From assembly GCA_003250355.1 (NCBI GenBank), contig QKGS01000101.1:1-64000 (forward strand): a DNA stretch of 64,000 nucleotides, given 5' to 3'. The notes under the pieces were generated by a model that saw nothing but the letters and a program-made list of their open reading frames with translations, did not search any database and had not been told where the DNA came from. This DNA comes from Bacteroidota bacterium (GTDB lineage: Bacteria; Bacteroidota; Bacteroidia; Bacteroidales; SZUA-534). A program made the position numbers and the translations under genes. The first letter of the stretch is position 1. Each line of letters opens with the position of its first letter. This document shows positions 1 through 64,000 of the stretch, one piece after another.

Positions 1-88
1 ATCTGTAATCCGATAAAAAATGTCAAAATATTCAATTCTCAGCAAACAGAGCAAGTATTTATGGATAGCAATATTGCAAAATGCTAAA

Positions 89-116
89 ATGAATGATAAT
101 ATATAATATTGCTAAA
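89..116 (+). other. Left dif-like attachment site (attL)
   Basis: XerC-like arm ATGAATGATAA (89-99), core TATATA (100-105) and a divergent right arm ATATTGCTAAA (106-116). The left arm and core match the 7365-7392 site while the right arm does not, as expected if the host kept its XerC arm and the element supplied the XerD side. A short echo, AATATTGCAAAA, lies at 70-81. Confidence 0.65.
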
Positions 117-142
117 AAAAAAATGCCATTTTTCATGGCATT
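112..142 (-). terminator. Rho-independent terminator of the phage gene block
   Basis: Stem AATGCCAT (122-129), loop TTTTC and ATGGCATT (135-142), followed on the minus strand by a run of about ten T (112-121). It lies just past the last minus-strand gene, immediately inside the left attachment site. Confidence 0.75.
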
Positions 143-182
143 AACAAATTTTTCATTCTTTTTTTAGCTAAAAAATGAACAA

Positions 183-494
183 TTATATTTTAGTAGCTTT
201 TAAAACCAACATTTGACCAGTATGTTCTGTAGTTATAAGGGAGCTTATTTTTTGAGTAATTATACCCGAAAAATTATCGGCTAAATCCTCAAAAGCAACC
301 CCATGATACTCAAAAAAATATCGAACATTAGAAAGATTAGTACTAGATAATACCATATAATAATCTTTATCATTTTTAGGAATTGAAAAACCAGTTTGTA
401 AATTCAACAGAAGAGGTCTAATATAATAATCACACCCAGTATCATAAAACAATATATCACGAAACAACTCAACAGAATCTTTATAATTTCTCAT
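183..494 (-). CDS. Phage hypothetical protein, 103 aa
   Basis: I do not recognise this protein. It is soluble-looking, with mixed charge, no signal peptide and no membrane segment. It is the last gene of the minus-strand phage block, overlaps the 3' end of the 61-aa membrane gene before it by 14 bases, and is followed by a strong terminator. Position at the end of a structural operon could suit a minor virion or host-takeover function, but nothing in the sequence decides this. Base composition matches the rest of the element, not the flanking chromosome. Confidence 0.6.
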   Translation of the reverse strand: MRNYKDSVELFRDILFYDTGCDYYIRPLLLNLQTGFSIPKNDKDYYMVLSSTNLSNVRYFFEYHGVAFEDLADNFSGIITQKISSLITTEHTGQMLVLKATKI

Positions 495-666
495 TTTTTC
501 TAATTTTTAAACGCTTAATTAACTTTTTTTCAAAATAATAAGTAAATAACCTAACCGATATAGCTATAATAATAATTTTCAACTCATCATAAACCGATGT
601 CAATAATTCAGTTGAAATAACTATGTTTGCTAATAATTCACTTATAATAACTAAATACTTTTGCAT
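481..666 (-). CDS. Phage small membrane protein, 61 aa
   Basis: A hydrophobic stretch around residues 30-46 (LKIIIIAISVRLFTYYF) is followed by a strongly basic tail rich in Lys and Arg, suggesting a single membrane span with a cytoplasmic C terminus. It overlaps the next gene (183-494) by 14 bases, so the two are likely translationally coupled. Small membrane proteins of this type are common in lipid-containing or holin-bearing phages; holin is one possibility. No family is recognised. Confidence 0.5.
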   Translation of the reverse strand: MQKYLVIISELLANIVISTELLTSVYDELKIIIIAISVRLFTYYFEKKLIKRLKIRKNEKL

Positions 667-903
667 ATGTTTTTAAATATTTTCAGTAAAGCTTCAAACC
701 TTTTCTATAATTGTGAAAACCCATATCATAATGAAATGATAGATTTCAATTTTGAAAGAATAGTAATATGGACAATAATATTCGCAATAATCGGATTCAT
801 AACAACAATAATAACAGGTTACAAATACCTAAAACTTTTTGGAAAAATAATAGAATACATTTACGAATTCATTAAAATGAAAATTAAACAATCAAAGAAT
901 TAA
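667..903 (+). CDS. Small membrane protein on the opposite strand, 78 aa
   Basis: This is the only plausible plus-strand gene in the element. The ATG at 667 is preferred over an in-frame TTG at 661. A hydrophobic segment at about residues 30-48 (IVIWTIIFAIIGFITTIIT) is followed by a basic tail, giving a one-span membrane protein. The minus strand across 667-883 is full of stop codons, so the reading frame is not a shadow of another gene. It starts back to back with the 481-666 gene and its end overlaps the end of 884-1306. It could be an independently expressed holin, exclusion protein or toxin; no family is recognised. Confidence 0.45.
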   Translation: MFLNIFSKASNLFYNCENPYHNEMIDFNFERIVIWTIIFAIIGFITTIITGYKYLKLFGKIIEYIYEFIKMKIKQSKN

Positions 904-1306
904 CACCCTGTATTTCTGTTTTTTTCCAAATATCATACATTCGCATACGATTTTCCCCAGTAAGTTCTTTGTCATACCATTGCATTAAATCGAGCTTATA
1001 ACCGATAAAACCAAAAGGAGAACCACCAAAAGAACGTGCCTTTTTACCGAATATGTTATAAACATAAATTAAATCGTCTTTATTCAAACCAAATAAAGTA
1101 CCAAATAATACAGATTTATTAAAACCAAGTTCCCTCAAAGAAGAGTATTGAGCATCAGCAATAACAGCCAACTCACCTTTACTCTTAGACAGACCAAAAG
1201 AATTATAAAAAAGACTTAAATTATCTTTTTTTCTCATTCTTAAAAAAAACAATAGCCCGAATATTGACAGGGCTATTGTTAAAATCATTATAAATTTATC
1301 TTTCAT
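884..1306 (-). CDS. Phage membrane-anchored protein, 140 aa
   Basis: Residues 5-22 form a hydrophobic segment followed by RMRKK, so the protein is probably anchored with its body in the cytoplasm or virion interior. The remainder is a small alpha-helical domain with aromatic and basic residues (a WYDKELTGENRMRMYDIW stretch near the C terminus). Its start codon overlaps the stop of the lytic-protein gene before it (TAATG). Placement within the virion-like operon suggests a virion membrane protein or lysis component. No family is recognised. Confidence 0.6.
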   Translation of the reverse strand: MKDKFIMILTIALSIFGLLFFLRMRKKDNLSLFYNSFGLSKSKGELAVIADAQYSSLRELGFNKSVLFGTLFGLNKDDLIYVYNIFGKKARSFGGSPFGFIGYKLDLMQWYDKELTGENRMRMYDIWKKTEIQGVNSLIV

Positions 1307-1716
1307 TACAACAAACTAACTGCTTTACTATACATTGAATCAGTAATAACATAATTACTTTCAATTTTAGCAATTGCTTTAATAACACTTTTTAACGAAT
1401 CGGGTGTAAAATCTATATTTTTACCTGCTCTAATACCTGTAATATTTTCAACTTGTTGAATATATTTATCGGTATCATTTTCAACAACAGGAGCATAACG
1501 CTTGACAATGCCTTTAATATCATTAATATTATACTTTTCATGATAAGTTTGTAATAATTTTATAATAGCTCTAATTCCATATTCATAAGACTTAAATTCT
1601 TCAAACTCATTATCCTGTTTTAATGGAGGTTTAATTTTTCCAAGCCAATCATTACTAACATTATAACGTATATTTCCAACGTTCCTATTTCTTATACCCC
1701 GAGTTTCAGAACTCAT
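1306..1716 (-). CDS. Virion-associated lytic/structural protein (RGIRNxNxGNIR family)
   Basis: The N terminus carries RGIRNRNVGNIRY, then W-L-G and FKSYEYGIRAIIKLLQTY, followed by APVVENDTDKYI. This combined pattern is typical of small phage virion proteins thought to have a lysozyme-like or transglycosylase fold that opens peptidoglycan during entry or exit; similar proteins occur in tailless membrane-containing phages as well as tailed ones. The length of 136 aa is normal for the domain. It has no signal peptide and follows the 47-aa membrane gene within the same operon. The family assignment is from motif memory; the exact enzymatic activity is unproven. Confidence 0.75.
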   Translation of the reverse strand: MSSETRGIRNRNVGNIRYNVSNDWLGKIKPPLKQDNEFEEFKSYEYGIRAIIKLLQTYHEKYNINDIKGIVKRYAPVVENDTDKYIQQVENITGIRAGKNIDFTPDSLKSVIKAIAKIESNYVITDSMYSKAVSLL

Positions 1717-1720
1717 TATT

Positions 1721-1864
1721 TTACTTTTTTTTTTTTAAAAAAGGCAATTTCTCCTGCAACCAATACCAAAATCTCTGCAGCTTACCAGTCTTAAATAAGT
1801 ATATTACAGATATAACAAGGGCAATAGACAACCCAAGAACTAAATAGAGTTTTTTATTTTTCAT
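1721..1864 (-). CDS. Tiny phage membrane protein, 47 aa
   Basis: I translated this by hand from the minus strand: ATG at 1862-1864, stop TAA at 1721-1723. The product has MKNKK, then a hydrophobic span LYLVLGLSIALVISVIYLF (residues 6-24), then an aromatic and basic tail ending in KKKK. It fills the gap between the 61-aa gene (1878-2063) and the lytic protein gene with only a few bases on each side, which supports it as a real member of the operon. A single-span protein of this size could be a virion membrane protein or holin. Confidence 0.6.
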   Translation of the reverse strand: MKNKKLYLVLGLSIALVISVIYLFKTGKLQRFWYWLQEKLPFLKKKK

Positions 1865-1877
1865 TTTACCGTTTTTA

Positions 1878-2063
1878 TTATTTCGTACCATTTTCTTTTA
1901 CTTTATTATTATTATTATTATCATTTGTTTGATTCTCTGATATTAAACCCAAACGTTTAGCACTTGCAGAAGTAGCAGCAATACCCTCCTGAACACTTTG
2001 AACAACTTTCAACACGTCGGAAACTTTATCCAACACATTAAACATTTTAGACACAAATCTCAT
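1878..2063 (-). CDS. Phage small helical protein, 61 aa
   Basis: The first 40 residues are amphipathic helix (MFNVLDKVSDVLKVVQSVQ), followed by a poly-Asn low-complexity tail (NDNNNNN). The start codon overlaps the stop of the preceding gene as TAATG, indicating coupled translation. It has no signal peptide. A small virion-interior or scaffold-like role would fit its place in the structural block, but this is inference and no family is recognised. Confidence 0.55.
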   Translation of the reverse strand: MRFVSKMFNVLDKVSDVLKVVQSVQEGIAATSASAKRLGLISENQTNDNNNNNKVKENGTK

Positions 2064-2494
2064 TATTTACTACTTACATGAATTTTACCAAAATAATCTT
2101 TACCACAACTTGCAACCATACCGAACCGGGATACATATAATTTTTTAGATTTTCGCTTAAAAATGGCTATGCCCGAAAAAAACTCTTTTGAACGTGAATC
2201 CCTAGGAGTAACCTCAGCTTTATACACCCAACGTTCATTACCGTTTGAAGTTACATTCGAATAATCCTTTCCATAACGGTCAGGGTATTTATTTTTTAAA
2301 CTCTTTGCACCGTCAGAAGATAAAGGATAGGCAGTCAGTTTAACAAAACCTTTAACCTTAGAAGCATTCCAAGCATTAATTACCTCTTTTAATTGACCGT
2401 TTGAATTTTCGTACTTTGTCAATTTTGCACCTGATTTTTTCTTATAATCCTTACCACTTTGATAATTATTATTATTCCATTTATTATTTGCCAT
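2063..2494 (-). CDS. Phage basic protein, 143 aa
   Basis: The start is set at the Met of MANNKWNNNNY (2492-2494), directly after the stop of the 536-aa gene; a longer version from 2533 would overlap that gene by 38 bases. The protein is basic, starts with an Asn/Lys-rich flexible stretch and continues as a beta-rich domain with many aromatic residues (ERWVYKAEVTPRD, KKLYVSRFGMVA). This resembles small DNA-binding or capsid-associated proteins of ssDNA phages, but I do not recognise the family. Placement is between two virion-like genes. Confidence 0.6.
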   Translation of the reverse strand: MANNKWNNNNYQSGKDYKKKSGAKLTKYENSNGQLKEVINAWNASKVKGFVKLTAYPLSSDGAKSLKNKYPDRYGKDYSNVTSNGNERWVYKAEVTPRDSRSKEFFSGIAIFKRKSKKLYVSRFGMVASCGKDYFGKIHVSSK

Positions 2495-2495
2495 A

Positions 2496-4106
2496 TTATT
2501 TTTTAAAAGCGTTAAAAATACCACGTAAAGCAAGGGTTAATATAGTAATACCCGCAGTAACCTCAACAGGGTTTTCTTTAGCCAACTCAACTATTTTTGA
2601 ACTACGTTTAACAACAACCTCATTGCCATCAACACCACGAGTAACTTTTTTATCATTATCAGAAATAGACTTCTGATAATCAACAGACAATAAATTACCT
2701 TTATTATTCAATTCAATAGATTTAACTTCATTCGGTGTTCTACTATCAATAATAACAATAGGCATATTATAACGTTTCTGAATATCAGTAATAAACCCCT
2801 CAACATTAGAAGAAACAGGAGAAACCCCACGACTAGACAACAAAGAAACAACATCTTTTTTATCAATAGTTGGAACTTTATAACGAGCTAAACCAATAAA
2901 AGCCTCATTTAAATAACCACTATTAATAATATAATCCCAAGCCCAACCATAAGGAGGAGTCGAAACAGGAATGCTTCGAGAATAACCAAACAACATCAAA
3001 AAGTCTCTAACAAGCTCATCCTTACTTTCAGTCATAAACTTAGAAGTAAACTCCTTTTTATAAACATCATATTTAGAACTAAATAACCTTTGACGCTCAC
3101 GAGCTTCAAACATTCTCTTATTTCTATCTTCTAATTTTTTAGATAACAAATTTTTCTTGTCTTCCTGAATTTTACGCTCTTCCATAATTTTACGCTCTTC
3201 CTGAATTTTAACCTCATCAAATAACTTTTGCTGATTAATTAAAATTTGATTAGTACCAGTTTTTTTATACTCTTCTGACTGCTTTAACAATTCTTTTAAA
3301 TTACCAAGCTCAACAGAAGACATATTATCCAACTTACCAGTTGACTTTAACAAATCAAAAGTTGACATATTAGACATACCAACCGTAGTCTTTAATTGCT
3401 GAACGATAACATCTTTAGAAGCCATATCAGGAATAGACGATATTTTACCAATAGCATCTTTAGAACGATTCGCTAAATTTTTAGCCTCTTCAACCTGACC
3501 AACCAATTTATTAACATCATCAAACATTTGCTTAGATTCTTTAATCATATCAGCACACTGTAAAGAAGAATCAATAGTTTCAGAAAGTTGCTGCAAACCT
3601 TTCATTGCAAAATAAACACCATCGGAAATAACGGGACCAATAACAGGAATAAATTCCGAAGCCTTTTCCGCTAAAAACGCCAACTTATCCAAAACACCAT
3701 TTTTTGCAATAAAATGGTTAACATCCTTAACAAGAGTTAAAATATCCATTCCCAAGTAACCGAAGTCCTTCATGAATATTTCATAATCTTTAGGCAAAAA
3801 CTCAATTTTCTTTTTAATCACCTCAAAATCAGTAACACGCCCTTTTACAAATTTTTCAACATTAGAAAAATTGGCAACATCAACAGAAACCGAATGTTTA
3901 ACCTTATTAAAAAAATCAGATACACTACTTGAAGGATTTTTAACAACTTTAAAAATATTGGACGCATCAACAGAAAGCGAACGCCCAACATTATTAAAAC
4001 CATTCGAGACAGCTTTTACAGGATTCTTAAAAAGATTGGAAGTTTTACTTCCAAAATTCTTAAAACCACCTGAAACACTTTTTCCTATATTTTTAAAAAA
4101 AGACAT
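2496..4106 (-). CDS. Large phage virion-like protein with coiled coil and C-terminal membrane segment, 536 aa
   Basis: The N-terminal 80 residues repeat a motif of the type GFxNxGxxxSxxF with SVDASN/SVDVAN, giving amphipathic basic repeats. A hydrophobic helix lies near residues 150-165 (EFIPVIGPVISDGVYFAM), a Lys/Glu-rich coiled coil near 270-350, and a C-terminal segment VTAGITILTLALRGIF near 511-531. This layout (membrane-active N part, long helix, terminal span) suits a minor virion protein that crosses or remodels the virion membrane during DNA delivery. The gene starts inside the stop codon of the 242-aa gene (TAATG), so the two products are made together. It is not a microvirus capsid protein. 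Confidence 0.65.
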   Translation of the reverse strand: MSFFKNIGKSVSGGFKNFGSKTSNLFKNPVKAVSNGFNNVGRSLSVDASNIFKVVKNPSSSVSDFFNKVKHSVSVDVANFSNVEKFVKGRVTDFEVIKKKIEFLPKDYEIFMKDFGYLGMDILTLVKDVNHFIAKNGVLDKLAFLAEKASEFIPVIGPVISDGVYFAMKGLQQLSETIDSSLQCADMIKESKQMFDDVNKLVGQVEEAKNLANRSKDAIGKISSIPDMASKDVIVQQLKTTVGMSNMSTFDLLKSTGKLDNMSSVELGNLKELLKQSEEYKKTGTNQILINQQKLFDEVKIQEERKIMEERKIQEDKKNLLSKKLEDRNKRMFEARERQRLFSSKYDVYKKEFTSKFMTESKDELVRDFLMLFGYSRSIPVSTPPYGWAWDYIINSGYLNEAFIGLARYKVPTIDKKDVVSLLSSRGVSPVSSNVEGFITDIQKRYNMPIVIIDSRTPNEVKSIELNNKGNLLSVDYQKSISDNDKKVTRGVDGNEVVVKRSSKIVELAKENPVEVTAGITILTLALRGIFNAFKK

Positions 4107-4834
4107 TAATCCTGAAACTCTTTAATTAATATAACTTCAATAGAAAACGAATTTTTCTCAAACTCAATAGACTCAACACCGTCAACATTCATACGAAATA
4201 ACTTATCATAACCGTAAGTAATAGAACCACCAGCGGCACTAGTCATACGAATAATATCATTTTGTTTACGTTGCTCATGTTCAATCTCTTCAACTGATTT
4301 AACGACAGTAACACCAGTTTTATATTTAATACGAGCCTTAAAGATTCCATTAGACGGTACAAAAATTTCCTTATAGTCTCCAATAGAAACTAATACCTCT
4401 GTTTTGTCAGCTTCAAAGAACAATTTACTATACTCAAATGCCTTATCAACATAAGTAGAACTTTCAACACCCCATATTTCACTAACAGTTGAAGCATTAA
4501 AAACAGTTATAGACAAATACCGATTATTACCCAACCTAATACCGTCTAAACCTAAAGTAACTTCGCACCAAGTACCAGTAACAGAATCGCTTATATAATA
4601 ACCAACACCATTAGCAGATATTTCTGCAAGTTTTCTCAAAGATATTCGCTTAACAAGTGGAATCTCTTCAGAAGTTTCTGAATTAACAATATCAACACTA
4701 ACTTCAATTAAATTAGTATCAAAATCGGCATAAGTAGTAGGAGTAGTAGACAAATGAAAATATAAACCTTTAATCGGTTTTTCAACTTTCAAATTTTCGA
4801 TAATAGAATTAACATTTCCTGAAATTAACTTCAT
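4106..4834 (-). CDS. Candidate major capsid protein (double jelly-roll type proposed), 242 aa
   Basis: This is the first gene of the structural operon, after a terminator hairpin. The protein is dominated by predicted beta strands separated by short loops, has no signal peptide or membrane segment, and opens with a strand-rich block containing LISGNVNSIIENL and LRKLAEIS and closes with VDGVESIEFEKNSFSIEVIL. Length and pattern recall the 269-aa capsid protein of phage PM2 and the roughly 300-aa capsid protein of FLiP, which are double jelly-rolls. No other gene in the element is a plausible capsid protein. The assignment is by style and position only; a beta-rich spike or minor capsid protein is the alternative. 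Confidence 0.45.
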   Translation of the reverse strand: MKLISGNVNSIIENLKVEKPIKGLYFHLSTTPTTYADFDTNLIEVSVDIVNSETSEEIPLVKRISLRKLAEISANGVGYYISDSVTGTWCEVTLGLDGIRLGNNRYLSITVFNASTVSEIWGVESSTYVDKAFEYSKLFFEADKTEVLVSIGDYKEIFVPSNGIFKARIKYKTGVTVVKSVEEIEHEQRKQNDIIRMTSAAGGSITYGYDKLFRMNVDGVESIEFEKNSFSIEVILIKEFQD

Positions 4835-4872
4835 TGTTTTTCTTTTTAATTGTTATTAATAATTACACAACA

Positions 4873-4899
4873 AAGAAAAAGCGACTTAATAAGCCGCTT
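4873..4899 (-). terminator. Terminator between replication and structural genes
   Basis: Imperfect stem AAGCGACTT (4879-4887), loop AAT, AAGCCGCTT (4891-4899), followed on the minus strand by TTTTTCTTT. It lies between the end of the HTH gene (4928) and the start of the candidate capsid gene (4834), so it separates early from structural transcription. Confidence 0.6.
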
Positions 4900-4900
4900 A

Positions 4901-4942
4901 TACCATTTTACACCATTTTACACCTTTTTACACCTTTTTACC
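4901..4942. repeat. Four tandem 10-bp repeats (iteron-like)
   Basis: Units of the form CACC(A/T)TTTTA recur with an exact 10-base period from 4901 to 4942: two with A, then two with T. The period is one helical turn, so a protein bound to each unit would sit on one DNA face. The array overlaps the stop codon of the HTH gene (4928-4930) and adjoins the terminator hairpin. It may be an operator or replication iteron. Confidence 0.6.
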
Positions 4943-5131
4943 TTTTAAATAGCTTATTTGGTCTAAAACAACATCATGAGGCACACCCTCATACTCTGAA
5001 ATATGAAAAACGTTAATCCTATTTGACCTAATCATAAAATAATTAATTATTTCTTTTTTTCTCATTATTGCCGTTTTTTTAGAACATTCATAATATTTTT
5101 GAATATCCTTAATACATAAAGGTTTATACAT
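4928..5131 (-). CDS. Small phage HTH-like regulator, 67 aa
   Basis: The N-terminal half (LCIKDIQKYYECSKKTAIMR) reads as a helix-turn-helix of the excisionase/MerR-like style seen in tiny Bacteroidetes phage regulators, followed by a basic segment and ISEYEGVPHDVV. Size and composition fit a DNA-binding regulator. Its last codons run into a tandem array of 10-bp repeats that could be its own binding sites. It lies between the replication genes and the structural operon, where a switch protein would be expected. The precise family is not certain. Confidence 0.55.
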   Translation of the reverse strand: MYKPLCIKDIQKYYECSKKTAIMRKKEIINYFMIRSNRINVFHISEYEGVPHDVVLDQISYLKGKKV

Positions 5132-5148
5132 AATTTATAATTTCTGCT

Positions 5149-5172
5149 TAGAGGTGGCGTAGCACACCTCTA
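5149..5172 (-). terminator. Hairpin after the 95-aa gene
   Basis: Perfect 8-bp stem TAGAGGTG (5149-5156) and CACCTCTA (5165-5172) with loop GCGTAGCA. It lies between two minus-strand genes. With no clear T-run it may be a weak terminator or a processing or replication hairpin. Confidence 0.4.
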
Positions 5173-5175
5173 TGT

Positions 5176-5463
5176 TTAAAATAGAATAGATTGAATATCT
5201 TTAATATATAAATGAGGTTGGTAACAATCAATCTCGATTATTTTATTATCAAAATCAATAACATGAACATTCATACCGTTAGACATTTTCACCCAGAAAA
5301 AAACGTCAACTTCAATCGTAAATGAAAATTTCAATCTTAATCTTTTACGAGAATCGAATTCTTTAACCAATTGCATACTACTAATAGCAACAACACCCCA
5401 TTTTTTCAATAATGATTTAAATAAATCAGAAAAAGAATCATAATTAATATTATATACATTCAT
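5176..5463 (-). CDS. Phage hypothetical protein, 95 aa
   Basis: This small protein of mixed helical and beta character contains FSFTIEVDVFFWVKM in the middle and no signal peptide. It overlaps the end of the Rep C-terminal reading frame by 14 bases, so it is probably expressed from the same message. Proteins encoded next to Rep in ssDNA phages are often involved in replication or single-strand binding, but no motif here shows that. No family is recognised. Confidence 0.5.
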   Translation of the reverse strand: MNVYNINYDSFSDLFKSLLKKWGVVAISSMQLVKEFDSRKRLRLKFSFTIEVDVFFWVKMSNGMNVHVIDFDNKIIEIDCYQPHLYIKDIQSILF

Positions 5464-5833
5464 AACACAATTGTAATTGAGTTGACAAAAAAGGATTTAC
5501 AATTTCTTTTTTAACAACTGTTAAAACTTCTTTCATTTTATTTTTAAATAACAACGAAGGGGAATACAATTTCAAACGAACTAATTCCCGAGACCATCGA
5601 ACCAACTCAACCAAACGAAAGGGCAACTCATATAATTTATTAAAAGAATAATTAACCGAAGAAAAAAAATCACCCTCATAATACTGATAAATATCTTTTC
5701 CAGACTTCTTGCACTTTATAGGCTTTTCAACTTTTTTACTTTCCAAATATGCAACATATTGTTGTTCAAGTTCATAATCAACACATTCAATATTTTTATC
5801 AAGATTTTGCAAATTCTCTTTGAACAAAACCAC
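5450..5833 (-). pseudogene. Rep C-terminal part in the shifted frame
   Basis: The frame beginning at a GTG (5831-5833) continues the Rep sequence one frame away from the 5716-6504 gene. The natural join is Rep ...GRLWFCSK followed by ENLQNLDKNIECVDYELEQQ, giving a fused protein of about 351 aa, a sensible size for a phage Rep. The change occurs at 5818-5823, where the minus strand reads TTCAAAGAG; one extra A there would restore the frame. TTCAAAG is not a canonical -1 slippery heptamer, so a one-base deletion or a sequencing error is more likely than programmed frameshifting. Independent restart at GTG is also possible. Confidence 0.55.
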
Positions 5834-6504
5834 AAACGACCCTCCAAAACTCTTTTACCATTTATCAGTATTGAAGAATCAATATGATTCAGATCAGGTT
5901 TTATATCTTTATCATCTTTACTTATATATTTTGCTACATATGCAACAATATCTTTTATACCCTTAGTTTGGTGAATATCACAAGCGTTTGGCAGTTTATC
6001 AGTATCATTATTTTTCTGATATTCCGAAACATAACCGTACTTTTCAATTATTCTACACCATATTTTATTTAGCTCTTTATAATGTAGTCCTGAATCTGTG
6101 AGTATATGAAAATGTATTTTACCGTTCTTTTGTAACTCTGCTTTCCACAGATAATTGAATTCTGATTTATTAATATTTCTTAACTCAACAAAAAACTGAT
6201 TCAAACATTTAGATTTGATAAATACATCTGAGTGCATTTGTTTAGATGGTAAGGTAAGAGTAATAAACGGCAACCTATATTTTATCTGCTTTCCATCTAC
6301 ATTAATATATTTTTCAGGTGCCAACTCACAAAGCCACTTTGTCGCATTTATCATACGTGTTTTAGCCTTTCGAGAAAGCCGACCTTTATACTTGTTTTCT
6401 GATAAATTGCGCTCTTTTATTTCATTACGCTTACGCATATTCTCCGTAACATTATACCGAACAAACTTGTTATTTTGAATATTAATATATGGTACTTGAT
6501 ACAT
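5716..6504 (-). CDS. Rolling-circle replication initiator (HUH endonuclease), frameshifted
   Basis: The three HUH motifs are present in order: FITLTLP at residues 80-86, the metal-binding HFH at 131-133 (GKIHFHILTD) and the catalytic tyrosine region YVAKYISK at 189-196, with Tyr189 and Tyr193. Such enzymes nick the plus-strand origin and stay linked to the 5' end during rolling-circle replication; the layout is that of replication proteins of Bacteroidetes ssDNA phages. After residue 229 the frame departs into a short Lys/Leu-rich tail while the expected continuation lies in the overlapping -1 frame (5450-5833). The catalytic core is intact, so the truncated protein might still nick DNA. Confidence 0.85.
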   Translation of the reverse strand: MYQVPYINIQNNKFVRYNVTENMRKRNEIKERNLSENKYKGRLSRKAKTRMINATKWLCELAPEKYINVDGKQIKYRLPFITLTLPSKQMHSDVFIKSKCLNQFFVELRNINKSEFNYLWKAELQKNGKIHFHILTDSGLHYKELNKIWCRIIEKYGYVSEYQKNNDTDKLPNACDIHQTKGIKDIVAYVAKYISKDDKDIKPDLNHIDSSILINGKRVLEGRLWFCSKRICKILIKILNVLIMNLNNNMLHIWKVKKLKSL

Positions 6505-6556
6505 TATTTATGTTTTAGACTTTTTTTTTTGAGTTGTGGAACATTTGACAAGCCAA

Positions 6557-6598
6557 CCAAAACAGGAGAGGGACACGCCTTTCCCCTCCTGTTTTTGG
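6557..6598. terminator. Long hairpin between early genes and rep (terminator or replication origin)
   Basis: CCAAAACAGGAG (6557-6568) pairs with CTCCTGTTTTTGG (6586-6598), and GGGA (6570-6573) with TCCC (6582-6585), leaving an 8-base loop CACGCCTT. It follows the stop of the 55-aa gene (6604) and precedes rep. It could end the first two genes in either direction. A GC-rich hairpin next to an HUH rep is also what a rolling-circle nick site looks like. Confidence 0.55.
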
Positions 6599-6603
6599 AA
6601 TGT

Positions 6604-6771
6604 TTAATAATCTCTTAAAATCCTATCAATTACTTCTTTAGACATATTCAACTGACACCTATCATAAAACTTTTTTTCAATAGGTTCAAAAGAATTATCA
6701 ATTTTTTCATGTAACATTTTAAAAACCTCTAGATATATTTTTAAAAACTCTGTTAATTCAAAATCTATCAT
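6604..6771 (-). CDS. Small phage protein, 55 aa
   Basis: I translated this by hand: ATG at 6769-6771, stop TAA at 6604-6606. It is a short, charged, mostly helical protein (MIDFELTEFLKIYLEVF at the start, SKEVIDRILRDY at the end) with no membrane segment. Its ATG overlaps the stop of the 183-aa gene as ATGA, so the two are translationally coupled. The family is not recognised. Confidence 0.55.
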   Translation of the reverse strand: MIDFELTEFLKIYLEVFKMLHEKIDNSFEPIEKKFYDRCQLNMSKEVIDRILRDY

Positions 6772-7319
6772 ATTACTAATTTTATTAATTTAACTTCATT
6801 CATTTCAGGCATTTGCACAATTTCAACAGCTGTATCAATACTATAATTATTTAGTTTATTCTTTTGTTCTAGTAATCGAATCTGTAATGATTTACATTGA
6901 TGAACAGTAATAGTATCAGAACGCTTTTTATTAATCATAAGGACTAAATTAACCTGATTGATTAACGCAGTAATAGCATTATTAAGATAGGAAAACACAA
7001 ACCATTGATAATTTACAGTTTTACGACTAAAAGCATTATCAATAGATTTTGAAAACAAAAACCGATTATCAATAATTTTACTATCAATAGAATAATCAGT
7101 ATTTAACAAAAATATTTTATTGGTTAATTCATGTACATATGAATCAATAGTAACAACCTCATAAGCAATTTGAGATATTGCCTTTGTACATTTATTAAGA
7201 AATATTTTAGCATTTTTTTCTGAACTAAATTCATTTACTGAACCATTGCCAAGAGTAACACGATAGACAGATTTTGAGCTATTTATTTTGGTTATTGATT
7301 CAAAAACTATCTTTTTCAT
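6768..7319 (-). CDS. Phage early hypothetical protein, 183 aa
   Basis: This is the first gene of the element as read from the right attachment site. It is soluble, with a short N-terminal beta-rich part (VYRVTLGNGSVNEFSS) and then a long mainly helical part; there is no signal peptide. The start lies 46 bases from the right dif-like site, so its promoter must lie within or beside that site. Early position suggests regulation or replication, but no motif supports a specific role. The family is not recognised. Confidence 0.6.
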   Translation of the reverse strand: MKKIVFESITKINSSKSVYRVTLGNGSVNEFSSEKNAKIFLNKCTKAISQIAYEVVTIDSYVHELTNKIFLLNTDYSIDSKIIDNRFLFSKSIDNAFSRKTVNYQWFVFSYLNNAITALINQVNLVLMINKKRSDTITVHQCKSLQIRLLEQKNKLNNYSIDTAVEIVQMPEMNEVKLIKLVI

Positions 7320-7364
7320 TTATTATATGTTATAATTCATTTTAAAGCACAATTATAACAATTT

Positions 7365-7392
7365 TTGAATGATAATATATATTATGTTAAAT
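7365..7392 (+). other. dif site / right attachment site (attR)
   Basis: The 28-base site has left arm TTGAATGATAA (7365-7375), core TATATA (7376-7381) and right arm TTATGTTAAAT (7382-7392). The right arm is identical to the XerD arm of E. coli dif and the core differs from it by one base. This is probably the site at which XerC/XerD resolve chromosome dimers, still functional after the phage element inserted on its left. Confidence 0.8.
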
Positions 7393-7404
7393 AGAATATT
7401 CTTT

Positions 7405-7436
7405 AAAATAGGCAGAGATATTTCCCTGCCTATTTT
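7405..7436. terminator. Terminator of the gyrA-TPR transcript
   Basis: Stem AAAATAGGCAG (7405-7415) and CTGCCTATTTT (7426-7436) just past the stop of the TPR gene. A/T runs on both sides make it usable in both directions, so it also separates host transcription from the phage element. Confidence 0.8.
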
Positions 7437-7440
7437 TATA

Positions 7441-8610
7441 TTATTTTTTAAGCATCTCGTTTAGCTCGTCGTAGCGAGTCTGATACTCCGGTTTTTTGGT
7501 TCTAAGCTTGAAATAAATTTCTTTCATAGTTAAAGCAATAGTCTCTTCACTTGAGTTAAGTTCCCATGCTTTTTCTAAATGTGGTAAAGCTTTCTCCAAT
7601 ACTAAAAACGATTCCTGAACAGCAGCATCGTATTCTTTTGGTTTATTTGCAGGTATATCGTTAGCAGCTATAAGCATTTCACGCCCTTTGTTGAAATACA
7701 TAGCACCAAGGTTGTAATAAGGCTTAAAGAAATCGGGTTTCAATTCAAATGATTTCTCGTATGCAGCTTTTGCTCCATCAAAATCTTTTAATTTATCGAG
7801 CAAAGTACCTTTAGCAAAATACAATGTTTCGTTATCCGGTTTAGCTTCAAGACCTTTATCTACATAAGCCATTGCTTTTTCCGACTCATTATTTTGTAAG
7901 TAATGGTTTATAAGCTCTAATACAATTTGGTAGCTTTCAGCCGGATATGCAACTATACCGTCTTCAAGTGTTTTAGCAAAAGCTAAAGTATCGCCGGCTG
8001 TTTTTTGTACTCGTGCTAAACTTACGTAAGGTGCTACCCCGCCATATTTATAACCAATAACTTTTTCGTAATATTTTACAGCCTCAGGAAACATTTCAGC
8101 ATTTGTAGCAGTTAGTGCTGCATTGTTCATAGCTACGGTATCAACTGTTCCGTCGGCTAATAATTCACCTGCCAATACTACAGACTCGAAACACTTGAAT
8201 GATTTAGCATACTCTGATTCATTATAATACTCACCTCCTTTGTTGAAGAAAGCTATTTTTAGAGTAGCTAGCTTTGGGTCAATGTATTTCTTCATTTTAC
8301 CTTTATCATCGAGTTCCAATGCTTTTTTATATGATTCAAATGATATTTGTAACGGATTGTCAGACAGCGAATTAACATTTGCATCTTCAGAAGTTGCAAT
8401 AGCTAAATACACATCGCCTCGCACTTTCCATGTTTTTGATACACCTATTGTTTTTTCATGCTCAATAGCTTCATCAATAAGTGTTTTTGCTTTCTCGAAT
8501 TGGTTATACTCAGGTCTGATATAGTTTGAAGCCTGAGTTACTTTTCCTGCTTGTGCATTAACTAGCACAGCAAGAAATAAAAAAGGAATTAAAAAACTTA
8601 ATCGTTTCAT
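7441..8610 (-). CDS. Secreted/periplasmic TPR protein, 389 aa
   Basis: A signal peptide (MKRLSFLIPFLFLAVLVNA) is followed by a series of tetratricopeptide repeats, clearest between about residues 140 and 320 (for example KAMAYVDKGLEAKPDNETLY and GAKAAYEKSFELKPDFFKPY). TPR arrays mediate protein-protein contact; the specific partner is unknown. A gene of this type directly downstream of gyrA is a common arrangement in Bacteroidales, and here it lies 174 bases after gyrA on the same strand and ends at a strong terminator, so cotranscription is likely. Confidence 0.85.
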   Translation of the reverse strand: MKRLSFLIPFLFLAVLVNAQAGKVTQASNYIRPEYNQFEKAKTLIDEAIEHEKTIGVSKTWKVRGDVYLAIATSEDANVNSLSDNPLQISFESYKKALELDDKGKMKKYIDPKLATLKIAFFNKGGEYYNESEYAKSFKCFESVVLAGELLADGTVDTVAMNNAALTATNAEMFPEAVKYYEKVIGYKYGGVAPYVSLARVQKTAGDTLAFAKTLEDGIVAYPAESYQIVLELINHYLQNNESEKAMAYVDKGLEAKPDNETLYFAKGTLLDKLKDFDGAKAAYEKSFELKPDFFKPYYNLGAMYFNKGREMLIAANDIPANKPKEYDAAVQESFLVLEKALPHLEKAWELNSSEETIALTMKEIYFKLRTKKPEYQTRYDELNEMLKK

Positions 8611-8784
8611 ATGTTTTAATTTTTAATTTCTATAGTTAATGTCGTTTTTTAGACACTAACACGTATTAATAAAATATACTTTGAGAAAAATGATTTTGAA
8701 AACACCTGTGCAAATATAAATTAATTTGATATTGTATAATATTCAATCTTAATAAATACATATATTATTCAGTGTTTTTAATCA

Positions 8785-11286
8785 TTATTCATTGCTATCA
8801 GATACCTCTTCAACTCCTTCTGCAAATTCCGAACCATTTTCTTCATCTTTTGATGCTGTTACGTATTCAACAGCAGCTATTTGGTCTTTGCCTTTAAGGT
8901 TAATAAGCTTCACTCCTTGCGTTGCACGCCCCATTACACGAAGTTCTGATACTGCCATACGAATTGTTAATCCGTTTTTGGTAATAATCATCAGGTCATG
9001 AGAATCGTCAACACCTTTAAGAGCAACAAGGTTTCCGGTTTTATCGGTTATGTTAATGGTTTTTACACCTTTACCACCACGTTTGGTAATACGGTAATCT
9101 TCTAAAGCAGAGCGTTTTCCGTATCCGTTTTCTGATACTACAAGAAGGTCTTCTGCGCCATCTTTTACTGTAACCATACCTATTACTTCGTCGCCTTTAG
9201 CAAGAGTTATACCCTTAACACCGGCTGCTGTTCTACCTATGGCTCTACAATCTTTTTCGTTGAATCTGATAGCTTTTCCACCACGTACAGCCATTATTAT
9301 TTCGTGCGAACCATCTGTAAGTTTTGCTTCAAGTAACTGGTCGCCATCCTTTATGGTTATGGCATTTACACCATTAGAACGAGGACGCGAATATGCTTCA
9401 AGCGATGTTTTCTTAACTATACCGTTTTTAGTTGCCATTATTATAAAATGGTTGTCAACATATTCTTGTTCGGTAAGTGTTTTAACATTAATGTATGCTT
9501 TTACTTTATCGTTAGAGTCTATTTGCAGGAGGTTTTGAATAGCACGCCCTTTTGATGCTCTTGTACCTTCCGGAATTTCGTATACTTTCAACCAAAAGCA
9601 ACGCCCCATTTCTGTAAAAAATAGCATTGTACTATGCATATTGGCAATGTACAGGTGTTCTATAAAGTCTTCGTCGCGGGTATTGCTACCTTTAGCACCA
9701 ACGCCACCACGGCTTTGAGTACGGAATTCGGTAAGCGAAGTACGCTTTATATATCCCATGTGTGAGATTGTAATAACCACATCTTCGTCGGCGTAAAAAT
9801 CTTCGGGATTAAATTCTCCTTCGTCGGGAACTATTTCAGTTTTACGTTCGTCGCCGTATTTCTCTTTCATTTCCAATAGTTCCGACTTAATAAGTGCCAT
9901 TCTTAGCTCAACATTAGCAAGAAGTTCTTTAAGTTCTTCAATTTTTTTCTGCACCTCGGCATATTCACCGCGAAGTTTATCTTGCTCAAGACCGGTTAAC
10001 TGGCGTAAACGCATTTCAACAATAGCTCTGGCCTGAATTTCAGACAATGCAAAACGATCAATTAAAGCAGCACGGGCTTCATCGGGGGTTTTTGAGCCTC
10101 TGATTATTTGAATTACCTCATCAATATTATCGCTGGCAATAATTAACCCTTCTAATATATGTGCACGTTCTTCGGCTTTGCGTAACTCGTATTGTGCCCG
10201 GCGAATAACAACATCGTGACGGTGCTCAATAAACTTTTCAAGCAAGTCTTTAAGGTTAAGAATGCGCGGACGACCATCGACCAGTGCAATATTGTTAACA
10301 CTAAATGATGTTTGAAGAGCAGTAAACTTGTACAGTTTGTTTAGAATTACGTGTGGAATGGCATCTTTACGTAAATCGTAAACAACACGCATACCTGTTC
10401 TGTCCGACTCGTCATTTACATTAGTAATACCGTCAATTTTTTTATCGTTAACCAGCTCTGCTGTTTTAGCTATCATTTCAGCTTTATTAACCAAATAAGG
10501 AATTTCGGTAATTACAATTTTCGATCGGCCGTTATCGGCGGTTTCTATTTCAGCTTTACCGCGTATTACTACACGTCCGCGACCTGTTTCAAAGGCATCT
10601 TTAATACCCTGATAACCGTAAATAATACCACCTGTAGGAAAATCGGGGCCTTTAACATACTTCATTATATCTTCGATAGTAATTTCCGGATCGTCAATTA
10701 AAGCACACAGAGCGTTAATAATTTCAGTAAGGTTATGAGGCGGCATATTTGTAGCCATACCAACAGCAATACCGGAAGCACCATTTACCAAAAGGTTTGG
10801 TATTTTAGTTGGCATTACCTTAGGTTCAAGCAATGTGTCGTCGAAGTTCGATTGTAAATCAACTGTTTCTTTATCGAGGTCGGCAAGAGTTTCTTCGGCT
10901 ATTTTTTGTAAACGAGCCTCGGTATAACGCATAGCTGCCGGATTATCGCCATCGACAGAACCAAAGTTTCCCTGACCGTCAACTAAAGGGTATCTTAACG
11001 ACCATTCCTGAGCCATACGAACCATTGCAGCGTAAACCGATGAATCGCCGTGTGGGTGATACTTACCAAGCACCTCTCCTACTATCCTTGCCGATTTTTT
11101 ATAAGGTCTGTTTGAAAGAATACCCAGTTCGTGCATACCGAACAACACCCTGCGGTGTACCGGTTTAAATCCGTCGCGAACATCGGGTAAAGCACGTGCC
11201 ACTATTACCGACATTGAATAGTCGATATAGGCCGTTTTCATTTCCTCTTCAATATTATTCCTGATGATTATCTCTCCGTCAGCCAT
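8785..11286 (-). CDS. gyrA: DNA gyrase subunit A
   Basis: This is the breakage-reunion subunit of gyrase, which introduces negative supercoils together with GyrB. The N-terminal sequence [13 protein letters not shown], the quinolone-region motif [17 protein letters not shown] (about residues 77-93) and the catalytic [10 protein letters not shown] with Tyr121 are all present, as is a C-terminal domain of beta-pinwheel repeats with [10 protein letters not shown]-type boxes, ending in an acidic tail. The length of 833 aa is normal. The residue equivalent to E. coli Ser83 is Ser82; the one equivalent to Asp87 is Ala86, which may affect quinolone binding. It is divergent from clpC. Confidence 0.97.
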
Positions 11287-11515
11287 TTAATATCTAATTT
11301 TTGGTTATTAGTTATAACAACTTTGTTATAACCATTTTATTCTAAAAAACGGCTAAAAATAGTTATTTTGAATAGTTAATTCTATGTTAATTACATATCA
11401 TTTTCGTGTTTTTATCAACACTAATTGTTCATAATTGTATATTTATTATAATATAAATGATTTTATTTTCACTATTTTTCGGGCTTAATAAATCGCCAAA
11501 TAACTTTTTTTACAT

Positions 11516-14056
11516 ATGGATTCAAATTTTTCACAACAAATGAGGGATATTTTGGCATATAGCCGCGAAGAAGCTATACGCCTCAATAATAACTTTGTGG
11601 GTACTGAACATGTATTTTTAGGTATACTTCGCGAAGGTGAAGGCCATGCCGTAGAAACACTTGAAGCTTTAAATGTTGACCTAATGCAACTAAAAAGGGA
11701 AATAGAAGATAAAGCAAAGCAAAAGAGTACTCATGAGTTAAATGACCCGGACATACTTCCGTTATTAAAAACAACAGAGAACGTATTAAAAATAATAACA
11801 CTTGAGGCACGTTCCATGAACAATGCCGATGTTAATTCGGGGCATTTGCTTTTAGCAATATTACGTGACGAAACCAGTATAGTTACACTTTCGTTAAATG
11901 AGGTTGGTATTACTTATGAAAAAGTTAAGGCGTTGTTGTATAAAGAGTTGCCCAGAATGAGTGACCGAAATTACGACGACGATGACGACGATGATTATAA
12001 CGAAAAGCAAGATAAAGGTTCAGCACGTCCGGCAGCCAGTACTCCGGTAGCATCTGATACTCCGGTACTCGATAATTTTGGTATTGACCTTACTAAAGCA
12101 GCCGAAGAGAATAAGCTTGACCCTATTGTTGGTCGTGAGCTTGAAATAGAACGCTTAGCGCAAATACTTAGCCGTAGAAAAAAGAACAACCCTGTACTTA
12201 TAGGAGAACCGGGAGTTGGTAAGTCGGCTATTGCTGAAGGTATGGCTATTCGAATAGTACAAAAAAAGGTGTCGCGTATACTTTTTGGTAAACGGATTAT
12301 AGCTCTTGACCTTGCCTCTATTGTTGCCGGAACAAAATACCGCGGACAGTTCGAGGAGAGAATGAAAGCTATACTTAATGAGCTTACCAAGAATGATAAT
12401 ATTATTCTTTTTATTGATGAAATACATACAATTGTCGGCGCAGGTGGCGCAACCGGTTCACTCGATGCTGCCAATATGCTTAAACCAGCTTTAGCTCGCG
12501 GTGAAATTCAATGTATCGGAGCTACTACTTTAGATGAATATCGTCAGTTTATAGAAAAAGATGGTGCTTTGGAGCGTCGTTTTCAAAAGGTAATGGTTGA
12601 CCCAACTTCGCCAAGTGAAACAGTAGAGATACTTAAAAACATAAAGGCTCGTTACGAAGACCACCACAATGTAAATTATACCGAAGATGCAATTGAGGCT
12701 TGTGTAAGCCTTACTACACGATATATTTCCGACAGGCATTTGCCCGATAAGGCTATTGATGCTTTAGACGAGTCGGGTTCGCGTGTACATATTTCAAATA
12801 TTAAGGTTCCAAAACGTATTGAGGAACTTGAAAAAGAGATAGAGGAAGTAAAACAACAGAAAATTAATGCTGTTAAAAGCCAGAATTTTGAAATGGCTGC
12901 AAATTTCCGCGATAAGGAAAAACAACTCATTACCCAGCTCGAAGCAGAGAAAAACCAGTGGGAAGAGAATCTTGTTAAATTCCGTGAAACGGTTAGCGAA
13001 GATAATGTAGCCGAAGTGGTTGCCATGATGACAGGTGTGCCTGTTCAGCGTATAGCACAAACAGAGGGTAATAGGTTACTTAAAATGGGCGAAGAGCTGC
13101 AAGGCGGTGTTATTGGTCAGGATGATGCGATTGCTAAAATTGTAAAATCTATTCAACGTAACCGTGCCGGATTGAAAGACCCAAATAAACCTATTGGAAC
13201 ATTTATATTTTTAGGCCCTACAGGGGTTGGAAAAACTCAACTGGCGAAGGTTCTTGCAGAGTATTTGTTTGATAGTAAAGATTCACTAATACGCATAGAT
13301 ATGAGTGAATATATGGAGAAGTTCTCAGTATCGCGTCTTGTGGGAGCACCTCCCGGATATGTAGGTTATGAGGAAGGGGGTCAGCTTACTGAAAAAGTAC
13401 GTCGCAAGCCGTATTCAGTAGTATTGCTCGATGAAATAGAAAAGGCTCACCCCGATGTATTTAATATTTTACTTCAAGTACTAGACGAAGGGCGTTTGAC
13501 CGACAGTTTGGGTCGCCGAATCGATTTCAGAAATACAATTGTAATTATGACATCGAATATTGGTACCCGCCAGCTTAAAGATTTTGGCACAGGTGTTGGT
13601 TTTGCAACCGGAGCCAAAGAGCGCGATGCTAATGAAATAGCCAAGGGAGTTATTCAAAAAGCTCTTAAAAATGCTTTTGCACCCGAATTTCTTAACAGGC
13701 TCGATGATGTAATTATGTTCAACCAACTTACTAAAGAACATATTCATAAAATTATTGAAATTGAACTTAAAGGGTTGTATAGTAGAGTGTTAGAATTGGG
13801 TTACAAGCTTAAAATAGGACCTAAGGCAAAAGATTTTATTGCTGAAAAAGGCTACGATGTTCAGTATGGAGCACGCCCGTTAAAAAGAGCTATTCAAAAG
13901 TATCTGGAAGATGAAATGGCTGAAGTGATATTAAAATCGAATGTTAAAGAGGGTGATATTATTAATGTTACTTACGACAAAAAAGCCGATAATGTAAAAA
14001 TTGAAGTAAAAGGAGCTAATTCAACAGAGGCAGAAGAGGAACCTAAAGAAGAATAG
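11516..14056 (+). CDS. clpC: ATP-dependent Clp protease ATP-binding subunit ClpC
   Basis: This class I Clp/Hsp100 unfoldase feeds substrates to ClpP. The order is a double Clp N domain (1-145), an acidic linker with a run of Asp (about 153-160), the first AAA module with GEPGVGKS at 230-237 and the DEIHT Walker B, a UVR-like middle segment (NFEMAANFRDKEKQL), and the second AAA module with GPTGVGKTQ near 566. The 846-aa length and UVR-like segment favour ClpC over ClpA or ClpB. It is transcribed divergently from gyrA across a 229-base spacer and ends at a strong bidirectional terminator. Confidence 0.95.
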   Translation: MDSNFSQQMRDILAYSREEAIRLNNNFVGTEHVFLGILREGEGHAVETLEALNVDLMQLKREIEDKAKQKSTHELNDPDILPLLKTTENVLKIITLEARSMNNADVNSGHLLLAILRDETSIVTLSLNEVGITYEKVKALLYKELPRMSDRNYDDDDDDDYNEKQDKGSARPAASTPVASDTPVLDNFGIDLTKAAEENKLDPIVGRELEIERLAQILSRRKKNNPVLIGEPGVGKSAIAEGMAIRIVQKKVSRILFGKRIIALDLASIVAGTKYRGQFEERMKAILNELTKNDNIILFIDEIHTIVGAGGATGSLDAANMLKPALARGEIQCIGATTLDEYRQFIEKDGALERRFQKVMVDPTSPSETVEILKNIKARYEDHHNVNYTEDAIEACVSLTTRYISDRHLPDKAIDALDESGSRVHISNIKVPKRIEELEKEIEEVKQQKINAVKSQNFEMAANFRDKEKQLITQLEAEKNQWEENLVKFRETVSEDNVAEVVAMMTGVPVQRIAQTEGNRLLKMGEELQGGVIGQDDAIAKIVKSIQRNRAGLKDPNKPIGTFIFLGPTGVGKTQLAKVLAEYLFDSKDSLIRIDMSEYMEKFSVSRLVGAPPGYVGYEEGGQLTEKVRRKPYSVVLLDEIEKAHPDVFNILLQVLDEGRLTDSLGRRIDFRNTIVIMTSNIGTRQLKDFGTGVGFATGAKERDANEIAKGVIQKALKNAFAPEFLNRLDDVIMFNQLTKEHIHKIIEIELKGLYSRVLELGYKLKIGPKAKDFIAEKGYDVQYGARPLKRAIQKYLEDEMAEVILKSNVKEGDIINVTYDKKADNVKIEVKGANSTEAEEEPKEE

Positions 14057-14068
14057 ATATTTATAAAA

Positions 14069-14100
14069 AAATAGGGTGTCCAAAATTGGACACCCTATTT
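14069..14100. terminator. Bidirectional terminator
   Basis: A long stem, AAATAGGGTGTCCAA (14069-14083) with TTGGACACCCTATTT (14086-14100), is flanked by A and T runs. It serves clpC from the left and the ferredoxin-type gene from the right. Confidence 0.9.
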
Positions 14101-14102
14101 TT

Positions 14103-15041
14103 TTATATCCACTCATTCCCTACTACAGTTCCGTCATTAGCAACTGTAATAACCTTGATAGGAACTTTGCGCTGAGCCTGAGCAGCCGCTCTTTGGGCTG
14201 TTTGAACCAAACCACCGCAACAAGGCACCTGCATTCTGATAATAGTAAGGGTATTAATACCGGCTCCGTCTATTAACCGCTGTATTTTATATACATACTC
14301 ATCTTGTCCAGAGTCGAGCTTAGGGCAGGCAATAGCAAGCTTTTTCCCTTTCAGATATTTTGAGTGAAAATCGCCTACGGCAAATGCAGCACAGTCGGCC
14401 GCCATTAGCATATCGGCATCTTTAAAGAAAGGCATATCGGGGTTAATAAGGTGTAACTGAACAGGCCACTGAGTAAGTTCAGAACGTCCGCTTACCTGTG
14501 TATCGGCTTGTACATCCATATTTATTTCCACAGCAGCCGATCCCGGACAACCGCCACCACAACCTCCGGCACTACTCTTTGTTTGAGCATAAGCCGATTT
14601 TAAATTGTCAAATTTTATCATGTTATTATCGTTTTTTTGTCCTTTTACATGAGCTTTAACCTCAGCAATAAGTGATACTACATCGAAATCTATCTCTTCT
14701 TTATGTGCAAGTAAATACTCAAGAGCCTGATGAATTTCATCTTTCAAATCAAAGTCTTTCAGGTGTTTTAAGTGTGCCGCAACTACATTACGTCCGCTCT
14801 CCTGAAGCATTTTTTTCAGAGTAACAATCTCATCGTAAGCTTCTGCCTCTCTCCTTTCAATTGTTATAGCACCCTGCGGGCAGTGCCCTATACAAGCTCC
14901 AAGTCCGTCGCACATGAGGTCATTTACCAGTACGGCCTTACCGTCAATCATTTGGAGTGCACCCTCGTGGCAGTTTGGTATACATACTCCACAACCGTTG
15001 CATAAGTCTCTGTCAATGTTTATTATATCACGTTCCATCAT
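14103..15041 (-). CDS. Ferredoxin-domain iron-sulfur protein, 312 aa
   Basis: Two ferredoxin-type clusters lie at the N terminus: Cys14, 17, 20 and 24 form a full [4Fe-4S] motif (CNGCGVCIPNC), while the second has Cys44, 50 and 54 with Leu at the usual third position (CDGLGACIGHC), so it may hold a three-iron or atypical cluster. A middle Gly/Cys-rich stretch (GGCGGGCPG) and a late Cys pair (VPCCGG) suggest further metal binding. Proteins of this build are widespread in anaerobic Bacteroidota and are predicted cytoplasmic electron carriers with unknown partner. It is monocistronic here. Confidence 0.8.
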   Translation of the reverse strand: MMERDIINIDRDLCNGCGVCIPNCHEGALQMIDGKAVLVNDLMCDGLGACIGHCPQGAITIERREAEAYDEIVTLKKMLQESGRNVVAAHLKHLKDFDLKDEIHQALEYLLAHKEEIDFDVVSLIAEVKAHVKGQKNDNNMIKFDNLKSAYAQTKSSAGGCGGGCPGSAAVEINMDVQADTQVSGRSELTQWPVQLHLINPDMPFFKDADMLMAADCAAFAVGDFHSKYLKGKKLAIACPKLDSGQDEYVYKIQRLIDGAGINTLTIIRMQVPCCGGLVQTAQRAAAQAQRKVPIKVITVANDGTVVGNEWI

Positions 15042-15366
15042 AAAAGTTATTAAGTTACACGTTCATGTTACAGGTTATATTGTCTCAGATATTAATTAAG
15101 TATATAACTTGAAACTTGTAACCTGAGATTTTTAACCTATTTTCAATTACAAATATCGGGTGTTTTTTGTTGATGGAGTGTAACAATTGTTACGTTTTAT
15201 GATTATTAAGAGGGTTATAAAGATTTTTCGCTACGCTCAAAATTACCGTTAATCATTATTGATGAGGAAGCTGTCCAAAAACTTCAGATTAGTCACGGGG
15301 TGAATTGCTAATTATTTGCAATTCAGTAATTTGTCATTTGAGAATTCTAACAAATATAAGTAGTTG
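15042..15366. other. Intergenic region without genes
   Basis: No coding frame is supported. It contains an imperfect inverted repeat around CAGGTTATA (15071) and TAACCTG (15118), a hairpin GAATTGC/GCAATTC (15302-15324) and a sequence GCTGTCCAAAAACTTC (near 15270) resembling the end of an insertion sequence. No transposase remains. Confidence 0.5.
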
Positions 15367-16833
15367 CTATTCAATTAAAATCTTTTTAACAATATTACTT
15401 CCATTAACATATATTTGAATAAAATATATACCTGTTTGTATATCTGACACATCAATTGTTTTGGATATTATTACATCTGTTTTTACAATTTTGCCTTGCA
15501 AATTCGATAGCTTATAAGTACAATTTGTTAAGTTTTCCTGAGAATTAAAGTAAATAGTGTTTTGTGCAGGATTCGGAAATATATCCAAATTAATAGAATT
15601 TAGCTGTTTCACATATGTATGTTCAATGCCAATTACTATTTGAATGGTATCTGATGTGGATGCTTTATAATTGTCGGTAACAGTTATTTTTATTATTAAA
15701 GTATCCTGCTTTTCGGGTATGCCGTTAAACTCAAGGTTTTTATCATTGAAACTTAACCAATCGGGAAGATTTTCACCCGATATTAATTTTGCATTATAAC
15801 TTAATGTATCGTCATCAATAAAAGTAAATGGCGGTATAGTATATGAAAATGAAGCGCCAACTATTGCAGATGTATCAGGAAGTGGTAAATAGTTTTCAGG
15901 CTCAAAGTTTGAGTCAGTAATTAGCTCTCCTACAAAAAGGGTTGCATACGCAGTAAATGTATAATCAGGGTTATGGTTTCTACCACCTATTATGTAAATA
16001 GAATTTTCATGAGTAGCATAAGCCATTGCAACATTTACAGCCGGTAGTGGATTTGCAGAAGTCCACAAATTCTTTTTAATATTATAAATATCGACACTTT
16101 TAGAATGAACACCGGTAACAAAACCTCCTGCTTGAATAACATAATCGTTTAATTTTACTACAGCCTGTTTTTCTCTATCAACCGGCATTACTGTGATACT
16201 ATCCCATGTATCATTATTAGTATTATAAGCATAAACAGTTTTTGAAACAAAAAAGTCATTGCCCTTTTTCGTAGTACCACCCCACATATATATTATTGAA
16301 TCATGTAACGACAATCTGTAATTTTCTCTAGGTTCGGGAATTGGTGATTTCACTTCCCACGTATCGGTTTTCGAGTTGTAAACCTCGTTATTGTTCTTAA
16401 TATATGGAAATAGCTCTTGAAATCCGCCCAAAATATAAATTTCATCATTAACGAACTCGCTTTTTATATGTTTTCGGCCAGTAGGCATCGATGTACCAGT
16501 CGACCATTTATTTGTTTTAAGGCTATAATTTTTTGTATCTGAAAAGTTTGTTCCGCCTCCAAAAAAATATAAGACACTATCGATAATAGACATGGCAAAA
16601 TGAGAACCATTAATGGTATGGTCTGTTATTTTAGTCCACTCATCTAAAGCAATAGTGTATTTATATATTACAGAATCGTCGGCATAATAAATGTCATGGC
16701 CTATAACATCTGCAACCCCTCCAAAACTTGCAACAGGTAACGATGATTTAGGTTTCCAAACAATTTTTTGTGAAAAACAATTAATGCTGATTAATGCATT
16801 TATACATATTAAATAAATAATTCTAGTCTTCAT
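15367..16833 (-). CDS. Secreted kelch-repeat protein with T9SS sorting domain
   Basis: The start is placed at the Met of MKTRIIYLICI, which begins a good signal peptide, rather than ten codons upstream. Residues of about 25-300 form kelch-type beta-propeller blades (repeated GG followed by Y/W, such as YILGGF and YIIGGRN), then comes a putative-Ig/cadherin-like domain (TVTDNYKASTSDTIQIVIG), and the end is a T9SS type A sorting domain with LDIFPNPAQNTIYF and a final KKILIE. It is therefore exported through the outer membrane and probably surface-attached. It lies just downstream of a hybrid regulator on the same strand, which may control it. Confidence 0.85.
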   Translation of the reverse strand: MKTRIIYLICINALISINCFSQKIVWKPKSSLPVASFGGVADVIGHDIYYADDSVIYKYTIALDEWTKITDHTINGSHFAMSIIDSVLYFFGGGTNFSDTKNYSLKTNKWSTGTSMPTGRKHIKSEFVNDEIYILGGFQELFPYIKNNNEVYNSKTDTWEVKSPIPEPRENYRLSLHDSIIYMWGGTTKKGNDFFVSKTVYAYNTNNDTWDSITVMPVDREKQAVVKLNDYVIQAGGFVTGVHSKSVDIYNIKKNLWTSANPLPAVNVAMAYATHENSIYIIGGRNHNPDYTFTAYATLFVGELITDSNFEPENYLPLPDTSAIVGASFSYTIPPFTFIDDDTLSYNAKLISGENLPDWLSFNDKNLEFNGIPEKQDTLIIKITVTDNYKASTSDTIQIVIGIEHTYVKQLNSINLDIFPNPAQNTIYFNSQENLTNCTYKLSNLQGKIVKTDVIISKTIDVSDIQTGIYFIQIYVNGSNIVKKILIE

Positions 16834-16945
16834 TATTATCACTTTTATAGTTAATAATGTCAAAGGAATGATTAAAATTAATTCAGCGTTAATAATTATG
16901 GGTAGAAGTTATAGTAATTATGAGACAGTGCTATTAACCAGTCAA

Positions 16946-19702
16946 TTAGCGATAATCTGAAGGCGTTTTATTGAACATTTCTTTGAAACATTTTGTAAAG
17001 TAAGAAAGGTTATCGAAACCTGTTACTGTTGCAATATCGCTAATTTTGTTATCGGTATTCTTTAAAAATTCTGCTGCTTTTTTAAGACGAACTGAACGGA
17101 TAAATTGAGTAGGGTTCATTCCCATTAATGCTTTTATTTTCCCATAAACATTCCGCCGTGACATATATAACTCGTTGCATAATTGCTCAACAGTAAATTC
17201 GAGATTTGAAATATTAGCATTAACAATTTGAATTAACTTGGTTATAAATTCCTCATCAAGTGAATTAATTTTAATATCCTTAAAATTTGGCACAGAATCA
17301 TTTATATAGCGTACTCTGTTATTTTTTCGAGTTTGAAGAATATTGTTGACTTTCAATATTAATTCCGATTCATTAAAAGGCTTTACTATATAATCATCAG
17401 CCCCGTAATTATAACCTTCAAGTTTATCATGCTGATTAGCCTTTGCTGTTAGCAATATTACCGGAATATGACAAGTTTCAACATTTGTCTTGATACTCTT
17501 GGTTAATTCATATCCATCACAAATAGGCATCATAACATCAGAAACGATAATGTCAGGAAAATTTTCTCTTGTCAACTGTAAGCCCTCTTTTCCGTTTGTA
17601 GCTTTAAAAACCTTATATTTTGAATTAAAAATGCGCTCCAAATAATCTCTTAATTCTTTGTTGTCTTCAATAATTAAAATGGTTTCCTTTTCTTTTATTA
17701 TATCATGGGTATTTACCTGTTTATTTGGCTCAGTTATTATTGTGTCATTATCATTTCCGTTGAAATCCGGAATTGGTAATTTAATGGTAAATACAGTTCC
17801 ATTGCCTACTATGCTCGATACTTCAATGGTTCCTTTGTGAAGCTCAATATATTCTTTTGCAATGTTTAATCCTAAACCCGTTCCGGCATAGTTCCCCTTT
17901 TTACTGGTTGTAGATTGATAAAATCGCTCAAATATTTTGTTAATTTCTTGTTCAGTGATACCAATACCAGTGTCTTTAACCATAATATGGACTTCACTAT
18001 TCTGAACAAATGTTTCGACATTGATTTCTCCCCCTGCAGCAGTAAACTTAAAGGCATTTGACAGGAGGTTATTCAATACTATTTCAAGTTTATCTTTATC
18101 ATATTTGAAAGACAGGTTCTCTGGTTTAGAGGTATACCGGTATATAATTTTATTGTCGGCAGCCAATGAACAAAAGGCTGATGCAATTTGATGAAAATGT
18201 TGATAGAAATTATGATGTTTTCTATTAAGCTTAAAATCACTGTTATCCAATTTTGAAATATCAATTTGTTGGTCAACTAGTTTTTTAAGCGCATTGGCGC
18301 TGGAAAGCATTGTATTTGCAAGTTCATAATCTTTATTGTTTTTTAATGAATGAACAATTCTTTCAAGCGGTGAAATTATAAGTGTTAGTGGAGTGCGAAT
18401 TTCATGTGAGATATTAGTTAAAAATTGAATTTTTTGTTTGTCGGCATCATGTAGTTTTTGAGTAAGCGCTACCAATTCTTTATCAGCTTTACGTTTATTT
18501 GAGCTAATGCGCAAAACCAGATAGAATATTATTAATAGAAGTCCAATAATAAATATTAGCAACCATATAATGTATTTCCGTTTTTTTAAGTTATCCTCAT
18601 TAACCTTAATTTGGTTTTGTATATTGTCTAATTCAAATTTCATTTCTAAACGAGCATACTCTTTTACTTTTCGTAAATTCTCAATACTATCATTTAGATA
18701 AATAAATCGTTTATAATAATCTGCAGCAGCTTTATGATTGTGCAATTTCTGCTCCAATTGAGCAATTACTAATAAAGGCTCCGGAATACCATTGTTAAAA
18801 CCATCAATGCTATTTTTTTCTATCTGCTTAAAATAGAAAAGTGCCTCTTTAAATTTTCCTAATTTACCGTAATACCCGCCAATATGCCTAAGCCAATATA
18901 ACTTACTATCGGTATCTTCTATTTGTTCAACGATAATTTGTGCTTTACGATAATAATGTAGTATGCTATCTGTAACAGCAAATTGCTCACTCACACAGCC
19001 AAGCTCTATGAATGCATCGGCAATTAAAATAGAATCATTGTTTAACCTTGCTAGAGATAATCCCTTATGATAATAAAATAAGCTACTGTCGTAATTACTA
19101 AACTGATGACGATAAAGTGATGCAATCTCTCTATAAGCATAATATAATTGGTTGGTATAACCATTAGCTAAACTAAGATGCATGTTTTTAAGTTCATATC
19201 GGAGTGATTCATTTTTATCGCTTAATTCATAATATCTGGATAAATAATGATATATAGTTCCTAATTCCTTGTAATGATTAGTTCTGGTAAATATTTCCTC
19301 GGCTTTTTGATAATATTGGAAAGCCATTTCTTTATTTATATCACCAAAAAAAAGGAAATACCCTGTATGCATATATGCTTTCCCCTGAAAATACTCATTA
19401 TCCAGCTTTTCACTTTGAAACACAAACTTTTTTAATATATCTGAAGCCAGATTATATTGTTTGTTTTTAAGTAGGTAATTACAAGTAGAATCAAATAATT
19501 CTAGTTGCTTGATTTTGTCATCCTGTTTTGAATAATAATGAATTAGTTTTTCTGCATAATGCAATACACTATCCGGACTATTGTTGGTTATGTGTTCTTG
19601 AAAACAAGAATCTAATGGAAAGAAAATATCATCGCTTGCGCAGACAACTATATTAAATAATTGAAATGTTAGAATTAAGGAAAGAATATATTTTTTATTC
19701 AT
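16946..19702 (-). CDS. Hybrid two-component regulator (TPR sensor, histidine kinase, receiver, AraC output)
   Basis: After a signal peptide, TPR repeats occupy residues of about 40-345 in the periplasm. A membrane span lies at about 377-398, a HisKA domain has its phospho-accepting His433 (NISHEIRTP), and an ATPase domain includes the VLNNLLSNAFKFT N-box and GTGLGLNIA. A receiver follows with Asp722 (DIIVSDVMMP), then an AraC-type DNA-binding domain (about 815-918). One protein thus joins sensing and transcription control. Classical Bacteroides hybrid regulators use a beta-propeller sensor; here a TPR sensor replaces it. The kelch/T9SS gene downstream is the nearest candidate target. Confidence 0.92.
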   Translation of the reverse strand: MNKKYILSLILTFQLFNIVVCASDDIFFPLDSCFQEHITNNSPDSVLHYAEKLIHYYSKQDDKIKQLELFDSTCNYLLKNKQYNLASDILKKFVFQSEKLDNEYFQGKAYMHTGYFLFFGDINKEMAFQYYQKAEEIFTRTNHYKELGTIYHYLSRYYELSDKNESLRYELKNMHLSLANGYTNQLYYAYREIASLYRHQFSNYDSSLFYYHKGLSLARLNNDSILIADAFIELGCVSEQFAVTDSILHYYRKAQIIVEQIEDTDSKLYWLRHIGGYYGKLGKFKEALFYFKQIEKNSIDGFNNGIPEPLLVIAQLEQKLHNHKAAADYYKRFIYLNDSIENLRKVKEYARLEMKFELDNIQNQIKVNEDNLKKRKYIIWLLIFIIGLLLIIFYLVLRISSNKRKADKELVALTQKLHDADKQKIQFLTNISHEIRTPLTLIISPLERIVHSLKNNKDYELANTMLSSANALKKLVDQQIDISKLDNSDFKLNRKHHNFYQHFHQIASAFCSLAADNKIIYRYTSKPENLSFKYDKDKLEIVLNNLLSNAFKFTAAGGEINVETFVQNSEVHIMVKDTGIGITEQEINKIFERFYQSTTSKKGNYAGTGLGLNIAKEYIELHKGTIEVSSIVGNGTVFTIKLPIPDFNGNDNDTIITEPNKQVNTHDIIKEKETILIIEDNKELRDYLERIFNSKYKVFKATNGKEGLQLTRENFPDIIVSDVMMPICDGYELTKSIKTNVETCHIPVILLTAKANQHDKLEGYNYGADDYIVKPFNESELILKVNNILQTRKNNRVRYINDSVPNFKDIKINSLDEEFITKLIQIVNANISNLEFTVEQLCNELYMSRRNVYGKIKALMGMNPTQFIRSVRLKKAAEFLKNTDNKISDIATVTGFDNLSYFTKCFKEMFNKTPSDYR

Positions 19703-19869
19703 TATTTATTAAATGTCGATATCAAGCAGTCTATATTATTTCCTCAAAATTAATATTATAGTTATTATTTCACACTTAGAGGCTAAGTTTTGGACGCCAA
19801 TTAAAGAATAGAATAAAATTGCATTATACGGACTAAATTCTTATATTTACACGTATAAAATATAAAGCA

Positions 19870-20127
19870 ATGGATGCAAAATTGACATTAAAGCTAGATA
19901 AATTTGTTATTGAACAAGCAAAAGAATATGCATCTTTTCATAAAAGAAGTTTATCCAGAATGATAGAAGCATATTTAAAATCATTAATAAATCAAAGTAA
20001 TATGAAGGATGAAGATGATTTTGAAATATCTCCTTTTGTAAAAAGTATGTCAACGGGAGTAAATATTCCTGCTAACCTTGACTATAAGGCCGGGTATTTG
20101 GAACATATGTTAGAAAAGCATAAGTAG
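19870..20127 (+). CDS. Antitoxin, DUF6364/ribbon-helix-helix type
   Basis: This 85-aa protein starts MDAKLTLKLDKFVIEQAKEY, followed by HKRSLSRMIEAYLKSL, the pattern of small antitoxins with a ribbon-helix-helix fold that bind both their toxin and their own promoter. The stop codon is one base from the start of a PIN-domain toxin gene, so the two form a type II toxin-antitoxin module with the usual antitoxin-first order. The C-terminal half (residues 45-85) would be the toxin-binding part. Confidence 0.85.
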   Translation: MDAKLTLKLDKFVIEQAKEYASFHKRSLSRMIEAYLKSLINQSNMKDEDDFEISPFVKSMSTGVNIPANLDYKAGYLEHMLEKHK

Positions 20128-20128
20128 T

Positions 20129-20545
20129 ATGAAGGCTTTTATTGATACAAACGTAATGCTTGATTTTTTAGGCGAGCGAGAACCTTTTTATACAAGCGCA
20201 GCAAAAATAGCAACATTAGCTGATAAAGGTAAAATTGAAATGGTTGTATCTGCATTATCATATGCTACGGTTAGTTACTTTCTTACAAAATTTGAAGGAA
20301 TTGATAAAACAAAAGATAAATTGAGAAAGTTTAAAGTAATATCACAAATTTGTAAACTTGATGAAAAGCTAATTGACAAAGGATTGAATTCAAATTTTTC
20401 AGATTATGAAGATTCACTTCAATATTTTAGTGCATTACGTTTTGAATGTGATTTTATAATTACAAGGAATGTAAAAGACTTTAAGGAGTCGGTAATTCCG
20501 GTACTAACACCTGATGAGTTTCTTTATAGCTTTAAAAAGAGATAG
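20129..20545 (+). CDS. PIN-domain toxin (VapC-like ribonuclease)
   Basis: The 138-aa protein opens with MKAFIDTNVMLDFL, giving the first acidic residue of the PIN active site, and has later acidic positions in NFSDYEDSLQYFSAL and a CDFIITRNVKDF segment, as expected for Mg-dependent PIN RNases. Such toxins cleave RNA and stop growth when the antitoxin is lost. It is directly coupled to the antitoxin gene upstream. The target RNA cannot be inferred. Confidence 0.88.
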   Translation: MKAFIDTNVMLDFLGEREPFYTSAAKIATLADKGKIEMVVSALSYATVSYFLTKFEGIDKTKDKLRKFKVISQICKLDEKLIDKGLNSNFSDYEDSLQYFSALRFECDFIITRNVKDFKESVIPVLTPDEFLYSFKKR

Positions 20546-20596
20546 TTATAGACCAAAAGTAACTGAGTAGTTATAATAATCATAATACTAAAAAAA

Positions 20597-21256
20597 ATGC
20601 TAGAGATACTAAATAAATGTTTGCTTTTCAAAGATGTAGAGAATATTGAAAATGCTCTTGAAGGTATTCAGTATCAAATAAAAGAGTATAACAGTGGTAA
20701 TGTTATTGCATCACGAAAAGAAGAGGTTAAAAACCTTATGATAGTTTTGGAAGGTAGTGTTCGCGGTGAGATTATTGACTTTGCAGGAAATGTTCTTAAA
20801 ATTGAGGATATTGAGGCCCCAAAACCAATAGCTTTGGCATTTATATTTGGTCCTAACAGCTACTTCCCTGTCGATGTTATTGCAAATAAAAAGGTAAAAC
20901 TTCTTTTTATTCAGAAAGAGAATCTGCTTAAACTGTTTCATAAAGAACCTATCATAAACCACAATTTCTTAAATGCAATATCGGGACGGACACAATTTCT
21001 GAGTCAGCGTATATGGTTTCTGTCGTTGAAAAGCATAAAGGCTAAAATTGCACACTATATATTAGATATGGACAGAAACGGATCGGGAACTATCATGCTT
21101 CCTATGAATCAGAAAGAACTATCTGAATTTTTTGGTGTTACACGCCCTTCACTTGCTCGTGAACTTTCAGAAATGAAAAACAACGATATTATTTCCCTTG
21201 AGGGAAAAATGCTTAAAATACTGGACAGGGAAACACTTAAAGAATATGCTGTATAA
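20597..21256 (+). CDS. Crp/Fnr-family transcriptional regulator
   Basis: The 219-aa protein has an N-terminal cyclic-nucleotide-binding-like beta barrel (LMIVLEGSVRGEIIDFAG) and a C-terminal winged helix (MNQKELSEFFGVTRPSLARELSEM). There is no Fnr-type N-terminal Cys cluster, so direct oxygen sensing through [4Fe-4S] is unlikely; it may sense nitric oxide through haem or another ligand, as some relatives do. It lies directly upstream of nrfHA on the same strand with 78 bases between, so it is a strong candidate for the regulator of nitrite respiration. Confidence 0.88.
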   Translation: MLEILNKCLLFKDVENIENALEGIQYQIKEYNSGNVIASRKEEVKNLMIVLEGSVRGEIIDFAGNVLKIEDIEAPKPIALAFIFGPNSYFPVDVIANKKVKLLFIQKENLLKLFHKEPIINHNFLNAISGRTQFLSQRIWFLSLKSIKAKIAHYILDMDRNGSGTIMLPMNQKELSEFFGVTRPSLARELSEMKNNDIISLEGKMLKILDRETLKEYAV

Positions 21257-21334
21257 CACATTTTTGTAGCCTTGTTTAAATTGTATATAATTTCATTTTG
21301 GAATAATTTGTAAGTATAATACAACTAAGCATTT

Positions 21335-21907
21335 ATGAAAATAATAAGGAGAATAATTCCACCGCAGGAATGGAAAATGGCAGTAACAATAGTTAGCGGC
21401 ATTCTGGTTGGCTTAGTTATTTATCTGGTTAAAATTTCAAATGCACCCTCTTACCTTTCCGATTCTTCTACAACTTGCATCAACTGTCATGTAATGGAAC
21501 CACAGTATGTGAGCTGGTTTCACAGTTCGCACCGTGAGCAGGCAAACTGTAACGATTGCCATGTCCCCCACAATAATTTTATAAACAAGTACTATTTTAA
21601 AGGGAAAGATGGTATGCGCCATGCAACAATTTTCACTTTAAGAAAAGAACCTCAGGTAATAAGAATAAAAGCAGAAGGCAAGCATGTAGTACAGGAAAAC
21701 TGTAAACGCTGCCATTTTCATGTAAATGAGAATGTTACTACAATTAATGTTTGCGCAAAGGAAAATGATACCGGTAAACGTTGTTGGGATTGCCACAGAG
21801 ACGTGCCACATGGTACTGTCAGCAGTTTGTCGTCAACACCTAATAATATAGTGCCGAAGTTGGAAAGCCCTGTACCCGACTGGTTAGATAAACTTATGAA
21901 TGAATAA
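21335..21907 (+). CDS. nrfH: Cytochrome c nitrite reductase small subunit NrfH
   Basis: This NapC/NirT-family membrane cytochrome carries electrons from menaquinol to NrfA. An N-terminal membrane span (about residues 14-30) anchors it. Four c-type haem motifs are visible: CINCH (48), CNDCH (72), CKRCH (123) and CWDCH (149). The first motif continues CHVMEPQ, so a methionine next to it may act in ligation as in known NrfH. The length of 190 aa is normal. nrfA follows after 32 bases in the same operon. Confidence 0.95.
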   Translation: MKIIRRIIPPQEWKMAVTIVSGILVGLVIYLVKISNAPSYLSDSSTTCINCHVMEPQYVSWFHSSHREQANCNDCHVPHNNFINKYYFKGKDGMRHATIFTLRKEPQVIRIKAEGKHVVQENCKRCHFHVNENVTTINVCAKENDTGKRCWDCHRDVPHGTVSSLSSTPNNIVPKLESPVPDWLDKLMNE

Positions 21908-21939
21908 TAATATTTGAATAAAATAATAAACACATAGCT

Positions 21940-23445
21940 ATGAACCAGACTAAGCAACGAAACCCATGGATAAACCGTATCATATTTCTGATTACGGTTG
22001 TAGTAGTCTTCCTTTTAGGATTATTGGCATCGTCAATAACAGAACGCCACGCAGAAGAGCAGTATGTTTATAAACCACAGGTAAAAATATCGGAACAAGA
22101 GTCGAGAAATGAGGTTTGGGGTAAAAACTTCCCCTTAGAATATACCTCGTACTACAAAACTGCCGACACCAGTTTCAGGAGCAAGTATAATGGAAATGCC
22201 ATGATAGATATGCTTGAAGTAGACCCTCGGTTGGTTGTACTTTGGGCAGGATACGGTTTTTCAAAAGAGTATAATCAGGGGCGCGGACACTATTATGCCA
22301 TTGAAGATATTCACAATATACTCCGGACAGGAGCCCCTACCGGACCCGATGACGGCCCCATGCCTGCTACATGTTGGACTTGTAAAAGCCCCGATGTGCC
22401 ACGGCTTATGAATGAACTTGGAGTAGCCGAATTTTACAAAGGGAAATGGTCAGCTAAAGGTCATGAGGTAGTGAACCCTATCGGGTGTTTAGATTGCCAC
22501 GATCCGGTATCTATGGAATTGAAAATTACACGACCTGCTTTGGTTGAAGCATACGAACGTCAGGGTAAAGATATTACCAAAGCTACACATGAAGAGATGC
22601 GTTCATTGGTTTGTGCCCAGTGTCATGTTGAGTATTATTTCAATAAAAATATTCATGAAGGTGTTCCATATCTGGTATTTCCATGGGATAACGGTACCAG
22701 TGTTGAACAAATGGAAGCGTATTACGATAAAATGGAATTTGCCGACTGGACTCATACCCTGAGTAAAGCTCCAATGTTAAAAGCCCAGCATCCGGGATAT
22801 GAGGTATTTATGACCGGAGTACATGCAGAGCGCGGAGTTTCATGTGCCGATTGTCATATGCCCTACAAATCGGTTGGTGGGCAGAAATTTACAGACCATC
22901 ACATTCAGAGTCCGCTTAATAATATAGCTAATTCATGTCAGGTATGTCACAGAGAAGAGGCTGAACAGTTGGTGAAAGATGTTTATGAACGTCAGGACAG
23001 AATAATTGAGAACAGGGATAAACTAGAGGAACTGTTGGTACGAGCTCATGTAGAAGCTAAAAAAGCATGGGATTTGGGAGCCAATGATGCAGAGATGAAG
23101 GGAATACTAACCGATATTCGTCATGCCCAATGGCGGTGGGATTATGCTGCAGCCAGCCATGGTGGCTCGTTTCACTCTCCTGTTGAAACCGGAAGGGTTA
23201 TTGCCACAGGTATTACAATTGCTCAGGAAAGTAGAATAAAACTGGCTCGTTTACTATCTCAATTAGGCCACGTAGGTGAAGTTCCTTATCCTGATATTAC
23301 TACAAAAGCCAAAGCTCAGAAGTTTATAGGGCTTGATATGGATAAGCTTAATAGTGAAAAACAGGATTTTTTAAAGAATTTACTTCCACAGTGGTTAGAA
23401 AAAGCCAAAGAAAGAGAGGATAAACAAGAAATTGTTTATTTTTAA
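21940..23445 (+). CDS. nrfA: Ammonia-forming cytochrome c nitrite reductase NrfA
   Basis: NrfA reduces nitrite to ammonium with six electrons in the periplasm. The catalytic haem motif is the family-specific CWTCK (about residue 144), with lysine in place of histidine as proximal ligand. Four regular motifs follow: CLDCH (183), CAQCH (225), CADCH (301) and CQVCH (333). An uncleaved or cleavable N-terminal hydrophobic segment covers residues 13-30. The 501-aa length is typical. With nrfH and the Crp/Fnr gene it forms a dissimilatory nitrite-to-ammonium locus, and a terminator follows at once. Confidence 0.97.
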   Translation: MNQTKQRNPWINRIIFLITVVVVFLLGLLASSITERHAEEQYVYKPQVKISEQESRNEVWGKNFPLEYTSYYKTADTSFRSKYNGNAMIDMLEVDPRLVVLWAGYGFSKEYNQGRGHYYAIEDIHNILRTGAPTGPDDGPMPATCWTCKSPDVPRLMNELGVAEFYKGKWSAKGHEVVNPIGCLDCHDPVSMELKITRPALVEAYERQGKDITKATHEEMRSLVCAQCHVEYYFNKNIHEGVPYLVFPWDNGTSVEQMEAYYDKMEFADWTHTLSKAPMLKAQHPGYEVFMTGVHAERGVSCADCHMPYKSVGGQKFTDHHIQSPLNNIANSCQVCHREEAEQLVKDVYERQDRIIENRDKLEELLVRAHVEAKKAWDLGANDAEMKGILTDIRHAQWRWDYAAASHGGSFHSPVETGRVIATGITIAQESRIKLARLLSQLGHVGEVPYPDITTKAKAQKFIGLDMDKLNSEKQDFLKNLLPQWLEKAKEREDKQEIVYF

Positions 23446-23448
23446 AAT

Positions 23449-23486
23449 AACAAAACAGGGTTTCGATTTCGGAACCCTGTTTTGTT
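23449..23486 (+). terminator. Terminator after nrfA
   Basis: Stem AACAAAACAGGGTT (23449-23462) and AACCCTGTTTTGTT (23473-23486) begin four bases after the nrfA stop. It separates nrfHA from the ResB-type gene, so that gene may need its own promoter or readthrough. Confidence 0.88.
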
Positions 23487-23527
23487 AGGCAATATTTGAA
23501 ATAATAAGTAAACGTATCAAAACAGAA

Positions 23528-24745
23528 TTGAAAGAAATTAAAAATATCAATAGCAATAATAGGTACTCAAGAGCATTTATTTTTAGCTTCGTACTAATAC
23601 TTGCAGGGGCTTTTTGCGACTATTTTTCCAATAGTTCCGGAACGCTCATCCCTCCTGCTCCATACAATATATATATACTGCTCAGCCTTGTAACTTTTAT
23701 AGTTTTCCTACATTTGTTTTACGGAAATACAAGGCTCATACATTGGTTGTCATCAGTACCGGTGGCCATTAGTTCAATAGCAGCAATACTATTATTGGTA
23801 ATACTTATGGGGTTTATTCCCCAAAGTGAATCATCAAATACAATTATCAACAGGCTTTCGCTAAATGACCTGAAAAACAGTAATATACTTGCGATAAATG
23901 CATTTTTTATACTCATATCATTAGGTTTGGTAACAATAAAGCGATTAACCCCATTTAGTTTTAAAAATATAGGATTCTTTATGAATCACTTTGGAGTATG
24001 GTTGGTTATTGCAGCAGCTATATTTGGCAGTACCGATATTGTGAAACTCAGACTTACAGCATACGAGGAAGGGAATCCTGAATGGAGAGCTCAAAATAAT
24101 ATTCACATTTTTGAACTACCCATAGCTATTAAGCTAAATGACTTTGGCATTGAAGAATATGCCCCAAAGCTCGCATTTATTGATGTTCACAAGGGTGAAA
24201 TAATTGAAGAGTATAGAAGCAGCATTGCTCCTGCCGATTCGGGTTCAGTTCATAATATATCAGGCTGGAATATTACAATTGAGCAAATGATGCAGCAGTC
24301 TGTAAGGTTCAGCGATAAATATGTTCCATTTTTCAGCAAAGGTGCTTGTGCTTCAGCTTACGCAAAATGTATAAGCGAAACCGATACCGTAGAAGGTTGG
24401 ATATCGGCCGGTAGTTACTTGCATGGGTCTGAATATTTACAGCTCGACCATTGTAATGCTCTAGTACTGTTAAAACCTGAACCGGCAAGGTATTATTCTG
24501 AGGTTAAGTTATTTGCCCAAGATGGTACTACAGAAAACAGATTGATAGAAGTAAACAAACCGGTAAAATTTAAGGGGTGGAATATATATCAACTAAGTTA
24601 TGACGAAACAAAAGGGCGATGGTCAGACTACAGCGTATTTGAGCTGGTAAAAGATCCGTGGTTGCCGGTAGTTTATATAGGGCTGTTTATGGTTTTAGCC
24701 GGAGCCGTTTATTTGTTTTCGTTTGCAAACAGGAAAAGGTTGTAG
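23528..24745 (+). CDS. resB: Cytochrome c biogenesis protein, ResB-like
   Basis: ResB works with CcsA to deliver haem to apocytochromes in system II maturation. This 405-aa protein has three hydrophobic segments in the first 165 residues, a large periplasmic domain (about 170-375) and a final span (VVYIGLFMVLAGAVYLFSF), the ResB layout. The start used is a TTG at 23528; a later ATG would delete part of the N terminus. It lies downstream of nrfHA and upstream of ccsA, so it probably matures the Nrf cytochromes. It is shorter and more diverged than textbook ResB. Confidence 0.75.
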   Translation: MKEIKNINSNNRYSRAFIFSFVLILAGAFCDYFSNSSGTLIPPAPYNIYILLSLVTFIVFLHLFYGNTRLIHWLSSVPVAISSIAAILLLVILMGFIPQSESSNTIINRLSLNDLKNSNILAINAFFILISLGLVTIKRLTPFSFKNIGFFMNHFGVWLVIAAAIFGSTDIVKLRLTAYEEGNPEWRAQNNIHIFELPIAIKLNDFGIEEYAPKLAFIDVHKGEIIEEYRSSIAPADSGSVHNISGWNITIEQMMQQSVRFSDKYVPFFSKGACASAYAKCISETDTVEGWISAGSYLHGSEYLQLDHCNALVLLKPEPARYYSEVKLFAQDGTTENRLIEVNKPVKFKGWNIYQLSYDETKGRWSDYSVFELVKDPWLPVVYIGLFMVLAGAVYLFSFANRKRL

Positions 24746-25288
24746 GTTCTAAGCTATAGGCTATAGGTTGCAGATTAATTTAAAGTGCAGTTTATATAAT
24801 ATGGATTTTTTAGCCCCAAAGGGGCTAAAGAAATAGCCCTGAGCAAATGAAGCGAAGCTGAATGTCGCTCAGGGTAAAGGTAAAGAATGTATAATGTCGC
24901 AAGTAATTATGCTTATAGAAAGTAGTATTAGTACTATGCGACACAACTCTTGATATTAAATTACAGAGGTCGGTAGATAAATACCTATAATGAAAGGTTA
25001 ATTACATTCAGATTTATTTCTGCCGAAATGCTGTCAGGAGCTTCGCACCCTGACAGATTTTAACCTGAAAACGTCCGAAGGTCTTGTCAGCGTTAAATAA
25101 CCAATAAAAGCAAATAAGTAACTAACTACTGACCTCTATTAAATTATATGATTATAATTGCGAGCATGGTTTCAAATAGAATAGCAATATGATTTATTGC
25201 TTGCATCGTTTTTTGCTTTGTTATTTTTAATCCGGTGCTTTGCACGGGCTAATGCTTACGCCCCTTTGGGGTCTAATATGATAAAAAA
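24746..25288. other. Repeat-rich intergenic region between resB and ccsA
   Basis: No coding frame is supported over these 543 bases. Three hairpins stand out: TTTAGCCCC/GGGGCTAAA (24809-24829), CCCTGAGC/GCTCAGGG (24837-24874) and CTGTCAGG/CCTGACAG (25031-25056), the last with GCTTCGCACC in its loop. A further GCCCCTTTGGGG copy lies just before ccsA (25260). These look like palindromic repeat elements dispersed in Bacteroidota genomes. They separate two genes that are usually adjacent. Confidence 0.6.
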
Positions 25289-26083
25289 ATGATTTGGGAA
25301 TACTTTAAAATATTTGCTTCTTCAATTGTAGCTCTATGGGTTGTGGCTATAATAAATATGTACTTTAACAAGCATGATAAACTGAACCTCACATTTAAGG
25401 TAACAGCATTGGCAACAGCTCTGTTTGCTGTATTTATAACAATACTATGGGTACAATTGGATCGCCCTCCTATGCGTACCCTGGGAGAAACACGGCTGTG
25501 GTACTCGCTATTCTCTCCTGTAATCGGACTAATAGTTTACTATAACAGAAAATACAAATGGTTTCTGGGTTACAGCCTGTTCCTGGCATCGGTATTTCTG
25601 ATTATTAATATTGCAAAACCCGATACATACTCACAAACTCTTATGCCGGCACTTCAAAGCCCATGGTTTGTACCTCATGTTATAGTATATATGTTTGCTT
25701 ATGCTTTACTTGGAGCATCATCGTTGGTTGCGGTATACGGACTATTTTTGCAATACAGTAAAAAACCCGCAGCTGATAAGTTATTACTTGCCGACAATCT
25801 GGTATACATAGGTTTCTCATTTCTTACCATGGGGCTGATATTTGGTGCTTTATGGGCAAAACAAGCGTGGGGACATTATTGGACATGGGATCCGAAGGAG
25901 ACATGGGCATTTATAACATGGGCTATATATTTGCTATATATACACTTCAGGTATTTTAACGAAAATAAAGCTAAAACACACTATTGGATTTTGGCAACAG
26001 CCTTTGTATTCTTGCTTATATGTTGGTTTGGAATAAACTATTTGCCATCGGCGGCAGAGAGTGTGCATACTTATTCTAATTAA
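25289..26083 (+). CDS. ccsA: Cytochrome c biogenesis protein CcsA (haem handling)
   Basis: This polytopic membrane protein of 264 aa carries the WWD haem-binding signature WGHYWTWDPKETWAFITW (about residues 195-212) and a conserved periplasmic His before the last span (ESVHTYSN). It presents haem on the outer face for attachment to CxxCH motifs. With the ResB-like gene upstream it completes a system II maturation pair that would serve NrfH and NrfA. The intervening 543-base repeat region means the two are not tightly coupled. Confidence 0.88.
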   Translation: MIWEYFKIFASSIVALWVVAIINMYFNKHDKLNLTFKVTALATALFAVFITILWVQLDRPPMRTLGETRLWYSLFSPVIGLIVYYNRKYKWFLGYSLFLASVFLIINIAKPDTYSQTLMPALQSPWFVPHVIVYMFAYALLGASSLVAVYGLFLQYSKKPAADKLLLADNLVYIGFSFLTMGLIFGALWAKQAWGHYWTWDPKETWAFITWAIYLLYIHFRYFNENKAKTHYWILATAFVFLLICWFGINYLPSAAESVHTYSN

Positions 26084-26365
26084 TTCTACTTTGACACATT
26101 AGTTTTTTATTATTGAGTAACATAAATCAATAAGTTAATTCTTAACCCGAACTATGCAATAGAATTGGAATAATGAGGGTAAATAGAAGCAGTACTGCAA
26201 GTTAATGGCAAACATAGATTAACCATCTAGGTTCAACCCGCTCAAATTAGCGAAGCGATCTCACGAATCCCGAAGGGTGAGTAAATGCGTTGCATTAGAA
26301 AGATGCTGACTAATAGTTGATTAATGCTGATTTTGAAAACCTAATGAATAAAGCGGGTTAAATTA

Positions 26366-28297
26366 TTACTTCACTCCAATGATTTTCAATTCTGTTCTTC
26401 TGTTTTTTGCTCTCCCTTGGGCAGTATTATTATCTCCAACAGGGTTTTCTTCGCCATATCCCTTGTAGGTTATATTTTCCTTCAATTCAGCAGGTATTTT
26501 CAATGCTTCCCATACAGCTTTAGCCCGTTTTAACGACAATTCTTTATTATATTCATCAGAAGCTGTATTATCGGTATACCCTCCTATCTCTATCAATAAT
26601 TGCGGGTTGTTTTTTATAAGCTTATTCAGCTTTTCTATTTCTATAAATGACTCTTTCAAAAGCTCATACGAATTATGGGCAAAAAATACATTGTTCAATA
26701 CTATTCTTTCGTTTTTCTCTATTTTCTGCAAGCCTATATTTAAAATAAAAGATTCATCGAGGTTTGAAACGGTATCGAGCGAAAAACCTGAAGAGTGAAA
26801 TAAATACCCCTCGCAATCGGCATTAAAAAGGTATTTTTCACCTGTTGGTAAGCATACAAGGTATTCGCCTGTTTCTTTTTCCGACTCCGACTGCATTACA
26901 GTATCGCCGTTACTTAAATCTACAAGACTAAATAATGCTTTAAGAGGTTCTTTTGTTTTTATGTCATATATTTTTCCCGACACATACAATGCGGGTGTTG
27001 GTCTAATGTTCTTTGGAAGTGTAAATGAATATATATTGCGTTCCCCCTTATTGCCCGACGAATAATAAGCTTTATCGCCTTTACTGTTTAAAATAAGTCC
27101 TATTTCATCTTGGTGAGTATTTATAGGGTATCCAATATTTTTAGGATTTATCCATTTTCCTGTACTATCTTTTTTTGCAGTATAAATATCGTGCATACCC
27201 AAACCATATTGCTTATTTGAACTAAAGTACATTGTTCTATTGTCGGCATGTATAAACGGAGCCATTTCATCGGCGTAAGTATTAATATCGCTACCCAAAT
27301 TGACCGGTTTTTGCCAATAACCCATAAAATCTTGCTCCGAACACCAGATATCAAACTCTCCTTCGCCTTCGGGGCGGTTTGAAGTAAAGTACAACTTGCG
27401 ATTATCGGGCGATAATGCCGGTTGCTTTTCTGAATAACGGGTATTAATAGCAGGGCCCGCATTAACTGGTTTTGACCACCCTTCGGGACTCCAAAACGAG
27501 AAGTAAATATCGCACATACCATAACCATCGTTTCGGTTACAGGCTGTAAAAACTATAACTTTACCATCGGCCGATATTTTGGGTGCACCATCGTTGTTTT
27601 CGGTATTTAATCTCCCTTCAATGGGTTTCCCTTTTGTCCACTCTCCATTTACATTACGGCTTATAAATATATCTTCATTTAAACCGTAATTTCCATAAAG
27701 GGTTCTTTTGGTAGAGTCGGTAAGCAAGCGAGTATATACCATATATGAACCATCGGCACTTACCGAAGGCCAATACTCGTCAATATTAGAATTTATACTG
27801 TCCGATAGTTTTTCAGGATTAAACTCAACCGGATTATTTATAAGTAATAATGCACTATCGCAAGCCGCCGCCAATAATTTGGCTTTCTCTACCGAAACTA
27901 TTCTAACACCATCTCGTGTTATAAATTTTAAAAATTCGTTTTTTGATTTTTCATATTCTCCAATATTCATATATGCCTTACCCATATTATATGGTAAATA
28001 AGGATGAAACATTGAATCTATTTCCATTACTTTATTATAGCAATCAATTACACTATTGTATTCACCTGCATAATCGTGAACCTCAGCTTTTAACAAATAA
28101 GCTTCTATAAACTTTGGCTCAGTTATTATAGCTTGTTCTAGTTTCGCTATAGCACTGTTAACTTGAACGCTTTTATAGTCTTGTATTGCTTCCTGATAAA
28201 GAGCAATAGCTTTTTTCGATTTTACCGAAAGTTTGTTTTGTGCCTGCGCAAATAAAATAGTACCGGCTAATACAAATAATAGAGTTATCTTTTTCAA
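26366..28297 (-). CDS. OmpA-family outer-membrane protein with TPR and WD40-like repeats
   Basis: The order is: signal peptide (MKKITLLFVLAGTILFAQAQ), TPR repeats (about 30-130), WD40-like PD40 repeats (about 190-400; recurring KLYFTSNRPEGEGEFDIW pattern), a carboxypeptidase-regulatory/CNA-like segment (about 415-490) and an OmpA peptidoglycan-binding domain (about 525-643, GGYTDNTASDEYNKELSLKR and KNRRTELKI). This is the standard PE-like/PorE-style architecture of Bacteroidota, where members anchor T9SS or motility complexes to peptidoglycan. The specific role here is not determined. Length and start are normal. Confidence 0.88.
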   Translation of the reverse strand: MKKITLLFVLAGTILFAQAQNKLSVKSKKAIALYQEAIQDYKSVQVNSAIAKLEQAIITEPKFIEAYLLKAEVHDYAGEYNSVIDCYNKVMEIDSMFHPYLPYNMGKAYMNIGEYEKSKNEFLKFITRDGVRIVSVEKAKLLAAACDSALLLINNPVEFNPEKLSDSINSNIDEYWPSVSADGSYMVYTRLLTDSTKRTLYGNYGLNEDIFISRNVNGEWTKGKPIEGRLNTENNDGAPKISADGKVIVFTACNRNDGYGMCDIYFSFWSPEGWSKPVNAGPAINTRYSEKQPALSPDNRKLYFTSNRPEGEGEFDIWCSEQDFMGYWQKPVNLGSDINTYADEMAPFIHADNRTMYFSSNKQYGLGMHDIYTAKKDSTGKWINPKNIGYPINTHQDEIGLILNSKGDKAYYSSGNKGERNIYSFTLPKNIRPTPALYVSGKIYDIKTKEPLKALFSLVDLSNGDTVMQSESEKETGEYLVCLPTGEKYLFNADCEGYLFHSSGFSLDTVSNLDESFILNIGLQKIEKNERIVLNNVFFAHNSYELLKESFIEIEKLNKLIKNNPQLLIEIGGYTDNTASDEYNKELSLKRAKAVWEALKIPAELKENITYKGYGEENPVGDNNTAQGRAKNRRTELKIIGVK

Positions 28298-28375
28298 AAT
28301 ATTTTTTCCTGAAATATAACTGTATAATGATAATGTTGCAACTATTGATAATGGATATAGAGCAAAAAATATAAA

Positions 28376-31300
28376 TTACTCTACTACAATTCGCTCAAAA
28401 AACCTCTCCTCATCGAATATCAACTCTAATACATATACACCAATCGATAATTGTTTAGTACTTATTTCAAATTCCCCGTTTGCCAATGAATATACCCCTG
28501 CCAACTCTCCCGATGCTGTATATAAATTTGCCTTTTCAATTTTATTAAGGCTACTTAAAACAATACTTTCACCTTGTAAAACCGGATTCTTATAAATAAC
28601 TCTATATGGTATGTGTGTATTATCGTCAGCATCAATCAAACTAGCCGACAATGTTATGTTTATACTAATATTACGATCTATTATATCAAAAGTACCATAA
28701 TATGTGTCATATCCATTAGCATATATAGTAAACGGCAAATTGTATCCGGTGGCAATTTCGTTTATTGTAACTATCGAAGTATCGCTATATATAGCCTTGT
28801 TATTCAAGTGTATAAAAATATTTGTGAGCGGAATATTTTCAACTCCCGTCAAATTAAAAACAGCACTATATAAACTTTCTCCTTTAATTAATTCAAATGA
28901 GAAATTCTCAGTATCATTATTTACACTAATAGTTTTATTTATTGTAACATAATCATTTTTACTTATAGTAATGTTTAATGTTCCATATTCTAACGAATCG
29001 AATGTAACCATACCACTCTGGTTAGTTTCCTGTATAATACCACCTATATCAACCAATGCTGAACTCAAAACACTGTCGCCCGAAGTTATTGTAAAGTTAC
29101 ACTGTGCAGTTCGTTTTTTTACTTCAATATCAATAGGGCCCTGATCTGATATAAATGAGTAAGTACCTGTTTTATCGAATATTGAATAGTGCGACACTGT
29201 ATAATTATAACTACCAGGTTCTAATTTTTCAAAGGTAGCTTCGCCTGTTTCGTCGGTATATTCTACTAAGCCGGCATACTCTACTCGGGCATTAACAACA
29301 GGCACTAAATTGCTTATAACTCTTAAACAAACATCGGGATAAGGGGTCATTATTACGGTAAGCGATGTGTCGGAAACAAATTCATTCAACTGCGATTTGT
29401 ATGATTGATACCCTCCTGCATTTACTACTATCTGTTTTGTAAATACTTCAAGAACACTCTCAAAAACAGCAACCCCTTTACTATCGGTTGTTACTGTTTT
29501 GTTACCTAACGTAACTGTAGCATTATTTAAAATATCAATCCCATCGGAAACAATAACTGAAACTGTATATTTATTTGCAGGATAAATATAAGCTTCCCAC
29601 CCTGCTCTTGTGGTACTCATATCGGAAATAAACCTGAATGTTAGTGCGCCGCTATTATTCTGACTCAGAACAACACTCGGCACACCATTGCTACAAAACG
29701 ATGAAATCAATTTATCAGATTTTGTTGTTCCATCGTATATATACAGTTTATCGTAACATGAGCTTCCATTTGGTTCTATATCAACAGAATAAAATTCAAC
29801 TATTAACCCTTCGGCAGGGTTAATTGGTACAAATGTAGCAGTATAGTCTTCGCGGTTTCCATAATCGGCCGAAATACCACCCGAATCATAAAACTTGGCC
29901 GATGAAACATATATAACTGTATCTTTCATATTTATTTCCGGCTCTTTTCCCATTACTATTTTTACACTTCCGATAAATGTATATTGCCCCACTTCGCCGG
30001 CTATTATTTTATACTTTACATATGATTCTATTCCCGATATAAAATCGGCAGATGCTTTAATATCATACAATACAGTATCACTACTCCCCGAAGGTAAATT
30101 ATTAACATTCACAGTATCGCTAACCACCGTTAATACTTCTGTATTATTATCGTAAAGTACCAGCTTTACATTATTAATTGCTGCACCACCGGTATTTTTA
30201 ACTATTATGTCAATACTTACCTGCTCCAATGTATCAATTATTCCGTCGCCATTGCCTGAGCCTCCTATTACATCAATTGTATGTAAAACTGCTGAAATAG
30301 CAGGTGCATTTACCCTTAAAGGAATTGTGGTATTACTTTGCTTATTGTTATCGAATTTTACTTTTGTTACAACACTAGGTATAGAATTATCGGCAACATT
30401 ATTGTTAACAATCACCGGAAGGTTTTCAATATAATAGGTCGATAACACATTCATACTACTAACCTGAATACTATCTGTAATATATTTAAAATTATTACTT
30501 TGCTCAAGTAGAAGCTTTGCAATGCTGTTAGTGGCATTACCAATATTTTTAAGTTCTATATTCAAATAAACTGTATCGCTGAAATTAGCTTCTGTAATTG
30601 GCTCTGAATTTTTATTTTCAAAACTGTAATCAGAAACTATTATATAAGAACCATTGGGCGGAACTATACTTAGTGTGTCAATATGAGGTAAATAATCGGG
30701 GTGCGATACCACTAATTCAACACAGTTGCTGCAAACATAGTTAAAAGGTGTAAAGTTAAGAGTTGCTATGCCGGTTGAACCTGCTTTACCGGTTGCTACT
30801 ATATCATTATTTACAGTAAGTGAAACTATTGCATTTTCTATTGTAGCAACATTGATATTGCCCTGCTCTACCAACAATTGCGAATTATATGTAGCAGGCA
30901 CTTTGCTATAGTTCTTTCTGCGAACTATTAACGAAGGGTCGCCCGATAAGTTGTAAACCTCCCAATAGTACTTTTTCAATGCCGATGTTGTTCCCTGAAC
31001 AGCCATATTGCCAAACCACATAAAGTCGAATGCTGTTTGTGTCCATTGGGTTTGCGACTCACCGTGCTGATGAAACCACGAATCCCATACGCCCATACTG
31101 CTTTGTTCGTATGTCGGGTTTGTAACAAATTTATTTATCGACCCTACACCCCAGTAATAGTCTTCCTCCCAATAAGAATCATCGGTGGTTCCAACATATG
31201 CGACTGCTCCTTTATCTTTTACTTTAACCACCTGTTCGCCAAATGATGTAGTATTAAACATATACGAGTCGCAACAATTACTAATGTAGAAGGGGTATTT

Positions 31301-32650
31301 GTTATTAATATTAGTGCCATTTATATCGCCAATAGTAAGCGAGGGATTCAACCAGCCCGATGAAACACAGTGTGCTGTATAGTAAACTATTCCTGCACTT
31401 GAGTTAATATTGTTCAATATTGCCGGTTTTGCAGCTTCGCTATTCGATATTATTGGTGAGCCTGCCCCATATAAATAGTATTTTGGAGTTATTCCATTAT
31501 TTATATTAGCATAATAATTGAGAAAATAGTTAACCGGCCCATTGCAGTAAACAGGTGCAAAACTATTATCGACACCGGCTACGTAAATATGGGTATCTTG
31601 ATATGCCATATCAACAAGCCCTTTTTGAACCACTATATTTTTATGAATAATATTTCCAAGTTCGGCAGCTGAATTAACCGACATACGACCATACTGCGCC
31701 TCCGGAAAATAATCGCCGGTAAACTCACCATAATATAAATCGGTTACATGACCTTCCGACGACCACGATGGTATTTGGTCTACGTCGCCTATTAATAGAA
31801 CATATCCAAGTCCGGTTGCTGACTCATATATATTTTTCAAATACGCCTTTATACTATCTTTTGAATTAACTGAAATATGTTGACCTATATATAGTTCCTG
31901 AACATTAAAGCCTGTTTGTTTTTTCCATTTTATAAACTCTTGCAAGGTATCTTTATATGCCGGCGGCGATACAATAACATATTTGTTGCTAAGATTATAA
32001 CTACTGCTTTTTACTGCCCCAACATTATCAATTATTAACGAACTTTCGGCACTTGAAGTACCTTTAGTTGAAATAGTAGCACTTAAGCCTTTATCGGTTT
32101 TAATTTTTCCCTTTACCGGATTGTACGAAACAGGATTATATGTAAGCTCATAAATATCGAGATTATTGAGCTGACCAACTTTAACCAATTCGGTAAGCTG
32201 CTTTCCGGTATACTCATTTTTAAAATATACAGGGTTAAGTTTATTATTATTTGTATTAACCTCTTCCGATTTGCTTTGCGATTCTTTTGCTGCTGCTATA
32301 TAATTATTGACCTGTGTTGTGTTTAAAAACACTTTTTTTAACAAGCTCTTTTTTACATTAATCTTTAATTCGGTTCCGTGTGGTACAGCTATAAGCTTAG
32401 TTACTGAAGGGAGGTTGGGATAACCTTTAGCAAAGCTTTTCATAAACCCTTCAGCTTCTATTTGTGTGTATAAAGTATCATTTATATAAATATTGGATAA
32501 TTCAATTTCGGGAGGTGAAAACGATATTTCTGCCTTATTGGCACTAATTATATCATAATTGAATATTTTACTATTGCTTTGTGGTTCTACTGCCAACAAA
32601 TCTAAGGCATAGAATAAAAACAATAATATGATATATATATATTTAAACAT
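28376..32650 (-). CDS. Gingipain-like C25 cysteine protease with CUB and T9SS domains
   Basis: The start is placed at MFKYIYIILLFLFYALDLLA, a signal peptide, 21 codons inside the longest frame. A pro-region of about 220 residues precedes a C25 catalytic domain with the likely His in YYTAHC (about 423) and Cys in ISNCCDS (about 458). Two cysteines sit side by side at the active site, so which acts is uncertain. Ig-like repeats follow, then a CUB domain (about 907-1010), three carboxypeptidase-regulatory-like modules and a T9SS C-terminal domain (last 80 residues, ending ERIVVE). It is a secreted surface protease of 1424 aa. Confidence 0.85.
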   Translation of the reverse strand: MFKYIYIILLFLFYALDLLAVEPQSNSKIFNYDIISANKAEISFSPPEIELSNIYINDTLYTQIEAEGFMKSFAKGYPNLPSVTKLIAVPHGTELKINVKKSLLKKVFLNTTQVNNYIAAAKESQSKSEEVNTNNNKLNPVYFKNEYTGKQLTELVKVGQLNNLDIYELTYNPVSYNPVKGKIKTDKGLSATISTKGTSSAESSLIIDNVGAVKSSSYNLSNKYVIVSPPAYKDTLQEFIKWKKQTGFNVQELYIGQHISVNSKDSIKAYLKNIYESATGLGYVLLIGDVDQIPSWSSEGHVTDLYYGEFTGDYFPEAQYGRMSVNSAAELGNIIHKNIVVQKGLVDMAYQDTHIYVAGVDNSFAPVYCNGPVNYFLNYYANINNGITPKYYLYGAGSPIISNSEAAKPAILNNINSSAGIVYYTAHCVSSGWLNPSLTIGDINGTNINNKYPFYISNCCDSYMFNTTSFGEQVVKVKDKGAVAYVGTTDDSYWEEDYYWGVGSINKFVTNPTYEQSSMGVWDSWFHQHGESQTQWTQTAFDFMWFGNMAVQGTTSALKKYYWEVYNLSGDPSLIVRRKNYSKVPATYNSQLLVEQGNINVATIENAIVSLTVNNDIVATGKAGSTGIATLNFTPFNYVCSNCVELVVSHPDYLPHIDTLSIVPPNGSYIIVSDYSFENKNSEPITEANFSDTVYLNIELKNIGNATNSIAKLLLEQSNNFKYITDSIQVSSMNVLSTYYIENLPVIVNNNVADNSIPSVVTKVKFDNNKQSNTTIPLRVNAPAISAVLHTIDVIGGSGNGDGIIDTLEQVSIDIIVKNTGGAAINNVKLVLYDNNTEVLTVVSDTVNVNNLPSGSSDTVLYDIKASADFISGIESYVKYKIIAGEVGQYTFIGSVKIVMGKEPEINMKDTVIYVSSAKFYDSGGISADYGNREDYTATFVPINPAEGLIVEFYSVDIEPNGSSCYDKLYIYDGTTKSDKLISSFCSNGVPSVVLSQNNSGALTFRFISDMSTTRAGWEAYIYPANKYTVSVIVSDGIDILNNATVTLGNKTVTTDSKGVAVFESVLEVFTKQIVVNAGGYQSYKSQLNEFVSDTSLTVIMTPYPDVCLRVISNLVPVVNARVEYAGLVEYTDETGEATFEKLEPGSYNYTVSHYSIFDKTGTYSFISDQGPIDIEVKKRTAQCNFTITSGDSVLSSALVDIGGIIQETNQSGMVTFDSLEYGTLNITISKNDYVTINKTISVNNDTENFSFELIKGESLYSAVFNLTGVENIPLTNIFIHLNNKAIYSDTSIVTINEIATGYNLPFTIYANGYDTYYGTFDIIDRNISINITLSASLIDADDNTHIPYRVIYKNPVLQGESIVLSSLNKIEKANLYTASGELAGVYSLANGEFEISTKQLSIGVYVLELIFDEERFFERIVVE

Positions 32651-32866
32651 AAACTTCTGATTATAAGTAACTACAAATATACTACATTTTTCACGGTTGT
32701 ATAAGTTGTTCATAAATCAAAACAGTAAGCTAATCAAGTATTGGTGAATATAAGTTACGATTATTTATATAACATTACGCAACCTTAAAAATATTTTCAC
32801 ATCTTTAAACAAAAAAGGGCTTAATAATGTTTAGAGCCGTTTAGTTATAACTTAATTCATTGCATT

Positions 32867-33526
32867 ATGAGAAAGATTGTATTATTATTAGCAATAGTAC
32901 TAATGGTTTCATCGGCAAAGGCTGATGTATTTTCGTGGGGTATTAAAGGGGGTATTAACTCTTCAAAACTGAAATTCAGCGACATAACAATTAACGACCC
33001 TAATAATACCGCCAATGGTTTAACTTTTAAGCCGTCGTCGTATGAGGTTGGGTTTCACTTTGGTGCATTTGCAAGGGTAAAAATAGCAATGTTATATTTT
33101 CAGCCTGAGCTTATATATACTAACCTAAGTGCCGGTATTGATGTAAAAGACCCTATTAATACAATTGGAAGCAGTAAGGGTAAACTTCAGTATCACAATA
33201 TTGATGTGCCACTTATGCTAGGTTGGAAAATTGGTCCAGGACGTTTCAATTTAGGTCCGGTTATGACATTCAACGTAAGTAAAAACCTGAAAGAGGCAAC
33301 CGCTCAAGCGAAAGAAACTATTGATACTTTTTCTAAATCGTCCAAGGCTATTAACTTTGGAGGTCAGGTTGGTGTAGGGTTAGATATATTGAAAACAGTT
33401 ACTCTCGATTTGAAATATGAGTTCGGACTAAGCAAGTTTGGCGATGGTGTTACTATTGGGGGCAAACAATTTGCTACCGACCAACGTCAAAGTCAAATTA
33501 TTGCCAGTTTGGGTATAATGTTTTAA
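32867..33526 (+). CDS. Outer-membrane beta-barrel protein, 219 aa
   Basis: The signal peptide MRKIVLLLAIVLMVSSAKA is followed by alternating amphipathic strands with GIKGGINSSKL at the start and a C-terminal QIIASLGIMF ending in Phe, the pattern of PorT-type/OmpX-like barrels of Bacteroidota. Proteins of this kind are small outer-membrane barrels, including PorT of the T9SS, but this one cannot be equated with PorT from sequence alone. It is monocistronic with a clear terminator behind it. Confidence 0.8.
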   Translation: MRKIVLLLAIVLMVSSAKADVFSWGIKGGINSSKLKFSDITINDPNNTANGLTFKPSSYEVGFHFGAFARVKIAMLYFQPELIYTNLSAGIDVKDPINTIGSSKGKLQYHNIDVPLMLGWKIGPGRFNLGPVMTFNVSKNLKEATAQAKETIDTFSKSSKAINFGGQVGVGLDILKTVTLDLKYEFGLSKFGDGVTIGGKQFATDQRQSQIIASLGIMF

Positions 33527-33531
33527 AACAT

Positions 33532-33563
33532 AACAAAAAAGCCTCTTGCGAGGCTTTTTTGTT
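33532..33563. terminator. Bidirectional terminator between barrel gene and nhaA
   Basis: AACAAAAAAGCCTC (33532-33545), loop TTGC, GAGGCTTTTTTGTT (33550-33563). It lies between two convergent genes and can stop both. Confidence 0.92.
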
Positions 33564-33564
33564 A

Positions 33565-34902
33565 TCAGCTATTTTGCTTAATGTATTCTTCACAATCAAT
33601 ATCATCATCATCGGTTTGTTCAGGCATATTGCGTAAGCTTATTTTAAGTATCACATATCCTATTATACTTGCAGCCAACGACCCTATAATAATACCAGTT
33701 TTTGAGCCGTCAATTAAGGCAGCATCAGTATAGGCAAGGCCGGAAATGAACAGAGCCATGGTAAATCCTAATCCACCCAAAAAGCTTACTCCAATAAGCT
33801 GATTCCAATTTACACTTTCGGGCAAATTTGCAAGTTTTAGTTTTACTGCAAGTAATGCAAATAGTGTTATACCAATAAATTTACCAAATACCATAGATGC
33901 TGCCAAATCCCATGAAAGGTCAATTATCTCGCCTCTGAGGTCAACACCGGCATTTGCAAAAGCAAACAAAGGCATTATTACATATATTACCCACCCATGA
34001 AGCTTGTGTTCCATATGCTGAAGTGGCGATATGGTTTTATGTGTAAGGCTTTCAAGTGTATATATAGCTCCACGCTGGGGTTTGGTAAGAAAATCGGGGA
34101 TATGGTCTTCGGCACATTTCATTTGCTCAATAGCTATTCGCGATTTTGAATAAAATTTGAATGTATCTATTTTGCGTTTTACCGGTACTGTAAAGGCTAA
34201 AAGAATACCTGCTATTGTTGGGTGAATACCCGATTTCAGAAATAGTATCCATACAACAATAGCTGCGATTGTAAATATGTATCTTGAATACATTTTGTAA
34301 TATCCCATAACAAATAGTGCTACTAATATTGCAAGTGCAATTATTAAAAGATTCCATTGTATAGTACCACTATAAAAAACTGCTATTACCAAAACTGCTC
34401 CAATATCGTCAACTATTGCAAATGCTGTTAAAAATACCTTTAATCCTAATGGTACACGTTTACCTAACAATTGTAATATACCAAGTGTAAATGCAATATC
34501 GGTAGCCATAGGTATTCCCCAACCTTCAATACCGGCACTAGTGCTATGTAAAGCAAAGAACATAGCTACCGGAATAAGCATACCTCCTACAGCGCCAAAA
34601 ACCGGAAGGGTTGCCTTTTTTATGTCATTCAACTCACCTACAAGTATTTCGCGCTTTATTTCAAGACCTATAACAAAAAAGAATATTGCCATTAATCCAT
34701 CATTTATCCAATGGATTAGGGTCTCATTCAGGTTAAAATTTATAAGACCTATTTTAAGTTTTTGTTGCCAAAATACCTGATAGTAATCGCCCAACGGGCT
34801 ATTAGCGATAATTAGTGCCGCAACTGTTGCTATCATTAATAGTATACTTCCTGCTATTTCAAGTTTAAAAAACTGTTCAAACGGTTTGCGTATGTAATCC
34901 AT
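33565..34902 (-). CDS. nhaA: Na+/H+ antiporter NhaA
   Basis: The 445-aa membrane protein matches NhaA: the N-terminal segment IANSPLGDYY, about twelve hydrophobic spans, and the paired aspartates in the functional core (ATDIAFTLGILQLLGKRVP and FLTAFAIVDDIGAVLVIA). It exchanges external protons for internal sodium and handles alkaline or salt stress. A cytoplasmic C-terminal tail (QTDDDDIDCEEYIKQ) is acidic. The upstream spacer is short and contains the terminator of the HNH gene, so nhaA is its own transcript. Confidence 0.95.
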   Translation of the reverse strand: MDYIRKPFEQFFKLEIAGSILLMIATVAALIIANSPLGDYYQVFWQQKLKIGLINFNLNETLIHWINDGLMAIFFFVIGLEIKREILVGELNDIKKATLPVFGAVGGMLIPVAMFFALHSTSAGIEGWGIPMATDIAFTLGILQLLGKRVPLGLKVFLTAFAIVDDIGAVLVIAVFYSGTIQWNLLIIALAILVALFVMGYYKMYSRYIFTIAAIVVWILFLKSGIHPTIAGILLAFTVPVKRKIDTFKFYSKSRIAIEQMKCAEDHIPDFLTKPQRGAIYTLESLTHKTISPLQHMEHKLHGWVIYVIMPLFAFANAGVDLRGEIIDLSWDLAASMVFGKFIGITLFALLAVKLKLANLPESVNWNQLIGVSFLGGLGFTMALFISGLAYTDAALIDGSKTGIIIGSLAASIIGYVILKISLRNMPEQTDDDDIDCEEYIKQNS

Positions 34903-34967
34903 ATTTCTCTATTTTTTGAGTAAATTTAAAAATAATAACATCTTACAAATGAATTATGTTTATATAA

Positions 34968-34993
34968 AAAAACCGCCAGTCGGCGGTTTTTTT
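34968..34993. terminator. Terminator of the HNH/HTH gene
   Basis: AAAAACCGCC (34968-34977), loop AGTC, GGCGG followed by seven T (34982-34993). It overlaps the stop codon of the minus-strand HNH gene and protects nhaA from readthrough. Confidence 0.9.
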
Positions 34994-35723
34994 ATACGTT
35001 ATAATCGATTTTTGTTTTTCGCTTACCATGTATTATTGGCTGACCATTAAGTCCTTTTGTACCATCATTGGGAAATTTACCTTCGTCGAATTTACCTTTC
35101 CATCGGTATATTGTTTCATATGTAATACCGGTCATTGCAGCTATTTGCTTATTGGAATGTTTTCCGGCTTTAAAAAATTCAGCCACCATTGTTTTAATTT
35201 CATGCCCGTATTTACGCGACGCAACTTTATTTTTACAGTAACGCTGTCGTATTCGGGTTATTGACATATCAGAAACTCCATATTCTTTTGCTATCACCTT
35301 GGCCATTTCTCCATTGTCAAGCCTTTTTGCAATTTTCTCTGCATCATCTTTACTTATCTGCGATGTTTTACGTTGAATACTTGCACCAACAAATACACCG
35401 TTTTGCTTTTGTATTTCAACTAAACCTTTTGCTGTACACCACTGCAAATTAGTATAGTCATTGTTTTCTAAATCGCCGTCGGTATGTACAACCAACTTTT
35501 TCGATACAGGAGCTGTATTAGTTACAAAAGCCATAGCAACCAACCTATGCACATAATATGTTCTGCTTTTTACAGTTACCTGTAAATACTTAACATTATT
35601 ACCCATAGTTGTAATTTTTAGCTCTTTATCGTCAAGCAAAACTTTAGTGCCGTTAGCATTTATTTGCACACCAGTCATTCCGGGCACTTTCTTGAAAATA
35701 CCCGATAATTCAACTTGTTCCAT
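34992..35723 (-). CDS. HNH-type protein with helix-turn-helix domains
   Basis: Residues of about 55-100 resemble an HNH_3/NUMOD-associated fold (YYVHRLVAMAFV, then VVHTDGDLENNDYTNLQW), as in homing-type and phage endonucleases. Behind it are two DNA-binding segments, IAKEYGVSDMSITRIRQRY (about 145-165) and IAAMTGITYETIYRWKGKF (about 190-210). The combination is that of a DNA-binding nuclease or a regulator derived from one. It is a lone gene with its own terminator and a perfect palindrome upstream. A mobile origin is possible; no terminal repeats are seen. Confidence 0.7.
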   Translation of the reverse strand: MEQVELSGIFKKVPGMTGVQINANGTKVLLDDKELKITTMGNNVKYLQVTVKSRTYYVHRLVAMAFVTNTAPVSKKLVVHTDGDLENNDYTNLQWCTAKGLVEIQKQNGVFVGASIQRKTSQISKDDAEKIAKRLDNGEMAKVIAKEYGVSDMSITRIRQRYCKNKVASRKYGHEIKTMVAEFFKAGKHSNKQIAAMTGITYETIYRWKGKFDEGKFPNDGTKGLNGQPIIHGKRKTKIDYNV

Positions 35724-35758
35724 TGAATACCTTTCTTTATTAATTTGTATACCCTATT

Positions 35759-35775
35759 GTAAGCAAGTTGCTTAC
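35759..35775. promoter_or_regulatory. Perfect 17-bp dyad upstream of the HNH/HTH gene
   Basis: GTAAGCAA (35759-35766), one spacer base, TTGCTTAC (35768-35775), 36 bases before the start codon. Its place in the promoter region suggests an operator, perhaps bound by the helix-turn-helix protein it precedes. Confidence 0.5.
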
Positions 35776-35839
35776 TACAACAAAAATATATAAATATATT
35801 TTTTTACAAATTTTTTACACTCTTATTTTTCAATAAAAG

Positions 35840-36547
35840 CTAATAATCGGCATTAGAATTTAATCCTTCAAGAATATTAACAGTAGACGATGTTCCGAAA
35901 CGTGTTGCTCCTAATGCATATAGTTTCTCAATATCACTTATACTTTTTATTCCACCCGATGCCTTAACCGATACTGTATGTGCAGAGTTTTTTCGCATTA
36001 AGTCAATATGGTGCAAGGTAGCTCCCATAGCTTTCATATTACCGGAACTATCACTGATAAAGCCAAACCCGGTCGATGTTTTTACAAACGCCACTCCTGC
36101 TTTGGAGCATATATCACACAATATAATTATTTGTTCATCAGACAAATATGCCGTTTCAAATATAACTTTTACTATACCTCCGTGGTCTTTAACAACGCTG
36201 TTTATCGAACCTATTTCATTTAAAATATATTTATAATCGCCATCGGTTACTTTACCGTTATTTATAACCATATCTATTTCAACAGCTCCGTGTTTACAAG
36301 CTTGCTCGGCTTCTGCTACTTTTATGTCAATGCTGCTGTTTCCATGTGGAAATCCTATAACAGTACCCACCATTACATTGGTATGCTTTAACAAACTTAC
36401 TGCATCGTTAACAGCATAAGGCTTAACACATACCGATGCTACATTATATTTTTCTGCAATTTTACATTCTGCTATAAGTGCTTCCTTTCCTTGCGTTGGG
36501 TGCAAAATAGCATGGTCTATCATTTTTGCAATTTGCTCTTTAGTCAT
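35840..36547 (-). CDS. deoC: Deoxyribose-phosphate aldolase
   Basis: DeoC splits 2-deoxyribose 5-phosphate into glyceraldehyde 3-phosphate and acetaldehyde in nucleoside catabolism. The class I aldolase lysines are seen in VKVIFETAYL, FVKTSTGFG (Schiff-base lysine) and SVKASGGIKS, and the C terminus has FGTSSTVNILEG, the phosphate-binding end of the barrel. The 235-aa length is normal. It is followed on the same strand by no closely linked gene; an MscS gene ends 18 bases upstream of its start. Confidence 0.95.
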   Translation of the reverse strand: MTKEQIAKMIDHAILHPTQGKEALIAECKIAEKYNVASVCVKPYAVNDAVSLLKHTNVMVGTVIGFPHGNSSIDIKVAEAEQACKHGAVEIDMVINNGKVTDGDYKYILNEIGSINSVVKDHGGIVKVIFETAYLSDEQIIILCDICSKAGVAFVKTSTGFGFISDSSGNMKAMGATLHHIDLMRKNSAHTVSVKASGGIKSISDIEKLYALGATRFGTSSTVNILEGLNSNADY

Positions 36548-36565
36548 GTTTCAATATTTATTCTA

Positions 36566-37645
36566 TTAATTTTCAATTTTTTGCATAAATAATTTTTGAG
36601 TTGGGTAAGCAAACTCAATTCCTTCCTGATTAAAGCGCTTTATTATTTCAATATTCAGCTTTTCGTTAAATGCCATATAATCCCAATACTGAGGAGGGTG
36701 ATACCAATACAAATACATTATGTTTAATGAATCGGACATAAGTTTATTGAAAAATACACGCGGTGGAAATTCTTCATTTATACCTTCATGATTTTCGAGA
36801 AGTTCCTTAACTATGCATATAGCTTTTTCAATTTTTTCTACCGGAGTTTCGTATGTAATAGAAATATTTCCTTCGTGTTTTATGTATTCACGCTTACCAA
36901 TATTCTGGATAGTACGGTTAGCAAGCTCACCATTAGGTATCGATACCAAATGACCATTGAGAGTTCTTATTTTTGTACTACGCAAACCTATTGCTTCTAT
37001 AGTTCCGTCATGACCGTCAATAACAACACGTTCACCAACTGTAAAAGGTTTGTCGCCCACAATTACAAATGAACCAATAAAGTGCTTTATTGTATCCTGA
37101 GCAGCCAAAGCAACTGCCAAACCACCAATACCAAGACCTGCAATTATTGAAGTAATAGGTTTGTCGCTCAATATTTGTGCTATATGAAAAAGAAAAAATA
37201 CAACTACTACTATCCTTAATGTTTTACGCAATGCAGGCAAAATCAGCTTCCCTGTTTTTGATTCGGTATTCATAACTATACCTTCATACCCTGCGCCTAT
37301 TACATCTACAAAGCGGTAAAGAAGGTTAGCTACTGCCAAAGCAAAAAGAACTCGGGTTATAGTATGTAATATTTCTTCTGTTTCACTATTAATACTGAAC
37401 CTAAATAATATTGCAACCCATAACCCATATAATACAAATAAAAAAACCGATTTAGCCACGGCTATAAGAAAAGCTGCGGTAACATTGTTCTCTTTTACTT
37501 TCTTACGCTTGGCTATAAACCGTATTACCGATGAAATAATTTTACCAATAATAACCGACAATAATAATATTGAAGCTATAACCCCTATAAGAATCAAATT
37601 ATTATCGTTAATAAGCGAATTAATTTTTTCAAATAATTGTACCAT
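36566..37645 (-). CDS. MscS-family mechanosensitive channel
   Basis: This small-conductance channel releases solutes on osmotic downshock. Four hydrophobic segments lead to the pore helix region IIAGLGIGGLAVALAAQDTIKHFIGS, given here in part: GLGIGGLAVALA at about residues 169-180, then the beta domain KPFTVGERVVIDGHDGTIEAIGLR (partial: GERVVIDGHDGTIEAIG) and a cytoplasmic C domain. The length is 359 aa. It lies between the PNPOx-type gene (stop 5 bases upstream) and deoC on the same strand, so the three may be one transcript. Confidence 0.92.
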   Translation of the reverse strand: MVQLFEKINSLINDNNLILIGVIASILLLSVIIGKIISSVIRFIAKRKKVKENNVTAAFLIAVAKSVFLFVLYGLWVAILFRFSINSETEEILHTITRVLFALAVANLLYRFVDVIGAGYEGIVMNTESKTGKLILPALRKTLRIVVVVFFLFHIAQILSDKPITSIIAGLGIGGLAVALAAQDTIKHFIGSFVIVGDKPFTVGERVVIDGHDGTIEAIGLRSTKIRTLNGHLVSIPNGELANRTIQNIGKREYIKHEGNISITYETPVEKIEKAICIVKELLENHEGINEEFPPRVFFNKLMSDSLNIMYLYWYHPPQYWDYMAFNEKLNIEIIKRFNQEGIEFAYPTQKLFMQKIEN

Positions 37646-37649
37646 AGTT

Positions 37650-38126
37650 TTATTCTAATGTTTCGTGATGATAAAGCTTACCTGAAAACTCTTTAATTTT
37701 TACTATATATATACATACATTGTTAACCGCAGGATCGGAATATACAAAATCACGGTCGGAATATTGTTTCATGAATTTATTAAGACACTCTGTTTTTTTA
37801 TCAAAGTTGTCAATAAATTCAACTTCGCCATGTACCAACACACTTCGGTATGCCATTCCATAACTACATGCAACATGGTCGTGCATATGAAACAATTCAT
37901 GGTCGGTTGTAAAGTTTATACATACAGCCGGATTGTTTCTTAGTATATCAATTTTTTTCCCTTTGCTGTCGGAATGTAAATAAACTATACCATCGTCATA
38001 TCCGAAATTGAAAGGCAATACGTATGGTTTACCACTTTCATCGACCATAGCCACATGGCATACATCGCATTTTTTTATTATAACTTCAATCTCCTCAAGT
38101 GTGTTTAGAAAAGTTGTTTTGCGCAT
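37650..38126 (-). CDS. PNPOx-like flavin-binding protein (NimA-type family)
   Basis: The 158-aa protein opens MRKTTFLNTLEEIEVIIKKC and has the split-barrel pattern CHVAMVDESGKPYVLPFNFG and SVLVHGEVEFI typical of the pyridoxamine 5'-phosphate oxidase-like superfamily. Several His residues (LFHMHDHVAC) could bind a cofactor. Members include nitroimidazole reductases and general FMN or haem proteins, so the exact reaction is unknown. It is the first gene of a minus-strand group with the MscS and deoC genes. Confidence 0.85.
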   Translation of the reverse strand: MRKTTFLNTLEEIEVIIKKCDVCHVAMVDESGKPYVLPFNFGYDDGIVYLHSDSKGKKIDILRNNPAVCINFTTDHELFHMHDHVACSYGMAYRSVLVHGEVEFIDNFDKKTECLNKFMKQYSDRDFVYSDPAVNNVCIYIVKIKEFSGKLYHHETLE

Positions 38127-38306
38127 GTTTTATAGTATTTAATTAAATTTTAAAATAATGATATATCGCTGTACATTTAGTAAGCTTATAAGTATACTCT
38201 ATTATTCAATAGATAATACGAATATACATTATAATGATTAAACGGAGCAGTTTTCTTTAATTTGCTTACAGATAAAACAAATACAAAACCATAAAAATTA
38301 ATAATT

Positions 38307-38939
38307 ATGTCAATTTTAGTAGGAAAAAAAGCACCGGTATTTAATGCAACAGCAGTTGTAAACGGAGGAGAAATAGTTAGTGATTTTTCACTTGAACAGT
38401 TTTTAGGTAAAAAAGATGTTATATTCTTCTTTTACCCTGCCGATTTTACTTTTGTATGTCCTACCGAGCTTATAGCATTCCAGGAAAAATTAGCAGAATT
38501 TGAAAGTCGCAATGTAGCTGTTATCGGATGTTCAACCGATCAGGAATTTTCACATTGGAAATGGCTTCAAACTCCATTAAAAGAAGGTGGTATCCAAGGG
38601 GTTAAATACCCACTTGTAGCAGACCCTGCAAATACAATTGCAGAAAACTATGGAGTATTGGCCGGCAACTATGAATACAACGACAATGGTGAAATAACAT
38701 TTGTTGGTTCAGCACAGGCATACCGCGGATTATTCTTAATTGACAAAGAGGGGGTGGTACAACATCAGGTTGTAAACAATATGCCATTAGGTCGTAGTGT
38801 TGATGAAGCTATCAGAATAGTAGATGCATTACAGTTTTTCCGTGAAAACGGCGAAGTATGTCCTGCAAACTGGCACAAAGGACAAAAAGCTATGTCAGCC
38901 ACTCAGAAAGGAGTAGCCGAGTATCTTTCTAATAAATAA
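38307..38939 (+). CDS. ahpC: Peroxiredoxin (AhpC/Prx1 type)
   Basis: This typical 2-Cys peroxiredoxin reduces hydrogen peroxide and organic peroxides. The peroxidatic cysteine is in PADFTFVCPTEL (about residue 50) and the resolving cysteine in GEVCPANW (about 171); the GGxxG-type and YF segments of sensitive 2-Cys Prx are partly present. The 210-aa length is normal. It stands alone, with a terminator hairpin about 130 bases downstream. No ahpF follows, so a thioredoxin-type reductant elsewhere is likely. Confidence 0.93.
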   Translation: MSILVGKKAPVFNATAVVNGGEIVSDFSLEQFLGKKDVIFFFYPADFTFVCPTELIAFQEKLAEFESRNVAVIGCSTDQEFSHWKWLQTPLKEGGIQGVKYPLVADPANTIAENYGVLAGNYEYNDNGEITFVGSAQAYRGLFLIDKEGVVQHQVVNNMPLGRSVDEAIRIVDALQFFRENGEVCPANWHKGQKAMSATQKGVAEYLSNK

Positions 38940-39065
38940 GAACACCATGTATACCTGTAAGTAACTTGTTTATAAAAGTTTTTTGATTGTTTTTAAATGT
39001 TTTGACAGAGTATTATACTCATTTGTTTAGTTAGTAAAAACAAGTTTTATACAGTTAACAATAAC

Positions 39066-39097
39066 AAAAGGGTGACCTATATGGGTCGCCTTTTTTT
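39066..39097 (+). terminator. Terminator after ahpC
   Basis: AAAAGG and TGACC (39066-39077, one bulged G) pair with GGTCG and CCTTTT (39084-39097), followed by more T. It lies 127 bases after the ahpC stop. Confidence 0.7.
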
Positions 39098-39126
39098 ATT
39101 GACAATAATTAATGTTTATATAGTAA

Positions 39127-39367
39127 AACTACCAATAATGATAAATTCAATTATTTTTGTTCGGTAAAATGCAAAATAAGAATATAAACAAGTCAAAAGG
39201 TATTCATTATCAATTATTTACAGTGCTCTTTGGGGCACTTTTATTTTTACCGTTTTTGGGTAGCGTACATTTGTTCGACTGGGACGAAATAAACTTTGCC
39301 GAATCGGCAAGGGAAATGATTATAACCGGCAACTATCCTGATGTACAGATTGATTTCAAATCGTTTT
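39127..39367 (+). repeat. Left copy of a 241-bp direct repeat
   Basis: This segment matches 42741-42981 over 241 bases with about 15 substitutions and no gap. It contains the upstream region and first codons of the glycosyltransferase gene found whole at 42798. The two copies bracket a five-gene islet. The match stops exactly at TCGTTTT, after which the left copy reads a stop codon. Confidence 0.92.
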
Positions 39368-39369
39368 AA
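39169..39369 (+). pseudogene. Truncated GT83 glycosyltransferase (5' fragment), 66 codons
   Basis: The frame from ATG 39169 repeats the first 60 or so residues of the intact gene, including GSVHLFDWDEINFAESAREM, and ends directly after DFKSF where the full gene continues WEKPPLF. A -7-like box TATTTTTG (39152-39159) lies shortly before the start. In the intact copy the matching ATG is followed by TAG and the gene starts further in, at 42798. Amino-acid changes between the copies are few, so the duplication is not very old or was under selection for a time. Confidence 0.88.
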
Positions 39370-39373
39370 ATAA

Positions 39374-39477
39374 GGGGGTGTCCAAAAAGTAGACTCCCCT
39401 TTTTTTGTTATACCTATTCGAGACTTGTATCAAATATCTAACTCTGTTAGGTATAATCAGACTTTTTGTACAGCCTC
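39374..39477. mobile_element. MITE-like remnant, about 104 bp
   Basis: Outer ends are GGGTGTCCAAAAAGT (39376-39390) and ACTTTTTGTACAGCCTC (39461-39477), which are inverted repeats of each other with a few mismatches, and resemble ends of insertion sequences. Inside is a perfect 9-bp inverted pair TTATACCTA (39408-39416) and TAGGTATAA (39448-39456). There is no room for a transposase. It lies directly at the break of the truncated glycosyltransferase. Confidence 0.5.
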
Positions 39478-39489
39478 TTTATTTTACCA

Positions 39490-39936
39490 TTATATTGATT
39501 TTACCTTTACAGCCTTTAACCCTTTTAAACTATTTTCTGTTTCAAATTGAACTCTACATCCAATCTTTATATCTTCTGAGCAATCAGTTTTATGAACAAA
39601 AATTGATTCTTTAGTTTCCGAGTCTGTAATAAAACCAAACCCCTTCAATTCGTCAAAGTTTTTAAGCCTTCCTGTTCTGATTTTATTATCTATCCGAAAT
39701 TCTGCTTTGGGAGTACCTATCTCTATATTTTCTATTTTTATTTCTTTCTTTTTCGATAAATCAGGTGGTACCGAAGTTAGCATTCCATTTTCATCTACCC
39801 AGGCTATCATATCATCCATGCTACCTTTTTTACCTTTCACTTTCTTTTCCTGTCTACGCTGTTCTTTATCTTTACGCTTCTTATCTTGTTTATTTCTAAC
39901 TTCCTTTTTTCCGAAGGTTTCTTTGGATCTTCCCAT
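39490..39936 (-). CDS. Cold-shock-domain protein with basic N-terminal extension
   Basis: The first 40 residues are extremely Lys/Arg/Glu-rich (KKEVRNKQDKKRKDKEQRRQ), then an acidic linker leads to a C-terminal cold-shock domain (residues about 85-148) with GRLKNFDELKGFGFITD and SIFVHKTD, matching the RNP-type nucleic-acid-binding motifs. The protein probably binds single-stranded RNA. It is the last gene of the islet operon, 20 bases after the sigma gene. This extended form is common among Bacteroidota cold-shock proteins. Confidence 0.88.
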   Translation of the reverse strand: MGRSKETFGKKEVRNKQDKKRKDKEQRRQEKKVKGKKGSMDDMIAWVDENGMLTSVPPDLSKKKEIKIENIEIGTPKAEFRIDNKIRTGRLKNFDELKGFGFITDSETKESIFVHKTDCSEDIKIGCRVQFETENSLKGLKAVKVKSI

Positions 39937-39956
39937 TCAATTATTTTTACTATTAT

Positions 39957-40823
39957 TTAACTATTGAGAAAACTGCGATTCCCTGACATTATTTTTTTTA
40001 ATTTCAACAAGCTTACTCTTTTTATTTGCCTTACTCTTTCGCTTGATATGTCTAATAAAACAGCTATCTCGTTCAAACTATGTGCAGAGTTATTATTCAA
40101 TCCAAATGTCAAATTAATTATTTCAGATTCTCTGCTATTTAGTTTATTTATAGCATATAAGATATTCATTCTTACAGATTCTAACTCTAATTCGCTATCT
40201 GGTGAAGGAATATCACGTGACTCAACTAAATCATATAAGCACAAATCACTATCACTATTCAACAATAAAGGTTTGTCGAAAGAAATATGACTATTTTTAA
40301 AGATATTATTTTCTGACACTTTTTCTTCATCTATATCAAGGTAGTCAGCAATTTCATTATTAGAAGGGTCTCTTTCAAGCTGTTGCTCAAGTCTGTTTGT
40401 TGCTTTTATTATTTGTTTCATTGTTGAGAGCCTGTTTAATGGCAATCGAACAACTCTTGTTTGTTCTTGAATTGCTTGTACAATTGATTGTCGAATCCAC
40501 CATACAGCATATGAAATAAACTTAAAGCCCCTTGTTTCATCAAATTTTTTTGCGGCTTTAACCAAGCCTACATTTCCTTCGTTTATTAAATCGGCAAACG
40601 ATAATCCCTGATTTTGATATTGCTTTGCTACAGAAATTACAAAACGTAGATTTGCTTCAACAAGCATTTGTAGTGCCAGTTCATCGCCGTTTTGTATTCT
40701 TATTGCTAAATCAATTTCATCTTCAGCACTTATCATTTTATACCTGTTTACATCATTAAAATAAAGATTTAATGATTTTTCATCACGAATGGTAACTCTT
40801 TGACTTATTTTTAGTTGTCTCAT
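39957..40823 (-). CDS. RpoD-like sigma-70 factor (second copy type), 288 aa
   Basis: The start is taken at MRQLKISQ, the N terminus usual for Bacteroidota primary sigma factors; a longer frame begins at 40850. Region 2 is well preserved (VEANLRFVISVAKQYQNQG, SFADLINEGNVGLVKAAKKF, and GFKFISYAVWWIRQSIVQAI in parts), as is the region 4 helix-turn-helix (SLNEIAVLLDISSERVRQIK). Length matches the housekeeping factor, but divergent positions and its place in a cold-shock operon suggest an alternative, stress-related RpoD paralogue. It lies 20 bases before the CSD gene and 8 after the monooxygenase gene. Confidence 0.88.
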   Translation of the reverse strand: MRQLKISQRVTIRDEKSLNLYFNDVNRYKMISAEDEIDLAIRIQNGDELALQMLVEANLRFVISVAKQYQNQGLSFADLINEGNVGLVKAAKKFDETRGFKFISYAVWWIRQSIVQAIQEQTRVVRLPLNRLSTMKQIIKATNRLEQQLERDPSNNEIADYLDIDEEKVSENNIFKNSHISFDKPLLLNSDSDLCLYDLVESRDIPSPDSELELESVRMNILYAINKLNSRESEIINLTFGLNNNSAHSLNEIAVLLDISSERVRQIKRVSLLKLKKIMSGNRSFLNS

Positions 40824-40830
40824 ATAGCGA

Positions 40831-41895
40831 TTATATACAGTTATATTCACTAATAAGACGCTGAAAGACTTCCTTAACTGTAGTAATTTCTTTTATTTTA
40901 TAGCCATTTGCCCCGGTAAATGCAAATCCGGAATTAAATTTACCATAATATGCCGATAATAATGCAGTAGCAATGCAGTAGTTTGTTGTTTGAGGATTGC
41001 ATGACTTAATACAATTGTACTGACATTTTTGAGGGCGTTGTTCTCCTCGTTCTGCTGATAACAAAAAATCATTTTCTATTGCTCGCCCGGGAAGTCCTAC
41101 CGGACTTTGGATTAATCTAATATCGTTTATGTCAGAATCAATAAATGCTTGTTTAAATTTATCTGAAGCATCGCATTCTTTAGTTGCAATAAAGCATGAA
41201 CCTAGTTGAACAGCTGAAATACCTAAATCAAAAAGTTCTCTAATTTGATGACCCGCAACAATACCTCCAGCAGCAATTACCGGAATTTCCTTTTTATACT
41301 GATTCGACAAATCTTTTGCTATTGTCAAAACCTCATTAGCAAGCTCTTGCAGATTATATTTCTTATTATTCAAATCACTTAAGCTAAACCCAAGATGCCC
41401 TCCGGCATCGGGACCTTCAACCACAAAAGCATCTGGTAAATAATTATAGTTTTGCAACCATTTTCTTGCTATAATCTGAGCTGCTCTTCCTGATGAAACA
41501 ATAGGGACTAATTTTGTTTTGCTATTATTGGTTTTATATTTTGGCAAATCTAAAGGTAAGCCTGCGCCTGAAAATATAATATCTATTTCTTCTTTTATTG
41601 AAATTTGTACTAAATCATCAAAATTTGTTAGTACTGACATTATATTTACAGCAAGTACTCCTTTTGTTAATTGGCGAGCTTTGCGAATTTCCTTAATAAC
41701 TGCTTCTACATTATTTTGCCTGAATGTTTTATCCGGTGCTCCATTTATTAACCCTGCACCTACGGTAGCAATTGTGCCAATTCCACCTTCTGTTGCTACT
41801 GCAGAGGCAAGGCTTGATAGAGAAATACCAATACCCATTCCTCCTTGAATAATCGGAACAGGTATGGTTAAATCTCCTATTTGAAATGATTTCAA
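40831..41895 (-). CDS. Nitronate monooxygenase / FabK-like flavoprotein
   Basis: The FMN-dependent TIM-barrel pattern is clear: IPVPIIQGGMGIGIS at the start, then DAFVVEGPDAGGHLG (catalytic His region) and IPVIAAGGIVAGHQIRE with AVQLGSCFIAT (phosphate-binding part). Members oxidise alkyl nitronates or act as enoyl-ACP reductases. A C-terminal cysteine-rich patch (CQYNCIKSCNPQTTNYC, about residues 298-314) is characteristic of one subgroup and may bind metal. Its company of RNA-binding and sigma-factor genes is unusual. The length is 354 aa. Confidence 0.85.
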   Translation of the reverse strand: MKSFQIGDLTIPVPIIQGGMGIGISLSSLASAVATEGGIGTIATVGAGLINGAPDKTFRQNNVEAVIKEIRKARQLTKGVLAVNIMSVLTNFDDLVQISIKEEIDIIFSGAGLPLDLPKYKTNNSKTKLVPIVSSGRAAQIIARKWLQNYNYLPDAFVVEGPDAGGHLGFSLSDLNNKKYNLQELANEVLTIAKDLSNQYKKEIPVIAAGGIVAGHQIRELFDLGISAVQLGSCFIATKECDASDKFKQAFIDSDINDIRLIQSPVGLPGRAIENDFLLSAERGEQRPQKCQYNCIKSCNPQTTNYCIATALLSAYYGKFNSGFAFTGANGYKIKEITTVKEVFQRLISEYNCI

Positions 41896-41901
41896 ATTAT
41901 T

Positions 41902-42093
41902 TTATTTTACATTATAGGCAACTTCACCCTTTTCACTTTGCTTAATATCAAAAGTAACAGTTTGACCTTCTGATAGTCTAGTATAAGGGTTCAATAAGCC
42001 CGAGCGATGTATAAAAATATCTTTCTTACCATCTAACTGAATGAAACCAAAACCCTTAATTTCATCATACCATTTTATTATACCTTCATTCAT
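41902..42093 (-). CDS. Cold-shock protein (CspA-type), 63 aa
   Basis: This compact cold-shock domain has KWYDEIKGFGFIQLDG (RNP1-like) and DIFIHRSGL (RNP2-like), and ends in VAYNVK. It acts as an RNA chaperone. It begins three bases after the RRM gene and ends six bases before the monooxygenase gene, so all are in one message. The length is at the short end for the family, which is normal for CspA. Confidence 0.92.
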   Translation of the reverse strand: MNEGIIKWYDEIKGFGFIQLDGKKDIFIHRSGLLNPYTRLSEGQTVTFDIKQSEKGEVAYNVK

Positions 42094-42096
42094 ATC

Positions 42097-42366
42097 TTAA
42101 TACCTTTTTTTGTTTTTTACTTCACTTTTTTCTCTAGCTTCATTCACTACCATTTCTCTATTTTCAAAAGTAGCTCCATTCAATTCAGCTATTGCTTTTT
42201 TACAATTGTCTAAATCATCCATTGTCACAAAGCCAAAGCCTTTGCTTTTTCCGCTAAACTTATCTGTGATAATTTTAACGTCGCTTACTGAACCATAATC
42301 TTCAAAAATGGTTTTCAAATCATTTTCATCAACCCTATAATCAAGGTTGCCAACATAAATATTCAT
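42097..42366 (-). CDS. RRM RNA-binding protein, 89 aa
   Basis: A single RNA-recognition motif shows RNP2 as IYVGNL (residues 3-8) and RNP1 as KGFGFVTM (about 42-49), with a short basic tail (KNKKRY). Such proteins are cold-induced in Bacteroidota and cyanobacteria and bind single-stranded RNA. It is the first gene of the islet operon, preceded by a long leader of AT-rich sequence, as is usual for cold-regulated genes. Confidence 0.93.
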   Translation of the reverse strand: MNIYVGNLDYRVDENDLKTIFEDYGSVSDVKIITDKFSGKSKGFGFVTMDDLDNCKKAIAELNGATFENREMVVNEAREKSEVKNKKRY

Positions 42367-42740
42367 ATAATTATTAAAATTTAAGCCCGATATTAATCAA
42401 AGCCGTATTACTGTATTGTGCAGGATTTTTTAGAAAGGGAATAATCTGATACGGATTTTTCTTTTTCGTAGCATTCTGCATTATTTGAAAAAGGATAAAA
42501 AAACGTATCAACTTAAATAAGGAAAGAATTTAAATATACTTCTCTTTACAATCTATTTCAATGCAAATGTACATTAATATATAATTATAAACAACAGAAA
42601 ATGAATTATTTATTATTTTATACTATCATAATTGCTATGCAAATAACTTATAAGCACAGCATTAGTACATAATTATTTAAAATGCTTTCAGATTTCATAA
42701 ACATTAAAAAAAACTAAATGTACAATGATTTAACTGCTAG
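42367..42740. promoter_or_regulatory. Upstream region of the RRM operon
   Basis: These 374 bases contain no gene. Read on the minus strand they form a long AT-rich leader before the RRM gene with partly self-complementary blocks (AAAGCCGTATTACTG near 42400; GATACGGATTTTTC near 42452). A long 5' UTR would fit a cold-shock type control, but no defined box could be fixed. The right end meets the second direct-repeat copy at 42741. Confidence 0.4.
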
Positions 42741-42981
42741 AACTACCAATAATGATAAATTTAATTATTTTTGTTCGCCAAAATGTAGAATAAGAATATG
42801 AGCAAGCTTAAAGATATTCATTATCAATTATTTATAGTGCTCTTGGGGGCACTTTTATTTTTACCGTTTTTGGGTAGCGTACATTTGTTCGACTGGGACG
42901 AAATAAACTTTGCCGAATCGGCAAGGGAAATGATTGTAACCGGCAACTATCTTGATGTACAGATTGATTTCAAATCGTTTT
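42741..42981 (+). repeat. Right copy of the 241-bp direct repeat
   Basis: This is the partner of 39127-39367. It includes a TATTTTTG -7-like box (42766-42773) and the first 61 codons of the intact glycosyltransferase. Both copies are in the same orientation and have equal length. Confidence 0.92.
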
Positions 42982-44462
42982 GGGAAAAACCACCTTTATT
43001 TATTTGGCTTCAAGTACTTAGCATGAAAGCTTTTGGAGTAAATGAATTTGCAGCCCGCTTCCCTAATGCAATGGTTGGAATACTTTCGCTATTGGCTTTT
43101 TTCAATATTGGCAAAAAAATATATAATACCCGATTTGGACTTATATGGGTACTGGTTTATACAGGTTCAGTACTACCGTTTTTTTATTTCAAATCGGGTA
43201 TTATTGACCCATTATTTAACCTTTGCATATTTTTAAGTATATATCAGTTCTATTTATTTAATAATGCCGACGAGAATAATAAAACTAAGCACATAATTTT
43301 ATCGGCTCTGTTCAATGGCTTGGGTATTTTGACAAAAGGTCCGGTTGCATTTTTGATATTTGGTATTACTGTATTTATATATATGATAATACATAAGCAA
43401 TACAAAGAATTTTTAAAATTCAAAGTATTGGCTCTTTATACCTTTGTATTAGCATTTGTAGGTGGATTTTGGTTTATATTACAAATACTAAACGGCAACT
43501 ACACGGTAATATATGATTTTGTAATTTATCAAATACGGTTATTTCAAATTGAAGACGCCGGACACGGAGGTTTTCCGGGATACCATTTTGTAATACTGTT
43601 TTTTGGGGTGTTTCCGGCATCGATATTTGCCATAAGGTCAATGTGGTTTGAAAAGTCGGGAACCGATGTTCAGCAAAACATGAAGCGATGGATGCTGATT
43701 TGTTTCTGGGTAGTATTAATATTATTTTCGATTGTAAACACAAAAATAGTTCACTATTCATCAATGTGTTACCTGCCTATGGGGTATTTAGCTGCGCTTA
43801 CTATTCACCGTATTTTTGAAAATGAAATTAAATTTACGTTATGGATGAAATTGGTTTTAATAGCAATTGCAGCAGTTTTAGGCTTTTCTGTAGCACTATT
43901 CCGTTATGTTGAAAAATACAAGCAAACTATAATTGATTCAGGATTTATAAAAGACGATTTTGCAATAGGTAATTTGCAAGCAACAGTTAACTGGCCTGTT
44001 ATAATAAGTATAATTGGTATAACTATGGTTATATGGACAGCCATAGTATTATTTAAAAACATAAGCATTAAAAAATCGATAGTAGGGTTATTCATAGGAA
44101 GCTTGTTATTTATTGAAGCAACTATGATACTGGTTGTGCCAAGAATTGAGCAGTATTCGCAAAATGCAGCAATTGAATTTTATAAAAGTATTAAGAATGA
44201 AGATTGCTATGTTGAGACTGTTGGTTTTAAGAGCTATGCCAAATACTTTTATAAGCAAAAAACAAAAGCTCAAACAGCAGAGAATATTGACCTTTCATGG
44301 TTATTGTCAGATGCTCCCGATAAAACAGTATATATAGTAACTAAAAATACGATAGTAAAATATTTTACAGAAACACATAAAAACTTTACACTTTTGTATG
44401 AGAAAAATGGTTTTGCCTTTTTTGCATCGGAAGATAAAACAGTAGAAAATGATAGACAATAA
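42798..44462 (+). CDS. GT83 (ArnT-like) membrane glycosyltransferase
   Basis: This polytopic GT-C enzyme transfers a sugar from a polyprenyl phosphate to lipid A or another glycolipid on the periplasmic face. The motif DWDEINFAESAREM (about residues 29-42) supplies the acidic catalytic residues in the first external loop, followed by FWEKPPLFIW. About ten hydrophobic spans and a soluble C-terminal part (from about residue 440) complete the pattern, with a length of 554 aa. It overlaps the GT2 gene behind it by 14 bases, so they act together, the GT2 enzyme probably making the lipid-linked donor. Confidence 0.9.
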   Translation: MSKLKDIHYQLFIVLLGALLFLPFLGSVHLFDWDEINFAESAREMIVTGNYLDVQIDFKSFWEKPPLFIWLQVLSMKAFGVNEFAARFPNAMVGILSLLAFFNIGKKIYNTRFGLIWVLVYTGSVLPFFYFKSGIIDPLFNLCIFLSIYQFYLFNNADENNKTKHIILSALFNGLGILTKGPVAFLIFGITVFIYMIIHKQYKEFLKFKVLALYTFVLAFVGGFWFILQILNGNYTVIYDFVIYQIRLFQIEDAGHGGFPGYHFVILFFGVFPASIFAIRSMWFEKSGTDVQQNMKRWMLICFWVVLILFSIVNTKIVHYSSMCYLPMGYLAALTIHRIFENEIKFTLWMKLVLIAIAAVLGFSVALFRYVEKYKQTIIDSGFIKDDFAIGNLQATVNWPVIISIIGITMVIWTAIVLFKNISIKKSIVGLFIGSLLFIEATMILVVPRIEQYSQNAAIEFYKSIKNEDCYVETVGFKSYAKYFYKQKTKAQTAENIDLSWLLSDAPDKTVYIVTKNTIVKYFTETHKNFTLLYEKNGFAFFASEDKTVENDRQ

Positions 44463-45201
44463 AAAAATTGCAGTTGTATTACCGGCCTATAATGCTGAAA
44501 AAACTTTAAAAATCACTTACAATGAAATACCTTTCGATATAGTAGATGAGGTTATTTTGGTTGATGATTTGAGTAGCGATAAAACAGTACAGGTAGGACA
44601 AGAATTGGGAATAAAACATATAGTAAAGCATCAAGTAAACCGAGGCTACGGTGGTAATCAAAAGTCGTGCTACGATAAAGCTTTGGAACTTGGAGCCGAT
44701 ATAGTTGTAATGCTTCACCCCGATTATCAATACACACCTAAGTTACTTCGTGCTATGTGTTATTTGCTTGCCGATGGTGCTTACGAGGTGGTAATAGGTT
44801 CGCGTATACTGGGCAAAGGTGCTTTGCGCGGAGGTATGCCTAAGTACAAGTATGTGGCCAACCGCTTTCTTACTCTTACTCAAAACTTGCTTATGAATCA
44901 GAAGCTTTCTGAATATCACACAGGTTACAGAGCATTTACAAAAAATGTATTACAATCTATTAACTACAACATTAATTCCGACGATTTTGTGTTTGACAAC
45001 CAAATGCTTGCACAAATATTTTATGCAAAATTTGAGATTGCAGAAATAACCTGCCCCACTAAATATTTCAAAGAGGCATCGTCAATTAATTTTGTGCGCA
45101 GTTCAAAATACGGTATAGGTGTTCTTTGGGTTGCTTTTACTTATTTTTTACAAAAAGCCGGTTTAGGGAGATTTAAAATATTTAAAAAAGATATGTTGTA
45201 A
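44449..45201 (+). CDS. GT2 glycosyltransferase (polyprenyl-phosphate sugar synthase type)
   Basis: The GT-A fold of family 2 shows VVLPAYNAEKTL, the nucleotide-binding DEVILVDDLSSDKT and the acidic motif HPDYQY, then HTGYRAFTK and the W-rich end. It resembles dolichol-phosphate mannosyltransferase-type enzymes that charge a polyprenyl phosphate with a sugar, which the GT83 partner could then transfer. There are no transmembrane segments at the C terminus, unlike DPM-GtrA fusions. It overlaps the GT83 gene, indicating joint translation. Confidence 0.88.
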   Translation: MIDNKKIAVVLPAYNAEKTLKITYNEIPFDIVDEVILVDDLSSDKTVQVGQELGIKHIVKHQVNRGYGGNQKSCYDKALELGADIVVMLHPDYQYTPKLLRAMCYLLADGAYEVVIGSRILGKGALRGGMPKYKYVANRFLTLTQNLLMNQKLSEYHTGYRAFTKNVLQSINYNINSDDFVFDNQMLAQIFYAKFEIAEITCPTKYFKEASSINFVRSSKYGIGVLWVAFTYFLQKAGLGRFKIFKKDML

Positions 45202-45331
45202 GAGGGGTACAGGTTATAGGGTTACGGGGGGTGTGATACTTCGATAGTGGTATCGTAGAGCGGAGACCAAAACAGTGCAGCTTAATTGATTAACCGGATA
45301 ACTATTGAGCGAACAGGATTGCTGAGAAAGA

Positions 45332-46321
45332 CTACTGTAACCTATCTGCTAATTTTTTAGTATCTATTTTAAAACCACATTTATAATGCCCTTCGGGGCA
45401 TTCTTTTTTTCCATGTAGCCCGCATGGTCGGCATTCAATAGTATCATCTACTTCAACTATTGCCGAATTATGAGCTAATGGACCAAATCCAAATGCAGGT
45501 ATTGTACTACAAAATATTGCTGTAGTTGGAGCATTAACAGCCGATGCCAAATGCATTGGCGCTGAATCGTTTACATAATTCATGGCGGCTTTTTCCATCA
45601 ATGCTGCCGATTCAAGTAAATTGAGTTTACCGCAAAGGTTAATAATGTTATTAAGCTTTGTTTGGCTAATTATATTATTACAAAACTCCGAATCGGAAGG
45701 TGCACCAAGCAAGTAAATTGTATAATCGACCGGTAACTGTTTAAATAGTTCACACCACTTTTCAAAGGGATATTGCTTTGTAAACCAAACCGATGTTGGG
45801 GCAGCACATATATACTTTTGCCTTTGGTATTGTTCTACTTTATTGTAATTATCGGCTGTTGGATAAAGCTTCATTGGTGCTTTTACATTTCCAACTATTG
45901 GTTTTAACAACGACAAGTTCCTGTTTGTTTCATGTGTATAGTCTCCAATAATATGCTCTATTTTATGAGTAAAACCAAATGAAAACGGATTCTGCTTAAA
46001 ACCAATTTTAACTTTTCCGTTACTGAAAACAGTGAAAATACCGGTAGATGCAAAGCGCTGAAGATTAACTATATAATCATATTTTACTTTACGAACTTGT
46101 TTAAGTATTTTTAATAAATTCTTATATTTTCCATCCTTTTTATTCCAAATCAATAACTTATGTAGTTTGGGATTATTGTGTAACAATGCTTCATTGCCTT
46201 TTCGCAACAAAAAGTCTATTTCAGAATCAGGCATCTCATTTTTTATAGCTTCAATAACCGGTGTTGCCAGTACTACATCGCCAATAAATGCGGTTTGTAT
46301 TATAAGAATTTTCTTTGTCAT
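45332..46321 (-). CDS. GT9 heptosyltransferase-type glycosyltransferase
   Basis: The start MTKKILIIQTAFIGDVVLATPV is that of ADP-heptose:LPS heptosyltransferases, as are ICAAPTSVWFTKQYPFEKW and YVNDSAPMHLASAV. It builds the inner core of lipopolysaccharide in the cytoplasm. A Cys-rich end (CRPCGLHGKKECPEGHYKCG, about residues 295-314) is found in a subset of the family and may hold a metal. It is convergent with the GT2 gene and lies in a carbohydrate region. Confidence 0.9.
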   Translation of the reverse strand: MTKKILIIQTAFIGDVVLATPVIEAIKNEMPDSEIDFLLRKGNEALLHNNPKLHKLLIWNKKDGKYKNLLKILKQVRKVKYDYIVNLQRFASTGIFTVFSNGKVKIGFKQNPFSFGFTHKIEHIIGDYTHETNRNLSLLKPIVGNVKAPMKLYPTADNYNKVEQYQRQKYICAAPTSVWFTKQYPFEKWCELFKQLPVDYTIYLLGAPSDSEFCNNIISQTKLNNIINLCGKLNLLESAALMEKAAMNYVNDSAPMHLASAVNAPTTAIFCSTIPAFGFGPLAHNSAIVEVDDTIECRPCGLHGKKECPEGHYKCGFKIDTKKLADRLQ

Positions 46322-46401
46322 ATATTAAATTTCTTTGTGAGTTAAGTATCAAAATGCACTTGTTGTATATTTTCAAATACCCACATTTTTATATCAAAAA
46401 A

Positions 46402-48039
46402 TTATCTCTTTTTCTCCAATTCGGTCAAATTTGCCATTTTTTTCTTTTGTAAAAATTCTTCTATTCCTTCCAAGTGTTCTTTAACCTGTTTATTTCCAAA
46501 TTCGTACACTTTTGTAACTAATCCATCGAGAAAATACCTATCGTGCGATACTAGTATAAGTGTACCATCGTAATTTTCAAGAGCTTGTTTCAGTACTTCT
46601 TTCGATTTCATATCCAAATGGTTAGTAGGCTCATCGAGTATCAACAAGTTATAAGGTTCAAGTAATAGTTTTACCATTGCCAAACGCGAACGTTCACCAC
46701 CCGACAGTACTTTAACCTTTTTATCAATATCTTCACCACCAAACATAAAACCACCTAAAATATCTTTTACTTTGGTTCGTATTTCACCCACCGCAATATT
46801 ATCTATGGTTTCAAAAACAGATAATTCCTCATCGAGCATCGACGCTGCATTTTGGGCAAAATAACCTATATGTACATTATGCCCTATGTTAATTTCACCG
46901 TTATGCTCTATCTCTTTCATTATTGCTTTAATCATGGTCGATTTACCTTCACCATTTTTACCTACAAAAGCAACTTTTTCGCCTCGTTCGATTGTAAATT
47001 TTGCACCTGAGAATACTAAATGATTATCGTAACTTTTGGCTACCTCGTCGGCTATTACAGGGTATGAACCCGAACGCGGAGCCGGTGGAAAACGGAGCTT
47101 TAGGCGTGATGTATCTACTTCATCGACCTCAATTATTTCAAGTTTTTCAAGCATTTTAACCCGCGACTGCACTTGGTGTGTTTTGGAATAAGTACCTTTA
47201 AAACGTTCAATAAACTCCTTATTCTCTGCAATCATTTTTCGTTGCTCATCGTATGCTCTTTGCTGCTGCTCTCTTCTCTCCTGTCTAAGCTCCTGATAGC
47301 GGGTAAAATTCACTTTATAGTCGTATATTTTACCCATAGTAAGCTCTACGGTTCGGTTTGTGATATTGTCTACAAATTTACGGTCGTGCGAAATTAGAAT
47401 TACTGCTTTCCCACTACTTATAAGAAAATCTTCAAGCCACTGAACCGATTCTATGTCGAGGTGGTTAGTAGGCTCATCGAGTAGTATTAAATCGGGTTTG
47501 CGGAGCAGTATTTTTGCCAGTTCAATACGCATACGCCATCCTCCGCTGAAATCGCCGGTAGGCCTATCAAAATCGCTTCGAACAAACCCTAATCCTAAAA
47601 GTATTTTTTCAATATCGCCATCAAAATTGAGTTCACCCATACTATAAAGCTTTTCGCTTAAATGCGATACTTGCTCTATAATATCGAGATAATCATCTGA
47701 TTCGTAATCGGTTCTAACAGTAAGTTGTTCGTTTAATTCATCGAGTTTTGCCTGCATAGAAAGTACTTCGGCAAATGCCTGCGATGCTTCATTAAATACT
47801 GTCCGGTTATCTTCTGTGAGCAAATGCTGAGGCAAATAAGCAATAACAGTATCGCCTTGTTTGGAAACGGCTCCGTGTGTGGGTTTTCTTTCTCCGGCTA
47901 TTATTTTCAGTAAAGTTGACTTGCCTGCACCATTTTTACCCATCAAAGCTATGCGGTCTGTTGGGTTTACTACAAATGAAATATTATTAAAAAGAGTTGT
48001 GCCTCCAAACTCAACTCCTACACCGTCTATTGAAACCAT
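46402..48039 (-). CDS. ABC-F family ATPase
   Basis: Two ABC modules without membrane segments are joined by a linker. Walker A motifs are ALMGKNGAGKST (about residues 32-43) and AFVGKNGEGKST (about 347-358); the second signature is LSGGERSRLAM. The ABC-F linker (about 235-290) is Arg/Gln/Glu-rich. Such proteins act on the ribosome at the tRNA exit region and rescue stalled translation, or in some cases give antibiotic resistance. Lacking a specific subgroup marker, I make no resistance claim. The length of 545 aa is normal. Confidence 0.92.
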   Translation of the reverse strand: MVSIDGVGVEFGGTTLFNNISFVVNPTDRIALMGKNGAGKSTLLKIIAGERKPTHGAVSKQGDTVIAYLPQHLLTEDNRTVFNEASQAFAEVLSMQAKLDELNEQLTVRTDYESDDYLDIIEQVSHLSEKLYSMGELNFDGDIEKILLGLGFVRSDFDRPTGDFSGGWRMRIELAKILLRKPDLILLDEPTNHLDIESVQWLEDFLISSGKAVILISHDRKFVDNITNRTVELTMGKIYDYKVNFTRYQELRQERREQQQRAYDEQRKMIAENKEFIERFKGTYSKTHQVQSRVKMLEKLEIIEVDEVDTSRLKLRFPPAPRSGSYPVIADEVAKSYDNHLVFSGAKFTIERGEKVAFVGKNGEGKSTMIKAIMKEIEHNGEINIGHNVHIGYFAQNAASMLDEELSVFETIDNIAVGEIRTKVKDILGGFMFGGEDIDKKVKVLSGGERSRLAMVKLLLEPYNLLILDEPTNHLDMKSKEVLKQALENYDGTLILVSHDRYFLDGLVTKVYEFGNKQVKEHLEGIEEFLQKKKMANLTELEKKR

Positions 48040-48110
48040 AATTGTAATTGTATATTAGGCGGCAAATATAATAAATAACTTTGTGCAGTTATGCTTATAG
48101 ATAATTACAA

Positions 48111-50273
48111 CTATTTGTTTGGAATAGTAAAAATAAACTCACTCCCCTTACCTTCTTCGCTTTCAACCCAAATATTACCACCGTGTTTTTCAACAAATTC
48201 TTTACACAGTATTAGTCCCAAGCCTGTTCCTGTTTCATTATCTGTTCCTTCTGTTGAACGGCTTTCGGTTATTGAGAATAGTTTTGTTTTTATTTCGGCA
48301 GACATTCCTATTCCGGTATCCTTCACCGATATTTGTATATAACTACCACTGTTAGTATTATCGAATTGCTGTGATGATATAATTACAAACCCATTGCGAG
48401 AAGTGAATTTAACAGCATTCGATACTAGGTTTCTTATAATAGTTGACAAAAGGTTTTTATCGGCATTTACAAAAGTGCTATCGGTTACATTATTATCAAT
48501 AGTTATATTTTTATTGTTAGCAGCCTGCATTATAGGTTGCAGTGTATCTTTCACTAACATATGCAAATTTATAATTTCAATTCTTGGCTTTATTACCCCG
48601 GTTTGGGAACGTGACCACAATAGTAAGTTGTCGAGTAACTTGAATGTAACATTAAGCCCTTCGTCAATCATTTTTACAAATAATTTTTGTTTATGAACAT
48701 CGTATGTATCAATATTTTTATTCAGTAAGGATATTAAACTTATAGTTGAACTTATGGGGTTTTTAAGGTCATGTGCTATTACCGAGAAAAACTTATCTTT
48801 TGTAGCATTACTCTCTTTTAATCTTCTATTTTGGTTACTCAATTCTTCCTCTATCTCTTTTCGTTCCGTAATATTTCTGATTATATCCTGCGAACCTATC
48901 GTAACACTATCTTGCACATATTCAGAGGAACTTACCTGTATCCAAATTACATTACCTGTCTTAGTTACTATTCGTCCTTCATACATTTTATAATTACCAA
49001 ACTCTTTCAGCTTTTTAAAGTACTCGGCCGAACGCTCTCTATCTTGGTAATATATAAACTCTGAAACACTCATTCCTATTATTTCATTACGACTATAACC
49101 AAACAGTTTTTCTCCGGCTTTATTTACATCTGTTATTTTTCCATTATTATCGAGCATACAAACAGCATCCTGCATATTTTCAAATAATATTCTATGCTTA
49201 TACTCACTCTCTTCAAGAGCTTTCTCTGTGTTTTTACGAGTTGTTATATCATGATAATTAATTAAAACACCTTCAATTATTTTATCATGAATCATATTAA
49301 CAGCTGTTAGTTTTATATTCTTATATTCTCCATTCTTACACCTATATCGGCATTCAAGAGTAGCTCTATTAGTTTCTGACTCTATTAAATTTTGAAATTC
49401 ACGCTTAACTAAATCTATATCGCCCGGATGTATAGCCATAAATGCACTTTGATTTATAAAATCATCGGGTTTCCACCCAAACGACCTTTCAACATTAGGG
49501 CTTTTATACTTTATGGTGCCATCGATACTAATAATTGCAATTACATCGGAAATATTTGCAATCATTGAACTATGAATGGCATCACGCTTTTCTATTTTCT
49601 CTTTGGCTTTAATTATATTCCATTTACTCTCTTTTTCTGTCTTTATTTTATGTTTGTGGTACTGCCTAATTGAATATATAAGTATTAGAATAGTAACCGG
49701 GAACAATATGGCTCCAATGAATATTATTGTAATAATAAGCCATATATACTGCTGTTTTATTTCCTTGTACAATTTCTCTTTTGAACGGTGAATGCCAATT
49801 GTCCAGTTAACCGTATGTAAATGGTCGAATGCTGCTATTTGGTCTTCTCCTGCCGATGAAATATAATGTCCTGTAAAATTTTCTTTTCTGTTTACAAGCT
49901 CTTCCAAATTACATTTATACTTTCCACCTTCATTTAAATGATTTTTCCCCACATAAATTCCAACTGTTCCTGAAGCCTTTGTATGAAGTAAAAGAACAGA
50001 ATTACTATCAACAATACATAAGTATTCATCGTCGGGATAATCGGTATGCATTGTATAGCTTTTTTCTACCAACTGTAATATTTCTATTTCCGATTTATGG
50101 CTGTTTAATTCTATAATAGCATGAATATGCTGCGCTTTTTGACTTATATACCGGTATATATTCTTTTCGGCGGCAGCTACTGAAACATTATATGCTTTAT
50201 ATGTAAGTAACAGGGAAACTATAAATGCAACAATGCATGATAAAATTATATATGTATTTAACCTCAGTTTCAT
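48111..50273 (-). CDS. Sensor histidine kinase with two PAS domains
   Basis: Two membrane spans (about residues 8-27 and 176-201) enclose a periplasmic sensing region (about 28-175) with WTIGIHRS resembling Cache-type sensors. Two PAS domains follow (about 232-345 and 352-470), then HisKA with the phospho-accepting His501 (VIAHDLKNPISS) and an ATPase domain (GTGLGLILCKEFVEKHGG). The 720-aa protein has no receiver or DNA-binding part, and no response regulator gene is adjacent. Its ligand is unknown. Confidence 0.92.
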   Translation of the reverse strand: MKLRLNTYIILSCIVAFIVSLLLTYKAYNVSVAAAEKNIYRYISQKAQHIHAIIELNSHKSEIEILQLVEKSYTMHTDYPDDEYLCIVDSNSVLLLHTKASGTVGIYVGKNHLNEGGKYKCNLEELVNRKENFTGHYISSAGEDQIAAFDHLHTVNWTIGIHRSKEKLYKEIKQQYIWLIITIIFIGAILFPVTILILIYSIRQYHKHKIKTEKESKWNIIKAKEKIEKRDAIHSSMIANISDVIAIISIDGTIKYKSPNVERSFGWKPDDFINQSAFMAIHPGDIDLVKREFQNLIESETNRATLECRYRCKNGEYKNIKLTAVNMIHDKIIEGVLINYHDITTRKNTEKALEESEYKHRILFENMQDAVCMLDNNGKITDVNKAGEKLFGYSRNEIIGMSVSEFIYYQDRERSAEYFKKLKEFGNYKMYEGRIVTKTGNVIWIQVSSSEYVQDSVTIGSQDIIRNITERKEIEEELSNQNRRLKESNATKDKFFSVIAHDLKNPISSTISLISLLNKNIDTYDVHKQKLFVKMIDEGLNVTFKLLDNLLLWSRSQTGVIKPRIEIINLHMLVKDTLQPIMQAANNKNITIDNNVTDSTFVNADKNLLSTIIRNLVSNAVKFTSRNGFVIISSQQFDNTNSGSYIQISVKDTGIGMSAEIKTKLFSITESRSTEGTDNETGTGLGLILCKEFVEKHGGNIWVESEEGKGSEFIFTIPNK

Positions 50274-50479
50274 ATAAAGCTTATTTGAAGCTTCAAAATA
50301 ATTCTTTCAAACGGAATAATCAACTTAGTTTTTCTGTTTAAGAAAATAAGTATTAACTAAAAGTCATTATTATTCTAATCGCAATAATAAAACTCTAAAA
50401 TACAAACACTTAATATTTATTGCATTTATCCATAAATTACATTTTGAATATTTCGGATTTTTAATTACTTTTGCGCCCG

Positions 50480-50616
50480 AATTTAAGATGGGGTGACCGG
50501 GGATTTCATTTCGGACTATATGGCGGCTTGCCAACTTTTTCGTCTCCGATGCACCTGTTAATAAACTTACCCGGCACAGATAGAATGGATTTTAACCGGG
50601 TGCATACATACATAAA
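50480..50616 (+). promoter_or_regulatory. Structured leader of the DEAD-box helicase gene
   Basis: This 137-base leader is far more GC-rich than its surroundings. ATGCACC (50549-50555) can pair with GGTGCAT (50599-50605), and CCGG near 50571 with CCGG near 50596, which could fold into a hairpin next to the start codon at 50617. A structured 5' UTR is expected for cold-induced helicases. No known riboswitch is recognised. The upstream part, 50274-50479, shows nothing further. Confidence 0.5.
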
Positions 50617-52404
50617 ATGCAAACTTTTGAAGAAAAAGGGTTAAGCCCTGAAATTCTCAAAGCCATTGGTGAACTTGGTTTTGTGAACCCAACTCCTATT
50701 CAGGAGAAAACTATTCCGGCCATACTTGAATCGGGAACCGATTTAATAGCTCTTGCCCAAACAGGTACAGGAAAAACAGCAGGTTTTGGTTTACCTATAA
50801 TACAGCAGGTAGATTCGTATACAAACAACGTTCAGGCATTAATACTAAGCCCTACACGTGAATTGTGTCTACAAATAGCAGAAGACCTAAAAAGCTTTTC
50901 AAAATACACAAAAGGGCTAAAAGTAGAGTCGGTATATGGCGGAACGAGCATAGTACCACAACTAAAAGCATTAAAAGAAGGTGCACATATTGTTGTTGGA
51001 ACACCCGGTAGAACACTCGACCTTATTAAGCGCAAGGCACTAAGGGTAAATGCAATACGTTGGATGGTACTTGACGAAGCCGACGAAATGCTTCAAATGG
51101 GTTTTAAAGACGACCTTGATGCTATACTAGAAGCAACACCGCAAGAGAAACAAACACTTCTGTTTTCGGCAACCATGCCACAGGGAGTTCGTCATATTGC
51201 AAGCAACTACATGAACTCGCCCGAGGAAATATCGGTAGGAAAAAAGAATCAGGGTTCCGATAATGTATCGCACCACTATTATGTAGTAAAAGCAACAGAC
51301 AGATACTTAGCACTAAAACGTTTGGCAGATATTAATCCAAATATCTATGGAATAGTATTTTGCCGTACAAGGCGTGAGACAAAAGAAGTGGCCGACAAAC
51401 TTATACAAGACGGATACAATGCCGATGCACTGCATGGCGACTTGTCGCAGGCACAACGCGACCAGGTAATGCTCCGTTTTCGTCAAAAGCATTTGCAACT
51501 ACTGATAGCAACCGACGTGGCAGCTCGCGGACTCGATGTAAACGAACTTACTCACGTTATAAACTATAACCTGCCCGACGACCCCGAAGTATATGTTCAC
51601 CGTAGCGGACGTACCGGACGTGCCGGAAATAAAGGTATTTCTATTACTATTTCGCACTCGCGTGAAGGTAGACGAATAAAAGAACTTGAAAAGCAAATAG
51701 GAAAACGTTTTGAACATAAACTAATTCCGGGAGGTCGTGAAATATGCGAAACACGACTTTTCAGTTTTATCGATAAGGTTGAAAAATCGACTGTTGATAC
51801 TGAGCAAATTGAAGAATATCTACCTATAATTGAAGAAAAACTATCGGGGCTTGACCGTGAAGAGTTACTTAAAAAACTTATTTCTGTTGAGTTTAACCGT
51901 TTCCTTGAATATTATAAAGATTCAGAAGACTTAAACGTTAATCAGGAAGGTAAACGCGATAAAGAGCGCAATGAGAAAAAGAAACGGAGAGGCGATAGCG
52001 GTTTTACCCGTTTTTATATCAATATTGGTTCTAAACATGGGTTTACGACTTCATCGCTCATTGGCCTAATTAATGAAGCTACCGGCGATAAGAAAATTGA
52101 AATAGGTAAAATTGATCTACTTCGTAAATTCTCATTCTTTGAAGTAGAAAAGGATGCTGAACGCAAAATAGTTGATGGCTTTAAAAATTCAGTGATTGAA
52201 GGTGAAACTGTACAAGTACAAATATCAAAGCCTGAGGCCGAAGAGAAATTCAGAGGCGATGCTGACAAGCGTAAAAGTAGCGGTTACGATAAAAGCGGCG
52301 GATATGATAAAAGAAAGAGTTCAGGAAACTTCAGAAAATCAGGCTCTAATTCGGGTGGAAACCGCAATTTTGACAAAAACAAAGGAAAAAAGAAGAGATA
52401 CTAA
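50617..52404 (+). CDS. DEAD-box RNA helicase (CsdA/DeaD type)
   Basis: The helicase core has AQTGTGKTAGF (motif I, about 49-59), DEADEMLQMGF, LFSATMP and HRSGRTGRAGNKG in order. A C-terminal DbpA-type RNA-binding domain (about 463-545; FYINIGSKHGFTTSSLIGL) precedes a basic Ser/Gly/Lys tail. Members unwind structured RNA in ribosome assembly and cold adaptation. The gene has an unusual structured leader that may control it. The 595-aa length fits the DeaD group. Confidence 0.93.
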   Translation: MQTFEEKGLSPEILKAIGELGFVNPTPIQEKTIPAILESGTDLIALAQTGTGKTAGFGLPIIQQVDSYTNNVQALILSPTRELCLQIAEDLKSFSKYTKGLKVESVYGGTSIVPQLKALKEGAHIVVGTPGRTLDLIKRKALRVNAIRWMVLDEADEMLQMGFKDDLDAILEATPQEKQTLLFSATMPQGVRHIASNYMNSPEEISVGKKNQGSDNVSHHYYVVKATDRYLALKRLADINPNIYGIVFCRTRRETKEVADKLIQDGYNADALHGDLSQAQRDQVMLRFRQKHLQLLIATDVAARGLDVNELTHVINYNLPDDPEVYVHRSGRTGRAGNKGISITISHSREGRRIKELEKQIGKRFEHKLIPGGREICETRLFSFIDKVEKSTVDTEQIEEYLPIIEEKLSGLDREELLKKLISVEFNRFLEYYKDSEDLNVNQEGKRDKERNEKKKRRGDSGFTRFYINIGSKHGFTTSSLIGLINEATGDKKIEIGKIDLLRKFSFFEVEKDAERKIVDGFKNSVIEGETVQVQISKPEAEEKFRGDADKRKSSGYDKSGGYDKRKSSGNFRKSGSNSGGNRNFDKNKGKKKRY

Positions 52405-52693
52405 TTTAGTGTCTGAAGTGACTATATTTTAAATGTGGAAATATGAGAATGAGGGAATTTGAAAACTGAAGTGTAATTACTTCATTCTCAAATTCTCAAA
52501 TTCTCAAATTCAATAACATCCTACCTAATAACTTATATATTACCTACAACTTAAAATCTCCTTATTTATAATCGTTCTGTATTTCATAACATAACGTTAA
52601 TTTAATTTTACAAGAATAAAAAAAATTCTACATTTGCCATCGAATTGCAAATGGATACATATAGGGTTTCAGCATTTTTTTTTATCTATCGTT

Positions 52694-53650
52694 ATGAAAT
52701 TATTTACACCTCGCAGCTTGTTTTTAAGTTCAATTATAGGATTGTCATTAATATATTCCTGCAAAAAAGGAGAATTGAGTAAAGGAATTATTCCGGAAGA
52801 ATCGAATGCACCTGTACTTTTTCTTAACAATAGTACAGGGTATGCACAAAACGGTGATACAGTGCAAGTTGGACACCCAATAAAATTTGGTTTCGATGCT
52901 AAAGGCACAGATGCGCCAATAACTAACCTTGTGGTAAAAAAAGTATACCCCGATGGTAGTTATAAAGTAATGATGGACACCGGAACTTATGCTATGGAGA
53001 TTAACTTCGATAAAACATTTTACCAGAGTATAGAAGATACTGCCGTTTGGACTGTTACTGTAATGGATAGAAACAGAGCAACAACTAAAACAGAATTAAC
53101 TGTATATAAAGACCCTGATTCAAAATTCGGAGGAATAATACACTACCCTTCTATAATCCTTGGTTATCAGAACAATACCAAATATGGCCAATTCCTTGAC
53201 CTAACTAACGGTAAAGTATATATGCAAGATTCGGCAACAATAATGCAGCAACTTATTGACGTGGTAATGTATTACTACGTTGACGACCGTAAACCTTCAC
53301 CAACATTTTCATCGCCTGGCGAAGTAAACAGCAATAAAGATAAAGTAAGTACATACTACCCACAAGTAAAAACATGGAGTACTAAGAATTATATACTGTG
53401 GGACATTAGCGTTGACGACGACCCTGTGTCGGTTAACGACTTTATCAATTGCCATAACGACAGCCTGCTAATAGTACAATACGACGACGTATGGGGCAAA
53501 ATGAAGTTCAAATGGGCTACGGCAGGCCGCATAATACCATTTCAGTTCGATAATGGTGTAAACAAAGGTATACGAGGAATGATATGCGTAATACGTGCCG
53601 ATGAGGTTGATACAGGTTCTATAGAGTTTGAGGTAAAAATGCAGATGTAG
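52694..53650 (+). CDS. Lipoprotein of unknown function, 318 aa
   Basis: The start is taken at MKLFTPRS (52694), since it begins a lipoprotein signal with lipobox LIYSC (Cys23), rather than the frame start at 52634. The body is beta-rich with aspartate-rich stretches (YVDDRKPSPTF and VDDDPVSVNDF). There is no recognised family; the fold could be Ig-like. It lies upstream of a T9SS cargo gene on the same strand and is likely exposed on the outer membrane. Confidence 0.75.
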   Translation: MKLFTPRSLFLSSIIGLSLIYSCKKGELSKGIIPEESNAPVLFLNNSTGYAQNGDTVQVGHPIKFGFDAKGTDAPITNLVVKKVYPDGSYKVMMDTGTYAMEINFDKTFYQSIEDTAVWTVTVMDRNRATTKTELTVYKDPDSKFGGIIHYPSIILGYQNNTKYGQFLDLTNGKVYMQDSATIMQQLIDVVMYYYVDDRKPSPTFSSPGEVNSNKDKVSTYYPQVKTWSTKNYILWDISVDDDPVSVNDFINCHNDSLLIVQYDDVWGKMKFKWATAGRIIPFQFDNGVNKGIRGMICVIRADEVDTGSIEFEVKMQM

Positions 53651-53691
53651 AAATAGTCTCCGATCCACAGTTAACAGTAGGCAGAAATATA

Positions 53692-53713
53692 GAGACAAAA
53701 CATGTTTTGTCTC
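53692..53713. repeat. Perfect 22-bp palindrome
   Basis: The half-site GAGACAAAACA (53692-53702) is followed by its exact reverse complement (53703-53713). Such perfect palindromes recur as dispersed elements in Bacteroidota. It lies 39 bases after the stop of the lipoprotein gene and may serve as a terminator-like hairpin. Confidence 0.8.
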
Positions 53714-53757
53714 ATTTCTAAAAATATAGTCATTGTCAGGTGAAAGGATACCGCTAC

Positions 53758-53810
53758 CGCACGATTGTATCATGTAGTATGGAATCAAATTCACACGATA
53801 CAATCGTGCG
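53758..53810. repeat. 14-bp inverted repeat element
   Basis: CGCACGATTGTATC (53758-53771) and GATACAATCGTGCG (53797-53810) are perfect complements around a 25-base loop. The flanks GGATACCG (53747) and CCGGTATC (53827) extend the symmetry imperfectly to about 90 bases. It is probably a small palindromic repeat element between two genes. Confidence 0.75.
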
Positions 53811-53914
53811 ACAGCGCATCCGGAATCCGGTATCTGATTACAAATTGCAGTATCGATAAAAAAATAGAAGAAAGAATTATTACAAAATAGATTAACAATT
53901 AAAAACACACAAAA

Positions 53915-54769
53915 ATGAAAAGAAAACTACTTTCAGTTATTGCATTAGTATTAATGCTTGGTTTTGCTGCTCAGGCACAAACAGTGCTTGCAGGATGGTC
54001 ATTTAACGACACTGCTAACTTTGTTCGTGATAAAAAAGGGGCAATGGTTTATTATGCCGATACCGGTATTGTTGAAAATTATAATGGTACTTTTATTGCA
54101 GCTATGGATACAGCACCATGGAGTTCTGTGACATTTAACCCTATTGAGTATAAAAATGATGCTGTGAAATATTCAGGTTGGAATAACGGTGCTAATGCAA
54201 AATATGTATCAATAAAGTTTGTTACTGCCGAAGCAACTGACCTTACTTTAGCATACAAAATATCGTCGGGTGGTTCAAACAGCCCTGCTCCTGCCAACTG
54301 GAAAGTGCAGATTGAAGAAGGTGACAACTGGACTGATCTGGAAACTGTAACACTTACCAACAACAACTATCAGACTCGTAAAATAAGCTTACCTGCATCA
54401 TTTAATAATTCAACCGACAATATTGTAATTCGCTGGATAATGACATCGAACGATGCCGTAGGTGGCGGTGTAGTTGATGCAAACGGAGTTCTTAAAATGG
54501 ACAGTGTAATGGTGGCCGGTAATAACCCTGTTGCTGCTCCCGATGCTGATATAGCTGCTGAGGTTTCGGTATATCCTAACCCTGCTACCGATATGGTTTA
54601 TGTTGATGGTGCTGATGCTGAAACAGTATCGGTATACAACATGAGCGGATTAGTTGCAAAACAAGCAATAGTTGAAAACAAAGCTGCCGTAATTGAAGTA
54701 AGCGACCTTGCTGCAGGCATTTACTTTGTTCAGGCAGGTGACAATGTTACTAAGCTTATTGTAGAATAG
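53915..54769 (+). CDS. Secreted protein with T9SS sorting domain, 284 aa
   Basis: A signal peptide (MKRKLLSVIALVLMLGFAAQAQ) is followed by a beta-sandwich-like domain (about 25-205, with FNDTANFVRDKKGAMVYY and LRWIM-type strands), and the C terminus is a T9SS type A sorting domain with VSVYPNPATDMVYVDG and a final KLIVE. The protein is exported across the outer membrane. The central domain resembles carbohydrate- or adhesion-type sandwiches, but no enzyme motif is visible. Confidence 0.85.
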   Translation: MKRKLLSVIALVLMLGFAAQAQTVLAGWSFNDTANFVRDKKGAMVYYADTGIVENYNGTFIAAMDTAPWSSVTFNPIEYKNDAVKYSGWNNGANAKYVSIKFVTAEATDLTLAYKISSGGSNSPAPANWKVQIEEGDNWTDLETVTLTNNNYQTRKISLPASFNNSTDNIVIRWIMTSNDAVGGGVVDANGVLKMDSVMVAGNNPVAAPDADIAAEVSVYPNPATDMVYVDGADAETVSVYNMSGLVAKQAIVENKAAVIEVSDLAAGIYFVQAGDNVTKLIVE

Positions 54770-54774
54770 TTTGC

Positions 54775-55020
54775 CTGAAAGGCAAATCTGTATAAGCACA
54801 GGGATTTATCCCTGTGTTTGTATACGAATTGAATGATAAGGGCTGAAAGTCCGTCCTGTATGTAAATACATGTCAGGCTTACAGCCTTTATCTTTTTATT
54901 ATGTCATTTCACAGGGATAAATCCCTGCGCTGTTACAAGTCGCTCTTTCAGAGCTTTTTAATACAGACAAAAAAATACCAAACTATAAAAATGAAACCAT
55001 GAGCTAATTAGCTCATAAAA
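54775..55020. repeat. Palindromic repeats in the spacer before the TonB receptor
   Basis: CACAGGGAT/ATCCCTGTG (54797-54816) and a related CAGGGAT/ATCCCTG (54912-54927) flank a GGGCTGAAAGTCC/CTTACAGCC-type block (54840-54890). These resemble Bacteroidota REP-like elements. No gene is supported in the spacer 54770-55064. Confidence 0.6.
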
Positions 55021-55064
55021 TAATTAACTACTCTAATTTACTGTCTACTGCCGACTTAAATACC

Positions 55065-57398
55065 GTGAATTGCCGACTTAAATATAAATTTATCACACTC
55101 CTCTCCCTTTGTACACTGCCATTTATGGCAAATGCAATACCTGTAACAGGTACTGTTTCCGATATGGAGAATGGCAATCCGGTTGAAGGTGTCAACATTA
55201 TTATAAAAGAGCTGCAAAAAGGGTGCATTACCGATAAGCGTGGAAAGTTCACTATGCCCGATGTACCTGACGGCAAATACACAATTATAGCCTCATATAT
55301 GGGTTACCATACCGAAACACAGCAAATTGAGCTTAGCGCAAATACCGTTGCAATTAAATTCCGTATAGAGAAAGAAGACCGGCAAATAGATGAAGTTGTA
55401 GTAGCATCGGAACGTTATGAATACTTACAGAAAGTACCATCACGTATCGATATTATACAGGCTGAGATTATTGAAATACGACCGGAGAATGATATTACCG
55501 GAGTTCTGGAGAATATGTCGGGAGTAAACGTTGAAAATACTATGGGTATTTATTCCGGCAAATCTTCTGTTTCGCTACGCGGACTTAGCAGCAACGACCA
55601 GTCGCGCACACTCATTTTGCTCGACGATATTCCCCTTAATACTTCCGATGGCGGTTCTGTTAACTGGAACATGATAGTGAAGGAGAACATAGAATCAATA
55701 GAAGTAATGAAAGGTTGCAGTTCACCTAAATATGGTAGCAATGCTATTGGCGGTACTATAAACATTGTATCAAAAAAACCGTCGGAACCGGTTGAAGGAT
55801 TTGCAAAAGCATCGTACGGAACATATAACACATTATCAGAAACCGGATTAATATCGGGTAATATTAACTCTGGCGACAACAGCCGTTTTTACTGGAGTGC
55901 ATTGGGTTCTGCTGTTAAAAGCGATGGTTATGTAGCTGAACTGATTGAAATTACAGAGGTTATTGACAGTATTGTTGTACCTGTAAATGTAGAAGAATAT
56001 AACAGCAATATTAAGCTTGGATATTTGCTAAATAAAAAACACAATTTTGAAATAAATGCAAGTTATTATGAGGATTTCAGGGGCGACGGAATATTTGTTT
56101 ACGAAGGTGGATTCAGCGAGCACGCAACCTTATTCCCATCTTTAAAATACTCGTATAAGCACAAGAATCTGGATATTAAGTCAAGGGTTTTCTACCTCGA
56201 TGAAGATTACCACCGACAGGATGAGAAAAGAGGAAACGATGGTACATATTTCCTTGGCGAAGTATACTCAAAACGAAAAGATTTTGGCACAAATACCGAT
56301 GTGTCATACACTTACGGGTTAAGCACATATAGTATAGGAATGGCTTACAAACAAGGAAGTGTCGATTCACGCGATGTTTATTTTACGAAAAGTACCATGT
56401 TCGACAATTCTGCTAAAATGGATATTTTGGGGCTATATATTCAGGATGAAATAGATTTTGCTTCGGCAGGAATACAACTATCTTTCGGATTACGCTACGA
56501 TTATGCAAAGCTGTACAATGCGCATTTTAACCCCGATAGTATGGCTTACGATGCTACCTTTTACAGCGATTATGAATTTACGTTATATAATAAAAAATGG
56601 TGGTATTCAATATGCCCCAAATTCTCTGTCCAGAAGCGTTTCAATGAAAACACCCGTGTATATTTCTCTTACGGAAAAGGGTTTAAAGCTCCCCTGCTCG
56701 ATGATATTTGTCGTACACAAAAAAGTCAGGGAAGCATAAAAGCAGCCAACCCCGATTTGAAACCCGAAACCATCCACAATTTTGAAACCGGAGTAGACTA
56801 CACCATCACTCCTGCCCTTAAAATAGAGCATTCGGCTTACTTCAATATCGGTAATGATTTTATGTACACCATGAGCACCGGCGATTCAGTAAACCTTATA
56901 TACACAACCCGCAGTTTGCTTATTACCGACAATGTTTCCAAAGTTCATATATATGGAATTGAGACCGACTTTGAATACACTCTCAACAAAAACCTGAACA
57001 TTTATGGCAATTACACATACAATATTTCACAAATAGTGGAACATATAAATATTACGGAGAATGCCGATTTTGATTACAAAAACAAATACCTCACCTACGT
57101 CCCTGTTCATAAGCTTTCGGCAGGGGTTGTATTTAAAAATAAAATTGCAGACGTAAGCCTTTCGGCAAAATACTTGGGAGAACGGTGGATTCGCGATATG
57201 AATGATATGGATTATGGATTAGACCGTACAAAATTTCCCGCTTATTATATTGTAAATGCCCGACTTCATAAGGATATATACAAAGGACTTTCGGCATCGG
57301 CTGATATAAATAACATATTCAATGAAATATACATAAACAAAAAGTACCAGCGCTGTCCGGGGCGAGTAATTTCGGCGCAGGTTACTTATAAATTCTAA
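55065..57398 (+). CDS. TonB-dependent outer-membrane receptor
   Basis: The start is a GTG at 55065; no earlier in-frame ATG is convincing. A signal peptide is followed by a carboxypeptidase-like domain (about 28-105, PVTGTVSDMENGNPVEGVNI), a TonB plug (about 120-225, including VSLRGLSSNDQSRTLILLDD and KGCSSPKYGSNAIGGTINI) and a beta-barrel with a terminal aromatic strand (QVTYKF). The 777-aa size is normal. It imports a metal chelate, haem or other ligand; no SusD partner is near. The next genes encode a lipoprotein and cytochrome-biogenesis-like proteins. Confidence 0.9.
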   Translation: MNCRLKYKFITLLSLCTLPFMANAIPVTGTVSDMENGNPVEGVNIIIKELQKGCITDKRGKFTMPDVPDGKYTIIASYMGYHTETQQIELSANTVAIKFRIEKEDRQIDEVVVASERYEYLQKVPSRIDIIQAEIIEIRPENDITGVLENMSGVNVENTMGIYSGKSSVSLRGLSSNDQSRTLILLDDIPLNTSDGGSVNWNMIVKENIESIEVMKGCSSPKYGSNAIGGTINIVSKKPSEPVEGFAKASYGTYNTLSETGLISGNINSGDNSRFYWSALGSAVKSDGYVAELIEITEVIDSIVVPVNVEEYNSNIKLGYLLNKKHNFEINASYYEDFRGDGIFVYEGGFSEHATLFPSLKYSYKHKNLDIKSRVFYLDEDYHRQDEKRGNDGTYFLGEVYSKRKDFGTNTDVSYTYGLSTYSIGMAYKQGSVDSRDVYFTKSTMFDNSAKMDILGLYIQDEIDFASAGIQLSFGLRYDYAKLYNAHFNPDSMAYDATFYSDYEFTLYNKKWWYSICPKFSVQKRFNENTRVYFSYGKGFKAPLLDDICRTQKSQGSIKAANPDLKPETIHNFETGVDYTITPALKIEHSAYFNIGNDFMYTMSTGDSVNLIYTTRSLLITDNVSKVHIYGIETDFEYTLNKNLNIYGNYTYNISQIVEHINITENADFDYKNKYLTYVPVHKLSAGVVFKNKIADVSLSAKYLGERWIRDMNDMDYGLDRTKFPAYYIVNARLHKDIYKGLSASADINNIFNEIYINKKYQRCPGRVISAQVTYKF

Positions 57399-57736
57399 AT
57401 ATTAGATATGAATTATGAAATTGAAAGTATTAAATAATGTGGAATTGGAGGAATATAAAGCTACTTCATTAATTCATGATTTCATTAAATAAATAAAGAA
57501 CTCTGAAGGAGTTCAAAATGAATAACCGCGGGTGCAACCCGTGGAAAAAGTAATCAATAAAAAAGCGCTGCAAGCAGTAATTATGCTAGAGCACAATGAA
57601 ACCATGCAGCGCAGAATCACTTATAAATCATGAATAATGACGTTCGTTGTAGGTTGCAATTGCTTCGGGAAATACCCTCGCAATAACACTTATATTGAAC
57701 CTTTTGAACTATTGAACATTTAAACTTTTAACAACT
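57399..57736. other. Intergenic spacer with palindromic repeat
   Basis: No gene is supported over these 338 bases. It contains CCGCGGGTGCAACCCGTGG (57526-57544), a REP-like hairpin with loop of the TGCA type, of a kind often seen dispersed in Bacteroidota. The upstream part has AT-rich direct repeats of ATTATGAAATT type. Confidence 0.55.
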
Positions 57737-58807
57737 ATGAAAAAAATACTATTAATCTTATCATCAGTAGCAATACTGGCAGCCTGCAACAACAATGCTC
57801 CGGTAAAACACCACAATCTGATAAACGACCACGTGTACGATTCTACCGGCTCAACTAACAACTGTTTCGACAACACCCCTATTAAAAATCTGGAAGTAAA
57901 AAAGCTATATATAGGCGGTGAAGTAGCCGACAGCGGATACGTCGATTTTTCAAAGCTGCAAACCTATTCCATGCTTATAAAGGAAACAGAATTTACCGAT
58001 ACAGTTGGCGCATTTATAGGTGCTTATAAGTACATAGGATACTCTCTGCACGATATCCTATCGCCTTTTATTCTGAAAAAGAAAATCGAAGACGACTTCA
58101 GTCCGAATGTTGATGCTTACATTGAGATAGAAAACGATAAAGGAGAAAAAGTATACATAAGCTGGGGCGAAATATATTATCCGAACAAACGGAATAATAT
58201 AATAATAGCTTCAAAGGTAATGAACATTGTTCCTGTAAAATCGAAAGATCAGTGGCCACTGCCTGAAAGTTCTAAAGTGATTGTATTCAGCGACCTTTAC
58301 ACAGAACGAAATATCAGTAATCCGGTTCGTATAACAGTAAAATCGTACCCAAAGCACCTTTGGGTTAGAAAAGGATTAAAACCACTTTATTCGCCTTCTA
58401 TAATGGTTTACAATGAAAATAAACCGGTAGATAAGCTTACTGCATTGCCCAAAAAGTTTCAGACCGAATCGGTTCATAATATATTCTACGGTCGCGGACG
58501 CGGTATACACAGCACTGAACCGCACACAGGTATTTACCTGAAAGAGTATCTGAAACAGTTTTTTCCTGTAACAAAAGAAGCAATACAGAAAGGGATTATT
58601 GTTGTTGCAGCAAAAGATGGCTACAGAGCTGCATTTTCATACAGCGAAATTATGAACCGCAACGACCAGTCGGAATGCCTGCTTATGTGCTTTCCGGAAG
58701 TAACCGACGAGGGTATTTTCAGAATATATCCGTCGGCCGATTTCTTCAGCGACAGAGCTATTAAGGGTATTACAGATATTTATTATTCAATTAAAGAATG
58801 CAACTAA
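57737..58807 (+). CDS. Lipoprotein with SUOX/molybdopterin-like fold signature
   Basis: The lipobox LAAC (Cys17) marks an outer- or inner-membrane lipoprotein of 356 aa. Residues of about 50-200 follow the pattern of an oxidoreductase molybdopterin-binding fold (VDFSKLQTYSMLIKE, YIGYSLHDILSPFI, SWGEIYYP), and a second similar half follows (HTGIYLKEYLKQFFP, AAKDGYRAAFSYSEI). The cofactor cysteine of sulfite oxidase is not evident, so it may be a binding protein using the fold. It lies between a TonB receptor and a CcsA-like gene and is probably part of one uptake or maturation system. Confidence 0.6.
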   Translation: MKKILLILSSVAILAACNNNAPVKHHNLINDHVYDSTGSTNNCFDNTPIKNLEVKKLYIGGEVADSGYVDFSKLQTYSMLIKETEFTDTVGAFIGAYKYIGYSLHDILSPFILKKKIEDDFSPNVDAYIEIENDKGEKVYISWGEIYYPNKRNNIIIASKVMNIVPVKSKDQWPLPESSKVIVFSDLYTERNISNPVRITVKSYPKHLWVRKGLKPLYSPSIMVYNENKPVDKLTALPKKFQTESVHNIFYGRGRGIHSTEPHTGIYLKEYLKQFFPVTKEAIQKGIIVVAAKDGYRAAFSYSEIMNRNDQSECLLMCFPEVTDEGIFRIYPSADFFSDRAIKGITDIYYSIKECN

Positions 58808-58815
58808 TAATATAA

Positions 58816-58867
58816 GCCGCCAATTCGCTAATAAAACCCAATTAATATTAATTAGCGCATTAGCGGC
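58816..58867. repeat. Dispersed inverted repeat (GCCGCTAATGCGCTAAT family)
   Basis: Left arm 58816-58832 and right arm 58851-58867 are complementary with two mismatches. The right arm is the exact reverse complement of 63890-63906, so this family occurs at least twice in the window. Confidence 0.7.
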
Positions 58868-58895
58868 AAATGGTATTAATATTACAAACAACTAT

Positions 58896-59639
58896 ATGAC
58901 ATTACAAAACCTGATAATTATTTACTTCGTAACTCTCACTCTTGCAGCACTGAATGTTGCATTGTTGATATTAAAGAAGTACAAACTGATAAATACTGTT
59001 GGTATAGCTATAGCAGTATTGTCCGGAGCCAGTATAATTATTACTCGAATTGTATCGGGGCATTTACCTGTATATGAGAAGTTTGTAACATTGCAAAATG
59101 TAGTTTTTTATATTTCGGTTCTGGGTGTTATATTCAACCGCACACCTAATGTCAGAAGTAAAAATATAAATTCGGTATGGTACTTTGTATTTATACTGTT
59201 ATTGTACATTCTTACGCAGAAATACGCTATAAACAGCAACTACTATATGTACAACAAGTATTATGTAATAATATTCTTTCAGTTCCGTATAACAGCCATA
59301 GCTATGTTCCTGTTTGCAATGGCAAATTATGCATCGGTACTTTTTACCGATACCGATATAGAATACAGCAAAACTATAATGCACCGTGCAAGGAACTTTA
59401 TATTGCTTGGTGCAATATTTTATCTGCTTGGCGAATTTTCAGGCTCATACTGGTGTTTTCTGTGGTGGGGCGACCCTTGGCACTGGAGCAAAGGCTTTTT
59501 CCTTGCAAGTGCTATGTTTCTGTTATCAATGATAAGCAGTCATATACCGGCTAAATACATAAATACAACAAGGAAGAAGGCTATATACAGTTTGTTGCCA
59601 TCGTTGGTAATATTTGTTATTTATCTGGTATCGCACTAA
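58896..59639 (+). CDS. Divergent CcsA-like membrane protein
   Basis: About seven hydrophobic spans and a sequence WCFLWWGDPWHWSKGFF (about residues 187-203) recall the WWD haem-handling motif of CcsA, but the usual WDPKE is replaced by WHWSKG, so the conserved acidic residue pair is lost. It is 247 aa, about the size of CcsA. With the ResB-like gene downstream it forms a second, atypical system II pair in this genome, linked to a TonB receptor and a lipoprotein rather than to a cytochrome c gene. Confidence 0.72.
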   Translation: MTLQNLIIIYFVTLTLAALNVALLILKKYKLINTVGIAIAVLSGASIIITRIVSGHLPVYEKFVTLQNVVFYISVLGVIFNRTPNVRSKNINSVWYFVFILLLYILTQKYAINSNYYMYNKYYVIIFFQFRITAIAMFLFAMANYASVLFTDTDIEYSKTIMHRARNFILLGAIFYLLGEFSGSYWCFLWWGDPWHWSKGFFLASAMFLLSMISSHIPAKYINTTRKKAIYSLLPSLVIFVIYLVSH

Positions 59640-59970
59640 TGAAGTCAGAATGTTGAATAACGAACTCAGAAGTATGAAGTACGCATAAAGGAAAACGGAA
59701 ACTGGAGACCGGATATTTTAAATAGTAAATATGAATTATGAAATTTCAACAAACCTGCAATTAGCAACGATTGTAGTTTGTAATAGTAGGTACATAAACG
59801 ATTCACCCTTTCCCCTGTCGGGACTTTCCCTTAAAGGGAAAGAAGCTGTGAATAAACTTTTTCAAATAAAAGAATCTTTAATGCGTTCTCCCCTAATTAG
59901 GGGAGATGTCTACAGACAGAGGGGTGAAATAATAATCACCGTAACTCTAAACCAGATATAACTTAAATCT
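59640..59970. other. Repeat-rich spacer inside the TonB-CcsA-ResB locus
   Basis: No convincing gene is present in these 331 bases. A frame from 59731 to 59961 covers repeat-like text (GACTTTCCCTTAAAGGGAAAG at 59821 as a hairpin; CTCCCCTAATTAGGGGAG at 59889-59906) rather than protein-like sequence. Both are perfect or near-perfect palindromes of the Bacteroidota dispersed type. Confidence 0.65.
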
Positions 59971-60762
59971 ATGAAAAACTACCTCTCATCAATGCGCTTT
60001 GCGTTTTGGGTACTCATCAGCCTTATAGCATGGCTTATACTCGGAGCATTTTTAACTTCAGGTGATACTTTTTACTCTGATTTAAAAGAAATGAGCTATG
60101 TGCTTGTTATTGATTGGGTTTTAGAAAAGAGTTCATCGTCGCCACTTTTATTATTATGGTTGGTAGGCGTATGTATTATAGGAACATTACTTGCAGTAAG
60201 CTTTGCTTTTTGTTCATGGAACAATCTGAACAAAGCTATGCGGAATAAAAAAGGCTTTGCTTCTACCCTTTTATTTGCTATTCATGTGTTGTTTATAGCC
60301 ATTTTGGGAATGCATCTGGCAACAATGGTATTTGGCTTCAAGCACAGCAATGTAGAGCTTATGGTTGGCGATACTTATGAGTTTGAAAGTGGTTATTCAA
60401 TTACATTAAATAAAGTTACATACATTGATGATATTGAGGTACTTAAAATGCCTTATAAAAAAATGCGTGAACATCAGACAGCCGATAATTTTCATTACAA
60501 AAAAAACAGAGCCGGACTAACTCTGAGTTACAATGGCAATGAATTAAAAACCGGAGAGGTAAGAATGCTCTCTCCGTTCAGATACGAAAATATCCGTGCT
60601 ACATTATCGTTCTTTTATTTGCCAAAAGGCTCTGAATCTGATGTGCCGGGAGTAAACCTTGTAATAATGAAAAACAGCCTTGTATGGCTATTCTTTCTGC
60701 TATATGCTCTGGGAATAAGCTCTGTGTTACTGTTTTTATTGATTACGTGGAGAAAGAATTAA
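59971..60762 (+). CDS. Short ResB-like membrane protein
   Basis: The start MKNYLSSMRFAFWVLISLIAWLILGAFL is in ResB style, followed by a second span pair (LLLLWLVGVCIIGTLLAVSF), a third (LLFAIHVLFIAILGMHLATMV), a periplasmic domain (about 125-225) and a final span (SLVWLFFLLYALGISSVLLF). With 263 aa it is much shorter than ordinary ResB, having a reduced periplasmic domain. It closes the locus of TonB receptor, lipoprotein and CcsA-like protein. Confidence 0.7.
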   Translation: MKNYLSSMRFAFWVLISLIAWLILGAFLTSGDTFYSDLKEMSYVLVIDWVLEKSSSSPLLLLWLVGVCIIGTLLAVSFAFCSWNNLNKAMRNKKGFASTLLFAIHVLFIAILGMHLATMVFGFKHSNVELMVGDTYEFESGYSITLNKVTYIDDIEVLKMPYKKMREHQTADNFHYKKNRAGLTLSYNGNELKTGEVRMLSPFRYENIRATLSFFYLPKGSESDVPGVNLVIMKNSLVWLFFLLYALGISSVLLFLLITWRKN

Positions 60763-60829
60763 CTTATTTCCAATTTTTCATAATCTCTTCATAGAGTAAT
60801 TACATCCACTCAAAAATAAGAATAAAAGA

Positions 60830-62218
60830 TTATCTTTTAACGAATACAGCATAATGAAACCCATCTCCTTTCTCTTCATGTATCAATTCTAAGTCATTTC
60901 GGTTAATGAGTAAATTCAAATCAACACCGGCTTCTACAACTGCAAACCAGCTTTCCCAAATTATTATATCTCCCTTTTTAATATTACTCATTTGAGAATT
61001 AATACCTTGGCAAATACCGGCATTAAACGGGTCAATATTTAAAGCTTCGCTAACAATAGGGCTGCTATGATATACTGTTGTAGTATCATTTATAAGTGGC
61101 TTAATTTTATCGGCAACAATAAATGCCATATTTTCTTCAGGCTTTCTACTTAAATCTTCAACCTTTATACCCGATGGATCCGATGTAAAAATAATACCAA
61201 TCATTCCGACTATAAAAACAACTCCTGCAATTTTTGATATCATTCTGTTTTTTAAAGGCAAATCAGCTGTTATTGTATTGAATCCTTTTGCTGCAATAAC
61301 AGCAACTAATGGAAAAACAGCAATAAGCACCCGCTTTAGTCCCATAGAATTAAATATACCCAAATACCAAAACAGCGAGTGTGCAATAAAAAAACTCCAA
61401 AAACCAAGTTGTATTATTATGTTATATTCCTTAGTATTATTTCGTTTTATGGCATCCCATACTGAGCGAATAAAGCCAACAATAAATAGTATAAAAACAA
61501 GTACTCCTGTCATAAAAAACAGTTGCTCAACAAAATGAAACAAGTTATTTCCCTGACCATAAACACTATCCATGGTAGCATAAGGTATTTTTGTAATAAC
61601 CCAGAACAAATCACCGTGAACAGGCCACCCAATAATAGAATATATTATATGCCCCAACGATAATAATGGTAATACTTTCCACTCTTTTTTTACTAAATAA
61701 TATAATCCGAATACGCCAACTATTATAAGACCTTCAGAGCGTATAAATGGCATAAATGATACCAATACAGCTGCCCAAAAGAATTGTTTTCGCAGTATCA
61801 GTAATATACCTGCTACAAGAAACAATGCAAATAAAGGCTCTGTAAAGCCTGTATATGTCAGAATTATAAATGCCGGAGTACTCATAAGAATGAATGATGC
61901 AACAATTGCTTGTTTTATTTTCATCTCCTTGCATATGAGGTAAGTTCCTACAATTATTAGTAATGAAACTATAAAATTAAAAACCTTAACTCCGATAAAC
62001 CCAAATTGAGCAAACGGACAAGACAATAATACAAAAAGGGGTTTTGCCCAATGATGAAAGAAAAGTTCAGGATGTTGGGGTGCATACCTGGCAAACAAGT
62101 AATGGTTTATACTATCACCCTCTCCGCCTGTTCCATTAAAATTGATTAAAATTATTATTGAAATAATAGTATATAAACACATCAATATCAATAAACTATT
62201 TCTTTTAAAAAACTCCAT
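60830..62218 (-). CDS. GT-C family membrane glycosyltransferase
   Basis: About eleven hydrophobic spans and an external loop with GGEGDSINHYLFARYAPQHP (near residues 31-50), whose Asp could be the catalytic base, suit the GT39/GT83-like GT-C superfamily. The soluble C-terminal part (about 345-462) is periplasmic. It is convergent with the ResB-like gene. The sugar and acceptor are unknown; an alternative is a related O-antigen-type protein. Confidence 0.75.
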   Translation of the reverse strand: MEFFKRNSLLILMCLYTIISIIILINFNGTGGEGDSINHYLFARYAPQHPELFFHHWAKPLFVLLSCPFAQFGFIGVKVFNFIVSLLIIVGTYLICKEMKIKQAIVASFILMSTPAFIILTYTGFTEPLFALFLVAGILLILRKQFFWAAVLVSFMPFIRSEGLIIVGVFGLYYLVKKEWKVLPLLSLGHIIYSIIGWPVHGDLFWVITKIPYATMDSVYGQGNNLFHFVEQLFFMTGVLVFILFIVGFIRSVWDAIKRNNTKEYNIIIQLGFWSFFIAHSLFWYLGIFNSMGLKRVLIAVFPLVAVIAAKGFNTITADLPLKNRMISKIAGVVFIVGMIGIIFTSDPSGIKVEDLSRKPEENMAFIVADKIKPLINDTTTVYHSSPIVSEALNIDPFNAGICQGINSQMSNIKKGDIIIWESWFAVVEAGVDLNLLINRNDLELIHEEKGDGFHYAVFVKR

Positions 62219-62367
62219 ATGCTTTACTTCTATAATTCAATTTAGCTTATCCTAATTGTGTGCCAAAATACACTTTTTATCTATATCTGAATTCTTATTC
62301 TTTTCAAAGTACCGATATCTTTTGTCAATTCTGTATATTTGAGTATTAATTATCCCTTATAATCAAT

Positions 62368-62988
62368 ATGAAAGCTATATTTATAATTATTACACTAAGC
62401 TTATTTGCAGCATACTCCTGCATGAAAGGCGATTTTATTAAGCCCGGTGAGAAAAAAACTAAGCTCGACACACTTATACTTGCCGGAATAACAGATACTA
62501 TTGGTGTAAAGTATTACAACATTATTCCTGATATAAAAATAGAGCTTAATAATCCGTGGAATGATACCGATACTGTAATAAATATTGATATAAATAACGA
62601 TGGAACAAATGATTTCTCATTCAGTATGTCAATGTGTCACCCCTCCGGATTGGGCGGTGGATGTATGAGTGTAATTCTAACTCCTATTGGTAAAAATGAA
62701 ATATGTATTGATACCAATAATATGTGGGTTGATACAATTCCATATATGGATACCATAAGCTCCAACAAAAACTGGTCGGGTAAAAATTCTATTTTATATT
62801 CTTATTCGTGGATTATGAACCAAATACCATCTCCGGCTAAAGGCTACTGGACTAATAATGGAATTGTAAGTTATTATTATATTGGCACGCGAATCAAACG
62901 AAATGAAAAGTATTATTATGGTTGGATTAAGCTATCAACCAACTTTATAATCTCAGAATATGCAATCTGTGAAGAATATGAATATTAA
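62368..62988 (+). CDS. Lipoprotein of unknown function, 206 aa
   Basis: The lipobox AAYSC (Cys18) follows MKAIFIIITLSLF, so the mature protein is membrane-anchored. The body contains DTDTVINIDINNDGTNDFSF, a calcium-binding-type Asp/Asn stretch, and then a beta-rich domain (GYWTNNGIVSYYYIGTRIK and YYYGWIKLST). This pattern occurs in secreted Bacteroidota proteins of unknown role. It stands alone. Confidence 0.75.
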   Translation: MKAIFIIITLSLFAAYSCMKGDFIKPGEKKTKLDTLILAGITDTIGVKYYNIIPDIKIELNNPWNDTDTVINIDINNDGTNDFSFSMSMCHPSGLGGGCMSVILTPIGKNEICIDTNNMWVDTIPYMDTISSNKNWSGKNSILYSYSWIMNQIPSPAKGYWTNNGIVSYYYIGTRIKRNEKYYYGWIKLSTNFIISEYAICEEYEY

Positions 62989-63052
62989 CACAAAAAGCTC
63001 CGGATAACATTTGATACTTAAATATTCAGTTAATTAGTGTTCCGGATATTGG

Positions 63053-63220
63053 TACTGGTTGCTGGTTGCTGGTTACTGGTTGCTGGTTACTGGTTGCTGG
63101 TTACTGGTTACTGGTTGCTTGATTCTTGATTCTTGATACTCAATACTCAATACTCAATACTTGATACTTGATACTCAATACTTGATACTTGATACTTGAT
63201 ACTTGATACTTGATACTTGA
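63053..63220. repeat. Tandem array of 24 heptamers
   Basis: Exactly 24 units of 7 bases lie in perfect register (168 bases). The order is nine TRCTGGT, three TKCTTGA, three TACTCAA, two TACTTGA, one TACTCAA and six TACTTGA. The array ends 13 bases before the start codon of the cyclase-family gene. TGA recurs in every frame of the later units, so it cannot be coding. Unit number probably changes by slippage. Confidence 0.97.
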
Positions 63221-63233
63221 TACTAATTCTGAT

Positions 63234-63875
63234 ATGATAATAGACCTAACTCATACATTAAAAACAGGAATATCAGTTTACCCCGATTCTCCTGAACCTG
63301 TATTTACCGAAAGTGCTACATTTGAACAACAAGGATGGTCTGAAATCCATATTTCTATGTGTACTCATGTAGGCACTCATATTGATGCACCATCGCATAT
63401 GATACCGGGAGCTAAATCTCTCGATAAATTTGAATTAGATAAATTTATTGGTTCTGCAATGGTTATTAATTGTTCCGGTCTGCCTGAAATAACTAAAAAC
63501 TTCTTATCGGAATATGAAAAACAAATAACCTCTGTTGATTTTGTACTGTTTTATACCGGATGGCAGCATAAATGGAGTACTCCGGAGTATTTAAGCTTCT
63601 TTCCTACTCTTACCTGCGAAGCTGCTCAGTGGTTAGCCGTATTTAATTTAAAAGGAATTGGTTTTGATAATCTGTCAGTCGATGCAATTGGCAACGAACA
63701 ACCTAACCACATAACATTTCTTGAAGAAGAAATTCTTATAATTGAAAACCTTACCAACCTCGATATGCTTATAGGGAAAAAGTTTGAACTAACCTGTCTC
63801 CCATTAAAAATAGAAAACTCCGATGGTTCACCGGTTAGGGCTTTTGCAAATATACCATTGCCGCTAATGCGATAA
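63234..63875 (+). CDS. Cyclase-family hydrolase (kynurenine formamidase-like)
   Basis: The start is placed at the ATG at 63234; the longer frame begins with a TTG inside the heptamer array. The metal-binding signature HxGTHxDxPxH is complete: His45, Gly47, Thr48, His49, Asp51 and His55 (HVGTHIDAPSH). The N terminus DLTHTLKTGISVYPDSPEP fits the family. Members hydrolyse N-formylkynurenine or other amides; the substrate here is unknown. The length is 213 aa. Its leader is the variable repeat array, so expression may vary with repeat number. Confidence 0.88.
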   Translation: MIIDLTHTLKTGISVYPDSPEPVFTESATFEQQGWSEIHISMCTHVGTHIDAPSHMIPGAKSLDKFELDKFIGSAMVINCSGLPEITKNFLSEYEKQITSVDFVLFYTGWQHKWSTPEYLSFFPTLTCEAAQWLAVFNLKGIGFDNLSVDAIGNEQPNHITFLEEEILIIENLTNLDMLIGKKFELTCLPLKIENSDGSPVRAFANIPLPLMR

Positions 63876-63888
63876 TTATTAAACTATT

Positions 63889-63933
63889 AGCCGCTAATGC
63901 GCTAATTAATATCAATTGATTTTATTAGCGGCT
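63889..63933. repeat. Inverted repeat after the cyclase gene
   Basis: AGCCGCTAAT (63889-63898) pairs with ATTAGCGGCT (63924-63933). The left part continues as GCGCTAAT, the same 17 bases found reversed at 58851-58867. A direct repeat of the right part (TTAGCGGCTTTGT, then TTAATTATTTGG) follows at 63964-63990. It could end the cyclase transcript. Confidence 0.65.
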
Positions 63934-64000
63934 TTGTCTTAATTATTTGGTTTTAATTAGCGAATTAGCGGCTTTGTTTTTAATTATTTGGCTTTATTAG

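Follow-up and report, generated by a model that had tools for sequence, protein, structure and literature searches.

The left part of the window, that is, of the whole 64,000-nt stretch of Bacteroidota DNA that was analyzed, contained a group of minus-strand genes between two dif-type sites. Homologues are named below from phage phiCjT23, Cellulophaga phage phi12:2 and related elements in Labilibacter marinus and genomes G103, G261 and G320; pairwise similarities are given as the number of 500 shuffles that reached the observed score, a pair being at chance when more than 50 did so.

89–116 (+), left attachment site with the same left arm and center as the right site and a degenerate right arm (21 of 28 positions equal)
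183–494 (-), 103-aa protein in the spike or vertex slot, placed by position only
481–666 (-), 61-aa single-span protein (hydropathy)
884–1306 (-), 140-aa protein in the phiCjT23 gp12 slot with one membrane span at the N terminus (phmmer E 1.8e-11 to a Labilibacter protein of 138 aa, 100-protein set)
1306–1716 (-), 136-aa peptidoglycan-degrading protein with the motif RGIRNRNVGNIR, putative virion entry or lysis enzyme
1721–1891 (-), 56-aa single-span membrane protein (hydropathy; 0/500 against 57 aa of the G261 element)
1878–2063 (-), 61-aa small protein, phiCjT23 gp9 slot (0/500 against Labilibacter 51 aa, 18/500 against gp9)
2063–2494 (-), 143-aa homologue of phiCjT23 gp7 and of the virion protein phi12:2 gp6
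2496–4106 (-), 536-aa protein, phiCjT23 gp6 slot, with degenerate N-terminal repeats and a weak C-terminal hydrophobic stretch (position, hydropathy, repeats)
4106–4834 (-), 242-aa protein, very probably the major capsid protein (MCP), expected double jelly-roll (DJR), homologue of phiCjT23 P5 (profile, hhalign and Labilibacter homologue)
4928–5131 (-), 67-aa HTH-like protein, phiCjT23 gp4 slot (0/500 against phi12:2 gp3, 1/500 against gp4)
5176–5463 (-), 95-aa protein (ORF only)
5450–5833 (-), 127-aa ORF overlapping the Rep end in another frame, possible Rep continuation (frames read)
5716–6504 (-), rolling-circle replication initiator (Rep) of G2P type, 262 aa (Pfam PF23343, E 3.5e-12)
6768–7319 (-), 183-aa protein kept in the Labilibacter element (phmmer E 2.4e-6 in the 100-protein set; 0/500)
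7365–7392 (+), chromosomal dif site and right prophage end, unique in its own genome when up to 3 mismatches are allowed

Dif-type sites were present at both ends of the element, full on the right and degenerate on the left. The 16-bp direct repeat within them (90–105 and 7366–7381) was weak alone, as shuffles reached a shared run of 15, and weight is carried instead by the match to dif, which was found in single copy in each of 20 host-family genomes (up to 2 mismatches). The distance between site starts, 7276 bp (approximately 7.28 kb), was inside the 6.0–8.4 kb range of phiCjT23-like prophages (PMC9719478). The Labilibacter element adjoins TPR-gyrA genes; in the G103 element only a 13-base repeat of other sequence was noted, and no TPR gene was seen in its 12-kb locus. 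Further ORFs within the window element were one of 55 aa at 6604–6771 and a plus-strand ORF at 661–903.

The 242-aa ORF, put forward in the original prediction as a candidate DJR capsid gene, was present on the minus strand, whereas the element shuffled 200 times by mononucleotide had no run without a stop longer than 151 codons; the proposed overlap with the 536-aa ORF was found at base 4106. The protein had no family match in Pfam or PHROG, and single-sequence phmmer matched no capsid in the PDB. The entries that were matched, 7awz (which we take to be a designed propeller, E 3.1e-7) and 3hxj (E 1.6e-4), covered approximately 40 residues at 188–229 only and were set aside as local repeat-like similarity, both being absent at E ≤ 10 with a two-row profile. 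Single-sequence searches found one clear relative, a 236-aa protein from the syntenic element of L. marinus (E 2.3e-14 in the single-sequence survey of the order sample). In that sample, 23 of 393 genomes reached E ≤ 0.1, the best value besides the window and Labilibacter being 2.3e-4, and in the phylum sample 6 of 395 reached E ≤ 0.01, namely the window and five at E 0.001–0.01. A tblastn search of the phage collection returned two Cyanophage records (E 0.1, 25% over half of the query), and scans of viral contigs and genome contigs with the single protein gave nothing useful.

Profiles were more informative. The sole PDB match at E ≤ 10 of the two-row profile (window and Labilibacter) was 7zzz, phiCjT23 P5, at E 6.8e-7, with positions 14–239 colinear on 14–231 over nearly the whole length. 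The six-row profile matched further entries, 4r1h (E 0.0087) and 3ebv (E 1.2), and no FLiP chain was among its matches. In hhalign, comparison with the capsid proteins of phi12:2, Omtje, phiCjT23 and G103 gave E 3.3e-11 and a probability of 97.2 over 214 columns. The score of the 242-aa protein alone was reached by 0/500 shuffles against each of the G103 and G261 homologues and by 1/500 against the phi12:2 capsid, whereas it was at chance against P5 (206/500) and the G320 homologue (161/500); thus, the tie to P5 emerges only with the profile. Six further genomes with synteny (Labilibacter, G103, G261, G320, phiCjT23 and phi12:2) carried a capsid homologue at the corresponding place in the gene order. 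In other genome samples, a three-row profile gave five matches at E ≤ 0.01 among 395 from the class, G1077 being one of them (0.006), the six-row profile found 1 of 20 in the host family, this being the window itself, and a capsid profile found 2 of 149 in the G103 family at E ≤ 0.001, the second at 3.9e-4. Among viral contigs, a capsid profile recovered phi12:2 and one close kin, and the Labilibacter and phiCjT23 proteins recovered no relative. The capsid also provides a search seed, in that a profile of two or three sequences finds such capsids, which single-sequence searches nearly miss.

Both AlphaFold models of the 242-aa protein were of low confidence (mean pLDDT 47.3 and 51.3), the second, made from a four-row alignment, being hardly better than the first. 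For each of these low-confidence models, P5 (7zzz) was nevertheless the first and only Foldseek match in the PDB at E ≤ 0.001 (4.9e-6 and 4.0e-6). In VIA-align, 7zzz scored Z 8.8 with the first model, slightly above the 7–8 usual for models without a clear match, and ranked 7 with the second (Z 4.8, rmsd 14.2); no named capsid protein was among the 50 matches listed from the viral structure library. Both low-confidence models had a helix at 181–187/191, within the second domain. The solved P5 is a DJR protein of 239 residues known from cryo-EM, and its second domain bears the FG2 helix (PMC9719478). Two upright jelly-rolls, as in the Bamfordvirae-type DJR lineage, are expected from homology to this solved MCP, the protein's own models being of low confidence. 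The DJR capsid assignment of the original prediction was thus supported by the profile ties to P5 and by the gene order of ssDNA DJR phages, while the nearest solved relative was phiCjT23 instead of PM2, FLiP or PRD1.

The ssDNA Rep context that had been proposed was borne out by the upstream initiator, which also matched PHROG 3419 (E 2.2e-14) and the Labilibacter Rep (phmmer E 5.4e-41, 100-protein set). Beside it, the 127-aa ORF was compared with the Labilibacter Rep at chance (138/500), as were the 95-aa protein with a Labilibacter protein of 73 aa and the 183-aa protein with phiCjT23 gp2. The 67-aa protein owes its HTH label to a Pfam hit of E 0.074.

Among structural-module genes, the 536-aa protein was weakly similar to gp6 (4/500), at chance against the 216-aa G320 protein and without relatives among viral contigs. 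The membrane segment claimed for it corresponded to a hydrophobic C-terminal stretch at 516–534, but this peaked at 1.54 Kyte-Doolittle, under the 1.6 cut. The 143-aa protein was similar to the gp7 group (hhalign E 2e-5, probability 77) and to phiCjT23 gp7 itself (1/500), and its virion kin in phi12:2 belongs to PHROG 20522. A profile of the window and Labilibacter pair recovered one of its own members in each survey, the window among 395 from the class and Labilibacter among 71 from its family, with no further match, and neither the pair nor the gp7 group had a relative among viral contigs. The lytic protein with RGIRNRNVGNIR, also foreseen, was assigned by PHROG 873 endolysin (E 7.7e-37), phiCjT23 gp10 (phmmer E 5.2e-22, 100-protein set) and the PDB entries 9vvp Gp29 (E 2.2e-13) and 7q47 endolysin (E 4.8e-7), while PF01832 stayed below its cut-off of 30.2 bits (E 0.0013, 19.9 bits). 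Short single-span proteins, likewise predicted, were those at 1721–1891 and 884–1306. Comparisons at chance were those of the 56-aa protein with gp11 (323/500), the 140-aa protein with five gp12-slot proteins including gp12, the 61-aa protein at 1878–2063 with a 64-aa G320 protein, the 61-aa protein at 481–666 with two proteins, and the 103-aa protein with each of six distal proteins. Several comparisons of spike, gp6-slot and gp12-slot proteins between the relatives themselves were at chance too.

These results indicate that the 242-aa protein is very probably the MCP of a temperate, tailless, icosahedral phage of phiCjT23 type, present as a prophage between the two sites. Capsid homology, gene order, Rep family and location at dif are shown by the sequence itself. 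By analogy with phiCjT23, the protein would fold as two upright jelly-rolls and form trimers, approximately 200 of which would make up the shell, pseudo T=21 in phiCjT23-like phages, and enclose an inner membrane. Rolling-circle copying by the G2P-type Rep would yield circular ssDNA, the form expected in the virion; host XerC/XerD would serve entry to and exit from the chromosome at dif, and the 136-aa protein would open peptidoglycan on entry or exit of the particles presumably produced.

It is very unlikely that the 242-aa protein is instead a minor component with a jelly-roll, serving as penton base or spike, the main shell being built from another ORF such as the 143-aa protein. The latter is better conserved between the window and Labilibacter (53–54% versus 21–23% identity for the 242-aa protein) and has virion kin in phi12:2, but the 242-aa protein aligns nearly full-length with a solved 239-aa MCP and has homologues in the same slot in the six syntenic genomes, and no PDB entry matched the gp7-group profile below E 0.57. 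That the element is a filamentous or microvirus prophage carrying a G2P-like Rep, and that its 242-aa protein has no capsid role, is barely credible. Such phages also use dif, and of the ten nearest Rep records in the phage collection four were labeled Inoviridae and four Microviridae; however, Pfam and PHROG showed no microvirus capsid (VP1) or Zot-like family among the ten main proteins, no Walker-A motif was present in 16 window ORFs scanned, and the homology to P5 by two-row profile and hhalign contradicts this reading.

That the capsid homology is right and the prophage has decayed to a remnant at dif that makes no particles any more is possible, though we consider it the lesser chance. 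The Rep stops at 262 aa (379 and 346 in kin) and is followed by the overlapping ORF, so that its frame may be broken near 5830 and the prophage possibly defective. No spike gene was recognized in the window element, and its vertex slot encodes just 103 aa as opposed to the 231-aa distal ORF of Labilibacter, which is weakly similar to phi12:2 gp10 (14/500). On the other hand, the structural ORFs are uninterrupted, and the frame change comes after the catalytic domain of Rep (the PF23343 stretch, 80–197). The missing spike match is weak evidence, since most of the comparisons made between relatives' distal proteins were likewise at chance; against P13, the single spike protein of phiCjT23-like phages with its small-barrel penton domain, the 103-aa protein (293/500) and the relatives' distal proteins (58 to 417/500) were all poor.

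The element, read as a phiCjT23-type prophage, is a new, deep-branching member of an already known kind, the Bacteroidota phages that have ssDNA and a DJR capsid and integrate at dif. Phages of this kind are relevant to how the large lineage of DJR viruses arose; in the literature considered, the named isolates come from Flavobacterium and Cellulophaga. Flavobacterium phage FLiP (Finnlakeviridae) is likewise of the ssDNA DJR kind, with a lytic protein among its structural genes. The FLiP genome is 9174 nt, its Rep belongs to another G2P-named Pfam family (PF05144), and within the 100-protein set none of its proteins gave a match to those of the window. Its capsid, 311 aa as annotated, was at chance against that of the window (93/500), the phiCjT23 and FLiP capsids also being at chance (288/500). 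With the Obscuriviridae (Cellulophaga phages phi12:2, phi18:4 and Omtje; known isolates infect Cellulophaga), the element shares a homologous capsid, the 143-aa virion protein family and the gene order. Their core Rep_trans initiator (PF02486 in phi12:2) and core glucosaminidase (phi12:2) were not found, PF23343 and the PHROG-873 lytic protein being present instead.

Agreement was closest with phiCjT23 (Kejzar et al., 2022; PMC9719478). The genomes are 7642 and approximately 7276 nt and the MCPs, homologous by profile, 239 and 242 aa. Both have dif sites, and an integrase is neither annotated in phiCjT23 nor found among ten window proteins scanned. As is a feature of phiCjT23-like phages, the initiator gene is followed in proximity by the MCP gene, and both genomes have the order Rep, small HTH-like protein, MCP, gp6 slot, gp7-like protein, small proteins, RGIRN lytic protein and membrane protein, with synteny extending to the Labilibacter, G103, G261, G320 and phi12:2 genomes. 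Differences are the Rep (PF23343 versus Rep_trans in phiCjT23), the gp6 slot (536 versus 168 aa), the 283-aa phiCjT23 spike, which has no recognizable counterpart, and the host, of the order of Labilibacter as opposed to Flavobacterium.

The element of L. marinus Y11 (NZ_LXYE02000038.1) has homologues of the Rep and HTH-like proteins, the MCP and the 143-, 61-, 136- (lytic), 140- and 183-aa proteins. Its gp6-slot protein (265 aa versus 536) has no detectable similarity, its 231-aa distal ORF is without counterpart in the window, and it contains additional ORFs of 68 and 83 aa. Tentatively, these two elements might represent a separate family-level ssDNA DJR lineage in the order of Labilibacter in which a G2P-type Rep is joined to the capsid of phiCjT23, the window member having a much enlarged membrane-associated gp6-slot protein and vertices closed by a penton of approximately 100 aa without a long spike. 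The capsid gene suggests a further bacterial order as home to this rare kind of virus, and a capsid branch found there beside a different Rep suggests wider travel of the capsid module and its pairing with different replication genes.

The features of the window to which the following results refer are:

89-116, left site of the element, a degenerate partner of the dif site
183-7319, minus strand, series of ORFs (read from 7319 down to 183)
1306-1716, slot of the peptidoglycan-degrading enzyme
3852-4099, repeats at the N-terminus of the 536-aa ORF
4106-4834, minus strand, 242-codon ORF without a stop, candidate capsid gene
5450-5833, 127-aa ORF overlapping the Rep ORF
7365-7392, right site of the element (dif)

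The 242-codon ORF belongs to the minus-strand series. Mononucleotide shuffling of the 7.3-kb element, repeated 200 times, gave a longest stop-free run of 151 codons. The G+C content of the element stretch was 28.4% as opposed to 34.9% for the remaining window. Searches with the 242-aa protein identified no Pfam family at its cut-off, no PHROG family better than E 0.03 and, by tblastn of a phage collection, just two records at E 0.1. A phmmer search of the PDB with this sequence alone returned, below E 1, only two stretches of about 40 residues from non-capsid proteins, both of which were lost once a profile was used. The single outstanding match in an order sample of 393 genomes was to a 240-aa frame (E 2.3e-14), the source of which, reached via a scan with the 143-aa protein of the element, was Labilibacter marinus Y11, placed by NCBI in Marinilabiliales.

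A profile built from the window and Labilibacter proteins only (A2) was searched against all PDB sequences and gave one match at E<=10, to the major capsid protein (MCP) P5 of Flavobacterium phage phiCjT23 (7zzz_J, E 6.8e-7), with positions 14-239 aligned on residues 14-231 of 239. P5 is described as a solved double jelly-roll (DJR), the smallest known at publication (PMC9719478). The original prediction of a DJR capsid protein was supported by homology, from which the 242-aa protein is almost certainly a DJR major capsid protein. In profile-profile comparison of A2 with the capsid proteins of phi12:2, Omtje, phiCjT23 and G103 (a class-sample genome with a related element), the probability was 97.2 and E 3.3e-11 over 214 columns. 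Pairwise z scores of the 242-aa protein were 9.1, 7.5 and 3.6 against the proteins of G261 (another such genome), G103 and phi12:2, respectively, and at chance level against those of phiCjT23, G320 (a third such genome) and FLiP, so the link to phiCjT23 depends on the profile. When P5 was added to A2, the resulting profile detected five of 395 class genomes at E<=0.01, including that of the window; the other matches were G103, G261 and G320 (E 2e-28, 3.6e-20 and 3.2e-13), which all hold the capsid homolog in an element of similar gene order, and one at E 0.006. The window element is very likely a phiCjT23-type prophage, and it is new and deep among phages of this type.

AlphaFold models of the 242-aa protein, predicted from two-row and four-row input, had mean pLDDT values of 47.3 and 51.3, respectively, and the two-row model was fairly confident at about 141-180 and 211-230, both in its second half. 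By Foldseek, 7zzz was the top match of both (4.9e-6 and 4.0e-6) and the sole PDB match at E<=0.001, with poor superposition (TM 0.38 and 0.29). By VIA-align, 7zzz matched the two-row model with Z 8.8 and rmsd 2.5 over 102 residues, and the DJR capsids of EhV-201, PR772 and PM2 (P2) were among many unrelated cupins in the best 50 rows; for the four-row model, 7zzz ranked 7 (Z 4.8, rmsd 14.2). These predicted models lend mild support to the DJR reading.

In phiCjT23 the gene order is Rep, gp4, MCP, gp6, gp7, gp8, gp9, gp10 (RGIRNNNPGNLR), gp11, gp12 and spike, and the window encodes, in turn, the Rep, a 95-aa protein, the 67-aa HTH-like protein, the MCP, proteins of 536, 143, 61 and 56 aa, the 136-aa lytic protein and proteins of 140, 61 and 103 aa. 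Homologs of the Rep, HTH-like, 242-aa, 143-aa, 61-aa, lytic and 140-aa proteins occur in the same order in the Labilibacter element, which, like that of the window, adjoins a TPR gene and then gyrA. The 143-aa protein groups with phiCjT23 gp7 and phi12:2 gp6 (hhalign E 2e-5, probability only 77; 1 of 500 shuffles reached the score against gp7), of which phi12:2 gp6 carries a virion-protein annotation, and the lytic protein matches PHROG 873, PDB phage proteins and phiCjT23 gp10. The type of peptidoglycan-degrading enzyme differs between elements in one common slot (window 1306-1716 and loci L037, L038, L039 and L046), being PHROG-873-type or a homolog in the window, Labilibacter and phiCjT23, a glucosaminidase in G103, G320 and phi12:2 and a phage lysozyme in G261. 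The degenerate repeats of the 536-aa ORF lie 87 and 33 bases apart and possibly encode amphipathic repeat helices. No Walker-A motif was present in 16 scanned window ORFs, and FLiP is likewise described as having no packaging ATPase (PMC5894146). No spike was recognised in the window element; a 231-aa distal ORF of the Labilibacter element was weakly similar to phi12:2 gp10 (14 of 500 shuffles), with 56 to 423 of 500 shuffles against four other distal proteins.

The Rep of the window, Labilibacter and G261 elements belongs to PF23343. That of phi12:2 was just above the PF02486 cut-off and those of phiCjT23 and G320 below it, while FLiP Rep matched PF05144 and G103 Rep no Pfam family at E<=0.1. 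The window Rep ORF, shorter than its Labilibacter and G261 kin, ends after 262 codons and is continued in another frame by the 127-aa ORF, a change that may reflect sequencing error, mutation or frameshift. With this frame change and no recognised spike, the prophage may be inactive. In a seven-row capsid tree, window and Labilibacter were grouped (support 97/95), these and G261 were split from phiCjT23, phi12:2, G103 and G320 (98/95) and two other forks were left undecided. The 98/95 split coincides with that between PF23343 and other Reps, which is a hint, and only a hint given seven rows and the long branches of window, G320 and G261, of joint movement of capsid and Rep on the PF23343 side.

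The right site (TTGAATGATAATATATATTATGTTAAAT) is the sole copy in the host genome at <=3 mismatches, and its 22-base core occurred exactly once per genome (<=2 mismatches) in 20 of 20 host-family genomes, compared with one occurrence, in one of the 20, for the reversed core. The core was 52 bases from the TPR gene in the window and 59-72 bases from it in 7 of the 19 other genomes; in the remaining 12 it was distant, on a different contig, or the TPR gene was not found. Core and TPR gene were both seen in 7 of 12 opened loci from the 19 genomes. The capsid gene was detected at E<=0.01 only in the window genome among the 20, so the sites in the other 19 are without this element. The left site is identical to the right in left arm and centre. 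The window starts at the first base of the contig, and positions 1-144 are the exact end of contig C44, which carries the chromosome beyond the left site (aroC, aro genes). This assembly break at the left prophage end could reflect excised or circular copies in the sequenced DNA. Direct repeats of 14, 21 and 20 bases with TTATGTTA- or TAATGTTA-like sequence flank the Labilibacter, G261 and G320 elements, and the G103 element has only a 13-base repeat of different sequence. The dif-like repeat (18-20 bases) of the G320 locus, L039, is present in three copies (1481, 2231 and 8956), which may mean that a further small element or a remnant lies next to that prophage. We infer that XerC/XerD carry out integration of the window element.

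With P5 as tblastn query, the Cellulophaga phages phi12:2, phi18:4, phi12a:1, phi48:1 and Omtje (Obscuriviridae), treated in PMC8776804 and PMC11946311, matched at about 36% identity. The phi12:2 and Omtje records, with a capsid protein about 36% identical to the phiCjT23 DJR protein, are labelled Microviridae. For phi18:4, a 2025 paper names gp08, also called glucosaminidase, as MCP (PMC11946311); homology points to gp4 rather than gp08. The Obscuriviridae capsid was likened to that of FLiP in 2022 from predicted structure (PMC9239249), and the family is listed by ICTV without a realm (PMC12451628) and assigned to Varidnaviria in a 2025 preprint (PMC12324425). DJR contigs are reported from Bacteroidetes genomes (PMC5894146) and FLiP-like prophages from Sphingobacteriia (PMC13269007); no phiCjT23-type prophage outside Flavobacterium was found in the literature searched, which covered few subscription journals. 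The phiCjT23-like prophages of Flavobacterium are likewise described at dif (PMC9719478), as are microviral prophages of Bacteroidetes (PMC3091885).
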